This document shows, one piece after another, positions 1 to 64,000 of a DNA stretch of 64,000 bases (its first letter is position 1; the number at the start of each line of letters is the position of its first letter). Position numbers and translations under genes: made by a program. Where the stretch lies: the NCBI GenBank assembly GCA_032358255.1, contig JAULBX010030707.1, positions 1 to 64,000 of the forward strand, given 5' to 3'. The stretch is from Heterotrichella gracilis (Eukaryota > Sar > Xanthophyceae > Tribonematales > Xanthonemataceae). The notes beneath the pieces were generated by a model, which made no database searches, was not told the DNA's origin, and saw only the letters and a list, made by a program, of their open reading frames with translations.

Positions 1-125
1 TATATATATATGTGGTTGTATATAATTGCTCTCTCGCCCACCTGCAAAACCTCTTGCATGTCCACATGCCCCCTCTCCCCTCCAAAACGTCCGATCCCCA
101 CCCCATGACCCTTGTGCATGTGCAG

Positions 126-3100
126 GCTGTGCACCACGCAGGCAGCAGAGTGGTGGTGGTGGCCACTGAGGCGCTGGATGGCTCCAACTGGCTGCGCCTG
201 TACCACGCGTCAGACATGCAGCAGGTGAGGTTTTGGTGCAACACCAGCAATGCGTAGCACATCAGATGTGGATGCACTGTGTAAACCATTCATGCCCTGA
301 ACTGCCACATTCCTGCAGATCTACAGACGCAGATAAGAAGAAAAGGGGAAGTTAGTACTTGCTCATCATGTTGTGAGACCGGAGGGCTCCTTGCGCTTGT
401 CAGATATCTGTTACAAGTAGATATCAAATTAAATTCATGTATATCAGTAGTAATATTACTAATCACAAGCAAATTCATTTAAGTAAGTAAGTATCTGCTT
501 TCCAGCTTCGAAGCCAGGTTAGCATGTCTGGGTATGCCTCACCCCAGTCCTAGAGCCAAGGCTCAACTGACACTGTTTCCAGTGTGGCAGATGGTGGCCA
601 ACCAGTCGTGCCGCTTACCGCACTTTCGTGCTACCCATGTGATCCCGTCGCAAAGTTCAGGGAAATTCGAAAAATATCGCTACCCTTTGGATTCGAACCT
701 GCGACCCCTTGCTTAGGTGAACTCAAGACTCAACTCAAACTCAGGTGCTGAGCCAACGGCTGGGTCGACCGTTGGAGGGTTTATTTAGTGAGTAGTAATA
801 TTACTAATCACAAGTAATATTAAATTAAATTCATTTATTGTAACCACCATGATCATCCGTGCAGATCATGGCTGTGAAGATGGACCCGCGCTACAAATAC
901 AGCTCGATGCTGGTGGCTGCCCTCCCTTGCTCCTCACAACCCCACACACCCAGCCCCAGCAATGGAGCGCCCCCCACCGCTCCCAAGCAGTTCCTCATTC
1001 AGTGCTCCCATGTGGCAGACACCGAGCCCTTCCCCGCATACAGCGCCCGGGAGGGGAAGCTGTCCGTTTTTGAGATCCGGGAAACCGCCAGCCAATCCCC
1101 GGGACACAGGGAATTCCAGCTGGTGCAGCTGGGGATGTGTTCCACCCCCGCGGTGTGCTTTGCCCTTGCAGCCCTGGACCTCCCCCCATCTGGCGAGGGC
1201 CCATCGGATGGGTCTACAGGCCGGAGCCACGAGGGGCCAGCAGGGGGGAAAAGCAGGGGGCGGGCGGTGGAGTCAAGGCAGCGGCGGGTGCTGGCTGCCG
1301 GCACCAATGAAGGCTTGCAGGTATGTAGCGATGTGGTGCGCATGGGTAAATGGTGGATGCATCTCATCTGGGCATGGTGTCTTGGTTGGTTAATTGCAAG
1401 TGTTCCAGCGATGCCTGGCGCTAGGGGGGCCAGCTGGGGGAGAATGCTGTGCTGCCGGCCATCAATGCGGGCGTGCAGGCATGTGGTGTTGCATGGCGCG
1501 TGGGCACCGTTGGTGGATGCACCCGCAAGGTTCGAATCCTACTTTCCCAAAAAATAGAACAAAATTTCAATAAGGTCATAAAATTTTACTTCTCCAAAAA
1601 TAATATCTTGTGTCCCAATTATAGTAACTACATCAGCAAGCCTATGGTTACGAGACATAAAATCTTAACCCTGTAAATTTTTATGTAGTGCTTGGAAGCA
1701 GTCCCTCTTTTCATACTTATTAATTAAGGATGGGTATATTGTAATTGGAAATGTAGTTAAGGATGGGTATATTGTAATTGGAAATGTAATTGGAAATATA
1801 GTTAATACCTGCACCCGCATTACTCCATCAGGTAACCATGGAAATGGAATGGTTTCTGTAATTTGCAGATATACGAGGTGTTTGTGGATGACCTGGCTCC
1901 CGGGGACAAGCTGCGCGCCCTGCTGGACCAAGTGGCTGCCTCGCAAGAAACCCCAGTGGCTGAACTGGTGTCCACATCAGCGCCAGGCGGAACCTCCACA
2001 GCTGAACCGGAGTCCACATCAGCGCCAGGCGAAACCTCCGCAGCTGAACCAATGTCCACATCAGCGCCAGGCGGGACCTCCACAGCTGAGCCAGGGTCGT
2101 CTTCAAGCCCGCGCAGGATTTCCACAGCTGCATTTTTGGAAAATTGGAGTGGTGACGATGAGGATGATGATTTGCCTTCAATCAGGTGCAGCAGCGGGAC
2201 TCAGTCGAGTGAGTTGAGTGAGTCAAGTGAGTCGACCGACTACGAGGGGTATGACTTTGATGACGTGAGGGCATCCCTGGGGGGATCCCCGGAGGACCCT
2301 GCCAAGCGCGTCAGGCTCAAAGTGGTAGGTGCATAGGGTGGAGGAATTAAGGTTTAGGGTGCTGTGGTGTGGCTTGTGATACACAGGGAATGCATGGCGT
2401 GTGGACCCTCTTGGTGGATGCATTAATTGTGAACCCGTAACCCTAAAGCCTGACCCTAAACATTTGGGTGTGGCCACTTTTCTAGCAGCAGTAGACAATA
2501 CAGCATCGGTGAAAGCACTCATGCAAAACATGTGCTTTTTTGTTTTTCAAACAGTTTCATCTTTCCTTTTTCCTTATATCGTATTGACGATGCCTTAACC
2601 CCTGCAGCTGCAGCGTCTCGGCAAGGGGTGCATCACACAGCTGGCTGCCAAGGGGAGCACGCTAGCGGCAACAGAGTTCATGGGCTCAGTCACAGTGTAT
2701 GACTCCCCTGCCCACCTGCGGACCCTGGCCAATGCCGCGCGCCCATCCCAGGCAGGCCCTGCCCCTTCACAGGAGCTGCCATTGGCGAGTGAACCCCTGG
2801 TGCCTGTGTCAGCCTTCAGGACTGAAACGAGCGTGCTGGTAGGGTTTTGCTACCTTGACACCCTAGGTTGGTGGTTGGCCACGATTTGTGTCTCTGTTGC
2901 GCCTGCAGGTTGTGCGCCTTTGGGTGATTCAACCCCATGCAAACCTCAACGAGACCCTCGCTTGCTTTTGCATGCACGTAAAGACCACGGTTGAAATACT
3001 GCACTACTGGCACCGACTCCTGACCTGGACATCCCATCTATCGCCCCCATAACACAACAAATAAAGAAAATCCATGCAACCTGTCCCTTAAGTGGCGCCA

Positions 3101-4243
3101 GCATGTCCCCTGCTCCTCCCCAACACCCTTGCCTTTGGTCTTGCATCATCTCCGGTGAAAGAAAGTGCTGCTGCCTCTGCCTCTTTCACCGGAGGTGATA
3201 GGAGGATAGGAGGACGCAGCTAGGGTATATCCACCACCGCGCCCGCTCTGGCATTGCCACCAACACCCCACCCCACGTGCCCCTCGTTCCCTAGATTGAT
3301 TGACGAGCAGGGCTTTAGGGTTAACGGCTTAGGATTTACGATCTAGGGTCAACACCAAAAACCCCTGCCCCTCAGGCCCTTGAGCTGGTTGACGAGCAGT
3401 GCTTCCTGGTGGGCACCCATCAGGGGGGGTTGGTGAGGCTGCAGCGGGACGTGTCGGCAGAGTATGCGTACCAGCTGGGGAGGCAGGCGGCGCGCATGGC
3501 GGCGTTTGAAGCAGGTGGGGTTAGGGATTAGGATGTAGAGCAAGTTGCTTTAGGGTTTAGGGATTTGAAGCAGGTGGGCACACTGGCAGCACGCGTATTG
3601 TGCAAGTTGTTCGTTGGCAGTGTGGTACCTGGGTTTCCAGTGATTGCAAATGCTGCACCGTTGCCTGCCATCGCCTTTCCATGCGAATCACCAACCATTG
3701 GTACCGCCATGTGCCTTTTGACACATGCCTCACCCGTGAATGTGGTTGCAATTGGTCCTAAACCCTACACCATGAAACCTAAACCCTCTGTGTCAGAGCA
3801 CACACTAACATTGACTCCTGCCGATTTTATTTTCAGACCAGGAAGTGGAGAACGAACCTCCTGACATGCAACCGCTGCCGCCGCTGCTGTGCACCCCTCA
3901 GCCCTCACCCCCACACCTGGTAGCCACCAGCAGCTGCACATCCTTCCTGGGGATGGTAGAACTGCAGCCCTCTGTCCCTGGGGATGGGCGTGGGGATGGG
4001 CGTGGAGGAGAGGCGGGCCCCTCGAGGGCTGGGGTGGCAGGGGATGGTGCAACAGAGGCGCAGGGGTGGGGGATAAGGGGGGCACCTGTGTTTGGCACTG
4101 CGGGTGGGGCGGTGTTGGTGTGCGGGGCTGGGGGACGCGTGGGTGGCGTGGGGTTGGGTGGGGTGGAGGAGACTCTGCGGGAGGCAATGGGTGGGGCTTG
4201 GAGGACGAACATGAGCAGTGCTCCATCATTGGACTCCCCTTGA
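126..4243 (+). CDS. CPSF_A-family (SF3B3/DDB1/CPSF160-like) C-terminal region, 5' partial
   Basis: Exons 126-224, 865-1320, 1869-2324, 2608-2838, 3376-3514 and 3837-4243 join in phase; the gene begins before the window. The translation follows the CPSF_A domain (C-terminal beta-propeller of CPSF160, DDB1 and SF3B3) in order: a strand ending WLRLYHASDM, then the EP..AREGKLSVFEI strand that matches the family's 'EP..GRILVFEI', then VLAAGTNEGLQIYEVF, then EFMGSVTVYD, then LVDEQCFLVGTHQGGLVRL. Proteins of this family are scaffolds in mRNA 3'-end cleavage, U2 snRNP or CUL4 ubiquitin ligases; which of these applies cannot be decided here. The visible part has long low-complexity inserts (Pro/Ser-rich in exon 2, TSAPG repeats in exon 3) and a Gly-rich tail of about 100 residues, none of which is typical of the family. 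The domain call is fairly firm; the subfamily is open. Confidence 0.72.
446..814 (-). mobile_element. tRNA-derived SINE with 24-bp target-site duplication
   Basis: An insertion of about 321 bp (470-790) in the first visible CPSF_A intron is flanked by a perfect 24-bp direct repeat beginning AGTAGTAATATTACT at 446-469 and 791-814, as expected for a target-site duplication. Reading the minus strand from 790, it carries a pol III A-box-like TGGCTCAGCACC (744-755) and a perfect B box GGTTCGAATCC (689-699), spaced as in a tRNA gene with a long variable arm. It ends at the left in a short (ACTT)n tail near 480-492. This is the classic structure of a tRNA-headed SINE. No coding capacity is expected, and mobilisation would need a partner LINE that is not in the window. 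Confidence 0.7.
1449..1478 (+). repeat. Decayed copy of upstream exon end (CPSF_A gene)
   Basis: The intron segment reading GTGCTGCCGGCCATCAATG...GTGCAGGCATG repeats, with substitutions, the end of the exon at about 1288-1325 (GTGCTGGCTGCCGGCACCAATG...TTGCAGGTATG), including the splice-donor context. Similar echoes in this gene lie at 3291-3313 (start of the exon at 3376) and 3565-3578 (end of the exon at 3514). The last two are joined to their originals by TTTAGGG-like sequence. Confidence 0.6.
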
Positions 4244-4792
4244 CGGAGTTGATTGTGTCTATTTAATAAGCACCTGTCAGTACTGAACATTAATGGCCAG
4301 TATATGGTTAAAACACAGTGGATAATGCAGTCACTTTGATTTAGGCGCAGGTGAAACTGGCGATTGGTTGCTGTGTTATCTCCCTGTAGTAACTGCAAGA
4401 TTCAGGACGAGATAACACCCTGAAGTTGACCTCGTGCTCAAACTAACAAAAATGTGCCAATTATTTTGAAAACCCTGTTTTAGGGTATATCGCCCACGGA
4501 CCCGCCGCTCGCGAGGCTTCGGTTCGGTAACTGTTGGACTGGCGATATACCCACCAGTCGACTTATTTCCGCAAGTCTTTACGGCCAATTGGACGACGAG
4601 TCAGTGTCAGAACACGTCGCCCTAACTTCGAGAGTGCACCGGACAACCTGCCGCATGCCCTCAGGGGCATCCCCGCATGTCGTAGTATACTTCGCCAACA
4701 ACTGTCGCTTTGCTTATAATGCTGCGCATATGATGTGAAAACCTCGCTGTTATGTTCGTGACGCTTTTTCAACCCATATATACTGAGTGCCA
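4244..4792. other. Intergenic region between the CPSF_A and kinase genes
   Basis: No supported exon is seen. The stretch must hold the 3' UTR of the upstream gene and the promoter and 5' UTR of the kinase. The only structure noted is the inverted repeat at 4483-4552. Confidence 0.5.
4483..4552. repeat. 12-bp perfect inverted repeat with 46-bp spacer
   Basis: GGGTATATCGCC at 4483-4494 is mirrored by GGCGATATACCC at 4541-4552. It lies about 240 bp upstream of the kinase start codon, so it could be a promoter element, a hairpin in the upstream 3' UTR, or the ends of a very small non-autonomous element. Confidence 0.5.
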
Positions 4793-7591
4793 ATGAGAAA
4801 TGAGATCATAAGGTGTCTTGGGGGAATCCCACCAAGTGAAAGTCACTCGGGAAATATGATGAAACGACTGTCAGCTCGCTTTCAGAGTCTGACACTCGGC
4901 AAATCCGCTAAATCAAAGGTAAAACAAACATATCTCAGCACCAGTAACCACAAGCAAGAGCACACGTGGTAATGGTGTGATTTAGGTGGGCACATGGTGG
5001 AGGGCCTTTTCAGTTCCGAAGTACATGTATATTGCAAGATGGGTGCACATTGCCTGCCTTGCACCCGTCCTAGAAACCAGCAAGCCATAGATTACATCAC
5101 TATGTATGCAGCCAAGCATTGACGTGAAGAGAATAGAAGTACGGCCAGCAGATGGTGACAACGTTCAGGTGCGCCTCAGCTCACCACCAGGCAACGTTTC
5201 GCCTGCGTGAAGTGGAGCACCCTGCAGGGTCACACAACCCCTTTGCAACCGCTCTCTTTGATTAACAGATTCCTTGCATACTTTGAGTCTGTGGGTTGCT
5301 GCTATTGGTACCAAATTACCTGAAGATTGAGCAAAAGAATGGGTTCAACTCTCACTCTAGCCCTCTGCACATGTACACACTCTGTACAAGCGGTGGTGAC
5401 GTGCCTTGTGCTCTGTTGCAGCACATTTGGTTTGATGACTTGAAGAAGGATGACTTTGAGTTCGGCAAGGTGCTAGGAACTGGCAGTTTTGGGAGGGTGA
5501 GCCTGGCCAAGCACAAGGCAACTGGGCTGGTGTGCGCCATCAAGGCCTTGTCCAAGGCACACATCATCAAGAACCAGCAGGTGGGTTCATCAAAGCTTGA
5601 AGAAGAAGTTCATAAAAATTGTCTACAAGCTTTTACAACTGCAGCAGGTCATTACAGAAAGCGTGAGCACTTGCATTTAGACCATAGACCCGTGTGGTAG
5701 CGGTAGGAGAACGCGAGGGAATGACCAGCCTCCCAGCTAGTCACTCTGTCCCTTCCTCATCCCACGCCTTATCTGAGACAAGAAGAGTCCTATATGATAT
5801 GCATAATTATTGTTCTGTGTTCCAGATCTCGCATCTGAAGGCAGAAAGGGACGTCCTCAAGTCCATCAAGTACTCTGGGGTGGTGCGCCTGCGGGGGAGC
5901 TTCCAGGACAATGAGTGCGTGTACTTTGTCATGGAGTTTGTGAGTGGAGGGGAGTTCTTCACCCATTTAAAGCAGCGGGGCAGGTGCGCCACCAGGATTC
6001 AGCTTGATGCTGGAATATAGAATTGAGCACCACAAAAGGATATATTCCTTTTCTCCCAGAGCAACTTGCAATTGTTGTGTACTGCCAAGCAGTGTGCGCA
6101 CTCCAAATTGCTTTGCAACAAAGCGCTTTACTTAGACTATTGGACGGTGTGTATTGGCTGCAGGCTAGATGAAGCTACTGCAAAGTTCTATGCAGCTGAG
6201 GTGCTGCTGATCTTTGAGTACCTGCACAACCTGGACATCATCTACCGTGACTTGAAGGTACTGCCAAAAATCATATGCTATACCCAAAACGGCATGGTGC
6301 ACATACAATTTGTGAAAGCCATACTTCGAAGATGCCTTGATCAATGATTGCCGTGTGGAACATAGCCCTTACACTTACAGCCAGGCGGCGTGCATGGAAT
6401 TCCGGGCTTGCCACCATCGTCATGCACAACATTGAACCACTTTCTCACAACAGCGCTGCTCTGTTCATGCAGCCGGAAAACCTGCTGCTGGACCAGGAAG
6501 GGCACATCAAAATGACGGACTTTGGCTTTGCCAAGGTACTGAGCAGCCACAAGCGTACGTACACGTTGTGTGGCACTCCTGACTACCTGGCACCTGAGAT
6601 CATTCTCAACAAGGTATGAACCTCTGAGTCAGATGGGCGTAAAAATGCCAGGGAACGCGCAACTTGTACAGGCTCACATAACACTAAAACATAAAATGCG
6701 CTCATGTTGCCTACCCCTGCCAAATCCTTGAAGGGCAAAGCAAAACCCTATTGCATCAACATGCGCACCTTGGACAGCAGGAATTATATCTACAGAGCAT
6801 GGCACAATAAAGGTTCCACCGGGGCCTTGGTTCGTGGTCCTACCCTATGCTCCTGTTCCTCCCAGGGGCATGGAAAGGCGGTGGACTACTGGTCCTTTGG
6901 GGTCCTCATCTTCGAGATGCTGTCCGGTTTCCCGCCATTCTACCACGAGGAGCAGATGACCACCTACAAGCTCATCCTGCGCGGGGAGTACAAGTTCCCA
7001 ACGCACTTCCCGCTGGGAGCCAGGGACCTGGTGCGGAAGTTGCTCCAGGGAGACCTGAGTAAGCGGGCGGGGTGCTTGGCGGGTGGCATCAGTGACATTA
7101 AGGAGTCTTCGTGGTTCAAGGGCATGGACTGGGAGGCCATCAAGGCCAGGAAAATCACGCCACCCATCAGGTGAGCGTGCTTTACATCCTGCAAGCAAGG
7201 GAAAATTGGTCAAAGTGGGATACCAAAGGTGGGGAAATGATTTTCCTGATACATAAAATGGCACTTATTAGGATTTAGGAGGGCAGGTTGTCAAGGGATT
7301 GACGGTCAAGTGTGGGTCTTTAAAACATCAATTCACTCAGATTTCATCAGGCAAAATAGACAAGAACAAAATGGTACTTGCTTTTCAATGCTAGCAAGCA
7401 GGCGGTACATGCAGCATCAAGGCAATGTGCCATTGCATGTCCCTCACCTAAGCACCCCATCCATTTCTTACAGGCCTGCGGTGAAGTCGTCAGATGACAC
7501 CAGCAACTTTGAGGACTACACCAGCCTCCCACCCCTGCAGCACGGGTTTGATCTCTCAAAGAACGAGCAGGCACTGTTCCATGGGTTCTGA
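4793..7591 (+). CDS. cAMP-dependent protein kinase (PKA) catalytic subunit-like AGC kinase
   Basis: Seven exons (4793-4918, 5422-5580, 5826-5983, 6164-6257, 6473-6613, 6866-7170, 7474-7591) join in phase to 366 residues, close to the 350 of PKA-C. All kinase landmarks are present: glycine loop GTGSFGRV, the lysine in CAIKAL, the helix-C glutamate in HLKAERDVL, catalytic loop YRDLKPENLLLD, DFG in MTDFGFAKV, activation loop [14 protein letters not shown] with the phosphorylatable Thr, and an AGC tail with DDTSNFEDY. The C-terminus LFHGF replaces the usual FxxF, so the hydrophobic-motif pocket contact may differ. It should phosphorylate basic R-R-x-S/T substrates in the cytosol or flagellum when released from a cyclic-nucleotide-binding subunit. 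PKG is a possible alternative, but no cNMP-binding domain is fused. The first exon (ATG at 4793) is basic and rests on the open frame and a GTAAAA donor; the rest is secure. Confidence 0.88.
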
Positions 7592-7763
7592 GGGCAGTGG
7601 GGCCAACATGTGACAAGCAGCAATGTGCCAGGATCACATCCTCACCCCTTGCTGCCTGGCGATCAAGAAGCTAGCTGTAGACAGGGTTTAAAAGCGAGGC
7701 ATTCCACCATCACCCAGCGGAATGCAGGGTGCTGTATGCAAATAACGACATCAGGAAATGGAC

Positions 7764-7768
7764 TTACA
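7764..7768 (-). terminator. Candidate TGTAA polyadenylation signal for TilS
   Basis: TGTAA on the minus strand lies about 105 bp past the TilS stop codon. Green algae commonly use TGTAA near the cleavage site. The five-base motif is short and could be chance. Confidence 0.3.
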
Positions 7769-7852
7769 TGGATCAGCAAATCTTGGGGAGGCGCTTCCCT
7801 GCCTGAGTAGCCAAATGTGGGCTCAAAATGGGCTCAAAAAGGGGCTGGTGGC

Positions 7853-7857
7853 TGTAA
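7853..7857 (+). terminator. Candidate TGTAA polyadenylation signal for the kinase
   Basis: TGTAA lies about 260 bp past the kinase stop codon and just before the convergent TilS stop, so the two 3' UTRs would overlap. Only the motif and its position support it. Confidence 0.3.
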
Positions 7858-7873
7858 TAGGGCGATGGTGGTC

Positions 7874-9752
7874 TCATTTTTGTGGCTGGATGACCATAAG
7901 CTTGCCCTTGCTGCCCACCAGTGGAGAGACCGTGCAGTGGCCCCCGGTGTAGCTGCCACGCAGCCTGCCTGCCTGGATCCTCAGCCACAGGGACTGCACT
8001 TGGCGTGTGGGTGGCCGGTATGCTGACCCTGACACAGCCTGCAGCACCATGCCCCACCAATTACGACCTACTCAGTCCAATGCTGAGCAAACTTATAAGG
8101 ACCTTGAGGTTGGCCAGTCACCGCACCAATTTTCAGCATATTACAGGACATATCACAGAGTAACAACAGGCACCTTTCAGCACAACAGTCAACCATTACA
8201 TATACGTTGGTATGAGGATAAACAATCACGTCATCTGTTGGAATGTAGTGAATACCTGGAGTAGCGTAGACAGTGCCTCCTTTGCCAGCACTTCTTGTGC
8301 TGCTGTCAGCCTCGCAACATCCACCACCACCCCTTCGCCAACCTGCCCAATGCTGCTCCCCGGCTGCACCGCTCCTTGTAACTGGCTTTCATGCTGCTGG
8401 ACCACGGTGCACTGCGCCACGAGCTGCTTGCATTGCTGCTGGATTTGCCCAGACACCTCTGCGCACAGATCTGCAATCTCCAGCAAATCCTCCACCAGGG
8501 AGGGCGCATGTGCATCTGCATTGCCGCCCATCAGTGCAGCACCTGTACCCCTGTTCAAGCTGGCATATAATCCATGCCCAAGCTCTGACTGAGAAATGAG
8601 GTCACGGACATAATTTCGGGCAAAAAATAGGTCCCTGTTGGTGGGGTCATCCACAAATTGCACCCCTTGTGCCGCACAAAGCTCCTGCAGGGAGGATTTT
8701 TGGAACGCCAGCAGGGGTCTGACCAGCTGTATTGCTCTCCCCTTGCTGCCATGAGGCTGGTAGGTGGTTCTGAATGGGATGCCACCTAAGCCAGACAACC
8801 CGCTGGCCCTGGCAATGCGCATCAAGACTGTCTCTGCTTGATCGTCTGCAGTGATTAGCAGGGGCATGTTGGCGCTCGCCATTGCCAATGGCGTTGGTGC
8901 TGGTACAGTGAACGTGCATGGGGTATAGACCTCAGAAACATATTACTCAAGGCTCAAATGAGTTGCAACTTGGTGGCATACAACTGGGCACTGGTGCTGC
9001 AAGTAAGTTCTTACATATAGACACCGCGGCGCATCCCGGCTAGTCCATGGCTATACACTGAACTAGCTTCAACCTGCTTGCATAGGTTACTGGATGATTT
9101 TTACACAGTACAACACAGCACGAGCACTGTGACATACCTGCATGATGCCCAGTGAGCAAGTGGGTGACGTTGAGCTCAGTGCAGGCGCCGTGTATGAGCT
9201 GGTACCGCGCATCCCTAGCTAGGGCCAGTTTATGCCCCTTGGCAGGCGGGTGCTCCCCCCAGTCCACCTTCAACACTGCGGGCTGTATGCCCAGGCTGGA
9301 TACGATGTCAGCCGTCCACGCTGCCTCCTCAGCGCTGTCGTGGCGCAGAGAGTGGTCTACTATGAACCCCTTGACAGTGCCCTCATGCCCACCTGTGCAA
9401 GGCAAGTGCGTGCTGGGCTGCAGTGCTTGATGATGCATTTTTTGCTTCATTCTGATTAGTATTGGTTCCATCAGAAATAAGGGTGCTGAGAGCGTGTATA
9501 TACTATGGTGCCATCATGGTGTTATATGCATGCATATGGGAGGGACATGCCGTGATGCATTGCGAGCCAAACACATAACAGCCCCGTATTTAACTATCCA
9601 CCTCGTGCTTTGCTCCACTCCGAGGTCAGCAGGGACAACGCCATACTGTCCGGTCCACCAGACACCGCCACGCCAGTCGTGCTGGGTTGCATGTGGGTTG
9701 CCTCAATGGCTCGCACGAACCGAGTATACATAGTCGACAACGAGCGGCTCAT
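7874..9752 (-). CDS. tilS: tRNA(Ile)-lysidine synthase (TilS), probably organellar
   Basis: Minus-strand exons 9602-9752, 9138-9392, 8256-8845 and 7874-7993 join in phase to 371 residues. The N-terminus carries the PP-loop ATP pyrophosphatase motif SGGPDS (residues 31-36). It is followed by VDHSLRHDSAEEA and the diagnostic TilS motif TGHHADDQAETVLMR, which is split across an intron, and then RPLL and DDPTNRD...RNYVRDL. The enzyme converts C34 of the minor tRNA-Ile(CAU) to lysidine so that it reads AUA, and it is needed only in bacteria and organelles. In a eukaryotic nuclear genome the product should be imported into the plastid or mitochondrion. The ATG at 9752 gives only a short leader; an upstream exon carrying a transit peptide is likely, because the frame stays open to about 9850 without another ATG. 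The last exon (WLRIQAGRLRGSY...) is inferred from phase and composition. Confidence 0.87.
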
Positions 9753-10372
9753 GGTCACTGCTGACGCAGAGCACGCTTTGCAAGCTGTTGCATGGAACCA
9801 ACAAAGACAAGTCTTGCCTTGTAGCTCCGGACACCGCAAGGCTAGGCCAAGGGAGCGTCAGGCTAGGCCAAGGGCCTTGTGAAGAGGATGGCTTTTGAGG
9901 AGGACGACTCGGCCTTCTCGTACCAACCCACCAGTGGCACTTGCTTTACAACAACAGCTTGTCCCCGAGAGCATTTCTGACACTTTGATGATTAATAATA
10001 GTGCCGTTTACTCCAGTTTGGGCAGACTGATGAAAACCCTACATTCCGCTGAAACCCTGCACTACGGGAGAGCTGCACTTGAAAAACACAAGCCAATTGG
10101 ACCCACCCTGTGGGCCTGGATCAGAGGCTCCAGCTGCGTCAGCAGCCGAGTAGAATGTATTCTAAGATCCTTTTTTACCAATGTTCTACCCTACTAGACT
10201 AGACGGCATGCAGAACTTGCCAAAAGCCATCAGGACGTACTAAACGCCTGACAATTTAAACAAAAAATGCAAACTTGAAGCCAAACATACATCTATCCCA
10301 ACCCTATACACACAAGTTTTAGCAAACAGCACTACAATTCCGAGTTAAAAACTTCTGCTGTACATCTCAAAG
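9753..10372. other. Region upstream of TilS and downstream of the EF-SAM gene
   Basis: No conserved exon was recognised. A small direct repeat (two copies of GGCTAGGCCAAGGG near 9839-9871) lies just upstream of TilS. The region probably contains the TilS promoter or a transit-peptide exon and the 3' UTR of the minus-strand gene that ends at 10373. Confidence 0.4.
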
Positions 10373-13300
10373 TCAGTGCTTGTCGCCCCTGTGCACCGGT
10401 GGCTTCACGTGCGCATGTGCATGCCCCGCTTGCGTGAACGCGTTCATGGCCCTCACCACCCCAAACGCATATTGCCACTTCTGTTTGGGTGACCGTGCAC
10501 TCCCCCCTTGCAAGCTTTCGTCATCATCAACCTCGCCTACAGCACCAACCCACAATATGTTGATAATTAAATTGCAATGCAGAGACAGAGCTGGGTGGCG
10601 TTTGCTTGTGCAGTACTGAACCCACACAGTCCATGGCATGTGATCAAGCAATGGGCTTGTGCAATCCTGGACCCGCACAGTCCATGGCACGTGACCAAGC
10701 AATGCCAAGGGCCACGCATGCACATACCTGCAGCTGGAGCCTTAATCTTGATAGAGGACCCACTGCGCACTTTGCGCGACTGGCGCGCGGGGCTGATGGT
10801 GCGCACAAGGGTGGCGAGAGGGGGTGGCATGCCAGGCGCATGTACGTGTGACCCTTCACCACTGGTGCTCCCACCACGCTTGTTCAGCTTGTTGATCCGC
10901 CGGTACTGCTCCTACAATGTACCACAGGTAATATTTTGAACACATGGTAGTGTGCAAGTTGTCTGGCAACTTGAACATCGAGGCATCTTGGATGGAAGGC
11001 ATGTGGCAGTGGTGTATCGCACACGGGCATGACAATGCAATGCATCCGCATGTGGTTGGCGCTCGCTCCCAACGGAGTCCCGGACAAACCCCTATTCTCC
11101 CCGGCTGGTTCCTTATTACACACTTTGGTCCCTGACCCTTCACAGCAGGAAAATCGAACCCTGAATTATCCCTAGCACTTGTGCAGCCCACCCCCGCCTA
11201 ACAGAAACCTAACCCCAGACCTAAACCCTAATCTGAACCCAAACATCAACCCTAAAACACCCCAAACTACAGTGCACCACCCCTCCCTCACCTGGCGGGA
11301 CGCAGTCAGGCCCGGGAAGCACAGCTCGCACACGCACTTGCTGTCCAAGCCGCAGTTGCTCAACGGCCCATGGGAGGCAATTTGGGTGTGGTCGTTGCAG
11401 TAGATGCGCTGGCACTGGCCGCAGTAGTGGCGCAGCATGGCCTGGCGCACATCCCGCAGGCGGTCAAAGCGCTGCGGGCAGCCGGGGAACGCGCACCGGC
11501 CCCTGCGTGGGTACCAGGGTGGGGGAAGAGTCAGCATGTGGGATGCAAGGGGCAGCGCTATGGGATCAGTAGGGGAAAGCACAGTGGGATCGGCATCAGG
11601 ATCAGGGGGATGACCCATCAGCACCATGGTCAGCGGCAGTGCAATGCATCACAGTTATGACTTATATCATTCATAATTTAGGGTTTAGGGTTTAGGGTGA
11701 GCTGCACGTGACTAGTGGAAGTCCCCTCCGTGGGTGGCATGCCCAGTGCGTTTTCACAAAACCAGCACAAATGCACGGACTGTACCCCACCCACCTGCCA
11801 CCACCCCCTCCCTCCTGCCACTGGCTACTGCTCCCCCCCTGTGCCACCTCACTGTCGCTCAGCACCCCCTCCTCCTCCCCACCAACCCCCTCCCCACCCG
11901 CATGCAGCCAGGCCTCCACAGTGGCGCCCTCAGCAAGGGATGGAAAGCTTCGTGAGGGGAGGCGCTTGGAGCTGCGGCCAGGGCCAGTCATGCCTGCATG
12001 TGAAACACGCACTGGGTTGCGGAAGAGAAACCCTAAACCCTTAACTCTGAGCTCTGAGCCCCGGACACGATAGCCTCTCAGCCATACAGCCTAAACCACT
12101 CATCCTGCGTAGACAGTGCAGTGGACTTCCTTGGAATTCCCCACAAAAAGATGTGGATTCCACAACCAGGGTGATGGACGATACTGCAGAGCTGGGGACC
12201 TAGACCATCAACTCTATATGCGCAGCGTGCGATCCAACCGACAAGGCTACATTTGGCAAGCACTAATGATCACCAGTGCTGGCCCCACCTGCAAACTCCT
12301 GCCCCCCAAACGTGTGGTTGCTCAACACCCCAGACTTTGAGTGTGAGCGCTTAACCGGCCCATGGGGCTGCGATCCTCTCTTAGGGCTGCCATGCCCTTT
12401 CCCCTCTTGCTCCTGCTCGTGGTCTGAGTGGGCAGAGGATGCTTGGCTATGTGTGGTGCGCACAGAGTGCAGGCTGTGCTTGCTGCCGGACTTGACGAGT
12501 GGGGAAGGAGGCGGTGGTGGTGGGGCCTGGCTGTCGCTGGCGGGGGGGGCGGGGAAGATCAGCGCTCGGAGACCAGCGGGGACCTGGACAAGGGAGTGCA
12601 TCAATGGTCATGTTCCCACCAGTTCACACTAGCTACAACTGCAGCAAAGGTCTCCAATCTGAAACCGCCACATCTTTGATCAGACTAATCCGCACTACTC
12701 GCATATAGCCAACCTGCATCAACCACACCAGCACCACCCACCTTGCAGTAGCTGGCCGCCAGGTGGCGCAGCGTCATGACGCGCATGCTGATGGTGATGG
12801 CAACAACCAACAGGCTGCACCCAGAGGCCCACGCCTGGACCACCCCCCATGCGCTGGCGGCGGCGGTGGGGCGGGATGGCGCGGCGGGTAAGGGGGCCGC
12901 GGCAGGTAGTTGTGCAGGGCAGGGAAGCGCTGGATCCAAGGTGGAAATGGGTTGAGGGAGGGTGGTGAACTCGCTCCACCCATAGGCGTTCCATGCGCTC
13001 AGGCGGTAGGTGTAGGTGCCTGCAATTGCATGCAGGCGGTGGGCTTAGGGTTTAGGGTCGAGGGCTTAGGGTTCCATGCGCTCAGGTGATAGATGTAGGT
13101 GCCTGGGGATGCATGTAAATGGTGGTTGAGGCAGTGCGTGCGAAGCGTGGCCATCAACCATCGACAGCAAATGCCTCATGCCTCAGTAGATTTGCGCTGC
13201 ATGCAGGGAAGTATGCACACTGCCGCCATGCACTATAAAACAAATCCTTCTCGCGCACATTTGACTCCACCACCTAGCATGGCCAGCAAGCCTTCCGCAC

Positions 13301-14886
13301 TAAGTAGAATGGTGTCGCATGCATGCAATGTCATCCCTGTCTACTAACATCCAAAACCTACCTGGGGCAAAACCCTCATCCACAAACGACATATCCTCGT
13401 CATCCGGTTCACCCACAGTTGCCCAGTGCGAGCCAGGCCTTCCCGCCAGGGTTGCATTGTCCCCCAGCACCAGCGATCGCTCCAGCAGGTACTTGTGGAA
13501 GGGGGGCTGGCCCAGGCGGGCGGGTGGGCGCCACGTCAGCAGGGTGGAGCAGCATGTGAGCGCCTTGACACGCAGCGCCTGTAGGATCACGAGTTGGTTC
13601 ATCAGCTACGCGGCTTTGAGAGCGGTAGGTCAGGCATTGGTAAGGCACAAATGCACATGCCAGCAAATCACACACGCTTCGTGAGGCACGAGGCGCTGTG
13701 ACACATTAATCACAGGATCAACCTCATAAACATGCAGCATTCCTGTGGGTGCATAGCACGAGAGCAATGGCATGACTGCCACAGGAATGCTGGTTTGTTC
13801 TTTGTTTCATGGAGCCCTGCTGTCTGTCACCTGTGGTGCCGAGGGCGCCCTGCCTAGGCCCAGGATGATTCGCTTCATTGCCCGGATGAGCTGCTGCTGG
13901 TGGAGCTTGCTGGTCACCTGAAGCACCACAGCAACGGCTAGCCTTACATCCTGCCCTGAACCCTAACCCCAAAACCCTAAACAGTGGCCAACACACGCAT
14001 ATGCAGGTGCAGGGTGCATGCAGGGGTTGGCATCAACTGGACGCTGCACTAGATAGCAATTGTATCCCATGCTCGTGCCCCTCTGCGTGCTGCACTGGAA
14101 AGCAGACGTGTCCAATGATCGTGCCCCATCTGCTTCCTGCTTCCCGTGGATGTGCAGCTACACGCTTACCCCAAGCTCAGTAGCCAATAGATTGCCGTTT
14201 GGGTCGTTGACGAGGAGCGGGAAGTCCAGCGCAGTCACTGCGTTTGCCTTGAAGGCCTCGGCATACTGGGGCAGCCCCAGGCTGTGACGCACCCAGTCCA
14301 CCACTCGGTGACCCTGCAAGCCACACCAAGCTGTGGTTAGGAAACACACCGTTGGCTGGGTGTATGCTTGCGCAGTAGAATGGCACCTGCCCTTGGTTGT
14401 GTACAACACCTCTGTTGGCTGAGTAGCCGGCCAGTGCACGTGCGTTGTGGTGTGGAGTAAGGACACCACAGCTAGTGCTGCATGGTCTCCGTGCCTAGCA
14501 GTGCACAGTGTTACCACACAGTGGCGCACCTGGAGCATGCCTATGCCCTTCAGGTGCGTCTCCATCTCGTCCTCGCTCACAAAGGCATACTCGTCCACCC
14601 CATCCAGATTGGCTGTCATGGTGTGCACAGCCTCCTTGAGCTGACCCTCGTCTGTGTACTCATCCTGGTAGTTCTTTTGCAGGTAGATGATGGCCTCGTT
14701 GGGCTCGATCTGCCCATTCTTGTCCTGGTCAATGCCCTCAAAGAACTTGACGAGATTGGAGTGTGGGTCGGAGTGTGGGACCGAGGCATACACCGCCACT
14801 GAGGCCAGCAACAGGCAGGCAAGGGCCCTGGCCACGGTTGCTGCCAGGGAGCGCCCAGAGGCTGTGTTGGGTGGTGGCTGGTCCAT
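10373..14886 (-). CDS. EF-hand/SAM/FN3 single-pass membrane protein with FYVE-like zinc finger (STIM-like luminal region)
   Basis: Ten minus-strand exons (14530-14886, 14170-14313, 13831-13917, 13362-13578, 12742-13019, 12289-12583, 11795-11993, 11292-11502, 10728-10911, 10373-10536) join with consistent phases to 711 residues. In order: a signal peptide (about 1-34); a canonical EF loop DQDKNGQIEPNE (53-64) followed by a degenerate second one near 95-107; a SAM domain (about 120-190) with VVDWVRHSLGLPQYAEAF and LGVTSKLHQQQLIRAMKRI; an FN3 domain (about 197-290) with LTWRPP and TYTYRLSAWNAYGWS; one membrane helix (about 325-346); a basic/Ser-rich linker; a Cys-rich finger (about 528-590) with MLRHYCGQCQRIYCNDHT; and a basic tail. 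The EF-SAM order and signal peptide match the animal ER calcium sensor STIM, but the FN3 and FYVE-like parts and the lack of a coiled-coil activation domain do not. The role is inferred as Ca2+-sensing in the ER lumen or at the cell surface, with a lipid-binding cytosolic finger. The first intron (216 nt) is in frame and stop-free, so a retained form would add 72 residues. Confidence 0.8.
11677..11697 (+). repeat. Interstitial telomere-like repeat, three TTTAGGG units
   Basis: Three perfect, contiguous TTTAGGG units lie in an intron of the EF-SAM gene. Short runs of the same unit, or of its complement, recur in most introns of the window, for example 13048-13058, 16685-16710, 18521-18536, 26930-26949, 27083-27099, 30060-30075 and 58906-58920. 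This is the plant-type telomere unit and here it is far from a chromosome end. Confidence 0.85.
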
Positions 14887-15563
14887 AGTTGTGCTCTCAG
14901 TCAGTCAGGGCACATGCTGTTCAAGGTTTGGAGGACTGTCTCCACCCATCAAGCTCGCCGTTTTCGTAACTGCTCAGGATTTTATGTCACGGTACATAAT
15001 TGCACTCAGCGTTCAACCTTGTCAACCCAGCAGCTTGGCACTCAGGAGTCAACTAGCATGTGTGTGGCCAGGAGTCAGCTTCCAACAGCTGCTTTGGCAC
15101 CTAAGCTGTTGCTCAACTGGCCAGCAGGGAGACATGGGCGACTTGGGAAAGCTTGGGGTAAGGTGTGTTGTCCACAAGTTCAGCTTGATCTGCGGTGAAG
15201 TGTGGCTAAATTTCAGCGAGAAACGTGCCAGGCATATAAGTCCCACCCCAGGAGGCATATGCTTGAATCTGTGGATCAACGAGACCACCTTGTACAGCAG
15301 CATAACAATAGTCAATAAATTTGTTTAGCAACCATAACAGCAGTTGAAGTAGAACTTCAGAAGTACTCATAACACGAGCCTCGCCCAGGGCAAGAGAGAG
15401 CATGCGAGTACGGGTACAGAGCCAATTTTGAGATAAATGCTAGCTGAAGCCTTCAAGAGGTGCCACAAACTCGCGCAAACTTCAAGAGTGCTGCAACGAG
15501 TTGCAAGTGGTGTGCAAGCAACGTTCCAATTGGCGTGCAGCAACGGTCCCAACAAAGAATTCA
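14887..15563. other. Divergent promoter region between the EF-SAM and F-box/LysM genes
   Basis: The 677 bp separate two divergent start codons. No exon is recognised and no clear TATA box stands out; 5' UTRs and promoters of both genes should lie here. Confidence 0.45.
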
Positions 15564-18385
15564 ATGGCACATGCCGTGGACCGTGTCGACAGTTTCCCTC
15601 CCGAGTTGCTGGACGCGTTCTACACAGGACTGTACGTTAGCGCACCTGAAATATCCTCTGGCGATACCCTAGTGGCTTCAAGTGTCTGTGACCAACCAGA
15701 ATGCCCTCGCCCACATGGGGACAGCGACAGTGACGAGAGGGTTTCGGAGCAAGGTGCTTCTTCTGTCGCAAGCGCCGCTCTCCTGGACGAGATGCTGCTT
15801 GCTATCTTCGAAAACAACCTCAACCTAGCTGAGCTCGCCAGGGCAATGGTACGGGGAGCCTATTACTGGGGTAGCATATGCATGCATTGCTGCCAGTGTC
15901 CACACACGGCTGTGGTGTGCGCCTAGCCTTGGATGGTCAGGGATGTTACCTCTGCTGCTCACAATGCTAACGAGGTGAACTTGTTTGCGCTGCAGTGCGT
16001 CTGTCAGCAGTGGTATGGGGTTGGCAAAGAGGCCCAGGTGGGGTGCTTACCCACTGCTCTATGCCCTTTTCACTTTGCTTGTGATTCCCCTGCAAGCTGA
16101 CTGTCTCCTTGCATCCTGTTGCCATTGCACGCACTGGCGAGCTGTTTGTTTCCGCTGTGGCAGTAACACTTTGTGTGTGCCCCTGCAGAGCCGCGTGTTT
16201 GCCCGGTGCTGGGGCTTGACAGCCGTGGTGGGCAAACCAAGGAACCCCTCTGCATACCAGGTAAGGCGCACTGCCAGCTTACAACCCAAGCAACTCAATA
16301 CAAATACACTACGTGCCTCTACCACCAGCATAGGATTGTGGGTGTACTCTTCCCATGCAACTCACGCGACGGGGAGGAAGGACCCTAAACCCTTAACATT
16401 AGGTTCTGTCTTGCCTCTTGCTTATGAGATTAATTACCCTGTCACAATGTTGTCTTAAGAACCCCCACTGTTATGTCCTGCAGCGCACGGAGCTGTCACA
16501 CTTTGTGGTGCGGCAGCCGCTGCAGCCCCAGGACAGCATCACGCGCCTGGCTGTGATGCACCACCTTGACCCCGCCAGCCTCAAGCGCGCAAACAACATC
16601 ATCTCGGACCACTCACTCATGTCCAGGAGCTTCATCTACGTGCCAGGTGAGGCCATATATGAACGTGGTCGAGGGCTGAGGTTTGGGTTTAGGGTTTGGG
16701 TTTAGGGTTTTGCAGCTTCACCTACGTGTCAGGTGAGAATTTAGCTGAACAAGGGCTTCAGATTTAGGGCCTAAATTTTAGGGTTTAGGCCCGCTCACAC
16801 CAAGGCAGCCACACCGCCCAGAGCGCCACAGGTGTCGTGTACTGCCCCGTGTTCAGTGCTGCCCCCTTGTGCACCACCATCTCTTGTGTGTTCCACGACG
16901 TCATCCTGCGTACTGCCCCATTTATGTGCCGCAATCTTATCAAATGTAGCCCCCCTTGTCCTGCATTTTCCTCATATGTACTGCCCCGTGTGCGCTGCGA
17001 TCTCGTCATTTGTACTACCCCCTTGTGCACAGCCAAGGAATGTAACTTACCTAACTATCTACCTCGCTTGTGCGCAGCCACCAGCCTGGACCTCCTGCGC
17101 GACAAGGTGGCGGCCTTTGTGTACTGCCCCCTTGTGTGCCGGGACCTCATCGTGGTTGCCGACAACGCGGCGCAGCTTGAGGGCTATCCCGGGGAGCGGG
17201 GGGGTCCCAAGCGCGAGGAGGAGCGGACGCGCAAGCTGAGCGCGATGCTGGGCAAGGGTGCGTTACACAACTCGTATTGTTTGGACTAGACATCCCAAAC
17301 CCTAGTGGTTGGACAGTAGGATACGGGGCGGATGGCTGATCTCATGCAATTCAGCAGGTTGTCTAGGTAGTCACTGAAAAGTCGGGGATAAATCATGCGG
17401 GACGATGCTTGGCAAGTGTACAGGCTGATGACTGGTGCCATATGGATCCCCGGCAGGTTGTTTAGATCCAGCAGGTGCATCGTCAAATTGCCCAATGTAA
17501 GCAGTCGTCCATCATTGCATGGTGCATGTGAGCCCAATGCACAGCCCACCACTGCCACAAACAAGTGTGAACCAGTCACTCTTCCTGGAACAGGCTGTGG
17601 CCTTGAAGAGTCAGCCTACTACAAGCGCAATGTCAGCATCCTGGTGCAAGGTAGGGCCCGGGGTGTATAGGGAGTTTATTTTCATTCATATCCCCTTGGG
17701 AGGGGCCTGCTGTCCGCGCAGTGGGTCTGCGCCACAGGACATTCATGTACATGCCTCATCGGCGCTGGGGGCATGTGGCTTAGGACACATCCCCCTGAAT
17801 TTGCCTAACCAATGTTAACCCCCTGAACTTGCCTGGGTGATGGTCACCCTCCCTGTACTTGCCTGACTGATTGTTACCCCCCTTTACTTGCCTAACCCAT
17901 GGTTACCTCCCTGGCGCAGGCCTCAAGGTTGACGAGAACACTGTGCGTTACTACCTCAAGGAGGCGCAGGGGGATGTCAAGCTGGCGCTCAGGCTGTTCC
18001 GTAAGTGGCTACGGGGTGGTGGGGCTATTTTATTTATGTATTTTCATTGGTATTTTGTGTACTTCTGGTGCAGTTCCTCTGCGCGTGGAAACTGCAATGG
18101 AGTTCATATTCATGAGTGCGGACTGTGCACTGCATCCACTCCACACCCACCATGCGCACCCTGGGAATGACCATCTCAGGAAGTGCCTACGCTGATTATC
18201 CTAACGCTGAGGCACCCCCGGGTTTTGGCCACGTTCCCAGGTGCGATGCATGTGGTTAATCTTCCTTTGTGCCCTGCCCAGGTGAGGACAGGGCTTGGGA
18301 GGACAACACCACTTCGCAGCAGCCACGGGCGGAGCGCAGGCGGGGGTGCTTTGGACGGTGGCGTGCGGGGGCGCAGCGGCCGTGA
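15564..18385 (+). CDS. F-box protein with LysM domain
   Basis: Exons 15564-15848, 15996-16037, 16189-16260, 16484-16646, 17078-17257, 17594-17650, 17920-18000 and 18282-18385 join in phase to 327 residues. An F-box (about 73-125) reads LLDEMLLAIFENNLNLAELARAM...CVCQQW...SRVFARCW. It is followed by one LysM motif (about 137-187) reading FVVRQPLQPQDSITRLAVMH...LKRANNIISD...IYVP. The C-terminus contains KVDENTVRYYLKEAQGDVKLALRLF and DRAWED, which resembles the tail of the plant LysM/F-box protein typified by Arabidopsis At1g55000. The F-box would dock on SKP1 in an SCF ubiquitin ligase. No signal peptide is present, so the LysM is probably cytosolic and may bind a protein or glycan ligand there. 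The substrate is unknown. The start is the first in-frame ATG. Confidence 0.82.
16713..17041 (+). repeat. Exon-edge echoes in the F-box/LysM intron
   Basis: The intron 16647-17077 holds copies of both flanking exon edges. CAGCTTCACCTACGTGTCAG at 16711-16732 repeats the end of the preceding exon (16626-16650), after a run of TTTAGGG-like units. At least three degenerate copies (near 16837-16875, 16909-16940 and 16977-17030) of the segment TGTACTGCCCCCTTGTGTGC, found at 17119-17138 inside the following exon, precede that exon. Confidence 0.6.
17790..17912 (+). repeat. Tandem repeat of about 33 bp before an acceptor site
   Basis: Four to five imperfect copies of a unit containing ACTTGCCTGA followed by ATGGTTACCCCCCT run up to the acceptor at 17918-17919. 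Copies differ by substitutions only, which suggests expansion inside the intron. Confidence 0.7.
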
Positions 18386-19576
18386 AACCGAACATTGTAT
18401 TGGCTCTGCGCCTCGTATTGACTCTGCGCCTCGCCTCGAGGCACACCTGGAGGGCAAGGACATTGGTTGTGGAAGAGAGGGAGCAAGGTAGAGCCAGCCT
18501 GGATGCTGGTCATCAATTGGTTAGGGTTTAGGGTTTATGGTCCAATTGGCTGGTAGTACCAGATAGCTGGGCGGGGCGGGCTGTCACTCTAGGACCTGGG
18601 ATTGGGGCAGGGGGTGTCCCATGTGGTTGTTGCTTTTGTGTTTTGTCTTCGGATATTTCCAAAACATTGAAATCGGCGAAAGCAGCTCTTGCACTCTGGC
18701 ATTTCCGAGTTGGAGTCAAGTGCAGTGCAAGTTTCTGACGGAATTCTCCATGGCCAGATTGTATGCCCCGGCACTGGATTGGTTTGCAGGTGTTTGGGCC
18801 TTCAATGAGCTCTGGCAGTGATGCATTTTTTTGAACAATTATAATCTTTAGAATCATTATGCAAGTAATTGAATGCCAGCGGCTGTACATTTACTCTGTA
18901 GATATATCGCATGGCATTATCAATTTTGCAGTTCAATCTTTGCTCCCCGCGATTCATAAACTGGCAGACATTGATCGGGGCTACGCTTCTTAGGGCTATG
19001 CCCTAAGTGCTATGCTTAGGTGCTATGCCATAATTAGGTTTGTTGTGCCAGGCCCTGTTAAGGCTTGTTACCCATGCCATATTCCACTGGTTGCTGCCCG
19101 CCCTGCCTGTGTTCTTCGACATAGCTGACTTGTGTTGTGCCACATGGCGTGGCCCATGTTGTCCACCCCATCAATGCAATGACTCGCACAGATACATCTG
19201 AGTCATCCACCCAGACGATGTCTTCGACTCGAGTTGGCAAGACCTTGACCTGTCAACTTTAAGTTAGTAGTATACTCGATGGCATGCGTGCGCACAATAT
19301 TGACTTCAAAATTGACATGACGGTGCCACGGCTGAGTCTCAGAGCATACTTTAGTGAGCTTTGGCCAGCCTGACGTCCTCCACTTTCAAATTGATCAATT
19401 TCGAAAGATCATTATGGTGATGTCATCCAGGTACTTCATTGAAGAAGCCTACGCGGTCCCACCCAGGAAATTCAGGTGTGAATATTCTTATGTGGCACTG
19501 TTCAACGGTTGCAATTCACGAATACCATTTTCGATGGCCTATGCCAAGGGTACATTGATGGTGAAGAAACAGATAG

Positions 19577-19613
19577 CAGGTACCGCCGCGAACTCTCTCA
19601 AGGGCGGTACCTG
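19577..19613. repeat. Perfect 11-bp hairpin with 15-nt loop
   Basis: CAGGTACCGCC (19577-19587) and GGCGGTACCTG (19603-19613) form a GC-rich perfect stem. It lies between two convergent genes, where a transcript-end structure or a trace of a mobile element are both possible. Confidence 0.6.
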
Positions 19614-19743
19614 ATCTAGGGACCTCACAACATACATCAGCCTATACCAGCTTGGGCATGATATCTTTGTAACCCAACGAGCGGTTCATGCGCTGGTCAC
19701 GAATTAAGCATTGCCCACCACACCCAGCACCCCATTGTGGACC

Positions 19744-19845
19744 CCTACACCAGCGGCGTGCCCCCGCTTTGCGCCGACACCTCCCACCGCGCTGACCCCA
19801 ACGATATGGCCATCGGCGCCCGCCCCATCTCCCTGCTCCGGTGGG
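19744..19845 (-). repeat. Decayed copy of NIPA terminal-exon sequence
   Basis: The stretch beginning CCTACACCAGCGGCGTGCCC and ending near CCCCATCTCCCTG parallels 19972-20072, the end of the NIPA coding region (CCTACACCAGTGGCGTGCCC...CTCCATCTCCACC), with substitutions and small indels. It lies just beyond the stop codon in the direction of transcription. Confidence 0.6.
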
Positions 19846-19849
19846 TGTG

Positions 19850-19854
19850 TTACA
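19850..19854 (-). terminator. Candidate TGTAA polyadenylation signal for NIPA
   Basis: TGTAA on the minus strand lies 120 bp past the NIPA stop codon, a position typical for green-algal transcripts. The motif alone supports it. Confidence 0.35.
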
Positions 19855-19973
19855 GTAGCAACAATCTAGGCGTGGTCCAAAGTCTAATTTGAATGGAAAG
19901 AGTAACTCCACCGCAACCCCAATCCTTCAACAGTGTGCGCCAGCCTACACCAGCACCTCCCCCCCCCCCCAGC

Positions 19974-22675
19974 CTACACCAGTGGCGTGCCCCCGGTTCG
20001 CGCAGACACCGACCGCTGCGTGGGGCCCGTGAGAATGGGCAGGCGCTCCATCTCCACCCCCTCCCTGGTGGCCATCACCCCCCGCTTGGTCAGCGCGTTG
20101 AGCTCCTGCCACGTCACCTCCATGTCCTTGGTGGCGTGCAGCAGGAAGGTGCCGCCCACGATGGTCACAAAGCCGCAACCCAGGGTGGCGCCCTGGGTCA
20201 GGGAGGAGCCGATGTCCTGCAGGCGCAGCAAAAATGCAACATTAATATTTTTCCCACAATGCCATATTGCCCCCATAGCGGGTGCATCACCACCCGGTGT
20301 TGGCGACTTGCATGCCAGAAGGCATTTTTGACAAAAAAAACATTTTTTTAATAATATATGTAATCAATCTATTGACCGTTTACTGCATGTACTTGTGTGG
20401 CGACGCTTGTGTAAACCTGCCTATGCATCTGGCTGCATTGCTGGGTGCATGTACTTCACTAACCATGCTAAACCTTTGCTAGCCTGCTGCCTGCCACACT
20501 GCCTGCACCTGGAGGGATTCGTGTTTATGGATCCACAAAAGATCATTTTTTCAATGCATTGCTCGCACCTGGAACATGATGCACGACGCCAGTATGGTGA
20601 GCGTGGTGAACATGACGTAGTAGATGGGGGACACGATGGCTGTGTTGAACAGGTCAAGCGCCTTGTTCAGGTAGTTCATCTGGGTCAGCACGCACACAAG
20701 CACAACCTGCGGGGGGCAGCGGCATGGGTGAGGTGGAGCCCAGCTGCCATTGTAGGATGTGCACATGAGGACATGTGTGCATAAGAAAATGTGCACGTGC
20801 CGCCATGTGGGGTGCTCGCATGTGGCATTGTCTGGGCGGTACAAGCACAACCTAAGGGGGGCAGCGGCATGGGTGAGGTGGGCAGCCGGCGGCAGCGAGA
20901 GCGCATGGCGGAACGCTACTTGGAGAATGCACATGCCTGGCATGCCCCATGCTGCCAATCTGGGACTTTTGTATTCATTGTATTCATCATTATTATATAT
21001 CTGAATGTATTTCCTTGCAGCTCGTGACCGATGAGAAATTGACCTCCAACCAAGGCCACCAGCTGTGCGTGACCCAACCCCAGCCCAATCCACCCACCTA
21101 CCCTAATCCCAGGCAAAGCCCCCTCCCCCCACCCAACGCGCACCACTATGCAGTAGTACGTCTCCGCGTACAGCAGCTGGTTGTCCCCCGAGAAGGTGAG
21201 CTTGAGCGCGATGCCCAGCCCCTTGCAGCTCATGACCGACAGCGAGCCCATGATGGAGCATATGCCGATGTACACAAACACGTTGGTCACGCCGTAGGAG
21301 GGGGATACCCACACAACCAGCGCCAGCGTGGTGGCCAGGGCGGTGAGCGCATAGGCCAAAAAGCCTGGGAGGGAAAGGAGGAGGAGCACGTTTCATTAGT
21401 AGTGTAATCCATACCAAACTTGCCCATTGTGAAAGTATAATATGCATTGCATGAATTTATTCGTTATTTGTATATGAGGGCGACACCGACGCACAACCAG
21501 CGCCAGCTTAGTGGCCAGCGCGGTGAGCACATAGGCCCAAACGCCTGGGAGGATGGGTGGGTGGGTGGGTTTCCATGATGGTTTGGCAGGGCGTGGGTGG
21601 CGCGTGCACGAATGGAGCATGGGTGAAGTGCATTGATTTAGGGTTCAGGGAGGAAAAGCCTGGCCTGGCCTTTTGCTTCATGGCCAGGAAGCATGCACCC
21701 GACTAGTGAAAGGCTTCTGCTGTTGAACCACAGCGATGCGCATTGCATCCTGCAACATTTAAGCCAGCACTGCCACCTTTGCCCTTGTCACGTACCAGGC
21801 TGCATCGCCAGGTGCCACACTTGCAGGACCGAGGTCACCACACGCTCCTCAGGTGCGTTGAGCACGATGGTTGTTGACCCCACGATGCACAGCACGCAGC
21901 CCAGCACGCCGAACATATTCAGCTTCTCATTCAGCATGATGTGCGCCAGGATAGCGCTGCAGTCACACGCAAGGGTCAAGTGTTGATGCAGGGATTGTTT
22001 GCATGTATTCCAGCAGTACGTATTGTACAGCTTGATTGGTGGATGCGAGGCGTTTGACCGCAGTTGACAGAGCCTGTAGAGAGCAATACGTACTGTATAT
22101 CTAGATTAGTGGGTGCGAGGCGTTTCACAACAATCGACAGAGCATGTAGAGAACCTCCACATCCTTCCAAAGCACACTGATAGTGGCCCGGGGTTGGTTG
22201 ATCCAAGGCAGCTACCAGCATCTGTACCTGATGATGATGCTCAGCGCTCCCAGCGGCGTGACCAGGATGGCGGGCGCGAATGCGTAGGCAGCAAAGTTGG
22301 CAAACTCCCCAAACACCATGGCCAGGAAGCCCCCCCACCATAGCGGCTCTGTCAAGTAGGAATAGCCTCCACTGCCTGCACGCATCGAGGCATGCGGTGA
22401 TGCTGATGGATGATGCCAGTGTGTAATCTGAGTGGCATCCAACTGACTGCTCAGCCTCTTGCACATACGGTGGACCAAAAATGCCATGGTGTTCACCCAC
22501 ATATGCCCCACTTTGCAAGACCTCCACGCCTCCAGAGCTGTGGCTCACCTGCCCTCAGGCCATTGGCTCCTGCCAAGCGCAGCCCTTTCTTCTTCACAAT
22601 GAAGCTTGAGCCAATGAAAACAGAAGAGCTGACGGCCAGTAGTATGCCTTTGGTCTGGTCTGACATGCCCTCCAT
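19974..22675 (-). CDS. NIPA-family magnesium transporter
   Basis: Minus-strand exons 22549-22675, 22228-22375, 21796-21956, 21144-21364, 20569-20706 and 19974-20216 join in phase to 345 residues, the usual NIPA length. Family signatures follow in order: [20 protein letters not shown] at the start, [101 protein letters not shown] and [10 protein letters not shown]. About nine membrane helices are expected. NIPA proteins move Mg2+ across endosomal or plasma membranes. The ATG at 22675 is the first in frame and sits directly before the conserved N-terminus. The short cytosolic C-terminal tail after HATKDM is not conserved. Confidence 0.9.
20840..21553 (-). repeat. Three exon-edge echoes in NIPA introns
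   Basis: 20840-20885 repeats the acceptor edge at 20694-20740 (ACAAGCACAACCT.....GGGGGGCAGCGGCATGGGTG). 21012-21032 repeats CCTTGCAGCTCATGACCGA from inside the exon at 21144-21364. 21481-21553 repeats, with about ten changes, the exon start at 21308-21373 (ACAACCAGCGCCAGC...GGCCAG). The third copy still encodes a membrane-helix-like [15 protein letters not shown], yet the true exon alone keeps the reading frame. Confidence 0.7.
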
Positions 22676-24106
22676 AGTTGCCGCTGCTTGCGCCTTGGAC
22701 AGCAAGCCTCTGGTATTGGGTGTGCTGAGGGCGATGGGTTGTTGCAGATTGGCCCCGGGTCAGCAGCTTTTGGGGAAGTGCTTTCCAGCCAAACCTAATA
22801 CGTCTTTAGGTGCAACGTCTGGCCACCCCATTGTGAAACAGGTCCCACTGTCTGAGACGCAGATCGCTCCTGGGAAAGCGTTGCTGCAAGAAGCTTCTGT
22901 ACTCAATTGGGGCAAGGGCCATATGCCACTTCACCAACTCGCTGGCCGCTGTGTGCGCATCATATGATAACCTTCACTATGATAGTGACTGCCCAGTCGT
23001 GGCTCAAACAAGGAGACTCCAAGTGGTCAAGGATGCAAACGGTTCTGTATCGCAAGCCACAAGTGGATGATGTCAAGGCTCGGTACAAGTGGGGGGTGCT
23101 GTTCCACAGTCAGTTCCTACAGTGTGGCTGCTTTTGCCTAAAGTATAGCACAGTATTCAGCAAAGTACGTGAGGACACGCGTTTGCATCCTTTCGTTTGC
23201 AGTCTGAGCTTTTGTTGACAACCATCTGGTCAAATCTACCTAGGCACCCGAGTACAGAAAAAATTTTGTAATGGATGTCTGCATTGCCAGGCAGGGCACA
23301 GGTTTACAAACGGGCGAACTTGCAGTATCTGTTGCGTTTGACTGAGGCCGGTCGCTTAGCTATACGGTAGCCCACTTCACTTGGGCCCGTGCGTGCATGC
23401 ATAACGACCTGCATACACATAGGCAAGCTCGCGAGCTCACTAGATGCCCGCGAGAAAGTAGGTCGTGGAGGGTCCTGTTGTTTTGATACCCATCTACGCC
23501 TCGTTTGTCGCCAAACTAACTGCATTGTTATTGCTGGCGAGACAAGGCATGGAGACATGTAAGGTTTGACGCCAACGCCCCTCGCAAAACGCGTCGGGAA
23601 ACCCAGCATGGCGAGCCAGCAAGGCCAAGCTTTCCATGTGGCGTGCCCTTTCACCGGGTAAGCCAGCTGCCTGCTGGCAGTCCAATATGCATGCATATGC
23701 CACACTGCACACCCTAGACCACCAGGCAAGCCTGGCTGAGCCTCGGCTAGTGTTGCCTGTCCTGGACGACAAAAATGGTGTCCTAACTTTCAAACCGTGT
23801 ACCCCTTCCAGCACAAACTCCTCACACCCACCCACCCACCCACACCGACACCCACCATGCTCCCACCCCACCACCCACCACCCCATTCATGCAGCCGCGT
23901 CGTGTGCTATTGCACCCACAGCTCCCCTGCCACCCTCCTGACATCAGCTGCCTCCAGTACTCTGTCTCCTTCTTATGTGCACACAAACACACACACACAC
24001 ACCACCGCGCCGACCACGTCATTCCACCTGCACACTCCATCGCCCCCCCCACACCAACACCCCCACCCACCCACCCACCCCAATCCCCACCAACCCACTT
24101 ATGCAG
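22676..24106. other. Divergent region between the NIPA and Tudor genes
   Basis: No conserved exon is seen. From 23820 to 24095 the DNA is C-rich, with (CCCA)n and (CA)n runs. The segment at 23889-23965 (TGCAGCCGCGTCGTGTGCTA...) parallels 24102-24175, the start of the first recognised Tudor-gene exon, and so is another exon echo. The true first exon of the Tudor gene may lie here unrecognised. Confidence 0.45.
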
Positions 24107-27100
24107 CCGCGGTGTGTGCTATTGCACCTATGGCGCCCCTGCTACCATCCCCACCTTGGCCGCCTCCCAGCAGTACTACGCCCAGGCAGCGCAGATGTGG
24201 AAGCTGTGGAGCACGCAGGAGGGCGCATTCAGGCACCCAGAAAGCACAGAAATACTGGTGAGAAGGGTAATTCAACCTAAACCGTAAAGCACGGAAACAC
24301 TGGTGCGGTCAGCAACCCTAAATCCTAAAGCATGGAAATGCTGGTGCGAGGAGCAACTCACCACAGCCGCACCTGCTGTATCCCTGTACCCCGGGTTCAA
24401 ATTCCTGAGTCTTGCATGGTATGCCAGCCTTACGGGGCCTGGCATTAGTGCACCAAAGGTGTTTTCACTGCATGCACCACAGCGCGTTGCAACAGACCCC
24501 ATGGCTAGTGCTGACCTGTCCCTGTGTGTGGTTGCGCTTGCAGTTGCCCCAGCTGCTGCGAAGGGTGCGCCAGTCCAGGCACCACCTACCCGAACCAGGT
24601 GAGAGGCGCAACAAATATAATGTAAAATGCATGAAATAAATAAAACATATGTTGCAAATATTTCTGTTTAGACATGTCCTGAACAGAAATACATATTCAA
24701 GATTTCAAGATTTCAAGATTTACTAACATCGTTTAATGAATAAACGTACTGGTTTCAAAAATATATGCTTTTTTTGTATGTATTAGTCTTTCATGCGGCT
24801 CCTGGTAACGCCTCCCCCTTGCAGACCTGACCCGCGCACAGGCTGAGCGCCAGCTTCGCTCCGCCACCAAGGCCGCCGAGGCCGCTGTGCTGCGCTGCGC
24901 CAAGCTGGGGGCCAGCGTGGGGGTGGCGGTGGAGGTGGATCCGGGGCTGGATATAGAGCTGCCGCCTGTGGAAATGGTGCGTGGGGTGGAGGCGGGGTTA
25001 GTGGAATATGTGGGTGTGTGCACTTTGACGCCGTTCAAGCGCTGCTGGCTGTGCGTGTGGGTGTGGTGGGCATGGTTGGTCTGGGGGTGTGTAGCATGGG
25101 GACGGGGCTGGATAGAGCGCTGCCACTCCATGAGGTCTGCACACAGAACCGACCCCAGGCCAGTGATGTGCATTTTGCCGACGTGGTTGAGCTAGGGTGT
25201 TAGCATAGGGTAGGTGGCGACGGCGCACTCAGTGGTTGGATGGTAAAATTCCGCCGGTGGAATTGGTGCGGGTATGCGGGTTGGATGGGCGCATGTTCAT
25301 GTACGGCCCTGCGCCAGTTTTAGCATAGTGCAATGCCGTGGGTTGATTTAAGGTAGCAAATGTATCCAGCATTTATTGGTTTCCATCTTGTTCCATAGAC
25401 TTCCACCCTGACACTCATACCCCTTGCACGCAGGTGGATGTGACCCGGCTTGAGCAGGAAGCCGCCTCCATCCAGCGCGCACATGTGGAGCGCAGGCGCA
25501 GGGAGCAGCACCTGAGGGAGGCGGCGGAGGAGGCGGCGGCTGCCGCAAAGGTGAGGGGGTGGGGAAATGGGCTGTGCTCTCATGGGAAGCGTTGATGGGA
25601 AGGGCGGGGGGCTTGGGTCGCAAGGGTGAGGGGTGGGGGGCCAAGGTGCGCGGGAACTGAGGCGGGGTTGGTTGCAGGTAAACGTATGCATTCCTTGGTT
25701 TGAAGGAGGGGCTTCAGCGTTTAGGGTTGACTGATGGCCCCTTCAGCGTTTTTAGGACTTGATTGATGGTCCTGCGCAGGTGGCAGCCGGGCATTCCTCC
25801 CTCTTGTAACCCCGAATGTGATGTATGCACCCTCCTCCTTGTGCAGGTGGCAGCCAAGCATGCTGCCAAGGTGGCGGCCGCACAGCAGGCCATGGCAGCA
25901 GAGCGCAGCAGCAGTGGGGGGTCCGGTGGGGGGGGAGGTGGGGGTGCGGGGCGTCACCACCCAGGGGCGCACCAGGGGCACGCGCGGGGACAGGGCGCAT
26001 CCCCAGGGGACGGGCAGCGACCAGGTGGGGGGGGTGCGGTGTGGGGGCAACCAGGGGCCGGGTGGTTTTCACCGAGGTGGCACTGATGAATCTAGGATTT
26101 AGGGTCTGGGCAGGCATAAGATTAGGGTTGAGATTTGCTGCTGCCCGTGTTCCAGGGTCATTTAGTGGTGAGCCCCATACCCTGACTCAAATCCAGTAGC
26201 TCGCTCGTGACTGTGAATTCAACGTGGCCTGGTTTGACAGCCGCACAAGCCTGGGATGGCTCCCTGCGTAGGTTGGCTCCCCAAATCGACTTTCTGTCCA
26301 AAAGCTGTTGCATTTGTCTCATGCAAGCCTCGTGCCTGTACCTGTGTTATGCAGGTCCCGCTCGCCATGCGCAGCCTCATCAATGGGGCTCGGGGCAGGG
26401 GGCGCACAGGGCGGGACCGCCGCTGCCCCACCACCACCCCACCTCCCCCACCCACCAGCGATCTGCGCCAGAGGGGCACCCCCTGCCCCCCATCCGCACA
26501 GCCGCCCCCACCCAAGCTGCCAGGTGTGTGCCCTCCCCTCCCCTCTGCCATTAGCTGTGGCGAATGAATGAATCTGCATTTCAGCTGCGATCCTGATTAG
26601 CATTAGCAGCGGATTAGCAGCCAGTCCTAAAGGCACCATTGCAATTGTAAAGGCCTACTAGGCGTTGTGCAGCCGCATTGGTCCCATGCTTGCATCCAAT
26701 GCTTTATGAACATGCACCAGTCCACGGATTGTACTCTGCCCCACAACTCTTTCACCTTCCTCGCCCTCCCCATCACTCCACCCCCCAGGCCGCCCCCTCC
26801 CTCCTCCCCCAGCCCCCACCACAGCCACAAGCAGGGGGCCAAGGGGCAGGCAGCACCGCACGGCAAGGAGCGGGCGGGCGCCCACCAACAACCTCATGCA
26901 GGTACGCAGCAATACAGCCACGTAAGGGTTTAGGGTTTGGGGTTTAGGGTAAGCTGCATTACAGTCACATTAGATGGTAGTGCGTATTGGTTGTCCCAAA
27001 CTATTTCTGACAGGGAAGGTAATACAAAAGGAGCTCTTTTTGTGGCTACACACCACATGCGAGGTGGGGTGTGCATGTGACCACTCTAAACCCTAAACCC

Positions 27101-30100
27101 TACCAATGTAATCAAGACCCGCAGGCCTTGTGGCCTTAGTTGTCTGTGCATCATGCCGCCCCACAGGTTTTGTGGTCCTGTCCGCGCATGGTGTCAGGCA
27201 TGGAAGTTGACCCAACGGCCACCACACACAGCAGCACAACCCCCCCTCCACCCTGTCACTAGCCTTTAACCCGAAACCCTAAACCCTCCAGCCTGTCCTT
27301 AACCCTAACTCTACACCCTCAACCTGTCCAGGGGCTGCACCAGGGGCCCCTCGCACCAGCACCCCCCACGCGCCCCCCCTTGCCTCCAAGCCCCCCAAGG
27401 CCCCCCGAGAGGAGCGCGCCCAAGGCCCCAATGGGCCACTCAAATCGTGGCTGCTGCGCATAAAAGATCTGAGGTGCGACAACCCACACATACAACAACG
27501 TTGCTTGTTCAGAGACCGTGATGGTGTGGAGTGCGCAGAATTTTGAACTCTAGCCAACGTGTGTTTGCTTTTAAGGGTCCGTGTTGCGAAGTATGATAGG
27601 GCCTAAGCCCTTTTTCAATCTAGGGCTTGCCCCAATTGTGCACTGACCTGCATCGTGCACCCGCCACAGCCCCTCCCTCCCGGGTTTATGATTGAGGGTT
27701 TATGGTTTTCCTCGCCTGACATGAAATGTGTGTTGTTCCCCTTTGCAGCCCCTCCCTGCTTGGCAAACGCGTGCAGACCTACTGGCCTGACGACGGCAGC
27801 TGGTGGCTAGCGCAGGTCACGCAGTTTGATGCAGAGACACACACAGCGGTGCTGCTGTACGACACAGGTGGGAGGGGTAGACCTCAAACCCCAAAAAACC
27901 TAAAGCCTACCATGGCTGGCGCAGGTCAGGCAATGTGAGACCGGCACACACACAGCCGTGCTGTTGTATGGCACAGGTGGCGCTGGTTGATCATGGACTA
28001 GCACAGGGATGTGTTTTACATGTGGGTCAACATACCCGCTGAAGCACCTGGTTAGATAAGTGGTGGTCACCCTACTCGCAGCATGTCCCAGGGGACAAGT
28101 GGTGCCTTGATGATAGAAGTATGTATCCAAGTGTGCATCCAAGACATTTGTGTGTGTGTATCTACTATTCATTCATTTTAATACTGTTTATTATTTTGAA
28201 TTTTCATGCTACCCGCTGCATGGTATCAGGAGAGGAAGTGGAAAGAGTGGCATGTTTAGCACTCTGAATAACAGGATAATGATGAAAAGCCCGCCGCAGT
28301 CCAAACACCATGGGCAACTCCCGGGTGGAGCGATTTCCGGTCACGGTTTAGCACTCTGCTCGCTGCATCCATGGTGGCCCTCCCCTCTGAATTTTCCCAG
28401 GGGAAGAAGAGGAGCTGCAGCTGGATGGTCTGGTCAAGGATGGAGAAATCGCATGGCTAGATGCAGCGGATGTGACAGCACCCATCCACCCACCACAGCC
28501 GCACCCGCCGGTGGCAAAACCACAGCCGGGCCACCAGCCGCACCCCACCCCTGCCTCCCCGCAGCCAAGGGGGCCACTGACTGGCGGCAAGAAGCGGAAA
28601 GGGGGGGGCGTGGCAGGCGCCGGTGCCGGAGGGGAGGTGGCTGGCCCCCCTGCAGGCGCATCCAAGAAGCAGCGCACTGCACCAGGTGGGTGTGGTGGGT
28701 GCGGTGTGGTATGCTGGAAGGGCACACGCGGGGTTGATGGTCAGCTGCGGGCGGAATTTGTGGTGGGTACGCCTCACCTCACGTCCAGTAACTGTGGCAT
28801 ACAAATCTGATGAAAAAAGCAGCTCACATTGGCCCCCACTCACCCGCCCACCCACCCGTTTGCATGCGGAGCCTTGCGCCATCTTCTCAGTTGCCGCTCC
28901 ACCTATGCTGTATGCAGGTCCCTCCCCTGCGCCCAAGGGGAAGCACCCGCACCCTGCAGCCGACCACCCGGGGGTGGCACTGGCCTGCACACACAGCAGC
29001 CACGTGCACTCGCCACCTGGCGCCGCTGCAGGGGCGCAGGCGGCAGGCCAGGGCAAGCAGGGCAAGCAGGGAGCAAGGCTAGTGAGGTGGGTGTGTGCTA
29101 TGCAAACCCTAAACCCTACACCACATGTGGCAGGGCCAGGGCATACAGGAGCAATCAGAGATCAAGACCTGCAAGGTTTGTGTGGTCTGCAGTCCCCATT
29201 TTTGGCATGCGTGGCAATCCTGTGTGAAGATGGGGAACTTGTCCCTAAACCTTTAAGCCCTAAACATGCTTCGGGGGGCGGCACAATATACCCTCATTCT
29301 CACACACTAAACCCTAAACCCCCTCACCCTCTTGGCATGTTGCAACAAGCCGCACTGCATGATCTCAATTAGGGATTCACAATGCGTCGCATTTTCGAAA
29401 ACAAATGCGTAATACGTCGCATTTAAGCCCTTTTTCGGAATGCGTACGCATTATGCGTGAAAAATGCGTTTATAAGATATTAAAATCAAATTTAATTAAA
29501 ATATATCGAAATAAGATCTCTAATGTTATTTTTAGATGTGAAACAAGCAGGGCTTGCCAAATGAGTTAAGATGTGGGCTCTTGCATGTAGTTGGGTGTGG
29601 CTTTCGTCGTTTACTTTTAATGACATATTATGTAATTAACGCATTTTCACGCATTTTTAACGCATGCTGAAGGAGAAAATGCGTATTTTTACGCATTGCG
29701 CATGGGCATTACGCATTACGCATCATGAATCCCTAATCTCAATGCATCCTCTTGCCCTCCCGCCCCAACCCACACACACACCCTGCGCAGGCCCGGGGAA
29801 GGGAACCCAGGCGGCCAGCCCCGACCCAGCGGGGGCAAGAAGGGCCCATCAGGGGGCGGCACCATCGTGGCTGGCATCAAGCCTGGACTGGCCTCGGTGC
29901 TGGCACTGGAGGAGGCTGCGGTGGGGCGTGTGGTGCAGGTGCGCTGAGCGGGTTTTAGGGTTTAGGTTTTGGGTCTGAGGTTTAGGGTGTAGAATGGTTT
30001 GGAGGCTGGCACTGGAGGAGGCCGCGGTGGGGCGCGTGGTGCAGGCGCGTATATTGGAGTTTAGGGTTTAGGGTTGGGGAGGGGTAGGCTGGCGTTGGTA

Positions 30101-30525
30101 TTGGTGTTGGCAGAAAGGAGGCTGGTGGTGGGGTGTGTGGTGTAGGTGCGCAGAACAGGGTATGGGGTGGTGGTTGGGGTGTGGGCTGCATCAGTCTTGG
30201 CGCTGGAGTCCACTGCAGTGGGGTGCGTGGCGCAAGCACGCAGAAACAGATGTTGAAGGCTGATGGTGCATCTGAGCATCCTTGATGTTTGTTACCGTCC
30301 ACAAATTCAGTTTGAAAGCTTACCTGAGCCCTGCCCCCGGGGCATGTGGTGGCGCAGGTGTACTGGCCGCAGACCAGCGCCTGGTTTGACGCCCGCGTGG
30401 AGGGGTGCAACCCGCAGCGGCGCAACATCATGGTGTGCTACGGCAACGGCCAGAAGCAGATCCTGGATGCCGCGCAGGAGTTTGGGTCGTGGAAGATCAG
30501 GCTCATGCCGGAGGAAGGAACCTAA
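24107..30525 (+). CDS. Protein with two Tudor-like modules (putative chromatin reader)
   Basis: Exons 24107-24257, 24544-24598, 24825-24976, 25434-25550, 25847-26024, 26355-26523, 26789-26901, 27332-27473, 27749-27867, 28401-28685, 28918-29086, 29791-29938 and 30358-30525 join in phase to about 655 residues; the true start is not resolved. The N-terminal third is helical and charged (DLTRAQAERQLRSATKAAEA, and RREQHLREAAEEAAAAAKVA), probably a coiled coil. A Pro/Gly/Lys-rich disordered part follows. A Tudor-like module reads LLGKRVQTYWPDDGSWWLAQ...LLYDTGEEEEL, and a second at the extreme C-terminus reads VGRVVQVYWPQTSAWFDARVEG...VCYGNGQKQIL, each with the aromatic residues expected of a methyl-lysine or methyl-arginine cage. 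Basic KKRK patches suggest the nucleus. Whole-protein orthology is unknown; PDS5/Agenet-type readers are the nearest analogues. Confidence 0.68.
24286..24350 (+). repeat. Two echoes of an exon end linked by CCTAAA
   Basis: AAAGCACGGAAACACTGGTG at 24286-24305 and AAAGCATGGAAATGCTGGTG at 24327-24346 repeat the exon end and donor AAAGCACAGAAATACTGGTG at 24241-24260. The copies are separated by CCTAAACCGT and CCCTAAATCCT, degenerate telomere units. Confidence 0.7.
25098..25275 (+). repeat. Echoes of the exon 24825-24976 in its following intron
   Basis: GACGGGGCTGGATAGAGCGCTGCC (25101-25124) and a segment with ATTCCGCCGGTGGAATTGGT (25249-25268) match, with changes, the exon end at about 24941-24980 (GGGCTGGATATAGAGCTGCC and GCCTGTGGAAATGGTGCG). 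A further echo at 25777-25792 (CGCAGGTGGCAGCCGG) copies the acceptor edge at 25843-25858. Confidence 0.55.
27911..27983 (+). repeat. Echo of the first Tudor exon end
   Basis: TGGCTGGCGCAGGTCAGGCA...CACACACAGCCGTGCTGTTG...GGCACAGGTGG follows the exon 27749-27867 and repeats its last 70 bp plus the donor site. In-frame stops show that it is not an alternative exon. Confidence 0.75.
30004..30240 (+). repeat. Three tandem echoes of the penultimate Tudor-gene exon end
   Basis: The exon end at 29900-29938 (CTGGCACTGGAGGAGGCTGC...GTGGTGCAG) recurs at 30006-30044, about 30087-30146 and 30197-30240, progressively more diverged. Runs of TTTAGGG-like sequence sit between the exon and the first copy and between the first and second copies. 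Spacing is roughly 100 bp. Confidence 0.8.
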
Positions 30526-31971
30526 CGTAGGGTAATCCTGGGGACTCAGCGGGGGACAATGGCGTGACTGGGGAGCGTGGGTGGTCATGTTTAGGGTCTT
30601 ATGGTTTCTTGTTGTTTTGGACTTGGGTCGGTCCGGAGGGCCCTGTGCCTGTGGGTCCTCGGCCAGCATGCTGAGTGGGGTGGGGGCCGAATCTGCAGGG
30701 TGGAACACGCTGGGTTGTGGGGTTTAGAGTTTAGGTTTCTTACCCTAGTGCATGAGGACTGTGCACCTTTAATAAGTCACAGTCAAACTTTGACTGGCAG
30801 TCACAGTTTGATTAGCGTTTGGGTGGGGCGTTGGCCCGGGCAGACTGCCACAATCATTAGTTATAGGTATTGCACACTTGAGATCATAGCATCCAGATTA
30901 CAGTCAATAGCAAGCATTTCAAATTGTCACATGTGCCCTTGTATGCTTGCCCGTGCCCTCAACTTGCGACTTACTGGCATCAGGGTAGAGCTGGGTAGAG
31001 TGCGTGACTGCTGAGCAATGCAACAATTTGGCAAACAATTGGAAATGTGTTATCAATTAAGTGATCTTTCAGGAATTGGCCCTACAACTGCATACCACAG
31101 CTGTTCTAGGTAATGAATTGTCTTTCAGACTGTCTGGCAATCCTGCGTGATCTGATCATAGATGGTCGACCATGACCATGAGCACATCTAGTAGGTCACG
31201 ACCAAGCATGTTTACTTCACCACAAAAATATAAGACATAAAAAAGACACCCCTGGAGACCAACACATGCTATGGCAACCTGAGGTAGCGCGTGCCGCATG
31301 TGGAGTGGTGATTGCTTGTAGGCTAAGCTAGGTCTGCCACTGCGACTATCACTGTGCAGAGTGCAGTCGCATGTTAATTCAAAAGCTTGCTCATATAATT
31401 GGAACCATTTGATGTCTGGTAAAAGTAAAATGCTGCAGCATGCAATTTATATTCTGCAATTGCTTAAACAGTTACTAAAGTTTAGGACCTGGTCACGATC
31501 TGATCTCACACTGCTGGCCACATTGGCCCAGAATCTGATCTGATCTCAGAGTCCGAAAGACGCCCTGGTGAAAGGGGCTGTGCAATATGCAGCTGCTGCA
31601 AAACTTCCAACAGGTCCAACAGGGGCAAAAAAGAAACATAAAATAAACTGTGCAGCATCACATCCTAGCTATGGTACACACCGTTTATTTGATCGATGAG
31701 TTGTGGAGTTATGTCAGGAAAATGCCCACCAAAACATTGGAAAAGCCTTGGGCTTGTCATTTGTCAAATGCTTTCATTCATTGCGCGCACGCAACCTACA
31801 CCTGGGTACTGCCTAATGGGTCAGATTGCTGGCTAGCCGTTTGTGTAGTACTATGGCACTGGCAACAGGCCAAGAGAGGCAACTGGTAGGTCAGACCTAC
31901 ATCCATTTATTGACTGTGTGCTAGGAGGGCTGACCGTAGTGTGGCACCACAGCAGCATGCTATGCCCTGCC
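30526..31971. other. Convergent intergenic region
   Basis: Lower-GC DNA between the Tudor gene and the cyclin-box gene. No exon with family resemblance is found on either strand and no repeat stands out. It should hold both 3' UTRs. Confidence 0.45.
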
Positions 31972-33309
31972 CTACGCCACATGCGTGGCGTTGATCGCCA
32001 GCCCTGCGCCCTCGCCCTGTGCATCCATGTGCACGGGCCCCTGGCCATATTCCCCCTTGCCCCCATCCCCTTCCACCCCATACATATCCTCCACCCCCTG
32101 TCCCTGCGCCAGCTCCCCCGCCGCCCGCGCCTCAAACACATACTGCATGGCGGCGGTGCCCAGCTCCCAGTTGAGCGCATCAAGCACCACGAGCTCATGC
32201 GCCCTCAGCTCCTGGGGCTCGACCCCCGCTGCTCGGCTCATGAGCGTGCAGCTGGAGATGGCGTTGCGGCCCCCCTCGGCCTTGCAGGCCAGCCACAGGC
32301 ATGCCGCCATGTCCAGCTTCAGCACGCAGGTGCGCTCCTGCTGCAGGAAGTCCTCCAGGGAGGCCACCTGGATGTTGCGCGCTGTGCACACCGCCACCAC
32401 GTAGCGCACAAAGAGGGATGCTGCGCACTGGATGACCACATCAAGCACCACGCACTTGGGCTGCATGTAGGTCAGGTTGGAGGCCACCTGTGCCAGCCAG
32501 CTGTGGATGGCTTGGTAGAGCGCTGGGTCCACTGGGAGCATGCGCTGGGAGCACACGGCAGGTGAGCCCTTTGGTGGGGACCAGTGGAGCTGGTCTGATC
32601 CCCCGCTGAAAGGGGATGGGGATGGGGAGGGCAGCTGGGCGGGGTGGGCGGCGGTGGCGGCGGTGGTGGGGGCTGCGTCCAGGGGCTGGGTGACCTCTGT
32701 GGAGCGACGGGCGGAGCGGGGGGTGCACATGGTGAAGGTGGACCGCTTGCGCTTGCCGGAGAGGGAGGCCTCTGAGCAGTCGCTGTCGGACCTTGACTTC
32801 TCACTGGTCACTCCGCATAGCTGTGGGTAGGGGCGGGGGATAAGTCAGATGAAATGAATGTATTGAAGGTGATAAGCTGGGTGGACTCAGTGCGGGCTAG
32901 ATCAAGACAAGTCAGTGGCCATGGTGTTGAATGGATGGGAACCAACCTAATAGCTCAAGTGCATGGTGTGGCCATGTTTGCACACGAAACGGTCACAGGT
33001 GCTAACTCAAAGCTCGAACCGTCGAAAGGATGGTATATTTGTGGTAATGTATGCGAATGGGGCTGTCGTGGATATGTTTGTAGCGGTATTGAGCAGGCAA
33101 GGTGCAACAAGGACACACATGCCGGTGCGATGCCGGGGAGAGAATGGGGCGAATAATACACAGCCTGATCCTGATTCAAGATCACCCAGTATGAGAACAA
33201 CTCGCACTAAAGTATGACGTACCACTGCTGAGGAAGTGTCGTCTAAGAATAAGCTATCGCTTGAAGCGGCCCACGGGTGGGCGAGTGGGGAGGCGAGCAG
33301 ACCCTCCAT
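31972..33309 (-). CDS. Cyclin-box protein
   Basis: Two minus-strand exons (33223-33309 and 31972-32820) join in phase to 311 residues. The cyclin box (about 125-245) is recognised from YQAIHSWLAQVA, LKLDMAACLWLACKAEGG, which carries the conserved lysine of the 'L..A...LA.K.E' helix, and ELRAHELVVLDALNWEL, the helix that precedes the end of the first cyclin fold. A Ser/Thr-Pro-rich N-terminus (SPSPSP, STFTMCTPRSARRS) offers CDK-type phosphorylation sites. The conserved arginine of the first cyclin helix is not evident, and no second cyclin fold is clear, so the partner kinase cannot be assigned. Plant D-type cyclins or the SDS-like group are possible. The first exon rests on an ATG at 33309 and matching splice phase and is less certain than the second. 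Confidence 0.72.
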
Positions 33310-35035
33310 TGCACCGCTGGGGACGCGCAAAGGCTCAGACGAACACGGCTTGGGAATGTTGAAAGGCACCAGCTTGCAAGGCTGCCTGTGGGCTGCTCGT
33401 GCTGCTGTGAGACTGCCCGTTGCCGTTATGAACAGCCACTGGCGACAACCGCCGTTTCAACCAGTGGCTGGGGACGTCCGGTTGGATCCACAGCGCTGCA
33501 CGGGTTGTCACCAGCACAGCAATGTGCCGGCTGATATCTGTTTGTATGGGTGTTGCTTCTATATCCCGCTGTTAACTGGCTGTGGAGTCACCTGCAAGCG
33601 CCAGGACTAGTGAGGCAGGGGCCTGTGTGAGCGTTTGCCCATGTGCTTATAAACATGCACAGATCGGGCCGCACAGGCCATTGCAGTGACGCCCTGACTT
33701 ACAGAACGTAATAAGGATGGTAGAGGGAAGCTGGGTTTTTGCTTGCTATCGCTTTGGAAGGTATGGGTGTGCATTTTGAGAGGCCGGGTGCTTCCAGATC
33801 GTCGCTTCTTATCTACTACACAAGTGCGTTCAACAATGTCAATAGTTCGTTCATACCTCAACCACTGTGAAGCCCACTTGTAGATATAGTTTAATCGGCA
33901 TAGACGCAGCGTCAAGCGCTTGTGGAATCCCGCACTGGTCAGTTTTTAGTCATTATTGCCCACATGCCGGTGAACCGCATGCGATAGCGAGTTGGCACAT
34001 ATTGGCACTCGGAAGCTTGAAAACGGCTGTAGTTGATATAGGTGTGCACAGAAGGTGTTTCCTAGTCCATCTGCATTGCAAGCGGTCAGGGCTTGTGAAG
34101 AAACGGTTGTTCTACCGCTGGTTTGCTTCGCAGCCTGGCGATATGCTGATCTGAATGATCTGATTTGGGCCGAAATTCTGGAAAAGGTTTCAGCTTTTTG
34201 CTTCCTCCTCCCACTCTCGCTGTCGTTGATCGTGTTAACGTCCCATACATTTCCACGTGGCGCACCGTCAGCTCACCCTGGCGGCGCACCCCCTCGAGGT
34301 CGACGAGAGGCACTCGTACCGTCAGATGCCTCCTCGATAACCCCATCACAGCGGCCCAGGAGGCGTTTTCACCACGATCCAACCGGCAGATTGGACACCA
34401 TACGCACTATATCGACTCGACACTGTGACATTTGTTGGGCGCTGCACCACAGACAGGAGGTAAGAGCCTCGATACAAAACGTAACGGCGATGTCGCCACC
34501 CGCCCGCGAATGTGTATCGTGTTCAACAACTAGCTTCAAGAAGTATAGCAAACCTGGCCGAAATAAGCGTTGGCGGCAACCATTCTGCGCATCGTATTGT
34601 TTTGGGTGGACCATGTTTTAGTTGCCGCCACATGTGTGATGGCCTGTTAGACAACCCACATGTGAGAACCGCAGACAACCCACATGTGGGTGTCAACGCA
34701 AGCGAGGAACCCACATCAGTGATCAAGCATGGCTGAGCAGTCTGCAGGCTTGTCTTTTAGCTTCGACTCCTGTGCCACAAAAGCAAGGTGGTTCCGGCTG
34801 TCGTGCTGTGGGCTAGGCCACACCAAAACTACATGCTACATGTGGGTCGTGCACACGGAGTAAGGCCAGCCCTGCTAGGCAACGCTGCTAGAAAACCGTA
34901 TATTGACTTCTATTTGTCCCTTCCCAGGTGCCTGCCACTGAGGGACCACTCTAGCCAGTAGTAAAGTCGCTGCGGCTGCAGGCCTCCCAAAGTGCGTGCT
35001 TGCGGCAATCCCCAAGCCTCGACGGACCTGGCGCC
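33310..35035. other. Divergent region between the cyclin-box gene and a Ser-rich gene
   Basis: About 1.7 kb with open frames on both strands (for example minus 34086-34382) that show no family resemblance and no consistent splicing. Near 34641-34690 the 15-mer GACAACCCACATGTG occurs twice, 31 bp apart. Promoters of both genes must lie here. Confidence 0.4.
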
Positions 35036-36133
35036 ATGGATAACATAGCTACTAGGACAGATGGCGGCAAGATCAGCCTCATGGTAAGGTTCCTTGTTTC
35101 ACAGCAGCTGGTGGGCACGACTTGTGCTGCCCAGGCCCTGGCAAAGGCCCTGCCACTGGCAATCAGACCCTGCTGTGAAAGTGTGTTCCTAGCTTGTTGC
35201 AGATTGCCCAGTACTGCAGTCCACTTCCCTTGCACAACCCCCGCTGACCCATATTTTTGCACCTCCGCACCTTTGCACCTCCACAGGCACAGATTATGGC
35301 TGTGAGTGCAAAGCATGCGAGACCCCTTCCCGCTGCCCACCAAGAGCCAAAGTGCAGCAGCTCCTCCTCTTCAGTGGCATCAAACCACCACTTCTACGCC
35401 GATGCCAGCACCGAAGTGTCCAGCAAGCAATACGTTCCTTCAACCCAAGCCTCTGCGCCGACCTGTCTACAAGCTGAGCCACAGCCAGGGATACACGCGC
35501 GACATGGGGGGTGCCCCAGCAGCACCAGCTCGATTGCCTCGCTCCAGCAGCATCCAAGTCCTTCACGAAGGGACAGTGTGAGGTCCGTCGGGAACACCCT
35601 ATCTGCCTCCAGAAGCTCCCGCCTTCAAGCCTGTTTGGATGTGCCACAGCACCCAGGGGCAGCACTCACTGGTACCGAACAGGGGCTGGGCTCCAACTGT
35701 CAAACACACTCCCTGCCCAGACCTCCAAAGAAACGCTGGCTGGAGCAGTTGTCCCTCGACTCAAAGGACCCTGGAAACAACCGGGAAAACTTCAACACAG
35801 AAGGTAAGCCTATGTCGTTCTGTTATGCAACGGGTATACAGTACTTGGGTACACGCACCCTGAGCAGCCTTAGTAGTACTCATGTGGAGTTGCAACAGTT
35901 ATTGCTCCATGTTGGGCTTCAGGCTCCAGACAAGTGAAACCTCTTTGGTATGTGCAGGTGGCGCAGCGTGCGATGGGTTGACGTGCGTCTCCATCTGCAA
36001 CGAGGGCGCCGATGCCCAGCGCGCCCACCACCACCTCGACGTGAAGTCCCTGAAGATGCATGTGCTGCAGCAAAAGGCAAAGCGGCGCATCGTGGTGCTG
36101 CGGGGACCACCGCCAGTGACTGCCAGGGCCTGA
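35036..36133 (+). CDS. Uncharacterised Ser-rich protein
   Basis: Three exons (35036-35083, 35287-35803, 35958-36133) join in phase to 246 residues. I do not recognise the family. The first exon encodes MDNIATRTDGGKISLM. The middle is rich in Ser, Pro and Gln and looks disordered, then carries PRPPKKRWLEQLSL, a basic-aromatic motif that could be a docking or nuclear-localisation element. The last 58 residues are ordered and charged, with LTCVSICNEGADAQRAHHHL, then DVKSLKMHVLQQKAKRRIVV, and end in GPPPVTARA. The C-terminus is the best candidate for a conserved domain. It is divergent from the cyclin-box gene and convergent with eIF6. Support is splice-phase consistency and a sustained open frame, not homology. 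Confidence 0.55.
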
Positions 36134-37102
36134 GGAGGTTGCCCTAAGTTAGCAGGATGTGTCATAGTACTGTACAATGAAAATAATTTTTTGCACCAGC
36201 GTCATGTAGCCCGGCTGGGCCATCCACATCAACAAACAGAGCGCAAGCTCACTTCCCACATTTTAACACTTGTGGAGTCGCACATACATAGCAGCGCATC
36301 CTCCTCATTCAACCCTGTTTGTTTGAACTGTTAGAGTTACGTCAGCATTGTAAAGTCCTGAGCAGTTTGTGTAGTGTTCTGTGTTTGTTCTGGGTACAAA
36401 ATAGAACCTGTATTGCCAACGGATTTGACTTCTGGCAACTTTGCCCAATAAGAAGTTTTGTATGACAGTGAGCATTTAATTGCTTGCTGCAAGTGCGCAT
36501 ACGCCTTGCTTGGCAGCTTCACCTGTACGCATGCTTAGAGTATTGAACCAACGTTATGCCAGTTTTCTAATTAGCAGGCCATATATCTATTTCATGTCAG
36601 CGGTGCATTCAGTGTTTATCTACTGCTTTGCCGTTCACAACTTCCGCCCTATATTGGGCATCGAGTGAATGACCGTTCTTGACTTCCAATTTTATTTGCA
36701 AACTGTAATTTTATGCCGCAACCAACAATTGTTGTCAACTTCTCATGGGGCGTTGTCAACATGACTGTGAGCACCGTTACAAGGCTGCCGCGGCAATGAC
36801 AAACTTGAGCCAATCACTGCAAATGTTACCAGGCTGAATCGTATGGGATTCTGTCGAGCACTGTCACCAGAAGTTGTTCACAAACTGTCAACGGTGCCAC
36901 AAGGGCATGCTATTTTTAATCACTCACAGTGATCTAGGAGGGCCTTGCTTAAAACCACCCAGGGACTCCCAGTATACCTGAACTGCTATAATCAGCTGCT
37001 GCCGCGGCAAAGGCAAAATAGTGGTCCAACTCCAAGTTGGGCATGGCACTGTAACACCATGGCTAAAAAGGTGCAATTACGCTGACGGGCTGGCCGCTGT
37101 TC
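36134..37102. other. Convergent intergenic region before eIF6
   Basis: AT-richer DNA with no recognisable exon. A TGTAA on the plus strand near 36704 and its complement TTACA near 36778 could serve the two convergent transcripts. The word CTGCCGCGGCAA(T/A)G occurs near 36784 and again near 37000, a small dispersed repeat. Confidence 0.4.
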
Positions 37103-38427
37103 TCACACCATCGACTCAATAAGGCTGGCCCTCATTTCGTTGACGATCTGTGATGGGTTGCTGTCCCTCAGCTTGAAGATGCTCTCAATCACTGAAAGCT
37201 CTGTGGAAGTTGTGTCCAACCCACAAAATGCTGACCAATCATTGGCCACCATGCCAGCACCAATCACGTCGCTGCCCCGGTTGACAGTGCCCGCCACCAG
37301 TGGGATCTGTAGTAGCGATGATAGCTCATCCAAATCCTCGATTGACGTTTGTGGGTGCACCTACAGTACAGCCAAACACCTACTCAGCACACAGGTTACA
37401 CAACTCATACGACACCAGGCGAGGCAGGCAGAGCAGGAGTGACGCCAATTCATGGTGACAGCCTGTCACTAATATACTCACCACACCGCCTTGGTTTGTG
37501 AAGCAACAGTAGCTGCCAACAAGCACGTTGGTTGCCACTGTTTGCCTGAACACCTCCACCCCCAGCACGTCTGCAACAATCTCCTCCGTCTCCTGTCACA
37601 GCCAAGCAAAATGCATAAGATGTGGACACAAGCGTGGGATGTGAGCTTTCCAAGAGGTTAAGCATCTCAGCCAAATGGTCAACAACAACTGCCCCGTTCG
37701 TACTTTGTCCAAGTCTGGGTGGATGAGAGCAACGTAGTCGTTGCAGGCAATGCAGTTCCCCAGGGCTGACAGGCGCTCATCTATCCGCTGTACCACAATC
37801 TCGTCAGGCAAGCAATTCCTGATGTGCTGCAGTTCTGCAGGCAAGGTCAAAGAGTTCGCTCACGTGTGTTGGGCACCCACATTGCATATGCACGCACACA
37901 TGGCCAGCAATGCATGCATATGGGCGACCAGCCTTGGACTGTTTGTACGATGGCCAACACCACCAGATTATAGAAAAGAAGAACCGACAACTATCTACAG
38001 GGTATTACCTTGGTCAGTTGTCATATTGGGAAGGAGCAGCCCGTTCCGGTTTCCTGCAAGGGTGGTGGTTGGCGCCAGTAAGACACACACGAATGCACAC
38101 CGCATGTAACAGCACGAGATGTTGCACACGCACCTACGGTCATACGGCCAACCAGCCGCGTTCCTGCAATCGACGTCTTCACAACTGGTATGTGTTCAGC
38201 CAGGTCCTGTTCAAAGACACTGTGACACACACACATCCAAATCAGCCAAATCTTGTTGTGGACGCCATGCCTGCTGAGCGACACCGACATCCAGCTAGTC
38301 GACAGCACGCGTCGACATACCTGTAGAAGTTCTCCGCCCCTCCCAAAGCAACCAGGCAGTAGGCGTTGGTCAGTTGTGCGAAGACACCGACCTCATTGTT
38401 GTTTTCGAAAGCGCAGCGGCTTGCCAT
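37103..38427 (-). CDS. EIF6: Eukaryotic translation initiation factor 6 (eIF6)
   Basis: Minus-strand exons 38321-38427, 38134-38219, 38009-38053, 37704-37834, 37482-37592 and 37103-37360 join in phase to exactly 245 residues, the length of human eIF6. Near-identical stretches run throughout: [100 protein letters not shown] and [20 protein letters not shown], ending in the [13 protein letters not shown] strand. eIF6 binds uL14 on the pre-60S subunit, is needed for 60S biogenesis in the nucleolus, and blocks early joining with 40S. Exon 3 is a 45-nt microexon. The start codon faces that of mitochondrial uL13 across about 650 bp. Confidence 0.96.
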
Positions 38428-39077
38428 CGCTGCGACCTTTCAGGACCCAACCAAAGAGCAAGTTGCGGTACACCACAGTCTAGTGAAACAGAGGTTGATA
38501 TACAGAGGTTTGTGGAAGAACCCACTTCGGTTTGCAACTAAAAATACGAATCTACGAATGATACACTGAGGTATGGCGGCGATGCCACAAAGCAAACCCT
38601 GTATAGAAGCGTAAGGAAGAGCAGGCTTACTGCAAAGACTGATAGTTTTGCTGGGCTTCCGCTGCTGTCTTATGGTATGAGCTTTGCAGTTACAGAGCGC
38701 AACCCCTGGCGGCCCAACGAGTACTGGCTGGCAGGTGCTGCACTTGCCAGGTCAGCTAAACTAGGCCAGCTTCGAGTACTTTGGCCTTACTCCAGACACT
38801 TTTAACGCACTACGTGTCTGCCAAAGTCCTGGCGGGTTGACATAAGCATAATCCACCACGCCTCTGAAAGCAGTAATTCGATATACTGGCATGCGCTGAC
38901 ATCCATGTTGTTAATGCATGCATGCATGTAGGGCCATACGCAACCATTCTTCTTATCGCCTTAGCCTGTCATCAAAAGGGTCTACACCACATTGGTAGCT
39001 GATATCATGCAGCTGCGGTGTTCTCCTTGTGACTGGGGCCGAGCTTGAGTTGGGTATTGATCACAAGGTGCAGGGCC
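38428..39077. other. Candidate bidirectional promoter, eIF6 and mitochondrial uL13
   Basis: The two start codons are divergent and 650 bp apart with no gene between. A CATGCATGCATG run lies near 38917-38930. No TATA box is clear. Confidence 0.45.
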
Positions 39078-40416
39078 ATGGCATCCTCTCAACGGCTCAG
39101 GGTGAGGAAACAACAAGCAGCAAATTCTATTGCACCAGAATACCATCACATTGTTGGAATGTAGTTGCTAACTGCACATTTTGCCTGTAGAACGTTGACG
39201 TCACTGGGTTGCGGTTTAAGCTCATCGATGCCAAGGGTCAAGTGGTGGGCAGGTTGGCTTCCCAGATATCCAACATCCTCCAGGTAAGGCATGCATCACA
39301 AGCTACTTCAGTGCACAAGAAACACTAGCGAGCTTCAGTTGCTAACGATTTTGCACTATGGTTCTCAGGGCAAAGACAAGCCCACCTATGCTCCATACAA
39401 AGACGAAGGGGATGTGGTTATCGTGATCAACGCCCGGCACGTGGAGTTCACAGGCAACAAATGGGATCAAAAGCTGTACAGATGGCATACAGGGTACGCA
39501 CAGTGCAGCTTTGTTTCGACTGGGTGGTCCCATCTTGCGCATGTCAGCTCAGCATTGCCTTGTGGTTCAGGTTTCCAGGAGGTCTGAAGCAGCGCACCGC
39601 AAAGGATCAGTTTCAACGGGCACCAGAGGAGATTCTGCATGCAGCAGTGTATGGAATGCTTCCCAAGAACAGGCTGCGCAAGGTACATGCACCCCGATAA
39701 CCGCTGGGAATTGGTACCATGCTGCACCCGATAAAGTACGTCTAGCTGAAGGTTACGTTGCTGGGCTTACCCACCCACTTTATGGACCAAGGCTTGTTAG
39801 ACAACAGTTTCCAGGTGACAACTATCGTGCCGCGTCTTCAGCGCAATGGCTTGCTTGCCACTCGCCACCGCTCCAGTTGGAATAGGGCGGCTAGCACCGA
39901 TGCCATCGTGATCTACACTGACACGACGTCTCTGTGGCAGCGTGTCACTCCAGTGCACTGCTGTCAATTGCAACCAGAACTGCATCACCCTATCAGTAAC
40001 CGCCAGGTTCAAAGGCCTGCCAGAATTGCACCTGGAATCGGCCAACCTTAAACCCTAAACCCTCATTGCACGCCTTGTGGTCTGCCCAGGAGCGGGCGCG
40101 CAAGCTGCGCATCTTTTTGGACGAGGAGCACCCCTTTACAGACCACTCGCGCCTGGTCCCCGTCCAGCTGCCCGAGAGGAACATCCGCATCCGCCGCCCG
40201 CTGTTTGTCATCCCGCCAGGCTACGAGCCGCTCAACCCCGAGGCATATGAGCGCACCTTTGGCCACATGCTGCGCAAGCTGGCCAAGCTCGAGGCTTCAG
40301 ATGCGCCGCTGCCGCAGTGGGCGCAGGATGCGGTGGAGGAGCGGGAGCGGCTGGCCAAGGAGGCAGCGGCAGGTGAGGCTGAGGATATAGTAGGGGACGA
40401 TGGCAAAGAGCAGTGA
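39078..40416 (+). CDS. Mitochondrial large-subunit ribosomal protein uL13m
   Basis: Exons 39078-39101, 39191-39283, 39369-39493, 39571-39682 and 40090-40416 join in phase to 226 residues. The uL13 core is unmistakable: [76 protein letters not shown] and [11 protein letters not shown]. The LYRWHTG and GKDKPTY forms fit plant-type mitochondrial rather than plastid uL13. The C-terminal extension (about 80 residues, ending in an acidic GDDGKEQ) is longer than usual. The 8-codon first exon (ATG at 39078) leaves almost no presequence, so import may use internal signals or an upstream start may have been missed. It should sit on the 50S-type mitoribosomal subunit near the tunnel side. Confidence 0.93.
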
Positions 40417-41479
40417 TACGTCACGACCTATTGACTGGGGCGTTCAGTCAAGTACATATGAGCGCACCTTGGTCATGTGCTGGGCACCTGGCCTCCGGTG
40501 CGCCCCAATGCAGTGGTGGAGGTGCTGGCTAAGGAGGGAGCAGCAGCTGAGGCTGAGGATGTAGCAGGGGAGGATGGCACAGAGCAACAGCGCTCCCTAG
40601 TTGCCGACTGGTCACACATGCAATGAGCAGAGAGATCGATCCTGGACTGTTGGGCCATAGCATGGTCACCACGGTGGATATATTGAACACGCCAGGTGTT
40701 ACAGCAGTATTGTGTGCAGCAGCTGACAGCGTGCCAGTGCAGGACAGAAACAGTGATGTGTAGCAAGGCCCTTGCCCGGGTGCACAGTGGAATGGGCATA
40801 TCATTGCCAAATGCACAAATCCAGCGGTCCCTGACAATGTTGTCCACCACGCAGCGTACAAGGGCAGTGCAGTAGTGTAGCGTGAGTAGTTTAGCCATAG
40901 AAGTTGAGCACATGTACATGTTTATGTGCATGTATGCAGACGTATTAAGAGTTGCAAATTGCATTGCATCCAGCTGGGCGATTTAATCCTAGGATGAGTG
41001 ACTCCCAGCTGCCGCAAATATTGACACTCGATGCGGTTCGGAAACGCCGGTTCCTGAGAAAACTTTGAAATTCAAGCATCAGCCCTGTGACGTGTACTTA
41101 TATCATATTGCAACCAGCTGAACTCCAGCAAGTATGAAGCACCATATATTTGATATTGCTGCGGAGTCCAACAAACCAATCATTGCCACTTGCAATGTGA
41201 ACTTGTCAATCTGATACTAAGTCTTGTGAAGGATACCGTACATGCTCATGCTCATGAGCTCAGGGACTGGCTTTCAGCAATCTGCTGCATATTATGTATA
41301 GATGGCGTGCATGAAATCTACTGCTGTCGTGTCACACATAGCATGTGACGACGTATAGCAGCCCTTGGACGATCCACATTGTGGCGTATCATGCGCAGCA
41401 GTGCTGCCAGCGCCTGTCAGGCTGGCTGTCAAGTACCGAGTGAGGTTGCCCCCTTCAGTATTGTATGCTGTCAGGTGCG
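40417..41479. other. Convergent intergenic region between uL13m and translin, with gene-end echo
   Basis: The 3' end of uL13m is echoed at 40454-40590 (see the repeat entry). The remainder, to the translin stop at 41480, shows no exon on either strand. Confidence 0.5.
40454..40590 (+). repeat. Decayed copy of the uL13m terminal exon end
   Basis: This segment repeats 40242-40413 of the uL13m coding exon: ATATGAGCGCACCTT...CATGTGCTG, then ATGCAGTGGTGGAGG.GCTGGCTAAGGAGG, then GCTGAGGCTGAGGAT and GAGGATGGCACAGAGCA. About 35 bp of the original is deleted and many bases differ. It begins about 40 bp after the stop codon. Confidence 0.8.
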
Positions 41480-44138
41480 CTACTCCGCAGACGCTGGATC
41501 CTCTTGCTCATTGGGCTCATTCTCCTGCAAAAACATTGCGGGTGCTGCATGTCCCAGGCAAGAGCAAGGCAGAGTAGGTAGCGTGGGTTTTGCCACCCAT
41601 GTAGTCTGAACACCATCAACAGGCCCAGGCAAGGCACCCTGTTGCATCCCCATAAAGCTCATCACACATGGTGAATTCACATGCCCAGGATTGAAAGCTG
41701 TCCACCATGAATACCCACATGGCCCCTAGTGTTTGCATATACCCTGCCTCACTGTGCTCTGAGCTCACAGGGCCAATACCACAGCGCTTGTGCATTCTCA
41801 TCGCGCTCACACTTACCATGGTGCTCGGTTTTGTAGGGATGCCTGACTTGGTGAGCGACAGCTCGTATAGGGTGTTCTGCGCACATCGAGGCAACAACAG
41901 GTTGCATCATCAATCCCAAACACGCCAGGTTGCAGGGACAGGTAGTGATGTGGTATGGACTGTACCCAGCCACTTTACAAGACGACACAGACACACATGC
42001 TAGAAATGCCACACACGCCCAGGTCGCCATGCATTGGTCAATGTTTAAAAATTCACCAAATAATTTTGGTGCCAATAGCTTTGGTGCTGATAGTATCTTT
42101 GAGTTGCGATGCAGCCCAGGGGCGCACGTACCTCCAGCTTCTTAAGCGTGTACTTCAAGCCATCATACTTCTTGCGGATGCTTCCATTCCGCAGGTCAAA
42201 CTGCACAGGTATGCACGCACACCCTCAACACCAATACAAGGACAAGGTCATCAACATTCTTCACCCCCATGGCATGGCCCATCTCCATAAACCCATCTAT
42301 TATCAAGGCTACCCACCGGCTACCTTCAGGCTCCGGTGCAATTGACATTGCAATTGACTTGGCATAGCATAACAGGCATCATGATGCAGACCATGTACTA
42401 TGGTCCCACCTCACATGATGGGCATCGCACGTGATGGTTCATACATGATATATCACACAGGCAAGGTGCTGTAGTGCAATTGGTATCTATCGCCTACATT
42501 CCCTTCAGTTACCTGTAGGAACTCCCCCATAATTGCCTCCACCAGGTCTCGGCACTTTGTCACCTGAGCTACATCACGCTGCGTAGCACGCGCAATTGCA
42601 AAGCGGTTGAGCTCTCCGGTGAAGTCCAGCACACCTCCTAGGTACCTGCATCATGGCTAAAGTGAGTACGAGATAATGGGTTGGGTTGCACAGCCAGTCC
42701 TTGAATCGCGCCCTTTGACTTGCGAGGATGATTTAGCGATAACAAGGACAATATCGTGCTGCCAATGCCATTACCCTCCTCTCCAGCCCTCAATTACCAA
42801 GCAAGTAACCAATGCAATTGTGCATGCCAACGACTGTCCCGGGCCGATTGGGTCTGGATGATATCGAAGAGGTACAGTAGGCTCGGTGCAAGTGGCAGTA
42901 GGGAGTGTCTATGGTTGTGGATATTCCTGGAGTGGGACTGGTACACTAGTACTGGTACACTGTGGTCCAGCCACCTGGAGGCATCAACAGGACGGGTACC
43001 GTGGTGCATGTGCATGCACTGCATGATCACGTACGGCGTAATACACATGCATGGCCCGCAACTCACTCATCAATGTCTGCAATTGGAATCTCGCTCGACG
43101 TCACAAGCCGCCCCTCTTGAAGGTAGCCGCGGAACACCACCGCCTCTGCGTACTGTAAAGCACAGTATTTTTTCAGGTATGTCAGCCAGTCAAATAATAA
43201 CACAATCAGGTAACAAAAATAAGTATACGTTAGCACGATAAATAAAAAGAAATAAAGCTAAAAATTGCACACCTCCTCAATGGCGCTGCTGAAGGATCCT
43301 GGTCGCAATGATGGATTGCTGCTAACAGTCGGCAAAAGTTCTTGGGCAATACCACCTGTTGAAGGCGAAAAGTTTAGTTTATGCCATTCACTTATTCAGT
43401 CAGTTATGTGTGACAAGAGGTGCAAATAAGAATATGAAAATATTTCTGCTGTGATGTTTGTGTTGGGTTGTTTTTAGGGTAGTGCACTGGGCGGAGCAGT
43501 TATTGCCAACGATACTTTGTTGCCGGCATGCAGATGGCGGCAAAGTTGGCATCAGCCGCGCTCTAGTACAGTGGTTACCTGCACTGCTCAGACGTTTGGC
43601 AGCCTCCTGATCATCACCCCTGTGAAGACTGAATATTGCCTGCTTGGCCAGCTTTTGAATATCTGCACATGGGTTGGTGTTGGGTGCGTGCAGCCATTAA
43701 CAATGCCAAAAAATAGGTAGCCAATCCAGCGGAAAGAAACCCATACCGCGACTTCGCTTAATTACTACTTCTCGCTGCTCATCATATTGACGTAGCTGTT
43801 CGTTTATTCTGTGGAAGTCACTGCAGGGCGCACGCACTCTTATTACTGATATGAGTTACTAGATCGCAAGGCTAGCCTCACGGTGGTTTGTATATGCATG
43901 TGCGCAACGCCTAACTCACCTGGAATCAAGCATTCCTGAGGAGCCAGCTTCAGTGCTTATCTGGACAAAAACAATATATCAACTCACTGTAAGGACCGCA
44001 TGGCATTCGGCAAATTTGTGACAAGAGACCACTTACAGATGCGTGCGGTCTCTTGAAAGGTGGGCCGTGCATGACTGGACGAGGGAGCAAAACGGGCAGA
44101 AGGCGAGTCTGTTGCAGCCAGCAACGCCGTAAGAACAT
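41480..44138 (-). CDS. Translin
   Basis: Ten minus-strand exons (44037-44138, 43920-43960, 43747-43820, 43579-43662, 43273-43355, 43067-43152, 42513-42645, 42132-42200, 41817-41876, 41480-41524) join in phase to 258 residues. Translin-family features: DIQKLAKQAIFSLHRGDDQE, EAVVFRGYLQEGRLV, the signature LDFTGELNRFAIARATQRDV, and C-terminal SIRKKYDGLKYTLKKLENTL followed by YELSL. The RKKYDGLKY form marks translin itself rather than its partner TRAX. Translin is an RNA/ssDNA-binding subunit that forms the C3PO nuclease with TRAX and trims small-RNA passenger strands or tRNA 5' leaders. The N-terminus MFLRRCWLQQTRLLPVLLP is Arg-rich, amphipathic and resembles a mitochondrial presequence. The acidic tail ENEPNEQEDP replaces the usual end. 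Confidence 0.9.
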
Positions 44139-44814
44139 GTGGTTGCCGTCAGTCACAGCCCTTTCTGAGCTCCTGTCCACACCCACCACCCACCACTTTC
44201 TGCGACCCACCCACTATACCAGCGACTTGGCACCAAACAAGATTCATTGTCCACCAGCCGTTTCGTAGGTGCCTTAGAAGCGGGTCTAGCTTTGCAAAGA
44301 CCCCAGTTGACCTGTTGGTCGCAATCGCAAGCTTGTACGGCAGTTCCACAGTGGCAGCTTTGGGCGTTAAGTAACCCATACAGCGCGTTTGTTAAACCAC
44401 CAGGTCCACACACTTGACTATATATGGCTGGGTTGCAGGTTTTTTCCAAGTTGAATGAGGTGTCAAGCAAGCCTGGCAAGCTTGCAAGTGTACTGGGCAA
44501 ACCTGGTTGCGAGGCTACATAGCTTTCGCCAGCCTTATCACCACATAGTCATCGACGTGCTCCGATCCAACTGACCGGCAGGAACTTCCCAATTGACTTG
44601 GCTTTTGAGCACAAAAGATATAAGCGCTCCGTAGCATATGCTTGGTACGCTTGGTCACGAGGGGGTGACAGCGGGTGTGGCTCACTGCCATAGGCAGGTG
44701 TGCCTACAGGCAGGTCACTCGGTCAATTTGATACCACAAGTGCTGGACAGTTTAACCTCCTGTACACAGCGGTAAATTGTTAGTGAAGTGCTGCGGCAAG
44801 GAACAGCGGGTCCG
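44139..44814. other. Divergent promoter region between translin and the ABCB gene
   Basis: 676 bp with no supported exon, between two start codons pointing away from each other. No clear TATA box or repeat is noted. Confidence 0.45.
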
Positions 44815-47800
44815 ATGGGGAAAGGAAAGGTCGCAGAGAATGGACAGCAGGCAGAGAATGGCAAGCAGGCAGCACCACAGAAGACGACTCCTGTCAAGGA
44901 ACCTGTCCTCCTGCCCTTGTCGTATTTCAAGCTTTACAGGTCCGGAGAGCTGACAAGCCTGTGCTGGACCAACGTTTGGTTTCTTTGGACACTGTATGCC
45001 TCGGTTGACAACCTGTGCATGGAGATCTATACTGACACTTGTGCCCACAGGTTTGCTGACAAGTGGGACATCCTTATGATGGTTGTGGGGTCTATTGGAG
45101 GGATTGCCTTTGGTAAGTAAGCTTAGTATAGCCCCTGGAAAGTAACCATTCCTGCCAGTTGGCTTCCTTCCTATGAGATGCAGTTTCAAACTTGGCCTTG
45201 CTGTTGCTGCATGACTAACTTTGCCTGTTCATGTCCATCCTGCAGGCGCAACGCTCCCCCTCTTCACACTGATATTCGGTGATATCCTCAACACCTTTGG
45301 TCAGAAAGCTGGGGAGGGGCCCACTTTCATGGATGAAGTCAGCAAGAACTGCTTGTATTTCACGTATATTGGAATCGGAGCATTTATCACTGCCGGGCTT
45401 CAAGTCACCTGCTGGGTCATTCCAGGTGGGGTTCTTTGTGCAAGGTGTAGTGCTGAGCGAGTTCCTTTGCTGCGCAATGGGACAAAATACTCGAGTAAAC
45501 CACCTTTCAGAGATGGTACCAGCAGTGGCAGGGCATGGCGCCAGCTTGTGCTAGGCTGACTGCTAATCTGGCTGTACTCTGGCTGTCCTGCTGGAGAATA
45601 TGTAGCTGACTAGCCAATTAGATCTCAACCTGACTGACAACCTTCACAAATTTGGCAGGTGCTAGGCAGACACGCAGGATTCGCCAGCGCTACCTGGCTG
45701 CGGTGCTGCGACAGGATGTTGCATTCTTTGACACCACGGAGACAACTGGGTCGCTGCTCCAAGGTCTGAATGAAGACATGCTCTCCTACCAGAACGGGAT
45801 CAGCGACAAGGTGTCCACTGCGCTGCAAAATATGAGCCAGTTTGTTGTGGGCATTGCAATTGGTGAGTCACAGGTCCCTGCCGTTCTTTCAGCAACCATA
45901 CTTATGCATAGTGGGCTGTGACTAACATGTGCACGTTGTGCTGTCGCAGCTTTTGCTCGAGGATGGCAGTTGACTTTGGTCATGCTCAGTGTCTTGCCAG
46001 CCATCGCGGTCATGGGATTTCTGCTCACGGTTGTCATGGGCAGAATGCAAACCACCATCAATTCCGCTTATGGGACAGCCAACAGCATTGCCCAGCAAAG
46101 CCTGTCAAACATCCGGACTATCACATCTTTCAATTCTCAGGAGAAGGCTACGAAAATGTACCGAGAGGCACTGGCACAGCCTGTGAAGGTCGGAACCCTG
46201 TGCTGTGATTTAACAGGTTATAGACTATTTTAGCTTGGTGGGCTATTTGCACGCATCCAGTGTACCCTCGGGGAAGATTGCATGGTGAAGTTGTTTGTCC
46301 AGCAGCGCCGGTGTTCAATGCTTCTACAACTGCAGCTGCACGTAATATAGGTGGGCAAACATAAAATTTGGTGTGTGCGTCATGCAGGTCGGGATCCAGC
46401 AGGGGATGCTGAATGGGATCGTTGTGGGAATGCTGAATTCTGTCGTTTTTGCGTGCTATGCGCTGGCCATGTGGTATGGCTCGGTGCTGGTATCACACAA
46501 CAATTACACCGGTGAGTGGGCAATTTGCACAACCAATTGGGGGGGGTTGAAAGTTGACGATCATAGAGTCCTGCTGTTTCATTAGATACAGACATATTCT
46601 TCCCCAATTTCATTATTGAAAACCAAGAAAGGCCATAGCTATTTTGCACAGACCAAGTGTGTTTCAGAGAGCTGAAATGACGGCTGGTTCTTAGCTAATC
46701 CACCTAGCTGCATAGGGCAAAAATGCTGATATATCCACATGCATTTCTGCAGGGGGTGCTGTACTGAACGTGCTGTTCGCGGCGCTGGTCGGAGGGTTTG
46801 CGCTGGGGCAGGCAGGCCCCTCCATCTCAGCGATGAACCAGGCTCGGGCATCAGGGGCGCGTGTGTTTGCCTTGCTTGACCGGAAGCCCGACATTGACAT
46901 GGAGGCGCCTGGGGACATGTTCGAGGACGTAAGTCTCAGGGCTGTTGCGTGCAATGCCGCGGTAGTGTGGGTGCGGTGATGCATGAGTGGACAGGCATGC
47001 TGGCCATGCTGCTCTTGGGGGAATAGCGCAATACGGTGTTGGTGACCTATCATAGCTCCTCCTTAGGGAGATATGCACGGCAAATTTCGTAGTGCCAAAT
47101 GCATTAAAATCGTTCTATTTCCATGTATGTTGCATTCCCCCCCATAAAACTTTTTTGAAGTATTGTCAATGTGTACAGGTGGATGGTGTTGTGGAGGGCA
47201 ATATAACGCTGGAGCACGTTGCGTTCTGCTACCCATCACGCCCTGATCTGCCAATTTTCAAGGACTTCAGCCTCAATGTGCCAGCAGGCAAGACGGTGGC
47301 ACTTGTGGGCGAATCTGGCAGCGGCAAATCGACCACCATCTCCTTGATTGAGCGGTTCTATGATCCCACATCCGGCAAGGTGAGTTCTAGCAGCCCATGC
47401 TGTATCCTGGGCAGGTTTGTGGTTGGCCGGCTGTTGTCGGTGCACTATATGAGGTCAGCTTTTTTACTCGTGGTGGTTTCCTGGCCTATCATGTACCTGT
47501 TCACAATACCCGTGCTGCTCTGTGGCACATGCTGCCTGTTGTGTCGGAAATGGGTATGCAGTGTAAATTGCGGAACAAATGAGTACATTTTAAACGTGTT
47601 TGCAGGTGACGCTGGATGGGCGTGACATGAAGACCCTGCAGCTGCGCTGGCTGCGCTCCAACATCGGCCTCGTCAGCCAGGAGCCCTCCCTGTTTGCCAC
47701 CAGCATCTACAACAACATCGCGTACGGCAAGCCAGGGGCTAGCACCGAGGAGGTGGAGGCGGCTGCGCGCGCCGCCAACGCGCACAGCTTCATCTCAAAC

Positions 47801-50800
47801 CTGCCAGAGGGCTACGAGACGCAAGTGGGCGAGCGCGGGGTGCAGATGTCTGGGGGCCAGAAGCAGCGCATCGCCATTGCCCGCGCCATCCTGAAGAACC
47901 CAAGGGTGGGCACAGCATTGGCCGGAGGCTGCATATTGGTTGCTGCAGCATTACCTTGCCAGTCCCTGGCAACTTCTAATCGTGGATGGCCTTGCTTCAG
48001 TCTCCTTTTCCTGTTCTTTTCGTGAAGTCCAAGTATGCTAATTTTGTGTTTCATAAATGTATTTTTTACAAGACCTATCTATATTTTTTCTACATTCTTA
48101 TCATTGGTGTCTTTTTGAAGTGGAATGGTTGCTCCTTGTGAGCCGTGCTGCAGGTTGAGCTTGCCGCTCTAGTGTGCAGCTTTAGCTCTTCTGAATCGCC
48201 GTGTGCTTCCCGTGCAGATCCTGCTGCTGGACGAGGCCACCAGCGCCCTGGATGCGGAGAGCGAGCGCCTGGTGCAGGAGGCCCTCGACGGCCTGATGGT
48301 AGGCCGCACCACGGTGGTGGTGGCGCACCGCCTGTCCACCATCATCAACGCAGACATCATCGCTGTGGTGAAGGAGGGTGCGGTGGCAGAGCAGGGCAGC
48401 CATGATGAGCTGATGGCGCTGAATGGCTCCTATGCGGCGCTCATCAAGGTGCAGGCAGCGCAGCAGACCGCGGAGCAGGAGGATGATGTGCCGGAGGAGG
48501 GCAAGAAGGTGTCGGGGCGAGCGTTCCTGCAGGCAAGTGGGCACCAGCATGCGCGCTGTAGAATGACGTAGTGGTGAAAACAAAGCAAAAACAAATTTGC
48601 TGTCAATTAGCTAATAGATTACCACCGATTGTAGCCTTTCAAGGGTAACACAGGGATTTCAAATGAACAAATGCCTGCACCAACATTTGCCCATGTGTGT
48701 TATGGGCAAATGCGCATGGCGTGGTGTTGCATTGGGGGCATGTCTTGGCATGAGCGCATGCACTGGTTTATGCTACCATCAAATTTTCATGCGAGTTACG
48801 TGTGCTTTTGTCATCCGCCCGCTGCAGGAGTTCACAGCCGGTCCAGCCACCTCGCGGCACAGCATGGATGTGAGCAGCAAGCACCAGAGCGGCAAGGTCC
48901 CGAGCGGCAAGCTGGAGAGGACCAGCAAGCAGATGGCCCCAGTGGACGCTGACGTGGCGGCACGCAAGGAGGCGCCAGTCAAAGTGGGCTTCAAGCGCCT
49001 GATGCAGCTCAACAAGCCTGAATGGCCATATGCGCTCACTGGTAAGATGCACTGGGTGCCGCCTTTTCGATTTTCGATGTGGAGGATGTGCAGGAATGTT
49101 GTGCCATCTTTGGTATATTTGATGTTGAGCTGGTGAACCCCCAGCATGTGTGTGCAGTGCGTGAACTGGCTTTTGACACCCTTGCTTGTGACACCCAAGT
49201 CCTTTCCTCACTGCAGGTGTCGCCGCATCCATTGGAATGGGCGTCTCCATGCCCATCGTTGCCTACGCACTCAGCAGCATCATCGTAGGTAAGTGAACGA
49301 GTATAATCTCTAAAAGGAGGGATTTGATACTCCATTAAATTATATATCCAGGCCATTTTGTGTTGTCACTCCACAGCAACGTCAATTTATCAAGGGCATG
49401 CCTATTTGTGACACCTTGTGGAACAAGTACACCTGCGTGTGCAAAAGTCATATGCTTGGTAAGGGCCAGCTGCTAAAATTTGAACCCATGCTCCTTGGGA
49501 GATACGCCCAGGCCGCCCATATGTCATCCTGTGACCTAGCGCAAAGCTTCAACCTGATAAACCCCCGCCTGTGCAACTGCAGTGTTCTTTCCTGCGGCTG
49601 GGGAGCCTGTGACGGTGGTCCAGGGCCGCGCCATGAAGTACGTGTACATGTTCATTGGCGTGTCCATCGGCGTGTTCTGCATGGGCTTCGTGCAGCAATC
49701 CTCCTTTGTCATCATGGGCCAGGAGCTGGCGCGCAGAGTGCGCGTCATGATGTTCAACGCGCTGCTCAGACAGGTGCGCTGGGACAGCGGGGGCAACGTA
49801 CTGGTCAGCTGAAGGCAGAATCACTGTATCACCAGTAGCCATGCCTGCTACAAACTGGCCCATACCCTGCATCTGCATTGTACCAGGTCCTGACCCAGGC
49901 CAAAAGTTGCAATAAGCAGTTGCAATTAAATGCATTTTAAGCTGGCAGTGGCTTGTTGCCCTGTGCGGCCTTCCCAGTTTGAAGGCCGCACACAAGGGAC
50001 GCGCAGAGCAGGCTTATATTTCAACCAGGCGGACATTCACCGAATCATTCACCCGCAGGAGATTGGGTGGTTTGACCGGGACGAGAACGCCAGTGGCATC
50101 ATCGCCAGCCGCCTGTCCACCGACGCCCTGTCTGTGCGTGGCGCTGTGGGCGACCAGCTTGGCCTGGTGTCCCAGAACCTGGTCACCTTTGCCGCTGGCT
50201 ACACCATCGCCTTCATCAGCAGCTGGAAGATGACCCTGGTGGTGACTGCGGTCATGCCGGTGCTCATGGTGGCCGCGGTCCTGCACACCAAGTTCATGTT
50301 CGGCATTGGAACCAAGGTGGGGCCCAGGGCTTAAGGGGTATTTTACAGGGTTAATAAAGCGACATTGCCAATCTGAGAACAGGCGGTCAGGAAATCGAGT
50401 TGGCGCAGCTGACGACAGTTTCACAAACTAGCCAGTGAGGCCCTCAGGCAAAGGCCAAAATCATGGATTATAGTAACCATTTATTTTTAATTTGTTGCAG
50501 GCCGACGACATGTTCACCGCCTCCTCTCAGCTTGCCACCGAGGCCTTCAGCAGCATCCGCACTGTGGCTGCATTCACCATGGAGCGCCAGATCTGCCAGT
50601 GGTACGAGGAGTTGAACGTGAAGCCCATGATCCAGCTGCGCAAGCGGGGCTACGTGTCGGGCGTGGCATTTGGGTTTGCCAGCTCCATGATGTTCTTTGT
50701 GTATGCGCTGGCCTTCTACTACGGTGGCACCCTGGTCAACAAGGGGGAGATCGACCTGGGGGACATGCTCAAGGTAGGTGGAGGGTGGTGATTAATGCAG

Positions 50801-53178
50801 GATACGTATATATATATAGGAGTCATGATTATTAAGTTTGCAGGTTCAGGGTCAACGGGTTTCATCGGGACTTGAATTTCTATCTATCGGGACTTAGGCA
50901 ATGGCATGCTATCGGCTGTGGTTTTGGCGTGTGTCTGTGGCGCAAAACGTGTTTATTGTAAGCCAGACTGCGCCAGCTGCTGTTAGTCACGTGTTTACAT
51001 GCATTCCAGCAAGCTGCTGTGTAAAAATCAACCATAATTACTGTGTTTTGCCCCCTGCAGGTCCTGTTCTCCATTGTGTTTGCCGCCATGGGTGCTGCCC
51101 AGGCCCAGGTGGGCTTCCCTGACATCGGCAAGGCCAAGGCAGCAATCCAGAACATCTTCTCTGTGGTGGACCGCAAGCCGCTCATTGACAGCGCTGACCC
51201 AAGCGGCGAGCAACCCAAGGCAGTGCAGGCAAGCGCACAACAAACGCAACATCCAAGCCTGCACGTTTAAATGTGGCAAAACCTGTGGCATAAACATGTT
51301 GTATCGTGACTTTGCTAGCGGTCCCCGCCTTGTGTGGCCGTGACCCTCTTGTCCCATGCCCTGGTTGCTCTGGAAACATACAGTCCTCATCCACATTAAC
51401 TACCCGGTTAAGCTACTATCATGAATATGGTCATGCTGTGGTGTCACCCACTTCCAATGTGTGCATGCTCTCGCACATGCCATGCCATGCTGAGCATGCA
51501 TGAACTTTACTCAACCGCACCTGCCTCACACGTTCACCTTTTGATGGTCAGGGCGGCATGGAGCTGCGCAAGGTGAAATTCGCCTACCCTGCCCGCCCCG
51601 ACACCCTTGTGTTCAACGACTTCAACCTAAAGGTGGATGGGGCAAAGTCACTGGCATTGGTGGGGCAGTCGGGCAGCGGCAAGTCCACCGTCATCGGACT
51701 CATTGAGCGCTTCTACGACCCACAGGAGGGCCAGGTGTGGTTCTGGGGCACAGTCAGCATATGCATGGTAGCAAGGGTTGTGCAAATGTCTCCTTGGACC
51801 ACAATGATGCTATTGCACGGATGGTTGGGGTTTTTAGTCTGGCGTTTATCCATGCACAATTGTAGGGGTGGTTGGGTAATAGGGATTAGAAGGGCCATGG
51901 TGATGGATTGCACATGATGCCATCGCTACGTAAATGAACAGAGGATACTGGCCCCTCAACCACATCATGCTGAGGGGAAACATTCTTTAGGGCGCCCGTG
52001 AGCATCTGGCTTGGGCATGTGATGATCCCATGCACATGCAACGATACCTGTGCCAAATGATGAGCATGTGATGATCCCGTGCACATGTGACGACAGCTGT
52101 GCCAGCACTGACGCCCTTGCCGCGCTGCAGGTGCTGCTTGACGGGGTGGACATCCGCACCCTGCAGCTCAAGTGGCTGCGCTCACAGATCGGGCTGGTCA
52201 GCCAGGAGCCGGTGCTGTTTGCCACCTCCATCCTTGAGAACCTGCGCTACGGCAACCAGGAGGCCACGCTGGAGGAGGCCTGCTCGGCAGCCAAGGTGGC
52301 CAACGCACTGGACTTCATTGAGAAGCTGCCCGAGGGCATCCACACAATGGTGAGGGGCCAATAAGGGTGGAGATGGCAGATGCCAGGGGCGGTGATAATC
52401 TGGCAGGCTGCTTTGTCATGCGAAGCATGTTTGGTGTGCCTGCTGATGAAACCCTGTGAGGCACACCATACACCTCCCCTTCCTGTGGGCTCCCCTCTTT
52501 TTGTGCTCATCAATAGGCTTCTTGAATCTTTCGACATCTATGTGTCTATTTTCTGATGGCTTCATTGGACATGCAGGTTGGCGAGGGTGGGATCCAGCTG
52601 TCTGGCGGCCAGAAGCAGCGTGTGGCCATTGCAAGGGCGGTGGTGAAGGATCCAAAGGCAAGTGGTCAACCAGGCATGGTTAACATTGCTGCAGCACGTT
52701 GCAGTCAGACCACATTCCAAGCTGCATGCAGCGCACACCCAAACGCGCACCGCAGTCGATCTTCCATCGTCCTCTGCACCCCCACCATGCACCTGTCTGC
52801 TACATCTGGCGTGCTTATGCTTTATTGGTCCCTCTCCTGTTGCCACGTGGCGAGCGTCTGACGCTGCCCCTCCCCTTGCAGATCCTGCTGCTGGACGAGG
52901 CCACCAGCGCCCTGGACGCGGAGAGCGAGCGCCTGGTGCAGGAGGCGCTGAACAACATCATGGTGGGGCGCACCACGGTGGTGGTGGCGCACCGCCTGTC
53001 CACCATCCGCAACGCAGACAGCATCGCGGTGGTGTACAAGGGGAGCGTCATTGAGGAGGGCACGCATGAGCAGCTGTGCGCGGTGCCTGACGGGGCCTAC
53101 GCCAACCTGGTCAAGCACCAGCAGCAGCGCGGGAGGAGCACGCTGGTGCAGAAGGTGCAGGTCACGGAGAGCGAGTAG
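44815..53178 (+). CDS. Full-length ABCB (P-glycoprotein/MDR-type) ABC transporter
   Basis: Twenty exons (first 44815-44939, last 52882-53178) join in phase to 1293 residues in the order TMD1-NBD1-TMD2-NBD2. NBD1 has Walker A GESGSGKS (about 414-421), Q-loop SQEPSLF, signature MSGGQKQ (about 518), Walker [13 protein letters not shown] (538-549) and H-loop AHRLST. NBD2 has GQSGSGKS (about 1072-1079), SQEPVLF, LSGGQKQ, the same Walker B (1196-1207) and AHRLST. Both sites therefore look catalytically complete. The N-terminus is Lys/Gln-rich and cytosolic. Family members export amphipathic compounds or hormones across the plasma membrane; the substrate is not predictable. Introns fall at matching points in both NBDs (before V[TL]LDG and before ILLLDEATS), a trace of internal duplication. 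Introns 48533-48827, 51229-51551 and 52658-52881 begin with GC instead of GT. The intron after 46188 has a weak GTCGGA donor. Confidence 0.95.
49477..49538 (-). mobile_element. Possible tRNA-derived SINE head in an ABCB intron
   Basis: On the minus strand TAGGTCACAGG (49528-49538, A-box-like) is followed by GGTTCAAATTT (49477-49487, B-box-like) at tRNA spacing. No flanking duplication was found, so this could be a fragment or a chance match. Confidence 0.35.
52016..52106 (+). repeat. Two-copy tandem repeat of about 50 bp before an ABCB acceptor
   Basis: CATGTGATGATCCCATGCAC...CTGTGCCA at about 52016-52054 recurs with few changes as CATGTGATGATCCCGTGCAC...CTGTGCCA at about 52066-52104, immediately upstream of the exon at 52131. 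Confidence 0.75.
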
Positions 53179-54423
53179 GCGGTAGCAGTGGCGCTAGCAG
53201 GCATTGGCATGTGGAAGCCTGCTTTGTTGAGGGGGGCGGCACAATCAGCGCATGGCATGCCCTTTTTCGTGCAGCTACAAACTAAAATATGGCAGTTTTT
53301 GTTTCTTGAGCTGCATCTGGTATGTCCTGCCATGGTATGGAGCTGCACCACATTGTGCAGCTCCTCCGGGTTTTACTACCCTGATGCCCCTCTGGACATG
53401 TGCCAGGTTTTCCTAGGCAAGGGCCTTGTGCAATTCCACTTGTTTGTTTCCTGCTTGCCTTTTGATGAATGGAAGGTAATGGGTAGGGGACGACAGTTCC
53501 GGAAATGGATTAACCATTTGAATGACCAGCATGCATCCGTGAAACCTTGCTGCGACAGGGACAGTTGACTGCTTTTTTTTTGTAGCACGTTGTTATCGAC
53601 ACGTCTCAGTAATTTTTTTGGATCCCTTGTGGCATGTGGAAGGCTTGTGTGGCGTGCTCCATGGGGTGCAGCTGCTGGTGGTGGACAGCGTGTCTATAAG
53701 GAATGGCCTCCGAATCTACAGAATATCTGTGTCAGGTTTTAGAACCTTTGAGAATCACGGCTTTTGGACTGGACGATGTGTGTGATAGTCGATGGCTTTT
53801 GGAGTGGACGATGTATGAGATAGTAGATGTTTGGTATATATATGATATTATTACACCTATTGGGTTGTCGATAGCGGCGGTAGGTGGTCTGGGGGCATAC
53901 CTCGCGAAGCCTTGCATTTTCTGCATGTTGTGCGTGCGCAACGCAGGGTCGATTTGTAACACCCAGGTGTTAAGTGAGCGACGAAGCTGTGAATGTGATG
54001 GGTTTCATATGGAAGTGCCACAACGATTGTTTTCATGAAACTTCGCCACTGCCATAGCAACACCCCCAGTGGGTTGCAACATAATTCCCAGCAAACGCCC
54101 TATCACAGGGTTTTGAACCAGGGTTTACGCAGGGTATTTGCGGCTGCGCCACCCCCACTACATGTCCAAATTAAGCCTGGACTGCTTCTATAGGCTGCTA
54201 TTGTCAACCAGTGGCACTACGGCGGTATATACCGCGTACCCGGGGGTGTTTCACACTGTCCACACACAAAGCGGTAACGTTGTCAATCTTCTGTGGCTTT
54301 GCATGCCAAGTCTCTTGTTAGCGCGCACCTCAGCTGTATAAGCGCGCCGATACACGAGCAGGAAGCACCACCCGTCAGTGTGAGCCAACCCTTTGCTCAG
54401 CCCTTGGTATGTAGAGCGCAGCC
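53179..54423. other. Region between the ABCB and DBP4 genes
   Basis: No exon is supported. It holds the ABCB 3' UTR and the DBP4 promoter. A minus-strand tRNA-like pair, TGGCGCAGCCG (54141-54151) and GGTTCAAAACCC (54108-54119), could be a truncated SINE head; the spacing between the boxes is shorter than in a normal tRNA. Confidence 0.4.
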
Positions 54424-57400
54424 ATGGGGAAAAAGCGGGGGCCGCCGGGCTCCAAGCGGTCCCACCTGGAGGCAAATGAGATTGCACAGCTGGAGACAGC
54501 CATAGCAGAGGGCGCACCCCCACCCGGCAGCAACCCGCTCACCGACCCCATCGCCGAGGGCGCATACGCAGCCTCGCGCAAGTTTGAGGGGCTGCCGATA
54601 TCCAAGTACACGCTGGAAGGGCTGCATGAGGCCAAGTATGTTTCTCTCACGGCGGTGCAGCGGGCGGCGCTGCCGCACGCGCTGTGCGGGAGGGACGTGC
54701 TGGGCGCAGCCAAAACCGGCTCTGGCAAAACGCTTGCCTTCCTTATACCGGTACGTCAACCGCTTATGCTGGCTGTGTGCGTGCCTTTCTGTGCTAAGAG
54801 TGGTAGCCTACATATGCATGCATATATGCATGCATATGGCAGCAGCCCATGGTTCTCCTAAACTTGATGTATGTGCCAACAAGCCTTGTAAAAAGAGGGT
54901 CTTTGAGAGTCGTAATCAAAGCCGGTGTCATGTTTTCGTGTGAAAAAGCCCAGTCTAGGCTCCCTTTTCTTGCATGCCCTTGGGACCCTAGACCCACCCC
55001 CACCCCCAACCCCCCACCGCTCACCCACCAGGTGGTAAAACAGCTGTACCGCCGCAAGTGGGTCCGTCTGGGTTGGGTCCACGCAATTGTCATACCCCAC
55101 TTGGCCATGCCTGTGGTACCCTCGCCCCCCATCCCCTCTCCCCCACCTCCCACAGGCCCCACACACCCCACACCCCCACATGCCAAAAACCCCAATCCAT
55201 AGCCACGATAACCCTGACCCCTCCATCTCCTCACCCAGATGGTTGAGAAGCTGTACCCCTCATCCCCCCCACGCCCCATACCCTAAACCCTAATCGCGCC
55301 ATATCCTCGACTCGACATCTCGCCATACCCTAAACCCTCCATCTCCTCACCAGGTGGTTGAGAAGCTGTACCGCCTCAAGTGGGGCCGCCTGGACGGGCT
55401 GGGTGCCCTGATCATATCCCCCACCCGCGAGCTGGCCATGCAGATATTTGAGGAGCTGCGCAAGGTGGGCAAGAACCACGAGCTGAGCGCGGGGCTGCTC
55501 ATCGGGGGCAAGGACGTGAAGGAGGAGCAGGAGAGGGTCAACGGTGAGGGGTTGGGGGTTGGGTGGGGGCTGGGGATGGCATGGGTAGGAAACATAGGGG
55601 GGGCAAGGACTTGAAGGAGGATCAGAGTGTGTCAACGGTGGGTGGCAGAGGGTGTGCTGGTGTGGCGTGGGAAGGGGTGTTCATGGAGCAGCAATCCCAG
55701 CATGGATTGCTGGGATTCGACACTCTGCAGATGCGGTAATCACAGCCCCCGGCCGCGACTTGTGCGCCATGCAAATCCTTGCCCCATGCTCATCTGGTGA
55801 TACAATTGCTCACATGGTTGTAGCAATCCAGTAAATGATTGCTGTTCTGATTAAAACAGAAACCATTTTGCATTGAACACGTACCAGGCATCAGGGGAGA
55901 TTGCACATGCTCATTCTCAATACCTGTTGCCACTGCAAGCACTGACATGCATATAACAAGAAAAGACTTGCACATTCTGATACTTTCCCCCTGTCCTCTG
56001 TCCCCCAGCCATGAACATCCTGGTTTGCACCCCTGGGCGCCTGCTGCAGCACATGGACGAGACGCCGGGCTTTGATGCCTCCTCTGTGCAGGTAAGGGGC
56101 AAGGGTCATGCCCAGGTGATCTGGTTGCTGTCATATGTGCCATCGCACTGGGTCACTGCACTGCCGTCATGCATACCATTGCATGTGCCGCGTGCGCCAC
56201 TGCATGCCACATCTGCAGCACCCTGCCATGTGCGCCACGGCACGAAAACCCTAACCAAACCCTAACCGATCCAACCCCCACCCACCACAGATCCTGGTCC
56301 TAGACGAGGCCGACCGAATCCTCGACCTAGGGTTTTCCGCCACCCTCAACGCGCTACTGGCCAACCTGCCCCGCGACCGCCAGACCCTGCTGTTTTCCGC
56401 CACCCAGGCCAAGGGGGTGAAAGACCTTGCGCGACTCTCCCTGCACAGCCCTGAGTACCTGTCTGTGCACTCGGACGCAGCTGCACCCACGCCGCTCAAG
56501 CTGCAGCAGGTGGGTGGGTGAGCCAATGCGCACATACATACAGATATGGGGGCCACACAAACACATGCATGGCCACGCGAATGGCTGCGTCCGCGCTCGT
56601 GCATATGTACGCATAGGGACTGTTTTCTGCTGGCTGTTTTCTGCTGCCCAGCCTCGAGGGATTTTGTGTACACTTGGATGCAGCCGCGCCCACCCGCTCC
56701 AGCTGCAGCAGGTGCTGGGTGGCTTAACCGTAAAACCCTAAAGGGTACCTGGTGAATGGGTTTGGCACTGCTTTGACCCATGCTGCATCACACTGCCGGA
56801 GGTTAGGGTGGTGGCTCATTCAGTAAATATCCCCTGTGGTACAGTACACCCCCATGTGCATCGTAGTGACATCTCCTCTCCCCCTCCAGGCCTACATCGT
56901 GGTTGACTTGGGCGCCAAGCTGGACGTGTTGTGGTCCTTCCTCAAGACGCACCTGCGCTGCAAGACACTGGTGTTCATGTCAACGTGCAAGCAGGTGCGC
57001 TGCAGCCACTGTTGCAAATTACAATCAGAACTCCATTACACAATGCATTAAAATGTACAATTACCGTTTACCATTGCAAGGCACTGGTGTCCATGTCAAC
57101 GTCCAAGCAGGTGCGCTGTGGTGGGCGTTGGGTTTTACTAGCAAGGCGGTGCGCTGTGGAGGGTGAGGGTTTTTGTCTTAGAGCTTTACGTCAACAATCA
57201 ATCTCCGATACAGATCATGGGAGTATTTGTGTGCTAATAATGGTACTTCAAGAGGAAATGGTGAGAAGAAACATACAGACTTACAATAACCAGTAAAATG
57301 TAGAAAAATTGTATGATAATGAAAATCTATCATTTATAAACGGATTTTTTCCAAACAGTGAAGATGGTGATGGTGACGATGCTTCCCCTATGTTCAATAG

Positions 57401-60400
57401 GTTCGCTTTGTGACCGAAGCGTTCAAGAAGCTGCGGCCAGGGGTGCCCCTCCGGGGCCTGCACGGCAAGATGAGCCAGTACAAGAGGATGAAGGTGGGTG
57501 GTGGTGGTGGTGGTGGCGGCGGCGGCGGTGGTGGTGTAAGGAGGGATATGCGTGTGATGGGATGCCGCCTGGAGAGGGGGGTGGGGGGAGGAACGTGCGG
57601 CGGTGTGTACAGGTCTTGAAGTTGTTTTGCACGGGAATGTGAGCCAGTACAAGAGCACGTGCAGCGGTGATATGAAGCCAGCACAAGATGCATAAAGATG
57701 GTGCCACTGCGTGAATCTCATCATCAGAGTGCATCACGCATACTCATTGCAGTGGGAGGCCCCTTTTCAGTGGGGCGCTGCCTGCCCAGGTGGCAGCGCC
57801 CCCGCCCACCTCGCTGCCACATTACTTCCAAGGAAAGTTGACCCGGCTGCGCTCCCCCTACGCGGCTAGCTCTGGTTGACCGTGGGACATGCACTGTTTT
57901 GCATCCACATGCACTGTTTCGCATGCACATGCACTGGTTGACCGTGGAACATGCAGTTTTCCAAAAGTATGTGCACTGCTTTGCATGCACATGCACTGTT
58001 TCGAATGCACCTGCAGTGGTCCGCATGCACATGCACTGTTCCAAATGCATGTGCACTGTTTCGCATGCACGTGCACAGGTTGGAAAGCTTCTGGGTGGCC
58101 AACTATCCACTCCCCAGCCTCTGGGCACTTTTGTATCATACCTAGGTGCACTTTTGTAACACAACTGTGAACCCGCCACGTCCGCTGCAGGCTCTTGAGT
58201 AATGGCTGCCAGTTGTCCCTTGTTGGATGCATCGCACGCGGGGCATCCATGTAATCACAACCTTAAACCCCCCTACCTGCTCTCCAGGTGTTTTACGAGT
58301 ACTGCGAGGCCAAGTCAATGGTGCTGATTGCAACCGATGTGGCTGCCCGGGGGCTGGACTTCCCCACGGTGGACTGGGTGGTGCAGGCTGACTGTCCCGA
58401 GGACGTGGCTGCGTACATTCACAGGGTGGGGCGGACAGCGCGCTTTGTGGCAGGTGGGTGGGTTGAAGGATTGTAGGTGGATTTGACTGGTAGACCGGGA
58501 GGAATAAGGATGAATGATATGCGAGGGATGGTTGCAACAGTGGAAATTGGGATGTGGGTGAAAATGAGTGTAAACTTTGCTTCGTAAATGAGGTCCTATT
58601 GGTTCGTAGGCAAGGTTGTACCTTTCCCATTGGGGGTGTTTAGCATGAGAATTGTACCTGTCCCCCCTGCCCTCCATTGTTGTCCTGCCACCCACCGCCC
58701 ACACCACCAAACCCCACCACCACCCACCAGGCGGCAAGGCCCTGCTCATGCTGCTGCCCAGCGAGCGCGAGGGCGCCCTGGCCCAGCTGGAAGCTGCGCA
58801 TGTGCCCCTGAAGCAGATCCGGCTCAACCCCGAGAAGACGCAGCCGGTCACCCCCGCCCTGCAGGCGCTCCTGTCAAAGAGCACGGACCTCAAGGTGGGT
58901 TTAAGGTTTAGGGTTTAGGGTCTAGGCGCTGCTGTCAAAGAGCACTGATCTCAAGTTGGGTTAGGGTTTAGGGCTTAAGAGTTTAAGGTTTGGGCGCTGC
59001 TGGTTTGGTTTTACGTGCTGCTGTCAAAGACCACTAGTCTCAAGGTGGGTTTAGGGTTTAGGGTTCAGGCGCTGCTGGTTAGGGTTTAGGCGCTGCTGTC
59101 AAAGAGCACTTACCTCAAGGTGGCTTCAGGGTTTAGGGCTGAATAGTTTAGGGTTGATAGCTTCTGTTTAAAGTTAGGCGCTGCTGGCAAAGAGCACTGG
59201 CTTCAAGGCAAGTGGTGGGTGGTTGGGTGTTTGGCAGGTAGGGCGGGGACAAAGCATAAGTTATCACCTGCCACCCGGTGTAAATCTGACAACATTAAAG
59301 GTGATGTCCCTCATCCCCCAACCTCTGTTCCAACCCCCTTTCCACCCACTCCCACTGCCCCCATCCCCGCTCCCCCTCACACTCCCCACACAAACCCCAC
59401 CTCCCCATCCCACTGCAGGACATGGCGCAGGCCGCGGTGGTGTCCTACCTGCGCTCATACTTCCTGCAGCCCAACCGAGGCGTGTTTGACGTCACAAAGC
59501 TGCCAGCGGCTGACTTTGCAATGGCGCTGGGGCTGCCCACGGCGCCGCGGCTGAGGTAGGCGTTAGGGTTTCTGGGTTTTAGGGTTTAGGGTGTGTAGGA
59601 GGCAGCAGGACGCATGGTAGCGTATGCACTTAACCCGTGGCTTGCATGGGCGCGGTGGCGGTGGTAGTGCAGTGGTGATGGCGGTGGTGATGGTGGGGTG
59701 GTGGTGCGGGGTGCAAGTGGCACGCATGGGTACGGTGGTGGTGATACGGTGGTGGCAAGGGGGTTGGGGTCCATTTGAATGTGTGAGCACAGGGCAGCGC
59801 ATATCACGCCCACCAAGTGTTTGTGCGGGGGTGTGACCAACCGTGTTTGCCCTTGTGTGCAGGTTCCTGCGCAAGGTGGGGAAGAAGAGGGAGGAAGTCA
59901 TCGTGGGAGGGGAGGGAACCCAGTCAGCACCCCAGCCCAACCCAGACATGCAGCAGGGCAATGGTGCCCCCCCGGAAGCTCCTTCCCCGTCTCAAATCCC
60001 AGCAAAGCAGCCACAGAGCCCCAGCGCAGAGCCATCTGGGAGGGGGATCGCAGCTGGGGATTCCGATGACGATGATTTCCTGGTTGTGAAGAAACGGAAT
60101 GCGCTGGATGTGGAGCTCCCTGATGAGACATTGGGGATCGGCGGGGAGGATGAGAATCCCAAGAAGAAGAAGCGAAAGAAGATGCGGATTGTTGCTGGCA
60201 AGGGGAGCGGCACTAGGGTTTTGTTTGATGAGGAGGGTAATGCGCAGGACCCGCTGGAGGCGCTGGCAGCCAATGAGCTGGGAGACAGGTGCGGGAAGGG
60301 GAAACAGCGTGAAATGTCAATGTCAATGTTAATGATTTGGTTACATGCGTTCCGCCATTTGCAGTCGAGATCTGCAGCCAGCCCAATTTGCCTTGCGCCA

Positions 60401-61596
60401 AAATAGCCAATTTTAGAAACTTGCAGATGATTGGTAGAAGCTTGCTGTTTGAAAAGACTGATTGCTGTTCTAGCTGTATTGCTGACATGAGATGCATGTA
60501 TTTAACTAGCCAATGACCCCCGCAGGCGGCCTCAAGGGGAGGACGAGCAGGGTGCGCAGGCAGGAACGGCGGAGGAGCGCTACCAAGCCGTGCGCCAGGC
60601 AATTGCGGCGCGCGACCGCCAGGACCGACTGGCACAGGCGGAGCAGCGGAGAAAGGTGCGTGGAAAATGTGTCTCGTGTTTACTGGTACCTTTGGTGCCT
60701 CCTGTAATTTTTGTACCCTTGATCGTGTAGTATAAATTGCAATGTAGTTGCTTTTCCGTAAAACCGCATGGCAAGAAAAAAGCATGCTATACAATCATTG
60801 CATCACAATGTATACAAATAAACATGGGACAGGCATTCGGCGCGAAGAAGGCCAGGTGCCGGACCCTGGCAACCAATAATCTGAAAGAAATGTAGTATAA
60901 AAGGCTTGTATACGGTAATGTAAAATAGTCTTATATAAGTGTTATTTCCTTTCCTTCCAGGCGCGTGGTGAGAAGAAGGCCCGGCGCCGGGCACAAGCTG
61001 AAGCGGAGGGAGAAGAAGAGGGTGGCTATGGGATGGCGGTGCTGGGTGGGGCCAGTGGGAGCGATGATGGTGGCGGGAGTGGGAGCGAGGGCATGGGCGG
61101 GGGATACAGCAGCGGGGAAGAGGAGGGCGATGGGGTGAGTGGTTTGCCTGGAGTGCTGTAATTGCGCAGCACACCAGATACGTTGTTTTACGTGCTCTGA
61201 CGTTCAGCCTACGTCATGTAGACGCTCGGTATTGTACAGGCGATGGTGAACATGGTCACATGTGTTGACATCAGATCGCCTGGTGAATCGGGTGACATGG
61301 TTGTTGATGGAGGGAGGGTCAGCTCTACCTCTTGAACCCCCTGGCAGTGTTTCGTGCGATGCCTCTGATCCGCCCCGCACCCCCCCCATGTGCAGGCACC
61401 CGCCCTCCCCGAGCCCTCCCACATGGACATGCAGCTCAAGCACAAGGGGGCTGCGCGGGCCGCACCCACCCCGCCACCGCAGCCTGGGGCCAGGCGCGGG
61501 GGCGGGGGTGGGGGTGGGGGTGGTGTGGACGTTGGCGCCATGTCGCTGCAGCAGCAGGAGCAGCTGGCGCTGAAGCTGCTGGCGCGCAGGCACTGA
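54424..61596 (+). CDS. DBP4/DDX10 DEAD-box RNA helicase (18S rRNA processing)
   Basis: Thirteen exons (54424-54750, 55354-55543, 56009-56091, 56291-56509, 56890-56994, 57401-57493, 58288-58453, 58731-58894, 59419-59555, 59863-60288, 60526-60655, 60961-61134, 61396-61596) join in phase to 804 residues. Helicase motifs in order: Q motif with Q79 in [20 protein letters not shown] (95-103), Ia [15 protein letters not shown], Ib [15 protein letters not shown] (205-208), III SAT (235-237), [19 protein letters not shown] and [10 protein letters not shown]. The post-core [18 protein letters not shown] and the long basic/acidic tail with [27 protein letters not shown] and a late Gly run are typical of DBP4/DDX10. 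It is a nucleolar ATPase that releases U14/snR41 snoRNAs from pre-rRNA during small-subunit assembly. Nearly every intron carries copies of its flanking exon edges. Confidence 0.93.
55024..55640 (+). repeat. Echoes around DBP4 exon 2
   Basis: 55024-55112 copies the exon start (ACCAGGTGGTAAAACAGCTGTACCGCCGCAAGTGGG.CCG against 55347-55440). 55227-55258 copies CATCTCCTCACC.AG.TGGTTGAGAAGCTGTAC from 55339-55370. After the exon, 55600-55640 copies the exon end GGGGGCAAGGAC.TGAAGGAGGA...GTCAACGGTG from 55505-55546. A CCCTAAACCCTAA run (about 55282-55294) and a CCCTAAACCCT run (about 55328-55338) separate the second copy from the true exon. Confidence 0.8.
56676..57119 (+). repeat. Echoes of DBP4 exon 4 and exon 5 ends
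   Basis: 56676-56720 repeats the end of exon 4 (GGACGCAGCTGCACCCACGC...CTGCAGCAGGTG at about 56472-56512). 57076-57119 repeats the end of exon 5 (AAGACACTGGTGTTCATGTCAACGTGCAAGCAGGTGCGCTG at 56963-57002) with only a few changes, followed by a shorter partial copy at about 57141-57158. Confidence 0.85.
57494..57540 (+). repeat. (GGT)n/(GGC)n microsatellite at a splice donor
   Basis: Directly after DBP4 exon 6 the donor runs into GGTGGT and GGCGGC triplets. Farther on, 57638-57661 repeats the exon end GAGCCAGTACAAGAG. Confidence 0.8.
57872..58080 (+). repeat. Minisatellite, unit about 20-22 bp (CATGCACTG core)
   Basis: About nine degenerate copies of GCATGCACATGCACTGTTTC, interrupted by two copies of TGGTTGACCGTGG.ACATGCA, fill an intron segment between DBP4 exons 6 and 7. 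The palindromic GCATGC core recurs in each unit. Confidence 0.85.
58925..59212 (+). repeat. Four tandem echoes of DBP4 exon 8 end with telomere-like linkers
   Basis: The exon end GGCGCTCCTGTCAAAGAGCACGGACCTCAAGGTGGG (58865-58900) recurs at 58926-58960, 59014-59048, 59090-59123 and 59178-59212. Between the exon and each copy, and between copies, lie runs such as TTTAAGGTTTAGGGTTTAGG. Period is about 60-90 bp and donor-like GGTGGG is kept in some copies. Confidence 0.9.
60831..60866 (+). repeat. Echo of DBP4 exon 12 start
   Basis: GGCGCGAAGAAGGCCAGGTG..GGACC lies about 125 bp upstream of the exon start at 60961, which reads GCGCGTGGTGAGAAGAAGGC then CCGGCGCCGGGCAC. The copy keeps the AAGAAGGCC core. 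Confidence 0.5.
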
Positions 61597-61710
61597 TTCG
61601 CATGGTTCGCAGGCACTGTTTCGCGTGGCGTGCAGGCACTGATTCGTGTGGCGCTGCAGCTGCTGGCACCACCACTGGCGCTGGTTTGTGTGGGGCTGGT
61701 TGGTGTTGCA
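61597..61710 (+). repeat. Tandem echoes of the DBP4 gene end
   Basis: The coding end GCGCGCAGGCACTGATTCGC (spanning the stop at 61594-61596) is repeated as TTCGCAGGCACTGTTTCGCG, then GTGCAGGCACTGATTCGTG, followed by a copy of GCTGCAGCTGCTGGC and CACACAGGCACTAG (about 61710-61722). Confidence 0.75.
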
Positions 61711-62024
61711 CACAGGCACTAGTTGGTTTGGCTCTTTGGCGATGGCGCAGGCCTTGCGGGGATTTGTGCCATGTGGCACTGACTCAATTAGTGCGGCAGC
61801 TGCTGGCTACCACTGCAGAACCCAACGATGATGGGGGACGCGGCGGGGGGCTTGCTCACGGGGTTATGATACAGTGCATTTGGGTGGAAAGAAACAGTGG
61901 ATTGGGAGGAGGCAAAGTGAAGCGGTCAACAAAGGGCAAACAGTTGAAGGTCCCTGCCAGGTTTCGTTTTGAGTTCAATTGATATATCGTCAAGCCAGAT
62001 GCTGGGGAAAGTGCACTTTCCACC

Positions 62025-62029
62025 TGTAA
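62025..62029 (+). terminator. Candidate TGTAA polyadenylation signal for DBP4
   Basis: TGTAA lies about 430 bp past the DBP4 stop codon. Only the motif and position support it. Confidence 0.3.
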
Positions 62030-62078
62030 TTATGCCCAACACTTGATCGCTGTCCGGTTGGCCAGTACTAGCAACATC

Positions 62079-62222
62079 CATGCGCATGGGGTACCCAAAT
62101 CTGAACGTTCATGCACATAGGAATACCCAACAATGGACACCCATGCGCATAGGGATACGCAAATCTGAACATTCATGCGCATAGGAATACCCAACAATGG
62201 ACACCCATGCGCATAGGGATAC
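62079..62222 (+). repeat. Tandem repeat, about 32-bp unit, 4.5 copies
   Basis: Units start with CATGCGCATAGGGATAC and alternate between two versions (one continuing CAAATCTGAAC, one CAACAATGGACACC), so the array is also a 64-bp higher-order repeat. Copies differ by only a few bases. Confidence 0.9.
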
Positions 62223-62684
62223 AGTACTGTTAGTGGCGAATGACGTCATGGAAAGTGGACCAACCTGTGGATGAGCGTGTTACGATTAACTCAGTGACCT
62301 CCTTTGCCTTTGCAGCAGTTGGGGACACCCTTCAGAAACCTTGTGGGTTTGAAGTTCTGCAAAATAATTAAATGCATTAAAATTAAACAGAACGATTTCG
62401 ATTTCAGTTCCGTGCAAAATAGGTTTGAAACTATTCGAAGGCGGCCAACTTCGACTCGAGTCAGTATTGGGCGGATGTTGTAACCCATCTGAGGCGACAG
62501 CTGTGCACCCTTCACTCTTGTATTGACCCGTTTGAAGCAAGGCAAGTGTACTAGCAGCGTAAGACTACCTGCGGTAGCACCCACCGGCTTGCCATCGTTT
62601 CAGTTCGATCTTGATTAGGAGTACAAGGGCCTTGGCGCCAGTTTAGCAGATTTACTGACTGGATTGGGGTGTGTTTCGGGGACG

Positions 62685-64000
62685 ATGGAGGACGTAGGTG
62701 CTGCCACTGTTGCCGTTGATCAACCCGTGGCCGGGGTTACTGAGGAGGTGCCAGTGACTCACGAAGATGAACAGTCCCTAGCAGTGGGTCATGACCAGCC
62801 TGATGCAGGAGCACAGCCAGGGCAGGATGTGTCTATGGAGCAGTCAGCAGCAGCAGTTGATCAAGAAGGTGAGGCTGGGAAACTGTCCAGATGGGCTTGA
62901 GTAGGGACCCAGAATCCGATGGCTGACCCGGATGGTGTGTGAAATTGCAGTGGCTGTTCAACAACCAGAGGAGCCCCCACCAAACCCACTGCTCTCCAAG
63001 TTTGAAGAGCTTTCGGAGAAGGTTGCAGCAAACAGCCGAGACTTCACCTCCTGGACGCAGTTGATAACAACAGCTGAAAAGCTGGTGAGCATGGCCCACG
63101 CATGCATAAGCCGAGCATCACTCCCATGCGCTTGGCAAGCCCCACTGTTGTGTGCCCACAACCCTTCAGTGAGCAATTACGAAGAATCATATTCCTCCAT
63201 TGCCATTTTCAACGGTTATGTAGTCTGGGATCCTGTGCATGCATGCCGCTGACAGCGGGTGTGTTGGCCAGGATGACCTGGACAAGCTGCACACAGTCTT
63301 TGATGGGTTCCTGGTGGAGTTCCCGCTGTGCTACGGGTACTGGAAGAAGTACGCGGACGCAGAGAACCGCCATGGCAACCAGGAGGCTGCGCAGGCTGTG
63401 TTTGAGCGGGGGGTGACTGCCGTCCCCAACAGCGTGGACCTGTGGGGCCACTACTGCACCTTTGCGCAGACCAACGGCAGCCAGCCAGAGGGGGTGTTCA
63501 AGTACGGCCATTTCCTACCGCTTGAGGTCATCATAGGGCGCCATGAACACAGTCACATGCAGGTTTCAGATTCACCACCAGTGGCCACACGCCATGGGAT
63601 GCATTCGCCGCCAGTGGCCACATGCCGTGCACTCCTGCTTTTACACTCTGCACACACAGTTAAGGGCATTAGCATTTTCGTGCTGCCTGAGTGCCACCGC
63701 GCGCGTGCAGGTTGTTTGAGCGGGCAGTTGCTGCAGCGGGGTCCGACTACCTAGCACACAGCCTGTGGGACAAGTACATCCAGTACCAGTCGTCTCTGGG
63801 CTTGTACCCAGACGTGGTGGAGCTGTACGGCAGGATCTTCAACATACCCTTGAAAGAGCTGGACCGCTACTACAACAGGTACTCCTTGCACCCATATGGC
63901 ATGCCACAATCAAACCCTCGGCAGGGGTATACTAATTACCCCGATGATGAAGCCCTCTCCAAGGGTATACTAGTCAGTTTAGGAAGTACAGTCCTGCCCT
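62685..64000 (+). CDS. PRP39: Pre-mRNA-processing factor 39 (PRP39), HAT-repeat U1 snRNP protein, 3' partial
   Basis: Exons 62685-62868 and 62951-63084 join in phase to a third beginning at 63272; another exon covers 63711-63878 and the gene runs off the window. After an acidic Gln-rich N-terminus (about 60 residues) come HAT repeats: LLSKFEELSEKVAANSRDFT, SWTQLITTAEKL, DLDKLHTVFDGFLVEFPLCY with GYWKKYADAE, then AAQAVFERGVTAVPNSVDLW, and LFERAVAAAGSDYLAHSLW with DKYIQYQ and VVELYGRIFNIPLKELDRYY. These match PRP39, a U1 snRNP component acting in 5' splice-site recognition. The junction between the exon ending near 63500 and the one at 63711 could not be resolved with a canonical donor; a microexon or non-GT donor is likely there. 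Confidence 0.87.

Follow-up and report, generated by a model that had tools for sequence, protein, structure and literature searches.

Among described proteins, those closest to the one reported here are STIM1 and STIM2, whose origin is placed around the base of animals, as far as the available part of the source goes (PMC7016017). Green algae are described, in the available parts of two further papers, as having Orai and no STIM homologue (PMC11085791, PMC8318260), one of the two proposing other gating mechanisms; the statement in the first-pass annotation that STIM is not reported from green plants agrees with both. Judged by title and abstract, none of the papers listed reports an EF-SAM-FN3-TM-finger order for algae. 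A green-algal protein with a luminal EF-SAM unit would be a concrete gene for the open question of Orai without STIM, and a candidate for the supposedly absent calcium sensor of green algae.

The genome described here is that of a green alga, and the window (the whole stretch of 64,000 nucleotides analysed, from contig JAULBX010030707.1) carries on its minus strand, from 14886 to 10373, a gene whose ten exons join into 711 codons; the strand, coordinates, exon number and product length first annotated all agree with our recomputed model. All nine introns have GT-AG borders; joined, the exons give a frame with a single stop, at 10373-10375. G+C is 0.64 in the exons (0.75 at third positions) vs 0.53 in the introns. 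Intron 1 is stop-free and its length is divisible by three, so that its retention would keep the frame intact; with it removed, the EF-to-SAM spacing is STIM-like. The features, all on the minus strand, are as follows.

14530..14886, minus: exon 1, aa 1-119, signal peptide, canonical EF hand and degenerate second EF hand
14782..14886, minus: signal peptide region, aa 1-35, with a Kyte-Doolittle peak of 2.14 over aa 14-32
14695..14730, minus: canonical EF loop DQDKNGQIEPNE, aa 53-64
14566..14616, minus: second, non-canonical EF loop region TANLDGVDEYAFVSEDE, aa 91-107, placed from alignments
14170..14313, minus: exon 2, aa 120-167, first part of the SAM domain (SAM_2 E 6.4e-8)
13831..13917, minus: exon 3, aa 168-196, final SAM helix and start of FN3
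13362..13578, minus: exon 4, aa 197-269, FN3, from matches to titin and myosin-binding protein C FN3 chains
12742..13019, minus: exon 5, aa 269-361, end of FN3, Pro/Ala-rich stalk, membrane helix
12787..12846, minus: single transmembrane helix, aa about 327-346, hydropathy 1.78 at aa 327-345, basic residues after it
12289..12583, minus: exon 6, aa 362-460, Pro/Ser/Gly-rich, probably disordered from the composition of aa 362-525
11795..11993, minus: exon 7, aa 460-526, linker rich in Gly/Ser/Glu
11292..11502, minus: exon 8, aa 526-596, Cys/His finger
11319..11495, minus: AN1/FYVE-like ligand cluster C-x4-C-x18-C-x2-C-x4-C-x2-H-x5-H-x5-C-x5-C-x-C-x2-C, aa 529-587
10728..10911, minus: exon 9, aa 597-658, holding the basic patch
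10741..10800, minus: basic patch TISPARQSRKVRSGSSIKIK, aa 634-653, with a net charge of +6 over 20 residues
10373..10536, minus: exon 10, C-terminal tail and stop

Domains cross the exon junctions 2/3, 3/4 and 4/5; none spans the junctions from exon 5 to exon 8, so that what ties the finger to the receptor is the splice signals, the reading frame and the base composition. This lack of a bridging domain would suit a model that fuses two genes, one for EF-SAM-FN3-TM (exons 1-5) and a separate one for the finger (exons 6-10 or 7-10), as would a Met near the start of exon 7 and the low complexity and weak third-position signal of exons 6 and 7. We consider such a fusion distinctly unlikely: every junction is GT-AG and in frame, and exons 6 (0.64) and 7 (0.69) have an exon-like high G+C, vs 0.51 to 0.55 in introns 5 to 7. 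Furthermore TGTAA, the green-algal polyadenylation signal, is found in a scan of 9700-14900 at 9950, past the stop codon, and within introns 2 and 8, with none between exons 5 and 8.

For the single ten-exon gene, hydropathy shows two peaks, one at aa 14-32 for a signal peptide, probably cleaved near YAS, and one at aa 327-345 for a single membrane helix; these and the canonical EF loop had been annotated from the start and are present. The TANLDGVDEYAFVSEDE region probably sits where STIM has its hidden EF hand. In Pfam, the EF-hand_7 pair model matches the EF-SAM piece (161 aa) over its residues 11-74 at E 0.007, under its cutoff, and EF-hand_STIM1 gives 0.053 on the same piece; NCBIfam returned just two chance-level matches on the luminal part (0.19 and 0.28). 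EF-hand_STIM1 searched against the genome (E up to 10) found two places only, C277 and C46, neither of them the EF-SAM gene; it was set aside as a genome-wide lead, both places being outside the window and the first (L013) resembling, by eye, a proline dehydrogenase that carries an EF pair.

The annotated SAM domain is significant, with SAM_2 matching aa 121-184 over the Pfam cutoff and across the exon 2/3 junction (E 6.4e-8), while SAM_1 falls slightly below its own cutoff (21.9 vs 23 bits). Compared alone with solved structures, this SAM has STIM1 of 6pw7, which we take to be a worm protein, at the top of 19 matches (E 6.7e-5). A STIM-type SAM therefore stands directly behind the EF pair, by a small margin over the SAMs of liprin-alpha-3 and SAMD5, which score E 0.0006 to 0.0009 vs 0.00007 for STIM. 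Nearly equal in similarity to the algal SAM, liprin-alpha-3 and SAMD5 differ in being cytosolic proteins that are not known to have EF hands ahead of the SAM.

The entire EF-SAM unit, in the same comparison, has the STIM1 EF-SAM of 6pw7 at the top of 16 matches (E 6e-7), in an alignment that runs from the EF loop into the SAM, with STIM2 third (0.011) and STIM1 fourth (0.012); the hhalign probability is 95.5. On a profile of three STIMs the EF-SAM scores 36.1 bits and its SAM 29.6 bits, vs at most 14.9 for the other SAMs of the genome (five of the seven other places scored) and at most 4.0 for 200 shuffles. By this measure the SAM of the EF-SAM gene is the most STIM-like among those tested in the genome. 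Conversely, the 6pw7 EF-SAM letters searched against the whole genome (E up to 10) gave one match, the SAM exon (exon 2) of this very gene, at an E of 0.148 that is not significant alone and with coverage of the SAM only. The 6pw7 top match and this reciprocal SAM-exon match together support what had first been proposed, that the green-algal protein has a luminal EF-SAM head whose parts follow the STIM order.

The contribution of the EF part to this likeness is different. With the EF shuffled and the SAM kept fixed, the real score was reached by 1 of 1000; the EF part alone, however, gave 26 matches to generic EF proteins among solved structures (E up to 10), STIM being absent, and a chimera that puts the EF pair of a proline-dehydrogenase-like protein of this genome onto this SAM scored 40.4 bits vs the real 36.1. 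Because an unrelated EF pair scores higher on the same SAM, the EF part is not STIM-specific, and the STIM likeness lies in the SAM and in domain order. Anchor residues on the last helix of the STIM SAM are named in the available part of PMC10400917. The STIM anchor leucines pair with I178, M181 and I185, by eye, only through a one-residue gap; in an alignment ungapped there, R and K occupy two of these three sites.

A strict EF-loop pattern had no match near the seven other SAM places (eight stretches), in a search that an intron-split loop would escape; a loose pattern gave a single match, at C285:20141 on the opposite strand, which looks like chance. No second EF-SAM-type gene was found by the genome protein search, all 10 of its 10 places being the gene's own exons. 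Nor did scans of viral_contigs and genome_contigs find relatives; these collections are viral and prokaryotic by description, so that their negative says nothing on other algae.

Behind the SAM, the annotated FN3 is weak in Pfam (0.072) and clear against solved FN3 chains: titin at 1e-12 (a sum over repeats of one chain) and a myosin-binding protein C chain (1x5y, 111 residues) at 7.8e-6 over query 3-105, spanning exons 3 to 5. FN3 and stalk put about 140 residues between SAM and membrane, where STIM has its helix close behind the SAM, and an N-glycosylation motif, NAT, lies at aa 237. FN3 and the NAT motif would fit an extracellular protein, and so raise the alternative, an independent EF-SAM assembly, which the first-pass annotation had set beside a distant STIM relative: domain shuffling in algae would have combined SAM, EF hands and FN3 independently, giving a surface receptor with its head outside the cell, in which FN3 and SAM serve adhesion and the EF part is structural or senses external Ca2+. 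The generic EF part and a C-terminus in which we recognised, by eye, no ER retention signal are consistent with such an origin, which we nevertheless think somewhat unlikely: STIM is the best SAM match, the loop-to-LPQY distance (80 residues) is near that of STIM1 and STIM2 (71, counted on alignments) and, to our knowledge, SAM domains on the luminal or extracellular side are rare apart from STIM.

The cytosolic part carries a cluster that was first described as a FYVE-like, lipid-binding finger; the Cys/His cluster stands, and the FYVE identity is unproven. Against Pfam the isolated finger gives AN1 at E 0.005, ahead of FYVE at E 0.099, both under cutoff, and the Vps27 FYVE matches it at E 0.13. 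AN1 fingers follow the pattern C-x2/4-C ... C-x2-C-x4-C-x2-H-x5-H-x-C. Like those of the ZFAND family, the algal finger has the C-x4-C start and the core through to the second His; it differs in the long spacer between its first pairs, in a last Cys five residues on rather than one, and in four Cys after the core. A FYVE finger has eight zinc ligands and the motifs WxxD, RRHHCR and RVC, with a core RHHCRxCG; the algal RHYCGQC resembles this core and a terminal Cys pair is shared, but WxxD is missing and His replaces the sixth Cys.

Computation thus far shows the SAM and FN3 domains, the order of the parts and the match in sequence between the EF-SAM unit and STIM. Taken together, these data suggest a green-algal type I membrane protein, presumably of the ER, that bears on its luminal side a calcium switch of the STIM-like EF-SAM kind, a reading to which we give about even chances. 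At resting luminal levels the canonical EF hand would most likely be Ca2+-loaded, and the EF pair would then pack on the last SAM helix; a drop in luminal Ca2+ could free the SAM and let the heads oligomerise. FN3 and the Pro/Ala stalk would pass this change on to the single membrane helix, and clustering would gather the cytosolic tails, with their long disordered linker, putative treble-clef-type zinc finger and basic patch, which could bind acidic membrane or a partner.

Another alternative would make the protein a true STIM counterpart, sensing ER Ca2+ and gating the Orai-like channel of the alga in store-operated entry. An Orai-like gene does co-occur: the genome has one, outside the window (Pfam Orai-1 5e-36 once its exons are joined), and no second was found, 5 of 5 places in a protein search being its own exons. 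This gene, and a basic patch in the tail such as the STIM C-terminus carries, would favour a counterpart, which we judge very unlikely. The SOAR model has no match in the genome, in an exon-by-exon search that a split SOAR could escape, and a weak alignment of the Orai-like protein (best E 5e-4) places Gln opposite the pore glutamate and Asn opposite that of TM3. No IP3 receptor domain was found in the genome either; control genomes gave no match, so that absence is not established. By the family definition the protein is not a STIM, since it lacks SOAR and its SAM is not followed directly by the membrane helix.

Returning to the STIM-like luminal switch, we can extend it to a broader proposal, speculative and rather unlikely as a whole: that the EF-SAM store sensor predates animals and that a homologous Ca2+ switch of EF-SAM type, likewise luminal and joined via FN3 to a zinc-finger output, persists in green algae as their missing ER Ca2+ sensor. 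Alongside a Gln-pore Orai-like protein, it may signal by its finger and not by Ca2+ entry. If the two are homologous, the EF-SAM switch would date from before the plant/animal split, with different output wiring.

Compared directly with STIM1 and STIM2, the algal protein likewise has a signal peptide, a canonical EF loop with a probable degenerate second hand behind it, a SAM and then one membrane helix, and the 6pw7 EF-SAM unit is the best solved match of its own. It differs in the FN3 between SAM and membrane, in having no SOAR among its Pfam matches and no S/TxIP motif, and in a cytosolic tail rich by composition in Gly, Ser and Pro, where the finger and the disordered tail replace the CC1-SOAR coiled coils of STIM. 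On our best reading it is therefore like STIM on the input side only, and its output differs.

The ten exons, joined on the minus strand from 14886 to 10373, read as 711 codons and one stop, and all nine introns start with GT and end with AG, which bears out the ten-exon, 711-residue model of the first-pass annotation. G+C is 0.64 in the exons (0.75 at third positions), against 0.53 in the introns. Intron 1 (window 14314-14529; 216 nt) is in frame and stop-free, so its retention would insert 72 residues between EF and SAM. Intron 4 carries, at window 13071-13125, a 55-nt, 80% copy of the first bases of exon 5 together with the intron bases next to them; this is a partial exon duplication, still reading GTYIYHLSAWN. 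Short telomere-like runs of CCCTAAA/TTTAGGG were seen by eye within introns (11203-11260, 11677-11699 and 13040-13079). The neighbouring genes look separate from the EF-SAM gene; one of them is:

Window 8229-9857, minus strand, downstream and on the same strand as the EF-SAM gene: PP-loop ATPase exons (Pfam ATP_bind_3)

Three open frames downstream matched ATP_bind_3 (8.6e-19, 1.8e-11 and 0.0011, the last under cutoff), and we presume this neighbour to be, probably, a TilS-type tRNA-Ile lysidine synthase; upstream, neither of the two plus-strand open frames tested had a Pfam match within an E limit of 0.1.

Hydropathy supports the proposed signal peptide and a single membrane helix (aa 327-345). 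C-terminal of the helix lies a stretch of about 165 residues in which Gly, Ser and Pro abound, followed by the finger and, after it, a basic patch whose 20 residues carry a net charge of +6. Of the proposed domains, the SAM passed the Pfam check: SAM_2 matched aa 121-184 over cutoff (6.4e-8), and SAM_1 was just short of cutoff on the whole protein (0.00023) and over it on a shorter piece. The other models all stayed below cutoff, on the whole protein (EF-hand, FN3 and AN1 0.06 to 0.09; FYVE 4.1) and on shorter pieces (EF models 0.003 to 0.009; AN1 0.005; FYVE 0.099). The FN3 assignment is firm from comparison with solved chains, namely titin (1e-12, summed over repeats of one chain) and the 111-residue chain 1x5y of myosin-binding protein C (7.8e-6; query residues 3-105).

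With the E limit set at 1, the EF-SAM piece gave 16 matches among all PDB sequences, led by 6pw7, the EF-SAM of STIM1 (presumably of worm), at 6e-7 in an alignment running from EF loop to SAM; SAMD5 (0.0027), STIM2 (0.011) and STIM1 (0.012) followed. For the SAM alone (19 matches within an E limit of 10) 6pw7 was again on top at 6.7e-5, not far ahead of the SAMs of liprin-alpha-3 and SAMD5 (0.0006 to 0.0009), and no STIM was among the 26 matches of the EF part alone at E up to 10. In the reverse direction, a genome-wide search with 6pw7, again with an E limit of 10, matched a single place, exon 2 of the EF-SAM gene, weakly (E 0.148) and over the SAM only. A profile built from three STIM EF-SAM units scored 36.1 bits on the whole EF-SAM, 29.6 on its SAM and 8.3 on its EF, as against at most 14.9 on five of the genome's seven remaining SAM places (all but those on contigs C225 and C343) and at most 4.0 on 200 shuffles; hhalign probabilities against STIM were 95.5, 96.2 and 6.9, respectively, and 73 and 68 for two other SAMs of the genome. 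Elsewhere in the genome, two near-identical SAM exons lie 6.7 kb apart (G000:C285:19521-19709 and 26264-26452), probably a tandem duplication.

When the EF was shuffled and the SAM kept, 1 of 1000 shuffles reached the real score, so the EF part does contribute something. A hard control was chosen from the same genome, the proline-dehydrogenase-like EF pair at its best place for the EF-hand_STIM1 model; joined directly to this SAM the pair scored 40.4 bits, more than the real unit, and 36.9 to 35.8 through linkers of 5 to 15 residues, while calmodulin pieces and two berovin fragments added at most 1.5 bits. By eye, that place (L013 1510-1910, contig C277) is an apparent proline-dehydrogenase gene with an EF-hand pair. 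Judged by the chimeras, the EF part reads as an ordinary EF pair, not demonstrably STIM's. The likeness to STIM rests on the SAM, domain order, predicted luminal position and spacing.

The finger had been called FYVE-like and lipid-binding, a description that we do not retain, since AN1 outscored FYVE on the shorter piece with both below cutoff. Its Cys/His residues (aa 529, 534, 551, 553, 556, 561, 564, 570, 576, 582, 584 and 587) fit what we take to be the AN1 pattern in a C-x4-C start and a C-x2-C-x4-C-x2-H-x5-H core, and what we take to be the FYVE pattern in RHYCGQC and the final Cys pair. Among 10 PDB matches at E up to 10 the best was a C2H2 protein (0.011, none of its stretches passing alone), and the Vps27 FYVE reached only 0.13. 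We leave the finger as treble-clef-like and unassigned to a family, which makes lipid binding a guess.

The genome searched (68.5 Mb, 903 contigs; the window belongs to C814) has one place for the rubisco small subunit, whose product is closest to 1gk8 and 1ir2 (E 7.5e-59), presumably Chlamydomonas enzymes, followed by chains that we take to be of land plants, with red-type enzymes far behind. By this subunit's sequence, the source is a green alga. Its single Orai-like gene (G000:C30:67524-69653, minus strand) matches Orai-1 (Pfam) at 5e-36 with exons joined. Aligned with solved Orai chains (presumably of fly; best E 5e-4), it shows Gln opposite the pore glutamate and Asn opposite the TM3 glutamate, so that simple STIM-Orai entry would be less likely in this alga, or another use of the pore is hinted at. 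IP3 receptor models had no match in the genome, and none in any control either, so that absence does not follow.

That STIM is unreported from the green lineage agrees with the literature, as far as the portions covered go: green algae are described with Orai and without a STIM1 homologue (PMC11085791), STIMs appear to be missing from Chlamydomonas, where other gating is suggested (PMC8318260), and STIM-Orai machinery is absent from embryophytes (PMC11894410); the origin of STIM has been placed around that of animals (PMC7016017). Among the matches listed (titles and abstracts, with few subscription papers covered), none reports an EF-SAM-FN3 membrane protein in algae.

The EF-SAM protein is not a STIM by definition, because SOAR was found neither in the protein (Pfam) nor in the genome (an exon-by-exon search, weak as an absence test, with below-cutoff matches in 2 of 14 control genomes), because the S/TxIP motif is absent from the protein, and because, in contrast to STIM, FN3 and a stalk lie between its SAM and the membrane. 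A matter apart from definition is whether its input side works as that of a STIM does, and here we put the chances at about even.
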